NCBI GenBank assembly: GCA_902606585.1
Contig: CACLGX010000016.1
Location: 1 to 35,831, forward strand
Direction of reading: 5' to 3'
Length of the DNA: 35,831 bases
From: Paracoccaceae bacterium
GTDB lineage: Bacteria > Pseudomonadota > Alphaproteobacteria > Rhodobacterales > Rhodobacteraceae
Part shown: in pieces, positions 1-35,831 of the stretch
Layout of the letters: each line of letters opens with the position of its first letter
How positions within the stretch are numbered: the stretch's first letter is position 1
Position numbers and translations under genes: made by a program
The notes under the pieces: generated by a model
The model's database searches: none
The model's input: the letters and a program-made list of their open reading frames with translations, nothing else
What the model was told of the DNA's origin: nothing

Positions 1-785
1 CAGCAGATATTGATTTTGCAAAAAAAACAAATCGGACGGCCATATTTTTTGGTTTTCAAAATCCTTCGCCTATAGAAGACGATATTGGTTTGATTGAAAT
101 TTTGCATACCCTAGGGGCCCGCTTCATGCAGCTGACTTACAATAATCAATCTTTACTAGCTACCGGATGCTATGAAGATCATGATGCCGGCATTACTAGG
201 ATGGGCAAACAGGTTATTAAAGAAATGAACCGGGTGGGGATGGTTGTAGATATGAGTCACTCTGCAGATCAGTCGACTATTCAAGCAGCGGAGATATCCC
301 AGCGCCCAATAGCAATAACCCATGCTAACCCTTTTTCATGGCATCCTGCGCGTAGAAATAAGCAGGACCAAGTAATAGAGGCCGTCATATCAAATGGAGG
401 AATGATTGGTTTTTCTTTATATCCCCATCATTTAAAAAATGGTTCTAAATGTACTTTATCTGATTTTTGCTCAATGGTTGCTCAGTCAGCTGATAAATAT
501 GGTATTGGGAGCCTAGGGATTGGTTCAGATTTATGCCAAGATCAACCCGATAGTATTGTAGAATGGATGCGTGTAGGGCGCTGGAGCAAAACAATTGATT
601 ATGGTGAAGGTTCTTCTGACAATCCTGGCTTCCCAAAGCAGCCAGACTGGTTTTCAAATAATAGAGATTTTAAAAATATTGAAAAAGGTTTAGCTGATGT
701 TGGCTTTGATAAAGGTGAAATTGAGGCTATTATGGGGAAAAATTGGTATAATTTTTATACAGATAATTTTGTAGGATTAGATTGA
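1..785 (+). CDS. M19 (renal/membrane dipeptidase-like) hydrolase, 3' part
   Basis: The reading frame is open from base 3 and runs to the TAG at 783-785, so the 5' end lies outside the window; a TTG at 90 is internal. The product matches the peptidase family M19 (binuclear zinc dipeptidases, TIM-barrel amidohydrolase fold). Visible family blocks are VDMSHS and ITHAN, which carry the two second-site zinc histidines, an RN pair after them, and GSDLCQ where many members have GSDFDG. The codon at 57-59, in the context GFQN, gives Gln where the family normally has the Glu that bridges both metals (GVEG in the human enzyme), so true dipeptidase activity is uncertain. I recall a bacterial subgroup that shares this GFQN context. 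The family call is firm; the substrate is unknown. Confidence 0.85.
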   Translation, partial: ADIDFAKKTNRTAIFFGFQNPSPIEDDIGLIEILHTLGARFMQLTYNNQSLLATGCYEDHDAGITRMGKQVIKEMNRVGMVVDMSHSADQSTIQAAEISQRPIAITHANPFSWHPARRNKQDQVIEAVISNGGMIGFSLYPHHLKNGSKCTLSDFCSMVAQSADKYGIGSLGIGSDLCQDQPDSIVEWMRVGRWSKTIDYGEGSSDNPGFPKQPDWFSNNRDFKNIEKGLADVGFDKGEIEAIMGKNWYNFYTDNFVGLD

Positions 786-1376
786 ATTATCTAGCTCTTC
801 GGATTTTATTATAGGGAAAAAAGAAGAGGCGGATTCAATCCCGAACCAATTTTCGTTATCGTGTTTTTTATGTTGCCCAATTTCAACAAGGCGATAGAAA
901 GTCTTTCGATCTATAAGTGCCTCCAAGCCGTTACGAATATGAATATATGGGGCAGGCTCGTCTGATAAGGCATCCCTTTCTACTCGTATTGGATTTTCAA
1001 CACTCGCGATAACTTGGTCGCCCACATGAGTCTCAAATTTAAGTGCCTTCTCCCCATTAATTTCAATCTCATTGAAATCAACCGCGATAAAAGGGGCATC
1101 ATCTACTTGTATTCCAACTTTCTCCACGGGAGTGACAAGAAAGTATTTGCCATCTTCAACTTTTAATATTGATGAAAATAATTTTACGAGCTCAAACCTT
1201 CCAATCGGAGTTCCTAAATAAAACCAAGTACCATTTCTGGCAATTCGAATATCTAAATCGCCGCAAAATGGTGGGTTCCAACTCATTAATGGAGGTGAAG
1301 TTTTAGATTTTATTGCGGCACGAGCTGCTGCCGCAATTCCTTCAGCGCTTGGAGTATTGCCTTTTTTGCTATTCAT
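777..1376 (-). CDS. DUF1285 family protein
   Basis: This cytosolic protein of about 199 residues has the DUF1285 pattern: WNPPFCGDLDIRIARNGTW near the start of the domain, followed by YLGTPIGR and a stretch with VTPVEKVGIQVDDAPF. No biochemical role is established for the family. The frame extends upstream to a TTG at 1430, adding 18 lysine-rich residues. I prefer the ATG at 1374-1376 because family proteins start only a short way before the conserved WNPPF block and the extra residues look unlike a domain. Ribosome-binding sequence is weak for both starts. Its end overlaps the end of the convergent dipeptidase-like gene by nine bases, and it is divergent from glcD with about 100 bases between. 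Confidence 0.75.
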   Translation of the reverse strand: MNSKKGNTPSAEGIAAAARAAIKSKTSPPLMSWNPPFCGDLDIRIARNGTWFYLGTPIGRFELVKLFSSILKVEDGKYFLVTPVEKVGIQVDDAPFIAVDFNEIEINGEKALKFETHVGDQVIASVENPIRVERDALSDEPAPYIHIRNGLEALIDRKTFYRLVEIGQHKKHDNENWFGIESASSFFPIIKSEELDNSI

Positions 1377-1475
1377 AACTTTTAAAAAACCTTTTTTCTT
1401 CACTTTATTAGGATTTGATATGGTTGCCAAATCATCAAATTGGTTATATTAGTTTACCAATTATAGAGAAACATA

Positions 1476-2930
1476 ATGTATTTAACAGATCCAGACCCTA
1501 CTATTTTAGCAAAAAAAATGCAGCTAGTTGACAAGCTACTGTCATTTTTACCTCGGGATGCTGTAATTGATGATCCTCGAGAGACACTCGCATATGAATG
1601 TGATGCATTGTCTGCTTATAGATGCCCTCCAATGGTTGCAGTTTTACCCCGTACCACTGAGGAGGTAGCTAATATAGCGAAAATATGCTGGGAACTAGAT
1701 GTGCCTGTAGTTCCCCGCGGGTCTGGCACTTCACTGGCTGGAGGAGCATTACCTACAGGCGATAGCCTAGTGCTTGGTGTCGCTCGAATGAATGAAACTC
1801 TAGAAGTTGATTACCCAAATAGATTAATGCGCGTACAGACGGGACGTACTAATTTAAGCGTAACTGGAGAAGTTGAAAGTGATGGCTTCTTCTATGCGCC
1901 AGATCCATCAAGTCAGCTTGCATGTGCTATCTCAGGAAATATTGCCATGAATTCTGGCGGGGCGCATTGCCTAAAGTACGGGGTAACTTCAAATAACCTT
2001 CTTGCAGTAAAAATGGTAACGATGCAGGGCGAAATTATAGATTTAGGTGGCTCACATTTAGACTCATCTGGTTATGACTTACTTGGTTTGGTTTGTGGGT
2101 CTGAGGGACAACTAGGAATTGTCACAGAGGCCACTTTACGTATTTTGCACAAACCGGAAGGAGCACTACCCGTTTTAATTGGTTACAACGATAGCGAAGT
2201 TGCAGGGCAGTGCGTGTCAGATATTATAAAAGCTGGTGTTCTACCGGTTGCAATTGAGTTTATGGATAGGCCTTGTATTCGTGCTACAGATGCCTTCTCT
2301 CAAGCTGGATATCCAGATTGTGAAGCTTTGCTAATTGTTGAGGTAGAGGGCTCTGATTTAGAGATAGAAGAGCAATTAACAAAAATTGTTGAAATTGCAA
2401 AAAGACATGACCCGGTAGAATTGCGCCGAGCAAAAAATAATGATGAAGCCAGTAGAATTTGGCTTGGGCGAAAATCCGCATTCGGTGCTATGGGTCAAAT
2501 TAACGATTATATGTGTCTTGATGGCACAATTCCGGTTTCCAAGCTTCCTTTTGTCCTTAAACGTATTTCTGAAATGAGTAGAGAATTTGGATTGGATGTC
2601 GGTAATGTATTTCATGCCGGCGATGGCAACATGCACCCACTCATATTGTATAATGCGAACAAACCAGGTGATTTAGAAACTTGTGAAGCCTTTGGGGCTG
2701 AAATTTTGAAATTATGTGTGGAAGTCGGTGGGTGTTTAACTGGTGAACATGGAGTTGGTATTGAAAAGCGTGATCTGATGCATATCCAATATTCAGGCGA
2801 TGATCTAGAAGCGCAAATGGCTATAAAAGATGTTTTTGATCCCAAATGGCTACTCAATCCAACAAAAGTGTTTCCTTTAGATGCATCTGCTGAACGGCGC
2901 GCAAACGCATCGCAAGAGACAGCTGCATGA
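1476..2930 (+). CDS. glcD: Glycolate oxidase subunit GlcD (FAD-linked)
   Basis: This is the flavin subunit of the glycolate oxidase complex, which oxidises glycolate (and often D-lactate) to glyoxylate and passes electrons to the respiratory chain. At 484 residues it has normal family length. The N-terminal half is a PCMH-type FAD domain with VPRGSGTSLAGGALP near residues 75-90 and a GCEGQLGI-like turn (CGSEGQLGIVTEA). The C-terminal FAD-oxidase domain shows HAGDGNMHP and GEHGVGIEKRD, both diagnostic. It starts the glcDEF unit; the stop overlaps the glcE start in ATGA. In marine heterotrophs the operon allows use of glycolate released by phytoplankton. A GlcD-like D-lactate dehydrogenase is the alternative, but the glcE and glcF neighbours decide for glycolate oxidase. 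Confidence 0.95.
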   Translation: MYLTDPDPTILAKKMQLVDKLLSFLPRDAVIDDPRETLAYECDALSAYRCPPMVAVLPRTTEEVANIAKICWELDVPVVPRGSGTSLAGGALPTGDSLVLGVARMNETLEVDYPNRLMRVQTGRTNLSVTGEVESDGFFYAPDPSSQLACAISGNIAMNSGGAHCLKYGVTSNNLLAVKMVTMQGEIIDLGGSHLDSSGYDLLGLVCGSEGQLGIVTEATLRILHKPEGALPVLIGYNDSEVAGQCVSDIIKAGVLPVAIEFMDRPCIRATDAFSQAGYPDCEALLIVEVEGSDLEIEEQLTKIVEIAKRHDPVELRRAKNNDEASRIWLGRKSAFGAMGQINDYMCLDGTIPVSKLPFVLKRISEMSREFGLDVGNVFHAGDGNMHPLILYNANKPGDLETCEAFGAEILKLCVEVGGCLTGEHGVGIEKRDLMHIQYSGDDLEAQMAIKDVFDPKWLLNPTKVFPLDASAERRANASQETAA

Positions 2931-4015
2931 ATGCAGTAACCGTAGCGCCTGGCTCTGAAAGTGAAGTTCGGGAAGTTTTACTCAGTGAGACTGAGCCATT
3001 ACACATTGCTGGAGGCCAGTCGCGGCTGGTAGCCACTGAAAAAAAAATTATTTCGACCTCAGCATTGAACGGGATTGTAGAATACGAACCAGGTGCCTTA
3101 ACAATGGTTGCAAAAGCAGGAACGCCCCTATCTGTAATCAAAGCCATACTCCAACAAGAAAATCAGCAACTTGCATTTGAACCTCCTGAGATGAAGCATC
3201 TTTTGAGGTTAACTGGCAACTCTACGATTGGTGGGGTTTTTGCAACAAATGCGAGTGGATCACGTCGCATACAAGTGGGCGCAGCCAGAGATCATTTATT
3301 GGGTGTACGATTTGTTGATGGAGTGGGAAGAATATTAAAAAATGGTGGGCGGGTCATGAAAAATGTGACAGGTTACGATCTAGTCAAGCTCATGGCAGGG
3401 AGCTGGGGAACCCTGGGAGTGATAACAGAAGTTTCTTTCAAGGTTCTTCCAATAGCCGAGACTCAGTCAACGCTCAAAATAAATAGTTGTAAGGCTAGTA
3501 TTCTTACTAAGGCGATTAATACGACCTATGATATATCAGGCACTTTTTATGATGTAGGAGAAGGAATGGCCTATATCCGAATTGAGGGTTTTGATAAGTC
3601 AGTAAAATATCGCGTTGAACAATTGCTTAGAGAGTTTGCTGATTTTGAAGTTGATATTTTGGAGATGGAAGAGAGCAAAAATTTTTGGCAAAATGTGAAT
3701 GACTTGGACTTTCTAAAAGAGATTAAGGGCGATCTATGGCGAGTCTCTGTAAAGCCTACTGAGGGTTCAAAAATTATCGAAATGTTGGACCCTAAAATTG
3801 GTTTTCTTGATTGGTGCGGTGGTCTTGTCTGGTTAAGAGTTGATGAAGGTTTAAATGTTCGCGAGAAAATGCAAAAAGTAGAAGGTCATGCTATGTGTCT
3901 GCTAGGGAGGTTTGAGCAATTTCATCCAACTTCAACTTTAGAAAAAAAACTAAGTAATTCTATTCGGAAAAAATTTGATCCTAAAATGCTTTTTAACCAA
4001 GAAATAATGAACTAA
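2927..4015 (+). CDS. glcE: Glycolate oxidase FAD-binding subunit GlcE
   Basis: This 362-residue protein carries a second PCMH-type FAD-binding domain and little else, as expected for GlcE. The motif region TGNSTIGGVFATNASGSRR and the following GGRVMKNVTGYDL and GSWGTLGVITEV are typical. It forms the glycolate oxidase complex with GlcD and GlcF. Translation is coupled on both sides: the start shares four bases (ATGA) with the glcD stop, and the stop shares one base (TAATG) with the glcF start. The N-terminal block is short and begins directly with MNAVTVAPGSE, which agrees with the overlap start. Confidence 0.94.
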   Translation: MNAVTVAPGSESEVREVLLSETEPLHIAGGQSRLVATEKKIISTSALNGIVEYEPGALTMVAKAGTPLSVIKAILQQENQQLAFEPPEMKHLLRLTGNSTIGGVFATNASGSRRIQVGAARDHLLGVRFVDGVGRILKNGGRVMKNVTGYDLVKLMAGSWGTLGVITEVSFKVLPIAETQSTLKINSCKASILTKAINTTYDISGTFYDVGEGMAYIRIEGFDKSVKYRVEQLLREFADFEVDILEMEESKNFWQNVNDLDFLKEIKGDLWRVSVKPTEGSKIIEMLDPKIGFLDWCGGLVWLRVDEGLNVREKMQKVEGHAMCLLGRFEQFHPTSTLEKKLSNSIRKKFDPKMLFNQEIMN

Positions 4016-5301
4016 TGCAAACTTTTTTCGAAAAACAACAACTCGCAGATTTAGATTTTAAAAGGTCAAATGAAATTCTACGATCATGTGTGCACTGTGG
4101 GTTTTGTACTGCGACATGTCCGACTTATCAGGTTTTGGGAGATGAGCTTGATAGCCCAAGGGGAAGAATTTATTTAATAAAGGAAATGTTAGAGTCGGGA
4201 AGGATGCCAGATAAGAAGACCGTTACTCATATTGATAGATGTTTGTCTTGTCTGGCTTGTATGACTACTTGCCCCTCTGGTGTCCACTACATGCATCTTG
4301 TTGACCATGCTCGAGCCTACATTGAGGATAAATATAAAAGACCTTTTGATGAGAGATTTTTAAGATGGTCCTTGAGTAAAATTTTACCATATCCAACGAG
4401 GTTTCGTGTAGCGCTGATAATGGCAAAAATAGCCAAGCCATTTTCGTGGCTCATACCAGATCAACGATTAAAAGCGATGGTTGAAATGGTCCCAAAAAAA
4501 ATACCTGGAATCAGTTTAAACGATGATCCACAGACCTTCTTTCCTGATGTAAACAAAAAAATGCGAGTAGCTTTAATGACTGGCTGTGCGCAAAGAGCCT
4601 TGGATACAGACATAAATGACGCCACAATTAGAGTATTGAAACGCTTCGGTTGCGAAGTTGTCGTATCTGAAGGCCAGGGCTGCTGCGGATCGCTAAGCCA
4701 TCACATGGGAAAAACAAACGATGCACACTCTGCAGCGATTAGAAATATCGATGCTTGGTATTCAGAACTTAATAAAAATGGTTTGGATGCCATTGTTATT
4801 AATACCAGCGGTTGCGGGACTACTGTAAAGGACTATCACCACATGTTTAAGGGAACTGAGCATGAAGATAAGGCCAAGGCTATTGCGGGCTTGGCTAAGG
4901 ATATTTCTGAAGTTTTAGTTGGATTAGACCTTCCTGAGCAGGCAGAAAATCATATTAACATAGCTTATCATTCAGCCTGCTCTTTGCAGCACGGGCAACA
5001 AATAGGTAGCTATCCAAAGGATATGCTCAAAAAGTGTGGCTACAAAATTAGCGAACCAAAAGATTCTCATCTTTGCTGTGGCTCTGCCGGCACTTATAAT
5101 CTTTTACAACCAAAAATCTCAAAAGAGTTAAAAATTAGAAAAATTCAGAGCTTAGAGGCAAAAAATCCCGATATAATTGCAGCTGGAAATTTAGGCTGTA
5201 TGATGCAAATTTCCTCCTCGACAAATATTCCGGTAGTCCACACAGTCGAACTAATTGATTGGGCAACGGGAGGACCCAGACCCAATAAATTAAGTATTTA
5301 A
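4015..5301 (+). CDS. glcF: Glycolate oxidase iron-sulfur subunit GlcF
   Basis: GlcF carries electrons from the flavin subunits of glycolate oxidase. The 428-residue product has two ferredoxin-type 4Fe-4S motifs, with cysteines at residues 25, 28, 31, 35 (CVHCGFCTATCP) and 76, 79, 82, 86 (CLSCLACMTTCP). Two CCG domains follow (GCCGSLSHHMG and CCGSAGTYNLL), the heterodisulfide-reductase-like repeats of this family. It is the last gene of the glc unit; the start overlaps the glcE stop by one base. No permease or GlcC-type regulator lies next to it. I saw no clear terminator behind it; the next gene starts 178 bases downstream behind its own promoter. Confidence 0.95.
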   Translation: MQTFFEKQQLADLDFKRSNEILRSCVHCGFCTATCPTYQVLGDELDSPRGRIYLIKEMLESGRMPDKKTVTHIDRCLSCLACMTTCPSGVHYMHLVDHARAYIEDKYKRPFDERFLRWSLSKILPYPTRFRVALIMAKIAKPFSWLIPDQRLKAMVEMVPKKIPGISLNDDPQTFFPDVNKKMRVALMTGCAQRALDTDINDATIRVLKRFGCEVVVSEGQGCCGSLSHHMGKTNDAHSAAIRNIDAWYSELNKNGLDAIVINTSGCGTTVKDYHHMFKGTEHEDKAKAIAGLAKDISEVLVGLDLPEQAENHINIAYHSACSLQHGQQIGSYPKDMLKKCGYKISEPKDSHLCCGSAGTYNLLQPKISKELKIRKIQSLEAKNPDIIAAGNLGCMMQISSSTNIPVVHTVELIDWATGGPRPNKLSI

Positions 5302-5353
5302 AATTAGCTAAATTTTTCAGATCCAAAAATCATGTAGAAAAATTTTGTAGCTT

Positions 5354-5382
5354 CTTGAAATTGATTTTTTTATCCCCACATT
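5354..5382 (+). promoter_or_regulatory. Sigma-32 (RpoH) type heat-shock promoter of the ibpA-like gene
   Basis: CTTGAAA at 5354-5360 and CCCCACATT at 5374-5382 are separated by 13 bases. This matches the enterobacterial heat-shock consensus (CTTGAA, 13-17 bases, CCCCATnT) in all but one or two positions. It faces the small heat-shock gene, and a start point about seven bases past the -10 would fall near 5390, giving a leader of about 89 bases. The elements are seen directly; RpoH use is inferred from the consensus and from the gene's class. Confidence 0.75.
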
Positions 5383-5389
5383 GAAAGAT

Positions 5390-5481
5390 GAGATGCCACT
5401 TAAGGGTCTCTAAACACTATTTGCCTAAGCCGATTTACGGGTAGGTGCAAATTGGAATCGCTCATAGGAGGATATACAATG
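5390..5481 (+). promoter_or_regulatory. ROSE-like RNA thermometer in the ibpA-like leader
   Basis: The predicted leader folds by eye into three consecutive hairpins. The first pairs GAGA 5390-5393 with UCUC 5407-5410. The second pairs UUG-CCUA (5421-5427) and CCG (5430-5432) with CGG (5438-5440) and UAGG..CAA (5442-5450). The third pairs AUC 5457-5459 and CUC 5461-5463 with GAGGAU 5468-5473, leaving G5460 bulged and a four-base loop AUAG. The third stem buries the Shine-Dalgarno AGGAGG (5466-5471), seven bases before the ATG. UCGCU at 5458-5462 fits the U(U/C)GCU signature, whose bulged G opposite the Shine-Dalgarno defines ROSE elements of small heat-shock genes in proteobacteria. Melting on heating would free translation. 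No energy calculation was run. Confidence 0.82.
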
Positions 5482-5934
5482 CGACAATTTGATTTTTCAC
5501 CACTTTACAGAGCAACTGTAGGTTTTGACCAGATAGCAGATATGTTTGACCGTGTTCTTACTTCCGACACACAAACATCAAGCTACCCACCATATAATAT
5601 AGAGAAGATTGATGAAGATGCATATCGCATCTCTGTAGCCGTAGCCGGGTTTTCTGAGGCTGATCTAAATGTTGAGGTTAGAGAGAATTCCTTGTTTATT
5701 TTGGCGGGGAAATCGGACGAAAAACAAAAGAATTACTTATATAGAGGCATTGCGACCCGTAGTTTTGAGCGTCGTTTTCAGTTGGCCGATCACATGCATG
5801 TTAATGGGGCAAACCATTCTGATGGAATGCTTCACATAGACTTAAAAAGAGAAGTTCCCGAGGCTTTGAAGCCGAGAAAAGTACATATATCTAATGGATC
5901 TTCGAAGCAAACAATTGAGGCTCTAGCTAGCTAG
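5479..5934 (+). CDS. ibpA: Small heat-shock protein, IbpA type (Hsp20)
   Basis: This ATP-independent holdase binds unfolding proteins in the cytosol and hands them to DnaK/ClpB. The product is 151 residues. The N-terminus RQFDFSPLYRATVGFDQIADMF is close to the IbpA class (FDLSPLYRS.GFD). The alpha-crystallin domain runs from about residue 34 (NIEKIDEDAYRI) through VAGF and ADLNVEV to the C-terminal third, and ends with a V-x-I (KVHIS) variant of the IxI tail motif. The start is the ATG at 5479 because AGGAGG lies seven bases before it; an upstream in-frame TTG at 5452 falls inside the thermometer hairpin. It is a single gene with its own heat-shock promoter and converges on the DUF2233 gene. 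Confidence 0.93.
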   Translation: MRQFDFSPLYRATVGFDQIADMFDRVLTSDTQTSSYPPYNIEKIDEDAYRISVAVAGFSEADLNVEVRENSLFILAGKSDEKQKNYLYRGIATRSFERRFQLADHMHVNGANHSDGMLHIDLKREVPEALKPRKVHISNGSSKQTIEALAS

Positions 5935-5937
5935 AGC
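5920..5937. repeat. Perfect 18-base palindrome at the 3' end of ibpA
   Basis: GCTCTAGCTAGCTAGAGC equals its own reverse complement and contains the ibpA stop codon (TAG 5932-5934). As RNA it would form a seven-pair stem with a CTAG loop. A second inverted repeat (TAGCGC 5946-5951 with GCGCTA 5966-5971) follows in the end of the convergent gene. Neither has a U-tract, so a factor-independent terminator is not clear. They may still separate the two convergent transcripts. Confidence 0.4.
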
Positions 5938-5954
5938 AAATTTGATAGCGCTGG

Positions 5955-6686
5955 CTATTCTGCTGGCGCTACAACCGCAACCATCGGCCCAATATCGAAA
6001 CCAAAATCTATTCGATTGAGTTTTGTAGAGTAGAGCCTGGATATATTTCCATCTAAATAAAGAGCATTATCAATTTTGAAATGATCTAAGAATGTACTTG
6101 CAAAGTGATGAAAATTCACTGCTTCATTTGAAATTAAAAATATTGCTTTTGATCCATTTCTACTTATGCCAACTCCGCTTCGTACGAATTTCGAAGTTCC
6201 ATTCCTTATAAATTTTGGGTGGATTTTACCATCAATCACCAATAATGGGCCTGATTGTGTAGCGTATTGGCATTGTATTTTAGCTTGAGCAAATTTTTTT
6301 GTTTCTAGAATTAAAAATTTGCTCTTATTAATGCAAAACACACCATTCGGTAATAACCCAAAGTTGCCTGGCCCATCCCTAGTAATAAGAGGTGAAAATT
6401 CGTTGAAATTTTCGACATATAAACCAACTGGAGATCTATCAGTGTGGTACATTCCGCCATTCGTGGCAAAAATAATATCGAGGCCTTGCTCTCTAAGGGA
6501 AGTATCTAATTTTTGAAATTGTCCAAAAATTTTTCCAGTTTCGTCATTTAGAAACAGGCGTACGTCATCTTTTGGTAATTCTGCTGTACAAGCTGTGAAG
6601 GGCGTTTCTTGAAACCTAAAGGCCTGGCAGTCAGCGGACCAAACGGGGGTAAGCCATAACGCTAAGATAATGAGAAAAGATTTCAT
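5955..6686 (-). CDS. Secreted phosphodiester glycosidase family protein (DUF2233)
   Basis: The 243-residue product begins with a clear signal peptide (MKSFLIILALWLTPVWS, cleavage likely before ADC), so it should work in the periplasm. The body matches the DUF2233/NAGPA-like phosphodiester glycosidase fold: ATNGGMYHTDRSPVGLYVE near residue 75, then GNFGLLPNGVF, TQSGPLLVIDGKIHPKF and RSGVGIS. The animal member uncovers mannose 6-phosphate by cleaving a GlcNAc phosphodiester; the bacterial substrate is not known. The ATG overlaps the rbfA stop in ATGA, so it is co-translated with rbfA. That pairing has no obvious functional logic and probably reflects conserved gene order. Confidence 0.85.
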   Translation of the reverse strand: MKSFLIILALWLTPVWSADCQAFRFQETPFTACTAELPKDDVRLFLNDETGKIFGQFQKLDTSLREQGLDIIFATNGGMYHTDRSPVGLYVENFNEFSPLITRDGPGNFGLLPNGVFCINKSKFLILETKKFAQAKIQCQYATQSGPLLVIDGKIHPKFIRNGTSKFVRSGVGISRNGSKAIFLISNEAVNFHHFASTFLDHFKIDNALYLDGNISRLYSTKLNRIDFGFDIGPMVAVVAPAE

Positions 6687-7081
6687 TTGGTATCCAAATC
6701 CCGTTTAACATTTTCCTGACTAAAAAGCCTTCTAGTCTCTTCAATTCTGTCGAATGTCTCGTCGATGCGAAATCTTAGGTCAGGTGTATATTTCAACGTT
6801 AATTTTTTCGATATTGATCTTCGGATCTCAGATTTGTTTTTTGCCAACAGTACAATCAAATCCTCTCCCCCTTGTCCTCCTAGTGGACAAACATAGGCCG
6901 TTGCAATTTTAAGATCTGGAGATGCAGTAACTTCACTGACTGTTACAGATATTCTGTTTAAATCAGGATCATGAATTGTGCCTTGCATTAATATGTCAGA
7001 CAGAGCTCTCCGTATGAGCTCTCCTACCCGTAGTTGCCTTTGTGATGGTCCAGCGCCATCATTAAATTTATTCTTTGCCAT
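6683..7081 (-). CDS. rbfA: 30S ribosome-binding factor RbfA
   Basis: RbfA binds the 30S subunit near the 5' end of 16S rRNA and is needed for late maturation and cold adaptation. The 132-residue product has the normal small KH-like layout: RVGELIRRALSDIL near the start, DPDLNRISVTVSEVTASPDLKIATAYV in the middle and FRIDETFDRIEETRRL near the end. The start is the ATG at 7081. It is read away from dapB across an 88-base gap that must hold both promoters, and it leads a two-gene unit with the DUF2233 gene. In many bacteria rbfA sits with infB, so this location is a lineage trait. Confidence 0.94.
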   Translation of the reverse strand: MAKNKFNDGAGPSQRQLRVGELIRRALSDILMQGTIHDPDLNRISVTVSEVTASPDLKIATAYVCPLGGQGGEDLIVLLAKNKSEIRRSISKKLTLKYTPDLRFRIDETFDRIEETRRLFSQENVKRDLDTK

Positions 7082-7169
7082 TTTTGATAATCTATTACCT
7101 TAATATTGATCTTTGCCAAACGCGCGTAGGCACGTTATGGACATTATAGCATAGTACTAAGGACGTAAA

Positions 7170-7982
7170 ATGGCTGATTTACTGAAAGTAGTTGTAACTG
7201 GTGCTTCAGGACGTATGGGGCAAACTCTTATTAATCTAATAACTAAAAATGGAAAGCTAGAACTCGTAGGTGCGCTAGAGCGCTCAAACCATGAATGGAT
7301 TGGGCAGGATATAGGTGCTGCAATGGGTGGAAGCGAACTTGGGGTGATTGTTTCTGAAGATCCAATTGAGGTTATTGCACATGCGGAAGCAATCATTGAT
7401 TTTACGACACCATCAGCAACCATTGAGTTTTCTAAGTTTGCCGCGCAAGCTCGTGCTATTCATGTTATTGGCACGACTGGAATGTCAGAAGGCGATTTAG
7501 AAAAAATCAAGGCAGCAAGTTTTCACTCAGTTGTTGTTAGAGCTGGAAACATGTCTCTTGGCGTAAATTTGTTGGTTGCTTTGACTAAAAGAGTTGCAGC
7601 GGCGCTTGATGATGAATTTGATATTGAAATTATCGAGGCACATCACAAACATAAGGTAGACGCTCCTTCTGGAACGGCTTTAATGCTAGGTGAAGCAGCA
7701 GCAGATGGTAGAGGCATAAGCTTAACTGCATCAGTAGATAGAGGGCGCGATGGTATAACTGGAGCCCGAAATAAAGGCTCTATTGGATTTGCCTCAATTA
7801 GGGGTGGTGATATTGTAGGAAGACATGATGTTTTATTTGCATCAAATGGAGAGCAATTAACCCTGAGCCATAATGCAACAGATCGGAATATATTTGCTAG
7901 AGGTGCTTTAAAAGCAGTGCTTTGGGCTAGAGATAAACAGCCTGGTCAGTATGACATGATGGATGTCTTAGGATTAAATTAG
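7170..7982 (+). CDS. dapB: 4-hydroxy-tetrahydrodipicolinate reductase DapB
   Basis: DapB reduces 4-hydroxy-tetrahydrodipicolinate with NAD(P)H in the diaminopimelate/lysine pathway in the cytosol. The product is 270 residues, the usual length. The nucleotide-binding glycine motif GASGRMGQ lies at residues 11-18, DFTTPSA follows near residue 75, and the active-site signature [15 protein letters not shown] lies near residue 155. The ATG at 7170 follows a modest AAGGACG ribosome site. The small secreted-protein gene lies directly downstream. Confidence 0.96.
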
Positions 7983-8011
7983 TTTTGGATCTTTAAGAAG
8001 GATTTATAGCT

Positions 8012-8365
8012 ATTAAGACATTCATTTTAAAACTTATTACTTTTGTGTTTATGGCTAGTCTGGTTTCAGCAAGTGAAATTGGCGTTACCAGTCGTTCTGA
8101 TTTCGAAAATTTAGTTATTAATAAAAAATTAGAACGTTTTTTAATTTCATTATCTGTAACAAGTGACGGCAAAATAAAAGGTTCCGCAGCTGGCAGGAAT
8201 GTTACTGGAGATTGGGATTGGATAGATGGGTTTTTTTGTAGAACTATGCTTTGGGGCGCACGCGAGCTAAAATATAATTGTCAGCTAGTAACTTTTGATG
8301 GTAGGCGTTTACACTTTATTTCTGATCAAGGTAAAGGACAAAAGGCCAGCTTCGCGCTGCGCTAA
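8012..8365 (+). CDS. Small secreted protein next to dapB, probable ATT start
   Basis: No named domain is recognised. The conserved-looking part contains [35 protein letters not shown] and a second cysteine (YNCQLV), so one disulfide is possible. I recall similar small proteins beside dapB in Rhodobacterales, sometimes mislabelled as dihydrodipicolinate reductase. The first standard starts in frame are GTG 8045 and ATG 8051, but they leave only a stub before VSA-SEIG. Reading from ATT 8012 gives (M)[19 protein letters not shown], a complete signal peptide with a lysine n-region and an AxA-like cleavage site. AAGAAGG at 7995-8001 lies ten bases before that ATT, and an in-frame TAA at 7994-7996 limits the frame. 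ATT starts are rare but known (infC). The end overlaps rnhA by four bases. Confidence 0.65.
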
Positions 8366-8820
8366 CTTTGATTTTTGAACGGCTCCATCCCTTTTCTGGC
8401 TAATTCATCTGCCCGCTCATTTTCTGGGTGTCCGGCATGTCCTTTAACCCACTCCCAGATAACTTGATGCCTTGATCTAGCTTGGTCTAATCTGCGCCAT
8501 AATTCTGCATTTTTGACTGGTTTTTTTGAGGTTGTTTTCCATTTATTATTTTTCCAATTCTCTAACCATTTGGTCACACCATTTTTGACGTATGAGCTGT
8601 CGGTAATAATTTTTATTTTACAGGGCCTATCTAGAGCCTCCAAAGCGGATATTGCTGCCAATAACTCCATCTGGTTATTAGTTGTGTCTTTTTGGCCACC
8701 AAAAAGTTCTCTTTCCTTGATAACTCTTTCCTGGTTTCTAGCAACTAATAGAACGCCCCACCCTCCAGGGCCAGGATTTCCTGAGCAAGCTCCGTCCGTG
8801 TAAGCAAATAAATTATGCAT
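8362..8820 (-). CDS. rnhA: Ribonuclease HI
   Basis: RNase HI cuts the RNA strand of RNA-DNA hybrids, removing primers and R-loops. The product is 152 residues. All four catalytic carboxylates are in place: D9 in [18 protein letters not shown]52 in [10 protein letters not shown]74 in ITDSSYV and D138 in ENERADELA; the assisting histidine lies in GHAGHPENE. The basic handle region [16 protein letters not shown] is present as in the E. coli enzyme. It is the last gene of the leftward ispH block, and its start overlaps the methyltransferase stop by eight bases. Confidence 0.96.
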
Positions 8821-9400
8821 GACAAAGAATTATGATAAAATTTGCACTTTCACCATCTAAACCTTTTGCCTCACCTAAATGATGTGAAATATGATAAAAC
8901 CCTTCATTTGACAGTATATTTCTAATTTCTTTTTCTTCGAAGTATGTATATTTCCGCCCAATCTTATCACGCTTTTCCCCTGTTCCTAATTTTAATCCAA
9001 TACTAAACAAACCATGCGGCTTCAGACTTTTGAATATGGTCCTGATTAATGGAGTTATTTCTTTTTTTGGAGCATGTAGAAGGGAAAAATTAGCCCAAAC
9101 TCCATCATATTGTTTGGTTGCTTGGAATGATTTAAAATCTGCTACCCACCAATTAATTTGTATTTCCATTGAGGCGATTTCAATCATTTTCTGTGATGCA
9201 TCGAAAGCATCAACCTTAAAACCACCTGCTAGAAACTTTTTTGCAAAATAACCAGGCCCACATCCATAGTCCAAAACGAGACCATCTTTTGGTAATGCAT
9301 TTGAAAAATCGCCATACGCTTTCAAAGAAACTTTATCTATTTCCAGATTTGCGTATTCAGCTGCATTTTTATTATAGGCATCAATCGTTCGATTATCCAT
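8813..9400 (-). CDS. Class I SAM-dependent methyltransferase
   Basis: The 195-residue product has a Rossmann-type methyltransferase fold with motif [15 protein letters not shown] near residues 43-56, the acidic end of strand two in DAFDAS, and a motif II/III-like region with [15 protein letters not shown]. It resembles the UbiE/Tam-like methyltransferase_11 group. The acceptor cannot be told from sequence. It sits between the DUF3429 gene (adjacent, no gap) and rnhA (eight-base overlap), so it is co-transcribed with ispH. Confidence 0.85.
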
Positions 9401-9853
9401 TCACAACCCTAAATTTATAGACAAACAAATAATAACAAAAAGTGTTAAAATACTTCTCAAAAACAGCCACCATTCTGGAGTTAGTTGCCAAAAATAGAAG
9501 CGTATATCAATTGCAAAGACTCCTAAAAAGCCGATAATTAAGCCCATGAATGGATTCATTAATAACCCGTTAAAAGTAAAAAATGCCCATAGTGCTGGTA
9601 AAACTGATAATATAAATCCAAACGGTCGTCTTTTATCACCTACCTTTGCTGCGAAACCCCATAAAACTCCAGACATGAATGCGAGAATGATAGTGCCATA
9701 AATCAGATTTACACTAGAGCCGGTATATTCATCGCTTAGCCCAGTTAATTTCAAGTTTTCTGAAACAAAATCGTAAGAAGTTGTCACTCCCCAAAAAAAA
9801 GGTATCAGACCTGCTAAACCCAAAATTAAGGCCGAATTGGGAATTTTTTTCAC
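9401..9853 (-). CDS. DUF3429 inner-membrane protein
   Basis: The 150-residue product is strongly hydrophobic and shows about four or five membrane spans (near residues 8-25, 48-65, 78-95, 100-117 and 130-148). The opening [19 protein letters not shown] and the block [11 protein letters not shown] agree with the DUF3429 family, whose function is unknown. The start overlaps the ispH stop by four bases and the end abuts the methyltransferase gene, so it belongs to the ispH transcription unit. A second leftward frame over its start (to 9914) is a shadow. Confidence 0.8.
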
Positions 9854-10800
9854 GCTGGTTCTCGTAGAACTCTTGGAACTTTGAAGTTAACGTTTTCAAC
9901 CGCGGTTTCGACAATTTCTACGTCAACATGATGGTTCTCTCTGAACGAGTCAATAACTTCATTTATTAGAACTTCTGGGGCAGATGCACCTGCGGTAATA
10001 CCCAAGGTTTCTATACCTTTTAATGCCCTAAAATCTATTTCATCGGCCCTTTGAACGAGTTGAGAGTAATTACAGCCGGCCCGTTTGCCTACTTCTACTA
10101 GGCGTTTAGAATTGGATGAATTTGGAGAACCGACTACTAACAGTGCTTCAATCTTTTTTGCTATTTCCTTGACTGCAAGCTGTCGATTTGTTGTTGCGTA
10201 GCAAATATCTTCTTTATGAGGGCCCTGAATAGTGGGAAATTTTTTTTGTAGCGCTTGAACAACTGAAAAAGTATCATCTATAGAGAGCGTTGTTTGTGTG
10301 ACATAGGCAAGATTTTGGGGATCCCTTACCTCTAAATCTTGAATATCTAATTCATCTTCAACAAGTAGAACTTCTCCTTCTGGAAGTTGTCCCATTGTCC
10401 CGATTGTTTCAGGATGGCCGCGGTGACCAATCATTACAATTTGCAATCCATTCTTGTTATGGCGTTCTGCTTCAATATGAACCTTGCTAACTAGCGGACA
10501 GGTAGCATCTACAAAAACTAGGTTTCTTGCTTCTGCTGCACTTGGTACCGCTTTTGGTACACCATGGGCAGAAAAAATAACTGGCCGGTCATTGGGACAT
10601 TCATCAAGTTCTTCAATAAAAATTGCACCTTTATCTTTTAAACCGTCTACTACAAACTTATTGTGAACAATTTCATGTCTAACATAGACAGGTGCTCCCC
10701 ATTTATCTAACGCCATTTCGACGATTTGAATCGCACGGTCAACTCCGGCACAGAACCCTCTTGGTGCTGCTAGAAAGATTTTTAGTTCCGGCTTTTTCAT
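9850..10800 (-). CDS. ispH: 4-hydroxy-3-methylbut-2-enyl diphosphate reductase IspH
   Basis: IspH carries out the last step of the non-mevalonate isoprenoid pathway, reducing HMBPP to IPP and DMAPP with a 4Fe-4S cluster. The 316-residue product has the three cluster cysteines at C17 (RGFCAGV), C101 (DATCPLV) and C200 (ICYATTN), and the catalytic GHPE glutamate at 131. It heads a leftward unit of four overlapping genes (ispH, DUF3429, methyltransferase, rnhA). About 180 AT-rich bases separate it from the divergent folK and should hold both promoters. Confidence 0.97.
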
Positions 10801-10981
10801 ATTTGTCTCAAAGCATAATATTTATTTTGACAATATGAAGCGTACCATTATCCGTAAATAGTAAATTTCGATTATTTTTTATTTTGTAAACTTTTATTTC
10901 TATGAAATTTTAGCTATTTTGCTTCAACATTAAAGAAATTAGCTGTTTTAAAATCATTTTACTGCTTTGAGGCTAAAATGC

Positions 10982-11551
10982 ATGAACCCCAATAACCATA
11001 AATTTCTAATAGCATTAGGAAGCAATATTAGTTTAGGGAGTACTCGACCTTTAGAAATAATTAAAAGAGCAATCGTCGAATTAAGTAAATCTGATATTCA
11101 TGTAGTGTCCCTAAGTAGGTTTTATGAAACCCCCGCTTATCCAGAAGGAAGTGGACCAAATTTTATTAATTCTGTAGTCAAAGCCGAAGCTAAATATTCT
11201 TCACAACAATTACTGCAGAAATTGCATGAAATAGAAGAAAGATTTGATAGGCAGAGGGTTTCACGTTGGGTCGCTAGGACTCTGGATTTGGATTTACTTG
11301 CGCTAGGGGGACATGTGGTTCCAAGTAGTAAGATATTTCAACAATGGCTTGACCTCCCATTAAGTGAACAGAGGAAAAAAATACCAAGCGAGTTAGTTCT
11401 ACCTCATCCCAGAATTCAAGATAGAGCATTTGTTCTTTCACCGCTGTTGGACATAGAGCCGAATTGGATACACCCAATACTCAATAAGACAGTGTTGCAA
11501 CTATATGAGGAATTATCTGAGCAAGAAAAAAAGAATATTCAGATATTGTAA
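10982..11551 (+). CDS. folK: 2-amino-4-hydroxy-6-hydroxymethyldihydropteridine diphosphokinase FolK
   Basis: FolK (HPPK) transfers pyrophosphate from ATP to 6-hydroxymethyl-dihydropterin in folate synthesis. Family signatures are FLIALGSNISLGSTR at the N-terminus, RFYETPAYPEGSGPNFINSVVK, and the RTLDLDLLALG block, followed by LPHPRIQDRAFVLSPL. The frame is open from a TTG at 10967, but the ATG at 10982 is the better start because TGAGG at 10968-10972 lies nine bases before it. The length from there is 189 residues. There is no folB or folP neighbour. An AAAGAC/GTCTTT inverted repeat follows the stop. Confidence 0.92.
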   Translation: MNPNNHKFLIALGSNISLGSTRPLEIIKRAIVELSKSDIHVVSLSRFYETPAYPEGSGPNFINSVVKAEAKYSSQQLLQKLHEIEERFDRQRVSRWVARTLDLDLLALGGHVVPSSKIFQQWLDLPLSEQRKKIPSELVLPHPRIQDRAFVLSPLLDIEPNWIHPILNKTVLQLYEELSEQEKKNIQIL

Positions 11552-11567
11552 TAAAGACTTGTCTTTA
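11552..11567. repeat. Inverted repeat directly after the folK stop
   Basis: TAAAGAC (11552-11558) and GTCTTTA (11561-11567) form a perfect inverted repeat with a two-base centre. As RNA it would be a six-pair, mostly A-U stem with a CUUG loop. It sits exactly at the end of folK and 54 bases before rpoZ. There is no U-run after it, so a terminator role is weak; an operator or chance are alternatives. Confidence 0.3.
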
Positions 11568-11620
11568 AATGTATGAGGTTTTATATGCTCGTAATCCATT
11601 AGTCTATTTAGGAGAGCCAA

Positions 11621-11971
11621 ATGGCGCGGGTTACTGTCGAAGATTGTGTTGATAAAATTCCAAACCGATTTGAGCTGGTTATGCTAGCTTCTCATAGAGC
11701 AAGAGAAATATCTTCAGGCTCATCCATTACTGTAGATAGGGACAACGATAAAAATCCGGTGGTTTCATTGCGAGAAATTGCTGATGAAATGCAATCTGCT
11801 GACGAGCTCCGTGAAAGATTAATTGAATCCAACCAGACGCAAATTGAAGTAGACGAACCAGAAGACGATTCCATGGCAATGCTAATGGGTGAAGAGACTG
11901 ATCAGCCAGCAGAAGACGACATGTCTGAAGAGAAGCTTTTGAGAGCTTTAATGGCGTCAAAGGGACAGTAA
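11621..11971 (+). CDS. rpoZ: RNA polymerase omega subunit
   Basis: Omega helps fold the beta-prime subunit and forms part of a ppGpp binding site in RNA polymerase. The 116-residue product starts with the family signature [31 protein letters not shown] long acidic tail ([15 protein letters not shown] and further) is usual in alphaproteobacteria. A good ribosome site (TAGGAGAG) precedes the ATG. It stands directly before rsh, a pairing conserved widely and meaningful because omega and Rsh both act in the ppGpp response. Confidence 0.95.
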
Positions 11972-11997
11972 TACGATAAAGTCTTGCTGGGAATTGC

Positions 11998-14130
11998 ATG
12001 CTGACAGCACAAGCTCTTGCAGATCTAGTTTTAAAATATAATCCCAAATCGAATTCTGCTAAAATAGTCGAAGCCTACAAGTACGGTCAAAATAAACATG
12101 AAGGTCAATTTCGGAAATCTGGAGAGCCTTATTTTACGCATCCGGTTTCTGTAGCAGAAATTTTAGCTGAGCAGCGTTTGGATGATTCAACAATCATCAC
12201 TGCTCTCCTACATGATACAATCGAAGATACTGGCTCAACAAAACAGGATATTGCTAGGTTATTTTCGCATGAAATATCCGAACTTGTTGATGGTGTAACA
12301 AAACTAACCAAAATTCAATTGAGCTCTATGGAGACACAAGAAGCCGAAAACATTCGAAAATTGTTAATGGCTATCGCCCAAGATATCAGAGTTATTCTTG
12401 TTAAACTCGCTGATAGATTACACAATATGCGTACAATAAAGGCAATGCCCCGCAATAAACAGCAGCAAAAAGCCCGAGAAACAATGGATATTTTTGCACC
12501 TTTAGCGGGTCGGATGGGTATGCAGTTTATCCGGGAAGATTTAGAGGATTTAGCCTTTAAAATCTTAAATCCTAAGGGGCGGGAATCTATAATACGCAGG
12601 TTTATCAATTTGCAAAAAGATGCTGGTGATGTGATTCAACGAATCTCACGAGACATGCATTCGGAATTTGGAAAAGAATATATCGAAGCTGAGGTTTTGG
12701 GACGCGCAAAAAAGCCTTACTCCATGTGGCGCAAAATGCAAGAAAAGGAACTATCTTTTTCTCGTCTTTCAGATATTTATGGATTTCGAATTATTTGTGC
12801 CTCTGAAGTAGATTGCTACAGAATTCTCGGAGTAATTCATCGCCGCTGGAAAGCTGTTCCAGGGCGTTTTAAAGATTATATCAGCCAACCTAAAACAAAT
12901 GGCTATCGATCTATTCATACGACTGTATCTGGACGCGATGGAAAACAAGTAGAAGTTCAAATTAGAACGCGTCAAATGCATGATGTAGCGGAAAGTGGTG
13001 TTGCCGCTCACTGGTCATATCGCGATGGTGTAAGAAGTGAAAATCCCTTCACTGTTGATCCTGTGCAATGGATTACCCGCCTAATCGATGAATTTGACAG
13101 CGAAGAAGATCATGAAGTTTTTTTAGAAGCTGTTAAATTGGAAATGTACGCAGATAAAGTTTTTTGTTTTTCTCCAAAAGGTGATGTTCTAACTTTTCCA
13201 GCAGGCGCAACGCCGATAGATTTTGCTTATGCTATTCATACAAGAATAGGAAATTCTTGCGTTGGTGCAAAGGTAGATGGCCTAAGAGTTCCTCTCTGGA
13301 CTAAATTGCGCAATGGCCAATCGGTTGAAATTATAACTGCTCAAGGGCAGAACCCTCAACCTACCTGGTTAGATATGACAGAGACCGGTAAAGCGAAAAC
13401 TGCGATACGTAGAGCTCTTAGAGAGGTTGATAAAGAACGCATGGTTGTTATGGGTAAAGCATTATTGAGGACTGCATTTGAACATATTGGCAAGAAAGCT
13501 AGTGATAAATCACTTGAGCTTGCCGCTTCAAAAATGCGTTTTGCAAATTCCAAAGAACTTTTAGCTCGCGTTGGCAGTACTGAAGTAAGACCGGGCCACG
13601 TTGTTCAGCTAGTTCATCCAGAGGTTACTTCCGCTGATGAATTTGATGTAGATCAAGCGAGAGCAGTTATAGGTTTAAATGAGGGTCAATTTTTAGATCG
13701 GAGGCCATGTTGTGGGCCCTTGCCCGGTGAGCGAATTGTTGGCATTGCTTCGGGAGGATCGGGCGTTTCTATTCATGCCATAGACTGTCTTGAATTAGCT
13801 CGTTTTGAGGAAAAACCAGAACTGTGGATAGATCTGCATTGGCAGGGCGGAAAGCACGCGGCAGTGTATCCTACAGGCATCGAAATAACGATTAGCAATG
13901 ACGCAGGCGTTTTAGGTAGAGTTTGTACTATAATTGGAGAAATGGGGGCTAATATTTCTGACTTAACCTTTGTGGATAGAAAGCCAGACTTTTATAAAAT
14001 TGAAATCTCCGTTGAGTTAAATGGTATTGAACACTTGCATTCTTTGCTAACTCAGTTAGAGGCTGAAGGAGAAGTTGCATCCATAAAGCGGTGCCGCGGT
14101 TATAAGCTCGAAAATATATCTCAAAAATAA
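11998..14130 (+). CDS. rsh: Bifunctional (p)ppGpp synthetase/hydrolase (Rsh)
   Basis: This single RelA/SpoT homologue makes and degrades ppGpp, the stringent-response alarmone. The 710-residue product holds the HD hydrolase domain with H48 (THPVSVAEIL), H72-D73 and E76-D77 (LLHDTIEDT) and the KLADRLHN block near 136-143, so hydrolysis should be active. The synthetase domain contains LSDIYGFRI at 257-265, RFKD at 290-293 (the RxKD signature of bifunctional enzymes) and NGYRSIHTTVSG from 301. A TGS domain (VFCFSPKGDVLTFPAGATPIDFAY) and a C-terminal ACT domain (VLGRVCTIIGEMGANISDLTF) follow. It lies 26 bases after rpoZ. In Rhodobacterales I know, pyrE follows at this point; here it is absent. 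Confidence 0.96.
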   Translation: MLTAQALADLVLKYNPKSNSAKIVEAYKYGQNKHEGQFRKSGEPYFTHPVSVAEILAEQRLDDSTIITALLHDTIEDTGSTKQDIARLFSHEISELVDGVTKLTKIQLSSMETQEAENIRKLLMAIAQDIRVILVKLADRLHNMRTIKAMPRNKQQQKARETMDIFAPLAGRMGMQFIREDLEDLAFKILNPKGRESIIRRFINLQKDAGDVIQRISRDMHSEFGKEYIEAEVLGRAKKPYSMWRKMQEKELSFSRLSDIYGFRIICASEVDCYRILGVIHRRWKAVPGRFKDYISQPKTNGYRSIHTTVSGRDGKQVEVQIRTRQMHDVAESGVAAHWSYRDGVRSENPFTVDPVQWITRLIDEFDSEEDHEVFLEAVKLEMYADKVFCFSPKGDVLTFPAGATPIDFAYAIHTRIGNSCVGAKVDGLRVPLWTKLRNGQSVEIITAQGQNPQPTWLDMTETGKAKTAIRRALREVDKERMVVMGKALLRTAFEHIGKKASDKSLELAASKMRFANSKELLARVGSTEVRPGHVVQLVHPEVTSADEFDVDQARAVIGLNEGQFLDRRPCCGPLPGERIVGIASGGSGVSIHAIDCLELARFEEKPELWIDLHWQGGKHAAVYPTGIEITISNDAGVLGRVCTIIGEMGANISDLTFVDRKPDFYKIEISVELNGIEHLHSLLTQLEAEGEVASIKRCRGYKLENISQK

Positions 14131-14142
14131 GGAAATTTTACC

Positions 14143-14796
14143 TTGGTATTTAAACGGCGAGATAGGCGGTCAATAACAAGTATATTGATCCGTTTCTTTT
14201 GGCCGAAAGGTGGATGGAAAAGAGCTTTTCACTACGTTCATTATAGGCTTCGCCGATTGCCAGATTCGTCGCAAAAGATTTCTCGCGGTATTTGGGCTGG
14301 TTTATTCACCACTTTCACTCCCTTTTATGGACTACATTTTCTTACGGCCGCAATTATAGCCAGAGCTTTGAAAGGAAATATTCTGGCTGCACTATTGGCA
14401 ACATTTTTTGGAAATCCACTTACTTACGTCCCAATAGGTGTAGTTTCCTTACAAACAGGCCATTTTTTTCTTGGAACTGATTACGTGCCTTCTGGGGCGG
14501 GCGGCAAATCAATTTTAGAAAAGTTTTTAGATGCAGGAGCGGACCTTCAGCAAAATGTTTTGGCGTTTGTTAAGGGCGTAGATACAGATTGGTCGCGACT
14601 AGAGATATTTTACCAAGAAGTGTTTTTTCCCTACATGATAGGTGGAATTATACCAGGGTTAATAATAGCTTCATCAGGTTATTACTTGAGTGAGCCGATT
14701 ATAAGGGCTTATCAAAACAGGCGGAAAGGCTTTTTGCTTAAAAAACTTAGGGCACTGAAATCACGATCTTCTCATAAAGCTGGCAAAAAGAAATAA
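14143..14796 (+). CDS. DUF2062 membrane protein
   Basis: The 217-residue product has DUF2062 features: a basic N-terminal segment (KRRDRRSITSI), GIWAGLFTTFTPFYGLHFLTAA near residues 50-70, and GNPLTYVPIGVVSLQTG near residues 90-110. Membrane segments lie around 50-75, 80-110 and 165-185. The family's role is unknown. The start is a TTG at 14143 with TAAGGA nine bases before it; no ATG or GTG fits better. It lies 12 bases behind rsh, so it is co-transcribed. Confidence 0.8.
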   Translation: MVFKRRDRRSITSILIRFFWPKGGWKRAFHYVHYRLRRLPDSSQKISRGIWAGLFTTFTPFYGLHFLTAAIIARALKGNILAALLATFFGNPLTYVPIGVVSLQTGHFFLGTDYVPSGAGGKSILEKFLDAGADLQQNVLAFVKGVDTDWSRLEIFYQEVFFPYMIGGIIPGLIIASSGYYLSEPIIRAYQNRRKGFLLKKLRALKSRSSHKAGKKK

Positions 14797-14839
14797 GTGA
14801 CATAAAATATAGGCGTAAACATCGCAAAGGAAGAGGCAA

Positions 14840-15589
14840 ATGGAATCGATAAAAAAATTACGATTAGGGGTAAATATCGATCATGTTGCCACGGTACGAA
14901 ATGCCCGTGGATCGGCTTACCCAGACCCTGTGCGAGCAGCTATTATTGCTCAAGAAGCAGGAGCAGATGGGATAACTGCACACTTACGGGAAGATAGGCG
15001 ACATATTGTTGATCAGGATATTGTGTCAATAATAAAAGCGATAAATATTCCCTTAAACTTTGAAATGGCTGCTACGGAGGAAATGCAGAAAATTGCATTA
15101 GCTCATGAGCCATATGCTGTCTGTATAGTTCCGGAGAAGCGTGAAGAGCGCACCACAGAAGGCGGTTTGGATGTCGTTAAAGAAGAAAAGAAACTCGCCC
15201 ATTTCATCACGCCTCTTCGCGACAAGGGTTCCCGGGTTTCTATATTTATAGCTGCAGATGAAAATCAAATCAAAGCCGCAAGCAGGATTGGTGCTCAAGT
15301 CGTAGAACTGCACACTGGAGCTTATTGTGACTTACATTATGAGAAAAGTTTTGAGGAAAAAGAAGCTGAACTCACCCGTCTAAAAGATATGGCGGCGCTT
15401 GCACATAGCCTGGGACTTGAGGTTCACGCTGGGCACGGATTAACTTATGAAACGGTTACACCAATTGCGGAGTTGCCTGAAGTTGTTGAGTTGAATATTG
15501 GGCATTTTTTGATTGGTGAAAGTATATTTTCTGGATTAAAAGAAGCTATTTTGAAAATGAGAGAATTGATGGATAAAGCACGCTTGTAA
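14840..15589 (+). CDS. pdxJ: Pyridoxine 5'-phosphate synthase PdxJ
   Basis: PdxJ condenses 1-deoxyxylulose 5-phosphate with 3-amino-2-oxopropyl phosphate to form pyridoxine 5'-phosphate. The 249-residue TIM barrel shows [18 protein letters not shown] at the N-terminus, [15 protein letters not shown] near residue 45, [18 protein letters not shown] near residue 152, and [12 protein letters not shown] near residue 195. The ATG follows a strong AAGGAAGAGG site. Its stop overlaps the acpS start by one base (TAATG), the classical pdxJ-acpS coupling. Confidence 0.96.
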
Positions 15590-15990
15590 TGATACTTGGA
15601 ATTGGTACAGACTTAGCAAATATAGATAGAATTCAAGGTGTTTTAGCTAGACACGGGGATAGGTTCAGAAATCGAGTTTTTACCGAAACAGAGCAAGCTA
15701 AAGCTTCACGACGGAAAGATGAAGCAGGGACTTATGCAAAGAGATGGGCCGCAAAAGAAGCTTGCTCTAAGGCTCTTGGCACAGGTTTAAGAATGGGAAT
15801 TGCCTGGAGAGATATGTCAATAAGTAATTTATCTAGTGGACAGCCGATAATGGAGGTCACAGGATGGGCAAAAAAGCGATTAGATGAACTAACGCCAGAG
15901 GATCACAGAGCTATAGTTCATGTTTCCTTGACCGATGATTATCCTTGGGCACAGGCATATGTAGTAATTGAAGCAAGGCCTTTAGCTTGA
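15589..15990 (+). CDS. acpS: Holo-(acyl-carrier-protein) synthase AcpS
   Basis: AcpS transfers 4'-phosphopantetheine from CoA to acyl carrier protein. The 133-residue product starts with [15 protein letters not shown], with the metal-binding aspartate at residue 8, and carries the second signature [18 protein letters not shown], with the catalytic/metal glutamate in KEA. It is coupled to pdxJ by a one-base overlap and followed by lepB after 51 bases. Confidence 0.95.
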
Positions 15991-16041
15991 CAGGTAAGGC
16001 AGCAAAGGTAAGAAGAACCAAACTATCTGAGGTAAAAAGCA

Positions 16042-16881
16042 ATGGCAAAAACTAAGAAAAGTTTGGGCGGTTCAGTAATTGAAACTATTAAAACAATAGT
16101 CTACGCACTACTCTTGGCTGGAATATTTAGGTCATTATTTTTTCAACCATTTTGGATTCCGTCTGGTTCAATGAAGGATACGCTTCTTATAGGAGATTTT
16201 CTTTTTGTGAATAAAATGGCCTATGGATACTCGTATGCGTCTTGCCCGAGTATAATAATTCCCCGTTTCGGAATTAATGTTGATGCAGAGGATTTTTGTG
16301 GTTTCGTAAAAAGGAATAATGGGCGCTTATTCGGAGGACAACCACAAAGGGGTGACGTGGTTGTATTTAGGCACCCAGTTAGCGGAAGAGATTATATCAA
16401 GCGCCTTATTGGCCTGCCTGGAGATAAGGTTCAAATAAAAGATGGTGAAATAAGCATCAATGACAAAAAAATTGAGATGGCTGATGCAGGAATTTTTGTT
16501 GAATCTTATGCGCCTCAAGGGCCCTTCCGAAACCAACCTAGGTGTTCCAATAATCCCCAAAAATTTGGTGAGGATTGTGAAAAGTTTAGACTAAAGTCTA
16601 CCCTACCTGATGGCCGCACTTTTTTTAATTTAGATACATTTACAGGGGAAAATATAGGCAACAGCATTTATAATGTTCCGTCTGGCCATTATTTCTTTAT
16701 GGGTGATAACCGAGATAACTCTCTTGATAGTAGGATAGGGCAAGTTCAAGGCGGCGTCGGCTTTGTACCATACGAGAACCTGGTAGGAAGAGCAGATCGT
16801 GTTATGTTTTCATCAGCTGGTCGTTCCATGTTGTTTTTCTGGACATGGAGAAGTGATCGATTTTTCAAGGTAGTCCAGTGA
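16042..16881 (+). CDS. lepB: Signal peptidase I
   Basis: LepB removes signal peptides from secreted proteins at the periplasmic face of the inner membrane. The product is 279 residues. One N-terminal span ([19 protein letters not shown]) precedes the catalytic Ser43 in PSGSMKDTL. The catalytic Lys120 lies in [13 protein letters not shown], and box E is [11 protein letters not shown]. Four cysteines in the middle domain (ASCPS, DFCGF, RCSNN, EDCEK) are notable but not diagnostic. Its last four bases overlap the GTG start of rnc. Confidence 0.96.
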
Positions 16882-17564
16882 AAAAATCTGAATCTATTCG
16901 ATCTTTCGAGCAGAGACTGGGCTACCAATTTTCCGATTTAAGTTTGCTGATTGAAGCTTTAACGCATTCATCTATAGCTTCAAAAGCTAAAAAAGATAAT
17001 CAGCGATTGGAATTTCTTGGCGACCGTATTCTTGGGCTCGTTATGGCTGAAGCTTTGTTGGAGACTGATCAATTGGCTTCGGAGGGAACTCTTGCACCAA
17101 GATTTAATGCTTTGGTTCGGAAAGAAGCGTGCGCTGACGTTGCACGCCAAATCAATCTAGGCGGTGTGCTTAAAATAGGTCGGTCTGAAATGCTTTCAGG
17201 AGGCCGCAGAAAGGATGCATTACTCGGGGATGGCATGGAGGCGGTGATTGCTGCTATTTATAAAGATGGTGGTTTTGAAGTTGCCAAGAAAATAATAATT
17301 GAGCTTTGGGGTGATCGTATTAAGAACGTAAAAGGTGATGCGCGTGATGCAAAAACGATGCTCCAAGAGTGGGCGCAGGCCCGAGGGCAAAATCCTCCTA
17401 AATATCAGGTCATGTCGCAAAGTGGTCCGGATCATGCGCCAGATTTTTGTGTAAAAGTACTATTGGAGTCAGGGGAAACGGCCGATGCTTTAGCTGGAAG
17501 TAAAAGGCAGGCAGAGCAAATGGCTGCAAAATCTCTTCTACAAACTATGGGAGAATTAATTTAA
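16878..17564 (+). CDS. rnc: Ribonuclease III
   Basis: RNase III cleaves double-stranded RNA, processing rRNA precursors and regulating mRNAs. The 228-residue product has the RNase III signature [10 protein letters not shown] at 43-52 (E45, D49) and the second acidic pair in [14 protein letters not shown] (D118, E121), followed by a C-terminal dsRNA-binding domain from about 157 ending with [13 protein letters not shown]. The GTG start overlaps the lepB stop (GTGA), and the stop overlaps the era ATG by one base. The lepB-rnc-era order is widely conserved. Confidence 0.96.
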
Positions 17565-18469
17565 TGACCCGGTCGGGTTTCGTAGCGTTAATTGGTGAGC
17601 CAAATGCCGGAAAGTCTACACTTCTTAATAAGATGGTTGGAGCAAAAATCTCTATCGTTACTCATAAAGTGCAGACAACTCGAACACGCATACGTGGGGT
17701 CAGTATAGAAGATCAATCTCAAATTATTTTTGTGGATACTCCCGGCTTGTTTGAACCGCGTAGGCGATTAGACCGAGCAATGGTCGCCGCAGCTTGGAGA
17801 TGTGCTGCTGATTCCGACATAACTCTTTTGCTAGTGGAAGCACATCGAGGATTAACGGAGGGTGTAGAAAAAATAATTTCGTCGATTTCTGAAACTGGGT
17901 TAAATAGAAAAATAGCTTTAGCTATCAATAAAATTGACAAAGTCGATGTTAATGATTTGCTTTCTTTGAGCAAAGAAATCAATGAACGCTACTCTTTTAC
18001 CGAAACATTTATGATTTCAGCAGAAAAGGGCAAAGGTGTGGATGACTTAAGGCGTTGGTTAGCATCGAATTTACCAGAGGGGCCATGGCTTTATCCAGAT
18101 GATCAAATATCTGACATGCCTTTGAGGATGATAGCTGCAGAAATAACGCGTGAAAAATTGACACTTCGGTTGCACCAAGAGCTTCCTTACCAGTTGACGG
18201 TTGAAACAGAAAAATGGGAAGAAAAGCCTGACAAGTCGGTGCGTATTGAACAGATGATTTATTTATCCAGGTCAGGTCACAAGGGAATCGTGTTAGGGAA
18301 AAAAGGCGAAACTATAAAAGCTGTTTCAATGGCATCAAGACTGAGTATTGAAGAGTTTTTAGGTAGCAAGGTTCATTTGTTTTTAAGACTGAAAGTCAGG
18401 GAAAAGTGGATGGATGAAGTAGAGCGCTACTCAGAGATGGGTCTAGACTTCAGAGACGGCAACGCATGA
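17564..18469 (+). CDS. era: GTPase Era
   Basis: Era is an essential GTPase that binds the 3' end of 16S rRNA during 30S maturation. In the 301-residue product G1 is GEPNAGKST at 11-19, G3 is DTPG at 58-61 and G4 is NKID at 122-125. The C-terminal KH domain has GHKGIVLGKKGETIK. Both junctions overlap: one base with rnc and four bases (ATGA) with the DUF1491 gene, so the block is translationally coupled. Confidence 0.97.
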   Translation: MTRSGFVALIGEPNAGKSTLLNKMVGAKISIVTHKVQTTRTRIRGVSIEDQSQIIFVDTPGLFEPRRRLDRAMVAAAWRCAADSDITLLLVEAHRGLTEGVEKIISSISETGLNRKIALAINKIDKVDVNDLLSLSKEINERYSFTETFMISAEKGKGVDDLRRWLASNLPEGPWLYPDDQISDMPLRMIAAEITREKLTLRLHQELPYQLTVETEKWEEKPDKSVRIEQMIYLSRSGHKGIVLGKKGETIKAVSMASRLSIEEFLGSKVHLFLRLKVREKWMDEVERYSEMGLDFRDGNA

Positions 18470-18786
18470 CTCGCCTTACTAGTTCATTCTGGGTTCAAGC
18501 TTATATAAAAAAACTAAATTTGATGGGAGTACCAGCTTTCGTAGTTTCGCATGGAGATGACACGGCTGGCGCAATTATTGTAAAAGTGAATAAATTAAAT
18601 GGCGATGCAATTTTATTTGAAAGATCTTTCTCTTTGGAAAAAAATACAAGCCAGTGGTCAAAATTTCAAAGTGGAGACGAAAAGGAATTAGATGAATTAT
18701 TATTTAGGCAACTCTCTAGAGACAGGGATCTTTGGGTTATTGAAATAGAGTCACGCCAAGGTGATCCTTTTCTTGATGATGTATAA
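18466..18786 (+). CDS. DUF1491 family protein
   Basis: This 106-residue cytosolic protein matches DUF1491, an alphaproteobacterial family of unknown function that usually sits between era and recO. Visible family features are LTSSFWVQAYIKKLNLMGVPAFVV at the start, a GDDTAGAIIVKVNKL stretch, and DRDLWVIEIESRQGDPFLDD at the end. The start overlaps the era stop by four bases. The position argues for a part in ribosome assembly or repair, but that is only guilt by association. Confidence 0.85.
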   Translation: MTRLTSSFWVQAYIKKLNLMGVPAFVVSHGDDTAGAIIVKVNKLNGDAILFERSFSLEKNTSQWSKFQSGDEKELDELLFRQLSRDRDLWVIEIESRQGDPFLDDV

Positions 18787-18821
18787 AGTAACATGCAATT
18801 TTAAATTTTCAGGAAGTTTCC

Positions 18822-19550
18822 ATGGAATGGCGTGATAAAGGAATTCTACTGGCAACAAGGCCATTTGGAGAGACTTCTCTAATCATTGATGTTTTTACAC
18901 CTGATCATGGAAAATCTAGTGGAGTCGTAAGGGGAGGGCAGTCAAAAAAGCTCAAGCCAATATTACAGATTGGTGCCCAATTAGATTTAACATGGAAGGC
19001 TCGATTGGAGGAGCATCTGGGCTCTTTTCAAGTTGAACTAATAAGATCCAGAACTGCAAATGTAATGAATGACCGCCTTCTCTTGGCTGGCATGCTATCA
19101 TCTACAACATTGATCAGCAGGTTTTTTCCGGTGGGGCAGGCTTACAAACAGTTTTATGAGAGTTCAGAAAATCTTTTTGATCTGCTGAAATTTCCCGATA
19201 TTTGGGCTCTTGGTTATTTCAAGTGGGAATTAGAATTTCTGGCAACTCTTGGCTTTGGATTGGATTTAGAAAAATGCGCTGTTACTGGCTCCACAGCGGA
19301 CCTAAAATTTATTTCGCCTAAATCAGGGCGGGCTGTATCTCAAGCTGGAGCTGGTGAGTGGTCATCTAAATTATTGCCTTTCCCGGTTGCAGCTCGCGGC
19401 CGAGGGAATTCGCTCGAGGATATTTTAGATGGTCTTAAAGTTTCTCAATTTTTCCTGGAAAGGAAAGTATTGGCCACATTCGGAATGGAACATTTGCCTG
19501 CAGCAAGGTTTCGCTTCATCTCTTTACTAGAAAAAAAAATCAGAAATTAA
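18822..19550 (+). CDS. recO: DNA repair protein RecO
   Basis: RecO helps load RecA at gaps (RecFOR pathway) and anneals single strands. The 242-residue product starts with the OB-fold signature EWRDKGILLATRPFGETSLIIDVFTPDHGKSSGVVRGG and has a helical C-terminal part with LEFLATLGFGLDLEKCAVTG. It lacks the four-cysteine zinc knuckle seen in some homologues; only one of its sites (C in EKCAV) is present. The ATG follows CAGGAAG. It ends the housekeeping run, and a hairpin terminator follows 20 bases later. Confidence 0.94.
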   Translation: MEWRDKGILLATRPFGETSLIIDVFTPDHGKSSGVVRGGQSKKLKPILQIGAQLDLTWKARLEEHLGSFQVELIRSRTANVMNDRLLLAGMLSSTTLISRFFPVGQAYKQFYESSENLFDLLKFPDIWALGYFKWELEFLATLGFGLDLEKCAVTGSTADLKFISPKSGRAVSQAGAGEWSSKLLPFPVAARGRGNSLEDILDGLKVSQFFLERKVLATFGMEHLPAARFRFISLLEKKIRN

Positions 19551-19569
19551 ATTTCTCACTTCAAAATAG

Positions 19570-19590
19570 CCACACTTTTTGTGGAGTTTT
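19570..19590. terminator. Hairpin terminator between recO and the convergent kinase gene
   Basis: CCACA (19570-19574) and TGTGG (19580-19584) form a five-pair stem with a CTTTT loop, followed by AGTTTT. On the other strand the stem is followed by CTATTTT. It lies 20 bases behind recO and about 115 bases behind the end of the convergent fructokinase gene, so it could serve both. The stem is short, so efficiency is uncertain. Confidence 0.5.
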
Positions 19591-19704
19591 AACAAATCAC
19601 AGAGCTTTTGCTAATAGGTGTGGTGAGCAGATATTAACAATGTTTTGCTTTGTACAGATAGCCAAAATCTATATCATCAATATTACCCAGTAGCAGCCAA
19701 ATTC

Positions 19705-20631
19705 TTACAGTTCATCTCTCCAAGGTGGATTTGCCCCCGCACGGCCAACTGTTTTAGCAGCAGTGCGGACACCAAAACTCAAAGCCGCTACAATATCACT
19801 TTCTAAAATTAACCTAATAGTAGCTTTATTTAGAAGGCCTGCTTCGGCGAGACTCGTGAGAAATCCAGCGTTGAAGCTGTCACCCGCGCCGACTGTGTCG
19901 ACAACTTTTACTTTTAGACTGTCAACGAAGATTGGATTTCCCTCAGGCTTCCAAGCCCTTACGCCAGAACCACCGCACGTTAAAATAACAAGGGCAGGTC
20001 CAAGTTTCTGCAACTTAGCAACTTTTGTTTCAGTTGATTCTGTTTCGGGAAAGAACCAATTTAAATCTTCGTCAGAAACCTTTACTATGTCAGCTAATCT
20101 GAGCATCCGTTCCATATGGTCACGAAAGAGCGGTTCATTTGAAACAAAGCTTGGCCGAATATTGGGATCAACCATAACGACCGAGCCAGTAGCATGTGTC
20201 TCAGCAAATTGTACATAGGTCTCTGCTCCAGGTGCACAGTGAAGACTGATGCCACCGAATAAAAAAGCTGTAACATCGTCCAATCGGTGCGGCATATCCT
20301 CGACTGCTATCATCCGACCCGCTGAGTTTTCGTCATAAAATAGATAAGATGCCTGACCATCAGTCAATTGAACAAAAGCTAACGTTGTTGGGCGATCTGA
20401 AAGTATGGTATTGCTGGTATCTACATTGCTTGCACTCAATTCAGCCATGAGCTGTTGGCCAAAAATATCGGTAGAAATGCCACTCATTAATCCCACACGA
20501 CATTCTAGCCGACCTATGCCAATGGCAGTATTGAAAATAGCGCCCCCTGGGTAAGGAACAAAACCATTCTTATCCTTGACTGTCTGCTCTGGGATCATGT
20601 CAATTAGAGATTCTCCGCAACAAAGGATCAT
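19705..20631 (-). CDS. PfkB-family sugar kinase, probable fructokinase
   Basis: The product is a ribokinase/PfkB-fold kinase of 308 residues. PfkB signatures are PYPGGAIFNTAIGIGRL near residue 27 and VDTVGAGDSFNAGF at 244-257, with the anion hole and catalytic Asp251 in GAGD. The N-terminal MILCCGESLIDMIP is typical of bacterial fructokinases. It is the last gene of a leftward unit that starts with a membrane hydroxylase and continues through an isomerase and a mannitol dehydrogenase. Because the dehydrogenase and the isomerase would both deliver fructose, ATP-dependent formation of fructose 6-phosphate is the most likely reaction. Other PfkB substrates cannot be excluded. Confidence 0.87.
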   Translation of the reverse strand: MILCCGESLIDMIPEQTVKDKNGFVPYPGGAIFNTAIGIGRLECRVGLMSGISTDIFGQQLMAELSASNVDTSNTILSDRPTTLAFVQLTDGQASYLFYDENSAGRMIAVEDMPHRLDDVTAFLFGGISLHCAPGAETYVQFAETHATGSVVMVDPNIRPSFVSNEPLFRDHMERMLRLADIVKVSDEDLNWFFPETESTETKVAKLQKLGPALVILTCGGSGVRAWKPEGNPIFVDSLKVKVVDTVGAGDSFNAGFLTSLAEAGLLNKATIRLILESDIVAALSFGVRTAAKTVGRAGANPPWRDEL

Positions 20632-20686
20632 GTTAGTTTCCTAAAATTTTTGACTGCATTGGTCAGTCTTACATAAGTGGCTCAAC

Positions 20687-22171
20687 TTAGACTTCTAGGT
20701 AGATTTCAATCGCTTTGTCTAGCCCTTGGTTCCATATTATACCCAACCAAGTCGCAAAGCTGTCGGCAAATTGCAGTTCCTCAGCCAGGTTTCCATATAT
20801 TTGACTCATTTCTAGCCATACGCTGGGATTACTACGCGCGGCCTTGGCGTTGGCTTGCAGTTCGTCCCAAAAAGGATCATTTGGTTCAATGACGGTGCCA
20901 TCTTCGCGCGTGCCTTCACACATGCGGGCCCAAGAAGCTTGAATTAAGGCCAATCCGTCTATAGGTGTGGCGTTAGCTAATCCATCACGAATTGAAGGAA
21001 TTAAGAAGCCTGGCTGTCGAGATGATCCATCAAAGGCTACTCGACGGGTCGTATCAATTATTTTCGGGTTTGAAAAACGTTTGTGAACTAAATCAACGTA
21101 ATTCTCAGGTGTTATACTAGGTACTGGTTTTACATGGGGCGCCACTTCGCTAAGAATTACTTTTTTAAACAAAGGGCCTAACAATGAATTTTTCATGCAT
21201 TGGTCAATGGTTTCAATAGACAGTAACTCCCCGGGTACAGCAATCACTTGATGACCACCGTTAAGAATACGAATTTTCATCATCTCAAAATCATGGACGT
21301 CATTTGTAAAAGTAGCCCCAGCTATGTCCCAATCTGGACGACCGGCACAAAAATCATCTTCAATCACCCATTGGCGAAAGTCTTCATGGGTGACAGGCAC
21401 TTCGTCGGAAATGCCAAGATCATGAACTAAGTCTAGCTCTTTGGCGGTGGTGGCTGGTACGATGCAATCCACCATTGAATTAGGAAAACTACAATTCGCT
21501 TCAATCCATTCAGAAAGCTTTGGATCAGATAGTTCAGCGAGTGCTACTATTACCTGACGCAAGGTCGCTCCATTGCCCTGCAGATTATCGCAGCTTTGGC
21601 AGGTAAAAGGTCCCACCCCGCTGTCGCGCCGCAACCGCAGGGCGGCGACCATTGCCCCAAAGGCGGTTTTTGGCGCCTCTGGATGGGTGGCATCATGGAC
21701 GATATCTGGGTGGCTAGAGTCAAAGCTTTTGCTGACGGGATCAATATAATAACCGCCCTCAGTCACAGTCAGAGTTACAATTTTAATCTCTGGCTTTGCC
21801 ATCTGGGCGATTAGTGCTCCATTATCGGCTTCGATTGGGATATAATCAATCATAGAACCCACAACTTCAACTCTTCGTCCCACCGGGGATAATTCAAGAA
21901 GGGTAGTCAGGAAATCTTGCGCTTGGAGTTTAAGGCGCTGGGCTTTATCAAATTCTTTTACACCCGCACCAATGATAGCCCATTCATAGGCTTGTCCCTG
22001 CTGCATCAAGCGATGTAGATACCAAGACTGATGGGCGCGGTGGAAATTGCCCAGCCCAATGTGAACAATTCCCGCGGTCAAATTGTTACGGTCATAGTTA
22101 GGGATTTTCACACCGCTGGGAAGTTTGGTTAGTGTTGAATTCGAAAGACTAGGGATGGCTGAATTCTGCAT
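20687..22171 (-). CDS. Long-chain mannitol dehydrogenase family protein
   Basis: Members oxidise D-mannitol to D-fructose with NAD, or D-arabinitol or hexuronates in relatives. From the chosen start the product is 494 residues, the usual length. Family blocks are IGLGNFHRAHQ at about 38-48, TVTEGGYY near 135, SCDNLQGNG near 193 and VPATT near 238. The catalytic set K299, N304 and H307 appears in MKIRILNGGHQ with the same spacing as in the characterised Pseudomonas enzyme. The frame is open to ATG 22204 and TTG 22207, but the start at 22171 fits the family N-terminus and has GATGAG before it. Neighbours (isomerase, fructokinase) support a fructose-forming role. Confidence 0.9.
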   Translation of the reverse strand: MQNSAIPSLSNSTLTKLPSGVKIPNYDRNNLTAGIVHIGLGNFHRAHQSWYLHRLMQQGQAYEWAIIGAGVKEFDKAQRLKLQAQDFLTTLLELSPVGRRVEVVGSMIDYIPIEADNGALIAQMAKPEIKIVTLTVTEGGYYIDPVSKSFDSSHPDIVHDATHPEAPKTAFGAMVAALRLRRDSGVGPFTCQSCDNLQGNGATLRQVIVALAELSDPKLSEWIEANCSFPNSMVDCIVPATTAKELDLVHDLGISDEVPVTHEDFRQWVIEDDFCAGRPDWDIAGATFTNDVHDFEMMKIRILNGGHQVIAVPGELLSIETIDQCMKNSLLGPLFKKVILSEVAPHVKPVPSITPENYVDLVHKRFSNPKIIDTTRRVAFDGSSRQPGFLIPSIRDGLANATPIDGLALIQASWARMCEGTREDGTVIEPNDPFWDELQANAKAARSNPSVWLEMSQIYGNLAEELQFADSFATWLGIIWNQGLDKAIEIYLEV

Positions 22172-22248
22172 TTTTTTCTCATCAAGTTGTCTAGGTCTGT
22201 CCATCAACAGTCCAATTCTAAAACGTGCATCCTAATATCGCGCATCAA

Positions 22249-22938
22249 TCAATGTCGCAGCCATTTTTCATAATCACATACTAATAAATGGCGTGGGGGC
22301 TCGTCTTCTTCTATTTGTGAGAAACGGCCAATTGTTTCACGGAAAACGTTGTCGGTATTGTCGTCATTTACCGTTGACACCTCACCGATTAAAACATCAC
22401 CACCTTCACCCCAAAAGGCGTGCCAGTCTCCAGGCATGAGGGTCACGCTTTCTCCTGGAGCGAGGCGGAGTTTATCCCCAGGGGCAAAGTCTCGGCGAAT
22501 ACCGTCACAGAACACTACTCCACCTGCATCTTTAGCAAACTCATCATCGGTATTAGATCCAAATAACTCCACCACTAAAGTAGCGCCACCGCGATTAATA
22601 ATATCTTCTGCTTTGATTACGTGAGTGTGCATGGGCGATAGCTGATCTTGCCTAGAGATCAGCAGTTTTTCAGCATAGCACATGCCACCACCACGCTGTA
22701 AATCTGCCAATCGGCCATTGCGCAGGGTGAACAAAAACAACCCCATGGAGTCAAAATTTCCCAGACCGAAGTCAGTGATGTCCCAGCCACATTGGGTATC
22801 GATAATATGCTCAGCAGCGGTTTTATTGTCGAAAAATTCTTTGGGAGTCCAGTAGGCGAATGGCGGTAGTTGGAATCCAAAGCTGCGGATCATCTCATCC
22901 GCATGTGCAATAATATCGTTAACTCTTGAACGTTTCAT
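22249..22938 (-). CDS. D-lyxose/D-mannose isomerase (DUF1498 cupin)
   Basis: The family interconverts D-lyxose and D-xylulose, and D-mannose and D-fructose, with a metal in a cupin barrel. The 229-residue product fits closely: FGFQLPPFAYW near residue 20, GWDITDFGLGNF near 51, then SPMHTHVIKAEDIINRGG with metal ligands H104, H106 and E111, and the fourth ligand H173 in GDWHAFWGE. The end block GEVSTVNDD and IEEDEPPRHLLVCDYEKWL is also typical. The ATG has no strong Shine-Dalgarno, so coupling with the upstream gene is possible. Beside a mannitol dehydrogenase and a fructokinase, conversion of mannose to fructose is the likely job. Confidence 0.88.
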   Translation of the reverse strand: MKRSRVNDIIAHADEMIRSFGFQLPPFAYWTPKEFFDNKTAAEHIIDTQCGWDITDFGLGNFDSMGLFLFTLRNGRLADLQRGGGMCYAEKLLISRQDQLSPMHTHVIKAEDIINRGGATLVVELFGSNTDDEFAKDAGGVVFCDGIRRDFAPGDKLRLAPGESVTLMPGDWHAFWGEGGDVLIGEVSTVNDDNTDNVFRETIGRFSQIEEDEPPRHLLVCDYEKWLRH

Positions 22939-22978
22939 GCTGTGTCCATATTCATATTGTCAAATTGGTACCAGGAGG

Positions 22979-23971
22979 TCAGACACCACGCCTGCGCCTG
23001 CGCTCTTTCATTTTTTCATGTGCTTCGGGCGTGCCATCGTGGAAAGACCCAAACCATTTATCCAGCGGAACCATGCCGTCGGCATAATTCACTTCAAAAT
23101 ATTTGTGATGGAGATAATGTGCGTAATAAGACCTATCAACAGATGTTTCCTCGCCAGTCACAATCCGGTCGAATCCCGTATGCCCCTCCGCTGGAGCAAC
23201 CCCAAGCCTAGATATGAGATTGATCATATGCACGGGGTGTGCAGGTATTACAAAGAAGATTAGGACAGAGGAAAAATAGATCACATGTTCGATTGGGTGC
23301 ATGGACAGCCCAGACCAAGGTCCTGGGTTTGTATTTCGATGATGAATCTGGTGCGCAATTCGGTAGAGTGGTGGCCAGTGTAGGAGACGGTGCGCAAAAT
23401 AAAACCCCACTTCATGCACAAACGGTACAAGGAGGAAAATTAAAGTGAATGCCACTGGGTTCTCGACAGGATTGATTATCGTCGCATAGCCATTTGAATA
23501 GGCCCAAAGCAATAGCATTTCATAGCATGTCCAGATGGGCACCCCACTTGCCAGTGTCCAGAACATATTGTCATAGGTCTGATTATTAAAGGTGAAGCGC
23601 TTTGAATTTCCGTCAGGCCATTTTCGATTATATTTAAAATCTGTACCCTGTTTTCGAAATACATAGAGCCATAAATGCCAAGCACCATAAACAAGCAGTG
23701 CCAGAACAAGGTTTCGTACCAGAAGCACCCCGAACCAAAACACCGAAAGTGTCTGGAAATGATTTAGTGACGGGGTCAGAAAGAACCAAATGCCGATCGC
23801 AGCAATAGCGTACGCTAGGTTCCAGGGTAACAAGTATCCAGGAATCCCAAAGAACCAGGTCACAAGGGCCCTAGGCTTTGGAGGCCAAGCAAAGAGGGGG
23901 CCGTAGCTAATCGGCTTGTCTGGTGACCAGTCTCCTCGCGAATCCTCGCGACCAAAATTGGACTCACCCAT
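22979..23971 (-). CDS. Fatty acid hydroxylase/sterol desaturase family membrane protein
   Basis: This integral membrane di-iron oxygenase-type protein has 330 residues. Hydrophobic spans lie near 35-65, 75-105, 140-160, 170-190 and 230-255. The histidine clusters that bind two irons are all present: HEVGFYFAHRLLH at 186-198, HQIHH at 207-211, HPIEH at 225-229, the H264-T-G motif and HYLHH at 285-289. Family members hydroxylate or desaturate sterols, fatty acids, sphingoid bases or carotenoids; the substrate here is unknown. The start is ATG 23971 because AAGGAG lies six to seven bases before it; a TTG at 24010 is upstream in frame. It leads the leftward sugar operon, which is an unexpected place for a lipid-type oxygenase. 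Confidence 0.85.
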   Translation of the reverse strand: MGESNFGREDSRGDWSPDKPISYGPLFAWPPKPRALVTWFFGIPGYLLPWNLAYAIAAIGIWFFLTPSLNHFQTLSVFWFGVLLVRNLVLALLVYGAWHLWLYVFRKQGTDFKYNRKWPDGNSKRFTFNNQTYDNMFWTLASGVPIWTCYEMLLLWAYSNGYATIINPVENPVAFTLIFLLVPFVHEVGFYFAHRLLHWPPLYRIAHQIHHRNTNPGPWSGLSMHPIEHVIYFSSVLIFFVIPAHPVHMINLISRLGVAPAEGHTGFDRIVTGEETSVDRSYYAHYLHHKYFEVNYADGMVPLDKWFGSFHDGTPEAHEKMKERRRRRGV

Positions 23972-24401
23972 CAAATTCTCCTTAACAAAAAAATTTATTT
24001 GATTTTCCAAACAATAAAAATCTTGATCACTGGCCTGTCAAGGGCAAACAAACTTCACTTCACTTCAAACCCATGCGTGTCTATGCTGATCGCCGGGCCT
24101 TTGATACCCGTGTATTATGTTTTTAAAGTTAAATTTTCGACATAGGGCTTTCTCTGCTTGCGGTTGTCTACTAAAAAGGAAACTAGAGGGAGTGTAAGGT
24201 TGGCTTTCAAAAATGTACTCACCAACACGTTAATAAGAATAATACTATTATGTAGAAAACTTTATGACCCCAGGTCCAAGTTCGACAAGATCGTTATGAA
24301 TTCAAACAATCTTTCAAAAACTCATATGCTTAGTTATGTGCTCCATTATTTTGGACCTTCGTTTTGCTCAGTCATGAAACGCGACGATATATGTGACGCC
24401 A
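23972..24401. other. 430-base divergent intergenic region
   Basis: Between the leftward hydroxylase gene and the rightward kinase gene there is no convincing gene. It holds the leftward promoter near 24013-24041. A rightward frame from TTG 24158 to 24409 has no ribosome site, a composition unlike coding sequence and no recognisable motif, so I treat it as non-coding or decayed sequence. The kinase promoter is not obvious. The length leaves room for regulator binding. Confidence 0.6.
24013..24041 (-). promoter_or_regulatory. Sigma-70 type promoter of the leftward hydroxylase/isomerase/mannitol dehydrogenase/kinase operon
   Basis: Read on the minus strand, TTGACA (complement of 24036-24041) and TTTATT (complement of 24013-24018) are 17 bases apart, about 40 bases before the hydroxylase ATG. 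The -35 is a perfect match and the -10 matches four of six. CTTGA (24022-24026) and TCAAG (24038-24042) form an inverted repeat over the -35, a possible operator. These are matches by eye only. Confidence 0.5.
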
Positions 24402-25046
24402 ATGGTTGAACCTGAAATTCACGGTATTACAGGTCTGGTTACTTCTATTTTAAATGCCCCACGACAGGGTCACCGCCGCATAGTTGCGATTGTAGGCCCA
24501 CCTGGCAGCGGCAAATCAACAGTTGCGAAGGCTTTGGTTCCGCTAATTGCTCAAGCTGGTGGTCTTGCGCAAGTTGTGCCAATGGACGGCTTCCACTTAG
24601 ATAACAGTATCTTGATTGAACGCAATTTGATTGATGTCAAAGGCTCACCTGGCACCTTTGACGTTGGAGGTTTTACAAAGCTAATTTCACGTCTTAGCAA
24701 AGAACCGGAAATTATATTTCCTAAATTTGATAGAGATAAAGATCTTGCTATTGCAGGTGCGGGCTTTGTATCAGAAGATTGTGATTTGGTCTTGGTAGAA
24801 GGAAATTACCTTTTATTAGATGCTCCGTTTTGGCGTGATCTTTCCAAATATTGGGATTTTTCAGTGTTTTTAGACGTTGAGCCTAAATTATTACGCGAAA
24901 GGTTAGTGAAAAGATGGCTAGACCAAGGGTTGTCCTCGGATCAAGCAAAAAAACGTGTAAAAGACAACGATCTTGTAAATATAGAAACTGTTATCTCGGG
25001 CTCAAGCGTTGCCGATTTCACATTTGTTAATTCAAGTTTGACCTAA
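24402..25046 (+). CDS. P-loop kinase of the uridine kinase/FrcK-like family
   Basis: The product (about 214 residues) is a nucleoside/pantothenate-kinase-like P-loop protein. The Walker A motif GPPGSGKST lies near residue 32, followed by VVPMDGFHLDN near 60, KGSPGTFDV near 82, FPKFDRDKD near 106 and LVLVEGNYLLLD near 127, a pattern shared with FrcK/YggC-type proteins. FrcK is encoded with the fructose ABC transporter frcBCA in rhizobia; its exact reaction is not settled. Start GTG 24393 or ATG 24402; I chose the ATG, and neither has a clear ribosome site. Here it stands divergent to the fructose-forming operon, which fits a role in ketose metabolism. Confidence 0.78.
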   Translation: MVEPEIHGITGLVTSILNAPRQGHRRIVAIVGPPGSGKSTVAKALVPLIAQAGGLAQVVPMDGFHLDNSILIERNLIDVKGSPGTFDVGGFTKLISRLSKEPEIIFPKFDRDKDLAIAGAGFVSEDCDLVLVEGNYLLLDAPFWRDLSKYWDFSVFLDVEPKLLRERLVKRWLDQGLSSDQAKKRVKDNDLVNIETVISGSSVADFTFVNSSLT

Positions 25047-25452
25047 GTTTAAAACATTAAAAAAACCTACACGGCCAAATTCTTAATTCGCTAAAACCAC
25101 TGCAAAACAGGTAATCATCCCTCAAGTAGGCATTGTGGTGGAGAGGCTTTAGGCCTTAAAACAGGTTCTTCAGTTAATGAAATCAAACTGAATATGCAAT
25201 TTCACAGTGACAAGTTTTATATTGCAGCTTGTTGGTTATTGCATTGGAAAATTAGGATTAGATTTTAAGGGTGCCATAGAATTTTACTTTAAGTAGCTCC
25301 CCAACAAAGCGACCCGGTTTGGTTTTGGCTGTTGTCATGGGTCGACGATAAAGAGCAGTTTAATAGTCAGAATTAGTGATATTCAGATAAATCTATGAAT
25401 GTCTCAAAAGCTGCTGTAATGTTGCAAGACGAGCCTGCAATTGAGGAATAGT
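25047..25452. other. 406-base intergenic region with inverted repeats and a mini-frame
   Basis: No gene is recognised here. Two inverted repeats are visible: TTCAGTT (25169-25175) with AACTGAA (25186-25192), and CGACCC (25310-25315) with GGGTCG (25339-25344). An 18-codon frame from ATG 25395 ends with TAG at 25449-25451, one base before the GTG start of the next gene, and could couple translation, though it has no good ribosome site. An open stretch around 25130-25265 in one rightward frame may be a gene relic but matches nothing I know. Confidence 0.5.
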
Positions 25453-26685
25453 GTGGAATTTGACGCAAAAAGTTTCATTCGAGAAACAAAATTCGAACTT
25501 TTACGAAGGTTCGATGTAACCCAAGCATTTGCTAAAAGTCGCGATATGATGCTTCATGAAGTTGAAACCATAAGAGCTCAGCACGACTTTGGGGTTACAG
25601 TTATTCCACAAGTTGAATATCGTAAAATTGCTGAATGTGCAGTTGAAGAACCCTTTCGTGAGTTGGTCCGTCGCCGGGGATGCGTGATAGTAAAAGGAGT
25701 TTTTGACCGTACCCAAGTTGATGAGTGGAACCATGAGATTGGCGAATATATTGACAGAAACGACTACTTTACTGAAGCCAGCAAAAAAAAAGATCTGGAT
25801 AAGTATTTCAGCGCGCTTGAAAATGCTACACCACAGATTTTTAGTCTTTACTGGTCGCGCCCACAAGTGATGGCCAGGCAGGCGGAAAGTATGGCAATTA
25901 CAAAGCGTTTCCTTAACCGGCTATATGATGTTGCTGGTCCTATGGGCTCTGAATTTGATCCTGATAACGATTTTGCTTATGCAGATCGCATCCGTCGCCG
26001 TCAACCAGGAGACACAACGCTTGGCCTCTCACCACATATGGACAGCGGCTCTTATGAGAGATGGTGTGATCCAGCCTATCAAGCGATATACCGACTTATT
26101 TACGAAGGAGATATCCAAGGCTTTGACCCATGGAAGGCTTCTTTTCGCACGCAAACACGAGAATATGCATCGCCTTCCGTTTGCTCGATGTTTCGTACCT
26201 TTCAAGGTTGGACTGCACTGACACCACAGGGTCCTGGCGATGGAACTCTGAGCCTATTACCCATCGCAAAATCAATTTCCTATTTCTTACTCAGGGCTCT
26301 GCAAGAAGATGTTGCTGAGGATGACCTATGTGGTGCGCTCCCCGGGCGGGCACTAGGTGCAAGTCAAGAATGGCACAACGAAATCCTAGAAGGACTAGTA
26401 AGTATTCCAACAGTCGAGCCTGGTGACACGGTTTGGTGGCATCCAGACGTCATACATTCCGTTGCAAACGAGCATCAGGGCGACGATTATGCAAATGTGA
26501 TCTATGTTGGTGCGTCACCAGTTTGCGCAAAAAATGAAGCCTATGCACGTAGACAAGCAGATGCCTTCCAATCGGGACGAAGTGCGCCAGATTTTGCTGC
26601 AGAGGATTATGAGGTAAATTTCGAGGGACGGGCTACAGTTGAAGATCTCACCGAACTTGGCCGTCGACAATTGCACATCACCTAG
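25453..26685 (+). CDS. DUF1479 protein, Fe(II)/2-oxoglutarate oxygenase-like (YbiU family)
   Basis: The product is about 410 residues and matches DUF1479, typified by E. coli YbiU, a predicted non-haem iron oxygenase of unknown substrate. The jelly-roll iron site is visible: H195 and D197 in LSPHMDSGSYERW, and a distal histidine near 335 in VEPGDTVWWHPDVIHSV. An arginine-rich segment (DRIRRRQPGD) precedes the first iron ligands, and VIVKGVFDRTQVDEWN near residue 78 resembles the opening of phytanoyl-CoA-type dioxygenases. The frame opens at TTG 25441, but GTG 25453 has TGAGGA five bases before it. Its place among sugar genes suggests oxidation or clearance of a sugar derivative, but this is inference. 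Confidence 0.83.
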   Translation: MEFDAKSFIRETKFELLRRFDVTQAFAKSRDMMLHEVETIRAQHDFGVTVIPQVEYRKIAECAVEEPFRELVRRRGCVIVKGVFDRTQVDEWNHEIGEYIDRNDYFTEASKKKDLDKYFSALENATPQIFSLYWSRPQVMARQAESMAITKRFLNRLYDVAGPMGSEFDPDNDFAYADRIRRRQPGDTTLGLSPHMDSGSYERWCDPAYQAIYRLIYEGDIQGFDPWKASFRTQTREYASPSVCSMFRTFQGWTALTPQGPGDGTLSLLPIAKSISYFLLRALQEDVAEDDLCGALPGRALGASQEWHNEILEGLVSIPTVEPGDTVWWHPDVIHSVANEHQGDDYANVIYVGASPVCAKNEAYARRQADAFQSGRSAPDFAAEDYEVNFEGRATVEDLTELGRRQLHIT

Positions 26686-26839
26686 TTCGGACAATCCAGA
26701 ATATTCGTCGATATCCTGGTTTCGAAATACTAACATTCCTTGCAGTAACAAATATTGTCAGCTAACCTGCTAGGCTCATGTGACGAGGCGAGTTAATCTT
26801 CGACTCAATAGATTAGCTTGAACACGAACGGAGTTTAAT

Positions 26840-27826
26840 ATGAAGAAAAGAAGGGTAGGGCAAACTAAGCTTGAAATAGATAGCCTTGGCCTTGGTGGCG
26901 CGCCACTTGGTGGAAATTTTGTAGACCTTGGGTATGCTCAGGCTAAAGAGTTGATTCAAGCTGCAAAAAATATAGGCATCCGCTATTTTGATACGGCGCC
27001 TTGGTATGGCTTTGGTCGCTCAGAACGTGTGATGGGGGACGTTCTGCGCGGCAGTGAATACATCCTATCTGATAAAGTTGGGCGCTTGCTTGCGCCTGGT
27101 CCAGTCCAAAATCCAGCAGATTTTGGCATGGTTGACCCTCTACCGTTCAATGTTGTTTACGATTATAGTTATGATGGGATTATGCGCGCATATGAAGATA
27201 ATCTGCAAAGGCTAGGTTTGGATAGAATTGATATTTTATTGGTGCATGACATTGGAGAATTTCAGCACGGCCAAGATAATGTGAAACATTTTAAAAATCT
27301 AGAAAGTGGTGGTTACCGCGCAATGGATGAGTTGCGCACTGCAGGTTTGATAAAAGCAATTGGACTAGGGGTTAATGAAAACAAGGTATGCATGGATGCT
27401 TTGGCGATAGGGGATTGGGACGTATTTCTGCTTGCGGGTCGGTATACTCTGCTTGAACAGACAGCAGTTGAAACATTATTTCCAGCTTGTCGCAAGGCTG
27501 GCACGTCAATCATATGTGGTGGTCCGTTTAATTCGGGTGTTCTCGTTGGGCGGGAAATGTGGAATTATGCAAAGGCCCCAAAAGAGGTGATAGAAAAAGC
27601 ACGCGCCTTGGATATTGTTGCAAACGAATTTGGCATTCCTCTTCCCGCGGCTGCACTACAATTTCCCTTAGGTGATGAGATTGTCTGCTCCGTCATTCCA
27701 GGACCAAGAGACAAGGGAGAGTTTGAACAGATCTTAACTTGGTTCAAGATACCTATACCACCGGAATTTTGGTCTACTCTGAAAGAAAAAAAATTGATAG
27801 AACCGTCAGCTGCCGTTCCTAGCTAA
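26840..27826 (+). CDS. Aldo/keto reductase, D-threo-aldose 1-dehydrogenase-like
   Basis: This cytosolic NAD(P)-dependent oxidoreductase has 328 residues and an AKR TIM barrel. The catalytic tetrad is present: D51 and Y56 (FDTAPWYGFGRSE), K79 (LSDKVGR) and H136 (LLVHDIGE). The opening RRVGQTKLEIDSLGLGGAPLGG and the FGRSERVMGD block agree with the D-threo-aldose (L-fucose) 1-dehydrogenase and pyridoxal 4-dehydrogenase group. These oxidise aldoses at C1 to lactones. A GGAG ribosome site precedes the ATG. Its end overlaps the convergent SDR gene by four bases. The exact sugar is unknown. Confidence 0.87.
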   Translation: MKKRRVGQTKLEIDSLGLGGAPLGGNFVDLGYAQAKELIQAAKNIGIRYFDTAPWYGFGRSERVMGDVLRGSEYILSDKVGRLLAPGPVQNPADFGMVDPLPFNVVYDYSYDGIMRAYEDNLQRLGLDRIDILLVHDIGEFQHGQDNVKHFKNLESGGYRAMDELRTAGLIKAIGLGVNENKVCMDALAIGDWDVFLLAGRYTLLEQTAVETLFPACRKAGTSIICGGPFNSGVLVGREMWNYAKAPKEVIEKARALDIVANEFGIPLPAAALQFPLGDEIVCSVIPGPRDKGEFEQILTWFKIPIPPEFWSTLKEKKLIEPSAAVPS

Positions 27827-28554
27827 ACGGCCGTAAAGCCGCCATCAATCGGCAGGCATACGCCTGAAATCATTGCGGATGCATCCGATAGAAGGAAGAC
27901 AATAGGTGCTGCGCAATCTTCTTCAGTTGCCCAACGGGTAAGCGGCATAGCTTCCAGAAGTGGGCCGCCGATTTCCTCCCGTCCCCAATACCATTCCGAC
28001 ATCGGTGTCATCACAACCGTTGGATTTACAGCATTGACGCGAATGTCATACTTTCCCAGTTCTAATGCGGAAACTCGTGTCATTGCATCGACCGCCCCTT
28101 TAGAGGATGCGTACGAAATATGGCCGGCTAGCCCAACAAGTGATGCCTGACTAGAAACATTTACAATCGAACCTCCCAGCCCAGCTTTGATCATCCCCTG
28201 AGAGGCATACTTCGTTACAAGAAGTGTGCCGCGCGCATTCACACTAGTGACTTTGTCGAACACCTCCAAATCGGTTTCCATCGGAGATGCAATCTCACCG
28301 CCCCAGCCACCGCAGTTTACGATACCAAAAACCTCAATGCCTGATAAGGCGTCTTTCACGGAAAGCTCTGAGTCTAGATCGAAAGGCAGCACATCACATC
28401 CTGTATCCATTGCTAACTTTGTCAGTTTATCTTCGTTCCGGCCTGAAGCGATAACTTTTGCTTCTTCCTTAACCAACATACGTACTGTTGCAGCGCCGAT
28501 ACCACCAGATGCACCAGTAACAAGGATTACACGATCTTTTAAGCCTGTGTTCAC
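27823..28554 (-). CDS. Short-chain dehydrogenase, L-xylulose reductase-like
   Basis: The 243-residue classical SDR has the cofactor motif TGASGGIG at 13-20, N106 in SVNARG, S135 in VSSQAS, Y148 and K152 in YASSKGAVDA, and an ending PIDGGFTAV. The sequence IRVNAVNPTVVMTPM is characteristic of the L-xylulose reductase/carbonyl reductase group (human DCXR), which interconverts ketoses and polyols such as L-xylulose and xylitol. The usual NNAG motif is NCGG here (80-83). The start is a GTG with GGGGGAA five bases before it. It is divergent from the importer operon across about 207 bases and converges on the aldo/keto reductase gene. Confidence 0.85.
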   Translation of the reverse strand: MNTGLKDRVILVTGASGGIGAATVRMLVKEEAKVIASGRNEDKLTKLAMDTGCDVLPFDLDSELSVKDALSGIEVFGIVNCGGWGGEIASPMETDLEVFDKVTSVNARGTLLVTKYASQGMIKAGLGGSIVNVSSQASLVGLAGHISYASSKGAVDAMTRVSALELGKYDIRVNAVNPTVVMTPMSEWYWGREEIGGPLLEAMPLTRWATEEDCAAPIVFLLSDASAMISGVCLPIDGGFTAV

Positions 28555-28659
28555 AGTATTCCCCCAACAGGTTGTCCTCAGAGTTTAAACAACATTCAAA
28601 AGTTGTCCAGAAAGGATTAGGTGAACTAAATTATAGACACTAACTTGCACGTTACGGAA

Positions 28660-28692
28660 TACAATAAATTTTCTATTGTAAGATAGAAAATT
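28660..28692 (+). promoter_or_regulatory. Palindromic operator candidate with a -10 in front of the importer operon
   Basis: AATTTTCTAT (28667-28676) and ATAGAAAATT (28683-28692) are perfect inverted arms with a six-base centre. TACAAT at 28660-28665 is a five-of-six -10 match, so the palindrome would cover the start point, as repressor operators often do. I found no matching -35. The site lies about 70 bases before the binding-protein ATG and on the shared side of the divergent SDR gene. No second copy was seen in the window. A hairpin in RNA is an alternative. Confidence 0.55.
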
Positions 28693-28716
28693 GCGACCTA
28701 AGCTGGTTGGACGAAT

Positions 28717-28728
28717 GCCCGTAAGGGC
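28717..28728 (+). repeat. Small GC hairpin in the importer leader
   Basis: GCCC (28717-28720) and GGGC (28725-28728) enclose a GTAA tetraloop of the stable GNRA class. It lies 20 bases before the strong ribosome site GGGAGGG (28749-28755) of the binding-protein gene and may stabilise the 5' end of the abundant mRNA or be chance. Confidence 0.3.
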
Positions 28729-28761
28729 TCAACAAGAACTAAAAACCTGGGAGGGAATTTA

Positions 28762-30234
28762 ATGTTTTTAAAAAAATTGTCGGCGCTGACTTTAGGCGTC
28801 GCCGCTATGGGCCTAACCGCTATTCCAGCGATGGCTCAAGACTTTAAAGGCGTTACAGTCGATATCCTAACGCGGCCTGGCTATGTTATTGCAGGTCCAT
28901 TGGCTGAACGTGGAAAAGACTTTGAAGCAATGACAGGGGCAAAAATTGTGGTGACGGAAGTTCCGTTCGCTGAGATTTTTCCAAAAATTCAAGCTGACTG
29001 GTCAACCGGCACCAATTCGATCGACGTGGGCGTTTTCGCTGCGGGTTGGGGAGTAGAACTTGATGCCGCTGGTCTGTTAGAGGACCTCGATCCTTATATT
29101 GCAGCCGACAGCAAGATTGATCTTGATGACATCGCGCCTTATTTTCGTGACTTCGGTCAAAAAGTTGGTGGAAAAACCAAACTTCTGATGGTCGATGGTG
29201 ACTTCCAGATGGTTTATTACCGGACTGATGTTTTAAGCAGTAACGGATTACAGCCACCCAAAACTTGGGAAGAATATTTGGACGTTGCTTCCAAAATCCA
29301 CGGTCAAGACATGAATGGAGACGGTGAAGGCGATTTTGGTTCCTGCATCTTCAAAAAGAGAAATGCACAGTCGTATTTCGCGATCCAGACCTTTGCTGCT
29401 CCAATCGTTCAAACACAAGGTACGGCTCAAGGCTTCCATTTTGATAATGCGACAATGAAACCGATCATCAATAATGAAGGCTGGAAAAAAGCGTTTGAGC
29501 TCTACAAAGCTACGGGTGAGTTTGGCCCACCAGAAGAGTTGAATATGGATATTGGAGATACGCGCGCGTTGTTCAAAGCAGGTCGGTGTGGTTTGATTGT
29601 AGAATGGGGTGATCCAGGTACTTTGCAACTTGACGATGATGCAACAGCAATCAAAGGCAAGATGTACGCTATTTCAGCAGTTGGTTCAACCGAAGTGCTA
29701 GACCGAGCAACTGGAAAGTTAGTTCCCGTTTCTGCTGCGACTGCCCCCTATGCTGTTGACGGCATTAACTATGCGCCATTTGCAGCCTTTGGCGGATGGG
29801 CAGGAGCAGTTAATAAAGGGGCTGACGCAAAGACGAAAGCTGCAGCTTATGCATTCTTGTCCTATATGAACCAAGCAGCACAATCTGGTGTTGATGTGAC
29901 GATTGGTGCAACTGGCTACAATCCATACCGTACCTCGCAGTTGGCGAGTACTGATCTTTGGGTAAAAGCGGGCATGCCAAAAGCATTGGCTGATAACTAC
30001 CTCGGTGCAATTAACGGTGCTATCAATAACCTCAATATGGCATCTGATATGAAAATCCCTGGTGCTCAGAAATATACTTCTGTCGTTCTCGATACTGAGC
30101 TTGCGCGCTATCTGGCAGGAGAAATTACCGTTGATGAGGCTCTGGCTAATATTGAAGAAGGTTGGGAAGAGGTCACTGAAGACTTTGGACGCGACGAACA
30201 AGTCGCATCCCAAGCCTTGGCACTTGGTCTCTAA
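28762..30234 (+). CDS. ABC sugar/polyol importer, periplasmic binding protein
   Basis: The 490-residue product is a family-1 extracellular solute-binding protein, longer than the usual 410-440. A signal peptide is clear (cleavage after AMA at 23-25). Family features include the early PFAEIFPKIQADW, the hinge YYRTDVL near 152, PPKTWEEYL near 165, and a C-terminal AFAAFGGWAGAVNKGA block. The stretch D183-M-N185-G-D187-G-E-G-D191 looks like an EF-hand-type calcium loop (DxNxDGxxD). It starts the importer operon behind GGGAGGG six bases before the ATG, and the first permease follows 15 bases after its stop. Similar long binding proteins occur in Rhodobacterales and Rhizobiales, but I know no proven ligand. 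Confidence 0.9.
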   Translation: MFLKKLSALTLGVAAMGLTAIPAMAQDFKGVTVDILTRPGYVIAGPLAERGKDFEAMTGAKIVVTEVPFAEIFPKIQADWSTGTNSIDVGVFAAGWGVELDAAGLLEDLDPYIAADSKIDLDDIAPYFRDFGQKVGGKTKLLMVDGDFQMVYYRTDVLSSNGLQPPKTWEEYLDVASKIHGQDMNGDGEGDFGSCIFKKRNAQSYFAIQTFAAPIVQTQGTAQGFHFDNATMKPIINNEGWKKAFELYKATGEFGPPEELNMDIGDTRALFKAGRCGLIVEWGDPGTLQLDDDATAIKGKMYAISAVGSTEVLDRATGKLVPVSAATAPYAVDGINYAPFAAFGGWAGAVNKGADAKTKAAAYAFLSYMNQAAQSGVDVTIGATGYNPYRTSQLASTDLWVKAGMPKALADNYLGAINGAINNLNMASDMKIPGAQKYTSVVLDTELARYLAGEITVDEALANIEEGWEEVTEDFGRDEQVASQALALGL

Positions 30235-30249
30235 TAGGCCAATTAATTA

Positions 30250-31404
30250 ATGGCTTCGTATAAATCCTCGCTCCAGCCGACTTTCATGTCGGCTGGCGTA
30301 ACCCAACGAAATAGGTTGGGGGAATGGGTGGACCGGCATTCCGGTACATTTTTTATCGCACCGTGTGCGACTTTAATTTTAATTTTTGCAATTTTTCCAA
30401 CAGTTTATTCGATTTTTTTTGCACTTAGCCGTGTACGTTTTACAGGCGATGGGCTTAAGTTTCGTTATGTAGGCCTTCGGAATTTCAAAAAACTGTTTTT
30501 TGGAAGTAGTGAGGTACAGTTTCTGGGCCGAACCGATCCTGTTAGCATTTTTGGATATGTAATATTTATAATAATTGTAATCGCAGTTCTGGTGTGGCTC
30601 TGGCGGTCTAGAAAAATTACAACTTGGGTAGGCATGATAGGACGGACGATCTCCGCAGCTATGGCGATTTTCCTGTCTTGGCTTTTGTGTGCGTCGCTAT
30701 TGTCCGGAAATGCGATAGGTACTCTTTATACAACACTTTTCTATGTTATAGTGGGCTGTGCTCTTCAATTTGTGATCGGCACTGGATTAGCTTTTCTATG
30801 TTCACAGCCAATTTCTGGTAAAAATTTTTTTCGGGTCGTTTTCTTCATTCCACTTATGATTACTCCTTTGGGTGTTGGATATGCAATGCGGATGTTAGCA
30901 GACGTAACTAAGGGTCCGTTTGAGCCACTTTTGGCTTTTTTTGGCTTATCAGACTGGATCTGGTCTGCTGACGCATGGTCAGCAAGATTTATAATGATGG
31001 TTGGTGACTCTTGGCAGTGGATACCTTTTATTTTTATCTGCATGTTGGCAGCATTGGAGAATATTCCTGGCGATCATGTCGAAGCAGCACAAGTCGACGG
31101 TGCTTCAAGCCCTCAGATTTTTAGAGAGATTATCTGGCCTCAGGTCCTGCCAGTAGCAGCAACTGTATTATTAATACGAATGATCGAAGCGTTCAAAATC
31201 GTAGATCTTCCCAACATTATGACAGGGGGTGGGCCTGGAACGGCAACAGAATCGATGACTTTGTATTCAATGGCTGTCTGGCGGGCCAATGATATGGGTT
31301 CCTCGGCAGCAATAGCCTATATGCTTTTAATTCTTACAGTTGTCGTCTGTGCTTCATTTTTTAATTATGTGGTTCTTGGTCAGGTTAAAAAGGCTAATGC
31401 ATGA
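30250..31404 (+). CDS. ABC sugar importer permease (MalF-like) with extra membrane segments
   Basis: The 384-residue inner-membrane protein carries the conserved cytoplasmic EAA loop EAAQVDGASSPQIFREIIWPQVLP near residue 278, which docks the ATPase. The first span (about 38-60) and the NF motif GLRNFKKLFF are as in other carbohydrate permeases. Between that motif and the next conserved span (about 158-183) there is an insert of roughly 60 residues with two further hydrophobic segments (about 100-118 and 131-151), absent in MalF/UgpA-type proteins of about 290-300 residues. It overlaps the second permease by four bases (ATGA). Confidence 0.88.
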   Translation: MASYKSSLQPTFMSAGVTQRNRLGEWVDRHSGTFFIAPCATLILIFAIFPTVYSIFFALSRVRFTGDGLKFRYVGLRNFKKLFFGSSEVQFLGRTDPVSIFGYVIFIIIVIAVLVWLWRSRKITTWVGMIGRTISAAMAIFLSWLLCASLLSGNAIGTLYTTLFYVIVGCALQFVIGTGLAFLCSQPISGKNFFRVVFFIPLMITPLGVGYAMRMLADVTKGPFEPLLAFFGLSDWIWSADAWSARFIMMVGDSWQWIPFIFICMLAALENIPGDHVEAAQVDGASSPQIFREIIWPQVLPVAATVLLIRMIEAFKIVDLPNIMTGGGPGTATESMTLYSMAVWRANDMGSSAAIAYMLLILTVVVCASFFNYVVLGQVKKANA

Positions 31405-32585
31405 GTAAAACCTCCTTAAAATTCCAAAAATCTCAACGTACCTTGATGCAACGATTATTTGAAGCACCTGCGATTGGGAAGATGTCACCAATGGCTAAGA
31501 TATTTGCCTACACTCTACTAGGGGTTTGGTCGTTTTTCGTCCTGTTTCCAATATACTGGGTCGTCATTACTTCGTTCAAGGATATGGCCGCCGTCAATCA
31601 GGGACCTTTCTATATCCCTTTTGTAGATTTTCAGCCCACACTAGAGGCATGGCGCGTTCAATTTAGTGAAGATCCATATTGTACAGTTGGTGCAATCGGA
31701 AGGCAGCTATGGTTGCTGGTTTACAACTCTGCGGTTTTCTTAGTCTCGCCGGTGATTGAATTAAATCCAATGGAACCGCAAATCTGCAAAATTTATCTAG
31801 CGTTTACCAATTCATTTGTGATCAGCATCTTTTCAACAGGTTTATGTGTCCTGGTTGGATCAATGGCGGCCTATGCTTTGGCACGCATTCATTACGCTCC
31901 GCGGTTTGGCAATATAATGGTTTTTGTTCTGTTACTAATTGGTGTTATTATTGCAACTACATATTCAGGCGTACCTTGGTGGGCATCATCAAGTGCCGGA
32001 TTGGCAATTTTCTTTTTCTTGCTTCGCGCTCTTCGTGGATACTTCAAGATGTCGCTTAGAAATAATGACATTTTGTTTTGGATTATATCGCAAAGAATTT
32101 TACCACCAATCGTTGTCGTAATTCCAATCTACGTAATGTTTCAAGCCGTCGGAATGCTGGACACACACTTAGCAATAATTTTACTCTATTCTGTGGCTAA
32201 TATGCCAATTGTGGTCTGGCTCATGTATGACTTTTTCAGACACCTGCCAATTGAGCTAGAAGAATCAGCCCAACTTGATGGCGCCACGCGTCTTGGAATT
32301 TTCTGGGAAATTGTCTTGCCCTTAACACGTCCCGGTCTTGCAGCAACGACATTGCTAACACTTGTGCTCTGCTGGAACGAATACCTATTTGCTGTGTTCT
32401 TGGCTACAGTCAAGGTATATACCATGCCAATCATGGTGTCTGCTAAAAATACGGGTGAGAAAGGCATTTTGTGGTGGGAAATGTGTGCGATAATCGTCGT
32501 CATGATCATACCCGTAATCATCATGGCAATTCTATTGACAAGGTTCATATCGAAGGGCGTTCTTATGGGCGCAGTGAAAGGCTAA
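31401..32585 (+). CDS. ABC sugar importer permease (MalG-like) with extra membrane segments
   Basis: The 394-residue partner permease shows an N-terminal span near 35-58, the NSFVISIFSTGLCVLVGSMAAYALAR block at 137-162, and the EAA loop EESAQLDGATRLGIFWEIVLPLTRPG. It is about 110 residues longer than MalG-type proteins. One insert lies at about 88-133, ahead of the NSF block. The second, about 170-225, has two hydrophobic stretches (VFVLLLIGVIIATTYSG and GLAIFFFLLRAL). Its stop is followed by the ATPase gene after only four bases. The matching inserts in both permeases suggest a distinct transporter subfamily. Confidence 0.88.
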   Translation: MSKTSLKFQKSQRTLMQRLFEAPAIGKMSPMAKIFAYTLLGVWSFFVLFPIYWVVITSFKDMAAVNQGPFYIPFVDFQPTLEAWRVQFSEDPYCTVGAIGRQLWLLVYNSAVFLVSPVIELNPMEPQICKIYLAFTNSFVISIFSTGLCVLVGSMAAYALARIHYAPRFGNIMVFVLLLIGVIIATTYSGVPWWASSSAGLAIFFFLLRALRGYFKMSLRNNDILFWIISQRILPPIVVVIPIYVMFQAVGMLDTHLAIILLYSVANMPIVVWLMYDFFRHLPIELEESAQLDGATRLGIFWEIVLPLTRPGLAATTLLTLVLCWNEYLFAVFLATVKVYTMPIMVSAKNTGEKGILWWEMCAIIVVMIIPVIIMAILLTRFISKGVLMGAVKG

Positions 32586-32589
32586 AAAC

Positions 32590-33660
32590 ATGCAAAGTTT
32601 TGATAGTCAATCAGCCGTCCGGTTTGAGAATGTGGAAAAAAGTTTTGGTGACGTTAAGGTGCTTAACGACTTTGATTTGGAGGTGCAACCAGGCGAGTTT
32701 GTTGTTTTATTGGGCGCTTCGGGTTCAGGAAAAACTACGGCTCTGCGCATATTGTCAGGTTTAGAAAAGCCGTCCGCTGGTCAGGTCTACATAGACGAAG
32801 AAAATGTGACGGATGTTTTGCCAAAGTACCGCGATATATCCATGGTTTTTCAGTCCTATGCGCTTTATCCACACAAAACGGTGGCAGAGAACATTAGTTT
32901 TCCATTGAAAGTGCGTGGAATGGCCAAGTCTGATATGGATGCAGCAACTCTGAATGCCGCAAAACAAGTGCAGATAGAAGATCTTTTAGATCGCTATCCG
33001 AGAGAGCTTTCTGGTGGCCAACGTCAGCGTGTGGCACTCGCCCGCGCCATTATTCGGCAACCATCAGTATTCCTCATGGATGAACCGCTATCGAACCTTG
33101 ATGCCAAACTTCGCGGGCACATGCGCGCGCAGCTCAAACACATGCAAAAATCTATGGGGATTACAACGATTTACGTCACACATGACCAGATCGAAGCAAT
33201 GACATTAGCACACCGAGTCGCCATCCTCGAAAAAGGCGTTTTGCAACAACTTGCGACACCGGCAGAGATTTATAATAATCCTGCAAACTTATTCGTGGCC
33301 CAGTTTATTGGCTCACCGCCAATGAACGTGGTACATGGAAGTCTTAATGGCGGTCAATTCACAACCAATGGTGTTGCAATCCAAACTGCGGTTTCGGGGC
33401 AGGCGGATAAGGCTATCATGGGTGTCCGACCAGAGGATTGCTCTATTGCATCCTCCAGCGAAGGGACATTATCTGGAAAAATTTACACCAACGAATTAAT
33501 CGGAGACCATGCTCTTGTAACATTGGATTGGGGTGACGACCAAATTTCAGTGAAAGCCCCAAAAGACTTTGCTGGGGAACAGGGCGATGAAGTTGGTGTT
33601 GTGATTCATCCCAATCGTCTCTTCGTTTTTGACGAAAGCAACGGTCAGCGTATGCGGTAG
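32590..33660 (+). CDS. ABC importer ATP-binding protein (MalK/UgpC type)
   Basis: The 356-residue ATPase drives the importer. Walker A is GASGSGKTT at 42-50, the Q-loop follows near 88 (VFQSYALYPH), the signature is LSGGQRQR at 140-147, Walker B is FLMDEP at 161-166, and the switch histidine lies in YVTHDQIEAMTLAHR. After about residue 235 a TOBE/MalK-type regulatory domain follows (AQFIGSPPMNVV, IMGVRPEDCSI). It belongs to the CUT1 carbohydrate class, which agrees with the family-1 binding protein. Confidence 0.95.
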   Translation: MQSFDSQSAVRFENVEKSFGDVKVLNDFDLEVQPGEFVVLLGASGSGKTTALRILSGLEKPSAGQVYIDEENVTDVLPKYRDISMVFQSYALYPHKTVAENISFPLKVRGMAKSDMDAATLNAAKQVQIEDLLDRYPRELSGGQRQRVALARAIIRQPSVFLMDEPLSNLDAKLRGHMRAQLKHMQKSMGITTIYVTHDQIEAMTLAHRVAILEKGVLQQLATPAEIYNNPANLFVAQFIGSPPMNVVHGSLNGGQFTTNGVAIQTAVSGQADKAIMGVRPEDCSIASSSEGTLSGKIYTNELIGDHALVTLDWGDDQISVKAPKDFAGEQGDEVGVVIHPNRLFVFDESNGQRMR

Positions 33661-33666
33661 GGCAGC

Positions 33667-34740
33667 ATGCGCATAGAACTCTTCGATCAGATGTTTAATG
33701 AAAAAGAGCGACCACTTTGTCAATTTGACTCTTTTTCCATTACGACATTCCGATACAAAAGCGGTGTGGCCGCTCTGCGCATAATAAACGCCCGAGGCGA
33801 GATTATTGTCTTGCCGTTTCAAGGTCAGCAGGTATGGCGTGCCAATTTCGATGGGCGCGAACTGACAATGCGATCAATGTTTGATGAACCTGTTTCCACT
33901 CGTGAATATTTGGAAAATTATGGTGCGTTCATGATTCACTGCGGAATAACTGGACTTGGAGCGCCTGGCCTTGAAGACAATCATAGCTTGCATGGTGAAC
34001 TGCCAAACGCACCGTTCAATTCTGCCTGGCTGGAATTTGATTCAGATAAGCGGAGCACAAAAGTCGGGGGAACCTACCAGCACACAGTCGCATTTTCTAC
34101 AAATTATCTCGCGACAATTGAGACTGCACTGACGGCAGAATCTTCCTTGCTCGATGTCTCAGTGAGTGTTGAGAATCTGAAGCAGACACCAATGGATTTA
34201 ATGTATCTTGGGCACGCAAATTTCCGTCCAGTCGATGGAGGGGAGCTACACTACAGCGCCTTTTATAATTCAAAATCGGTTCGGGTACGGCAGTCGACTC
34301 CTTCGCACGTAAACCCAAAGCCTGGATACAAAGAGTTTCTGTCTAAACTCGCCGATAGTCCAGAAATACATCATATACTTCAACCCGGACTAGTCTTCGA
34401 CCCAGAAGTTGTTTTTGAGATTGACATGATTAAAGATGCAGATGGGTTTGCACATGCGTTGCAAAAACATCCTAATGGCACAGCGGACTATGTTCGATGT
34501 CGGCCAGATCAAGCGCCGCTCTGTACCCGCTGGATTTGTCGGACCCCAGATCAAGACGGTCTAGGAATTGCCTTTCCGTCCACATCGGGAGTTGAAGGGT
34601 ATACGGTGGAAAAAGCAAAAGGTAGAATTAAAACAGTCGAGAGTGGCGAGACCTGGCGTGTTGAGATAAAACTAGGCTTGCTTACGGCGAGTGAGACAGA
34701 GCAGACGATTGAAATGATCGCAGCCCTGAAGGAGCTATAA
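33667..34740 (+). CDS. DUF4432 aldose 1-epimerase-like protein
   Basis: The 357-residue product has the galactose-mutarotase-like beta-sandwich pattern of DUF4432: IVLPFQGQQVWRANFDGRELTM near residue 52, FMIHCGITGLGAPG near 90, DNHSLHGELPNAPF near 106 and YLGHANFRPVDGGE near 180. Conserved histidines in SLHGE and GHANF would be candidates for the acid/base and sugar-binding residues of a mutarotase. Members commonly lie in sugar ABC operons, where they may convert anomers of the imported sugar. The gene lies six bases after the ATPase, and its stop abuts the dehydrogenase ATG. Confidence 0.8.
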   Translation: MRIELFDQMFNEKERPLCQFDSFSITTFRYKSGVAALRIINARGEIIVLPFQGQQVWRANFDGRELTMRSMFDEPVSTREYLENYGAFMIHCGITGLGAPGLEDNHSLHGELPNAPFNSAWLEFDSDKRSTKVGGTYQHTVAFSTNYLATIETALTAESSLLDVSVSVENLKQTPMDLMYLGHANFRPVDGGELHYSAFYNSKSVRVRQSTPSHVNPKPGYKEFLSKLADSPEIHHILQPGLVFDPEVVFEIDMIKDADGFAHALQKHPNGTADYVRCRPDQAPLCTRWICRTPDQDGLGIAFPSTSGVEGYTVEKAKGRIKTVESGETWRVEIKLGLLTASETEQTIEMIAALKEL

Positions 34741-35742
34741 ATGCGTGCTGTAAAACTCTACTCAACTGGTGACATTCGTACGGTAGATGTGGATGTACCT
34801 AGTCCAGCCAAAGGTGAAATTTTGATCAAGGTTGAGGCGGCCGGAATCTGTGGCACTGACCGCCATCTTTATCATGGAGAATTTCCCTCAGTGCCTCACA
34901 AAATTTTAGGCCATGAATTTTCAGGTATCGTGGTGGATAGCGGTGAGACAGAGATTCCTGAAGGTGCGCGGGTGACGTGCGATCCGAATACTTGGTGTGG
35001 CGCCTGCAGTCAGTGCCAGCGCGGTCGGGTTAATCTATGCATTAACAATCTTGCTACAGGTATTCACCGTGATGGGGGATTTGCTGAGTTTTGTGTTTTT
35101 CCGGCGTCAAAGGCGGTTGTCCTGCCTGACAAAATAAATCCCCTTTATGGTGCATTTTGTGAGCCACTGGCCTGTACGTTGCACGGTATGGACATGGGTG
35201 CTGCACAGGAGGGTGAAACCGTGCTCGTTATCGGCGGTGGTGTTATTGGTCTTATGGCTGTACAGCTAGCCAAACTCGCCGGCGCTGAGGTTTTGCTTCT
35301 GACCAGAAGCCCAGAAAAGCGGGCATTGGGCCTCAATATAGGTTCAGATTATGCCGTTGGTACTGAGAGTGAGGTAAGAGAAGTTTGGCCAGAAGGTGCT
35401 GATCTGGTTGTTGAATGTGCGGGTGTTAGTGCTACTGTGACCCTGTCACATAAACTTGCGCGCAGCGGAGGGCGGGTCGTCATTTTAGGTGTTATATCAC
35501 AAGGTGAACAAGTGCCAATCGAGCCATTTGACATGCTGTTTAGAGAGATCCAGATGCACTTCAGTTTCCTTAATCCTTTTACTCACGAGCGGGCTGCGAA
35601 AATGATCGCAGATGGTAGAATAAACGTTTCACCGCTGGTAAGCAGGACTATTTCACTAGAGGAGGCTGTACTGGCAATTTCGTCTCCTCCACCAAAGGGT
35701 GAAGTTCGTGCAATTGTAGTTCCTAACCATGACCAAAACTGA
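34741..35742 (+). CDS. Zinc-dependent medium-chain sugar/polyol dehydrogenase
   Basis: The 333-residue MDR-family enzyme resembles sorbitol (L-iditol), galactitol and threonine dehydrogenases. The catalytic zinc set is C37 (GICGTD), H58-E59 (GHEF) and E141 (CEPLAC). The structural zinc cysteines are C86, C89, C92 and C100. The Rossmann motif GGGVIG lies at 165-170; the second strand ends in LLTRS, without the acidic residue that selects NAD, so NADP use is possible. It starts directly at the base after the DUF4432 stop and ends the operon. Oxidation of a polyol or aldose brought in by the importer is the likely job; the substrate is unknown. Confidence 0.9.
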   Translation: MRAVKLYSTGDIRTVDVDVPSPAKGEILIKVEAAGICGTDRHLYHGEFPSVPHKILGHEFSGIVVDSGETEIPEGARVTCDPNTWCGACSQCQRGRVNLCINNLATGIHRDGGFAEFCVFPASKAVVLPDKINPLYGAFCEPLACTLHGMDMGAAQEGETVLVIGGGVIGLMAVQLAKLAGAEVLLLTRSPEKRALGLNIGSDYAVGTESEVREVWPEGADLVVECAGVSATVTLSHKLARSGGRVVILGVISQGEQVPIEPFDMLFREIQMHFSFLNPFTHERAAKMIADGRINVSPLVSRTISLEEAVLAISSPPPKGEVRAIVVPNHDQN

Positions 35743-35831
35743 ACAAAGGATATTTTAGGGAGGAGGCTGAAAAAAAACATAAGGATAAGTATTTTGTAAA
35801 ATTTCGAATTAATAACATATCGGCTTAACAG
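35743..35831. other. Trailing intergenic end of the window
   Basis: The last 89 bases are AT-rich. A ribosome-site-like GGGAGGAGG occurs near 35759-35767 but no start codon follows at a suitable distance with an open frame. I see no clear hairpin terminator for the importer operon here. Confidence 0.4.

Follow-up and report, generated by a model that had tools for sequence, protein, structure and literature searches.

ROSE-like RNA thermometers, as excerpts of the cited papers describe them, are defined by a U(U/C)GCU sequence paired with the Shine-Dalgarno (SD) sequence, with an opposing unpaired G, in the 3′-proximal hairpin of a leader that has two to four hairpins and a 5′-UTR of 60–120 bases or more (PMC3669281, PMC13104619). 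In alpha- and gammaproteobacteria they are common on small heat-shock genes (PMC3230580, PMC4166951), and such a gene downstream is usual but not strictly required, as ROSE-like motifs have also been described before ABC transporter genes (PMC11342760). Pseudomonas elements have two hairpins and the classical ones three to four (PMC3669281). In the same clade as the locus described here, two small heat-shock genes of the roseobacter Nautella sp. R11, ibpA and hspD, carry typical ROSE-like motifs, according to a passage of PMC3230580 that follows a 2005 survey.

Here we analyse a leader found in a window, by which we mean the whole stretch of 35,831 nucleotides of contig CACLGX010000016.1 (assembly GCA_902606585.1, Paracoccaceae bacterium). 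This leader, which follows a heat-shock promoter and precedes an HSP20 gene, is very probably a three-hairpin ROSE-type RNA thermometer. Since ROSE-like motifs have been published, including those of roseobacter ibpA, the element belongs to a known kind, as an earlier note made from the sequence had stated (PMC3230580). It resembles the rhizobial ROSE family of Rfam (RF00435) in its bulged-G hairpin I with CC/GG, its further hairpins, the HSP20 gene and a last hairpin in which YGCUC lies opposite GGAGGA, whereas it differs in having UCGCU where the consensus has UUGCU, in being AT-rich and in a hairpin II that fits the model poorly. With the short ibpA thermometers of Pseudomonas it shares U(U/C)GCU over the SD; transcription of those elements depends on sigma-32, as is predicted for the leader here, and unlike it they are gammaproteobacterial and have two hairpins instead of three (PMC3669281).

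The IbpA-like gene, its promoter and its leader

The genome that holds the window is 1.8 Mb long and 73% complete, and the closest named loci, judged by protein, are those of Rhodobacteraceae AG-422-J09 (95% identity) and of the MAG MED-G52 (93%). Behind the leader, as first read, stands a small heat-shock gene of the kind that usually follows ROSE-like thermometers: positions 5479–5934 encode a 151-residue HSP20 protein (Pfam HSP20, 70.3 bits against a cut-off of 20.8). Because the NCBIfam IbpA equivalog NF008013 gives 158 bits, under its cut-off of 212, we term the gene IbpA-like. Upstream on the same strand lie glcDEF-like genes with a stop at 5301, and the 177 bases between this stop and the ATG at 5479 contain both the promoter and the hairpins. 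The features of the locus are as follows:

5354–5360, forward strand: −35 box CTTGAAA of a sigma-32-type promoter (sequence; conserved in the leaders)
5374–5381, forward strand: −10 box CCCCACAT (sequence; place conserved in the leaders)
5390–5410, forward strand: hairpin I, 7 pairs, with bulged G5395 and CC/GG beside the loop (fold; covariation)
5423–5446, forward strand: hairpin II (fold)
5452–5479, forward strand: hairpin III, whose lower stem UUG/CAA extends to the first base of the ATG (fold)
5457–5473, forward strand: core of hairpin III (fold)
5457–5463, forward strand: anti-SD AUCGCUC with bulged G5460 (sequence; alignment)
5466–5471, forward strand: SD AGGAGG (sequence)
5479–5481, forward strand: ATG of the IbpA-like gene
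5479–5934, forward strand: IbpA-like small heat-shock protein gene, 151 codons plus stop

The near-consensus heat-shock promoter that had been proposed is indeed present at 5354–5381, where CTTGAAA-N13-CCCCACAT has its boxes 13 bases apart. It was scored over 15 positions, with a pattern written after the leaders had been seen and C, T or A accepted at the sixth −10 position; on this scale the window scores 15/15, a value reached by none of 2000 dinucleotide shuffles of its leader. A score of at least 12 is found in 62 of the 68 ibpA leaders aligned below versus 20 of 680 shuffles, and the place of the promoter is conserved among them, since in each the best-scoring site has its −10 box ending 88–106 bases upstream of the ATG. 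With a shorter pattern the whole genome yields three exact matches; one, that of the window, was seen before a heat-shock gene, and the other two (L149, L151) are not obviously upstream of heat-shock genes. Two RpoH-like genes match in the same genome, one of them above the curated cut-off, and a simple scan for sigma-70 promoters and terminators gave nothing useful. From the sequence we infer that sigma-32 uses this promoter and that the transcript starts at about 5387–5390.

Three hairpins were found upstream of the ATG (5390–5410, 5423–5446 and, for the core of the last one, 5457–5473), and the leader features fall within the interval 5354–5481 in which they had been placed. With the predicted start they would occupy about 90 bases, a number of hairpins that fits the ROSE-like definition. 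In hairpin III, AUC(G)CUC pairs with GAGGAU over the SD (5457-5473, 5458-5472, 5459-5471, 5461-5470, 5462-5469 and 5463-5468) and one G, G5460, is left bulged; the masking of AGGAGG by a stem with a single bulged G inside UCGCU is thus confirmed pair by pair. UCGCU (5458–5462) is the window's version of the UYGCU motif, and it lies opposite the SD, with its unpaired G, in the 3′-proximal hairpin. One fold extends hairpin III further, pairing GCA with UGC (5447–5449 with 5480–5482).

Conservation, covariation and distribution

The window and 28 plus 39 loci from two homologue searches gave an alignment, made without structure, of 68 Rhodobacteraceae leaders (A1). Neither A1 nor the counts over 68 include L020, whose sequence is identical to that of L044, or 11 further loci that are not from Rhodobacteraceae or whose class is unclear (L070–L075, L077–L081). 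On this alignment the named 19-pair structure has 87.4% of its cells paired and a covariation of 0.284 versus 0.166 after shuffling, with none of 500 shuffles as high, and slid versions of the structure have fewer cells paired and less covariation. Counting the pairs with two-sided change does not single it out, since there are nine of them, one slide has ten and 19 of 500 shuffles reach nine; the further pair types are ordinary as well (125 of 500 shuffles). Hairpin I is 93.7% paired and covaries at 0.561 versus 0.278 when shuffled, again with no shuffle out of 500 as high, and 81 of its cells show two-sided change against 22.5 in shuffles. Five of its seven pairs have changed on both sides, a number that alone is equalled by 59 of 500 shuffles, and its bulged G and the adjoining C-G pair are invariant. 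Hairpin II lies in a gappy region of the alignment, where 69.5% of cells pair in the outer helix, all four pairs of which show two-sided change, and 71.6% in the inner helix.

The core of hairpin III is 97.1% paired. YGCU, a short loop and GAGGA stand before the start codon in all 68 leaders, and complete pairing is for most core pairs partly built in, because the motif search demanded YGCU and GAGGA; the pairs that this search does not fully fix form in 68 (pair 1), 68 (pair 5) and 64 (pair 6) of the 68. In the closest relatives (L033–L036) the anti-SD is identical. None of the six core pairs changes on both sides within the ibpA leaders, as is expected when one side is the SD. The lower stem of the hairpin, considered as a conserved feature, proved weak, its pairs being formed in 49, 28 and 40 of the 68.

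A second HSP20 gene of the window genome (L115, on contig C2 of G000) is preceded at 1411–1503 by a shorter, two-hairpin ROSE-like leader that resembles the two-hairpin ibpA thermometer of Pseudomonas (PMC3669281). The family consensus of such second-gene leaders is hairpin I followed by GUC-G-CUU over AAG-GAC, without hairpin II, and hairpin I of L115 itself is degenerate compared with its relatives and fails the hairpin I descriptor. An alignment of 30 second-gene leaders (A2) has 97.2% of its cells paired, and the model built from it (R2), for which L115 is a training row, gives 32.8 bits in the window genome. R2 has a match in 139 of 149 genomes sampled at order level, a few of the places listed being ibpA or dnaK leaders and the genes behind a minority of the matches having been inspected; one match (L221) was rejected as it has no long frame. 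Rfam returned a single ROSE_3 match, below threshold, across 20 second-gene loci. Set side by side, the two classes differ in the masking stem: at core pair 1, 60 of the 68 ibpA leaders have C-G and another 6 have U-G, against U-A in 26 of the 30 second-gene leaders, and at core pair 6, 56 of the 68 have A-U, against G-C in all 30. As judged from these sequences, compensation of the masking stem is present between leader classes at two core positions. The suggestion that the third stem is kept by compensating changes is therefore upheld between the classes but not within the ibpA leaders, and compensating changes as such occur both there and in hairpin I.

Why do curated searches miss this leader? 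At the gathering score no Rfam family is reached in the entire window. A permissive scan of 5200–5700 aligns RF00435 in full length (model 1–94 onto 5389–5487), but with 17.4 bits (E 3.8), far under the gathering score of 45, so the Rfam check proposed for the leader went against it. None of 20 homologous loci (15 from Rhodobacteraceae, 5 others) passes at the gathering score either; when 20 ibpA loci were scanned permissively, six had a match before the gene (three ROSE, three ROSE_2), all below the cut-off, and the window locus (L003) is outside the six. Among four control HSP20 loci taken from public records, those of Mesorhizobium (60.4 bits) and Bradyrhizobium (55.4 bits) pass Rfam, and those of S. 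meliloti and Paracoccus give no ROSE match at E ≤ 5. These scores indicate that the curated model reaches some rhizobia and no Rhodobacteraceae ibpA locus tested and, with the cut-off missed at all 20 homologous and two of the four control loci, that it is narrower than the biology. The same type of search found two matches to alphaproteobacterial small RNAs near HSP20 genes, both on the reverse strand and below threshold: ar14 at L012 1376–1483 (39.5 versus 58.8 bits) and ar35 at L121 1209–1348 (33.7 versus 45 bits).

A covariance model built from the 68 leaders of A1 (R1) performs differently on the controls, finding all four: Paracoccus, which is a member of Rhodobacterales, with 38.3 bits, Mesorhizobium with 33.8, S. 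meliloti with 33.3 and Bradyrhizobium with 16.2. It thus recovers the two rhizobial ROSE elements that are positive in Rfam (Mesorhizobium and Bradyrhizobium), and this two-way match between R1 and RF00435 is our main ground for calling the family ROSE-like. In the window genome R1 gives 59.3 bits at the window, itself a training row, versus 11.3 at the next-best site. In the order-level sample it has a match at E ≤ 0.01 in 147 of 149 genomes, eight of which gave rows of A1 (among them G000 and, by way of the identical L044, G010), with further overlap possible through named contigs; wherever the gene behind a match of this sample was inspected, it was a relative of IbpA (30 of 30). When 190 genomes were sampled at class level, 59 had a match, and among the 63 matches listed 60 lie before HSP20 genes (the window included), two before rpoH and one before an alcohol-dehydrogenase-like gene. 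The last (L197 148–251, E 1.4e-4) has no convincing hairpin I and is probably due to chance.

Could the window leader itself be an unrelated sequence that resembles a ROSE element by chance? Its low Rfam score would fit this idea, and so would its folding energy, which is unexceptional (z = −1.05, with 33 of 200 shuffles folding at least as well) and which we rejected as proof of the element. Conservation across the family and covariation argue against such a coincidence, which we consider hardly credible. The ROSE-type reading of the earlier note stands, as the motif, the bulged G, the number of hairpins, the gene and the promoter are all present and conserved and R1 recovers Rfam-positive ROSE elements.

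Temperature and the masking hairpin

During the heat-shock response, sigma-32 RNA polymerase would transcribe the leader from about 5387–5390, as sequence and conservation suggest. In the cold, hairpin III would pair AUC-CUC with GAG-GAU across the SD and keep the ribosome off, a pairing to which both the sequence and its conservation point. At heat-shock temperature, we propose, hairpin III melts because the lone bulged G keeps the stem weak, and IbpA would then be made, as in the ROSE elements that have been studied; by this analogy, thermal opening of the leader would be expected. Hairpin I probably acts as a stable 5′ stem that would guide folding or protect the transcript.

Calculations with ViennaRNA do not favour this mechanism once coding bases are included. 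For an RNA that ends at the AUG, the SD is modelled as shut in the cold (probability of being open 0.000 at 20°C) and hardly opens on warming (0.005 at 42°C). Extending the RNA by 17 coding bases raises the probability to 0.68 (20°C) and 0.70 (42°C), with values of 0.68–0.75 across this range, which makes the window leader the most open of the family (rank 68 of 68, with a family median of 0.000–0.006), and its 42/20°C opening ratio is 1.0 versus a family median of 14.7. Over 5390–5500, with a five-base SD, the probability goes from 0.38 (20°C) to 0.54 (42°C), and among single-base shuffles in which the stretch from the hairpin III loop to the AUG was kept, 288 of 300 at 20°C and 291 of 300 at 42°C have an SD no more open than that of the real leader. 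The proposed folding across temperatures thus gives a shut SD with little opening for the leader cut at its AUG and an open one once coding bases are present, and we dropped thermal opening in ViennaRNA as support. Nor is the instance unusually clean, as the earlier note had put it, for besides being the most open of the 68 the window ranks 42nd by E-value among the R1 matches of the order-level sample, an ordinary score for its family.

The openness of the leader in the model, once coding bases are present, comes from one structure:

5448–5491, forward strand: competing fold that frees the SD (5448–5454 with 5485–5491; 5458–5461 with 5481–5484)

This fold joins the spacer to codons 1–5, and codon 2 of the window, CGA, gives it four extra pairs; codon 2 is AGA in L034, L035, L036 and L053. 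In the model it equals the ROSE fold in energy at 20°C and is 1.0 kcal/mol better at 37°C. At 20°C the probability of an open SD in near relatives is 0.65 (L035), 0.48 (L036), 0.28 (L033) and 0.04 (L034), and L053 shows no lean toward an open SD. Taken at face value, the opening values, the competing fold and the pairs added by codon 2 would suit a thermometer that has decayed or been retuned in this low-GC lineage, in which the fold with the codons leaves the SD largely open at all temperatures and control is mainly at the promoter. We judge this unlikely. The anti-SD is the same in L033–L036, which argues for selection, and hairpin III folds while the codons are still to be transcribed. Moreover, ROSE elements contain non-standard pairs (PMC3669281, PMC4166951), which nearest-neighbour energies omit, and for this reason we give little weight to the adverse energy result and retain the ROSE-type thermometer.

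Hairpin I and the leaders of rpoH and dnaK

In E. coli the translation of sigma-32 is itself under heat control through an rpoH thermometer, which is what we propose, as a candidate, for rpoH leaders in other genomes; the E. coli element consists of the 5′-UTR and up to 229 coding bases, and the excerpt of the source mentions no ROSE hairpin (PMC4166951). The candidate ROSE-type leaders before rpoH are these:

L226 2356–2429, reverse strand: ROSE-type leader before rpoH (R1)
L227 1432–1503, forward strand: ROSE-type leader before rpoH (R1)
L228 2362–2433, reverse strand: ROSE-type leader before rpoH (R1)
L231 1404–1503, forward strand: ROSE-type leader before rpoH (R1)

R1 matches before rpoH in two small-genome alphaproteobacteria, G253 (E 4.2e-6) and G349 (E 2.6e-4), where the proteins behind the leaders pass the RpoH cut-off of 323.1 with 327.1 and 335.1 bits, respectively. 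All three genomes sampled from the order of G253 have such a leader (35.0, 25.7 and 23.4 bits), the other two RpoH proteins being 81% and 68% identical, and the leader of G349, the single genome sampled from its order, has 27.8 bits. By eye, the stems of hairpin I differ among these leaders and the bulged G stays. The rpoH leaders give no Rfam ROSE match at E ≤ 5, and in the excerpts of the literature on rpoH with ROSE or thermometers we recognised no description of such a leader. In the window genome's own rpoH leaders (L152, L153) no such element was seen by eye.

Two weak R2 matches (E about 0.0016) lie before dnaK in Rhodobacteraceae (L222, L223), the gene being identified by a family search on L223, and by eye both have AUC-G-CCU over AGG-GAU. 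More generally, inspection by eye of the dnaK leaders L222, L223 and L233 shows hairpin I, again with its bulged G, and at the SD a hairpin that resembles AUC-G-CC(U)/(A)GG-GAU. Perhaps a ROSE-type leader exists on dnaK too. Both the rpoH and the dnaK leaders are leads, not findings.

A plain descriptor of hairpin I fits 65 of 68 ibpA, 27 of 30 second-gene, two of four rpoH and six of eight dnaK leaders (two of the eight having been pre-chosen by R2), against a background of 114 of 2163 tiles of 150 bases. When dnaK loci were picked by protein alone (14 of 278 matched records), six fit the descriptor and eight do not; as L239 is a near-repeat of L235 and L243 lies 95 bases from the start, four fits are independent. 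L234, L235, L239 and L237 (Shinella, Sinorhizobium, Sphingomonas) carry the descriptor 28–51 bases before dnaK with no ROSE hairpin evident. A search for groES gave, in the best 50 of 1273 rows, mostly rhizobial megaplasmid copies. Heat-shock transcripts may carry hairpin I as a module of its own.

IbpA of E. coli acts on its own mRNA and on rpoH mRNA. A leader read by a protein, and not by heat alone, would make hairpin I a putative binding site, for instance of the small heat-shock protein itself, and hairpin III no more than the masked start. The wide occurrence of hairpin I speaks for such a reading: in shuffles the descriptor fits 154 of 3400 (ibpA) and 51 of 1500 (second gene), far from the frequencies in the real leaders, and some dnaK and rpoH genes also have the hairpin upstream. 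A stable 5′ stem may, however, be explanation enough, and in Pseudomonas the second hairpin alone thermoregulates (PMC3669281). We hold it quite improbable that the leader is read by a protein and not by heat alone; this reading and the thermometer could both be true, and the ROSE-type thermometer is the reading we keep.

Taken alone, the window instance is what would be expected. What is added is that Rfam cut-offs were missed at all Rhodobacteraceae ibpA loci tested and that R1 and R2 match in nearly all genomes of the order-level sample. R1 also turns up rpoH leaders, which, if true, would put a sensor on the master regulator. It is possible, though we lean somewhat against it, that hairpin I and the SD hairpin, both with a bulged G, form a leader module of the whole regulon, present on both small heat-shock genes, on rpoH in two small-genome alphaproteobacterial families and, in altered form (AUC-G-CCU / AGG-GAU), on dnaK in some Rhodobacteraceae. 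If this were true, one RNA design would sense heat at both ends of the heat-shock cascade, top and bottom, and hairpin I would stand as an independent module, possibly one to which a protein binds for feedback.
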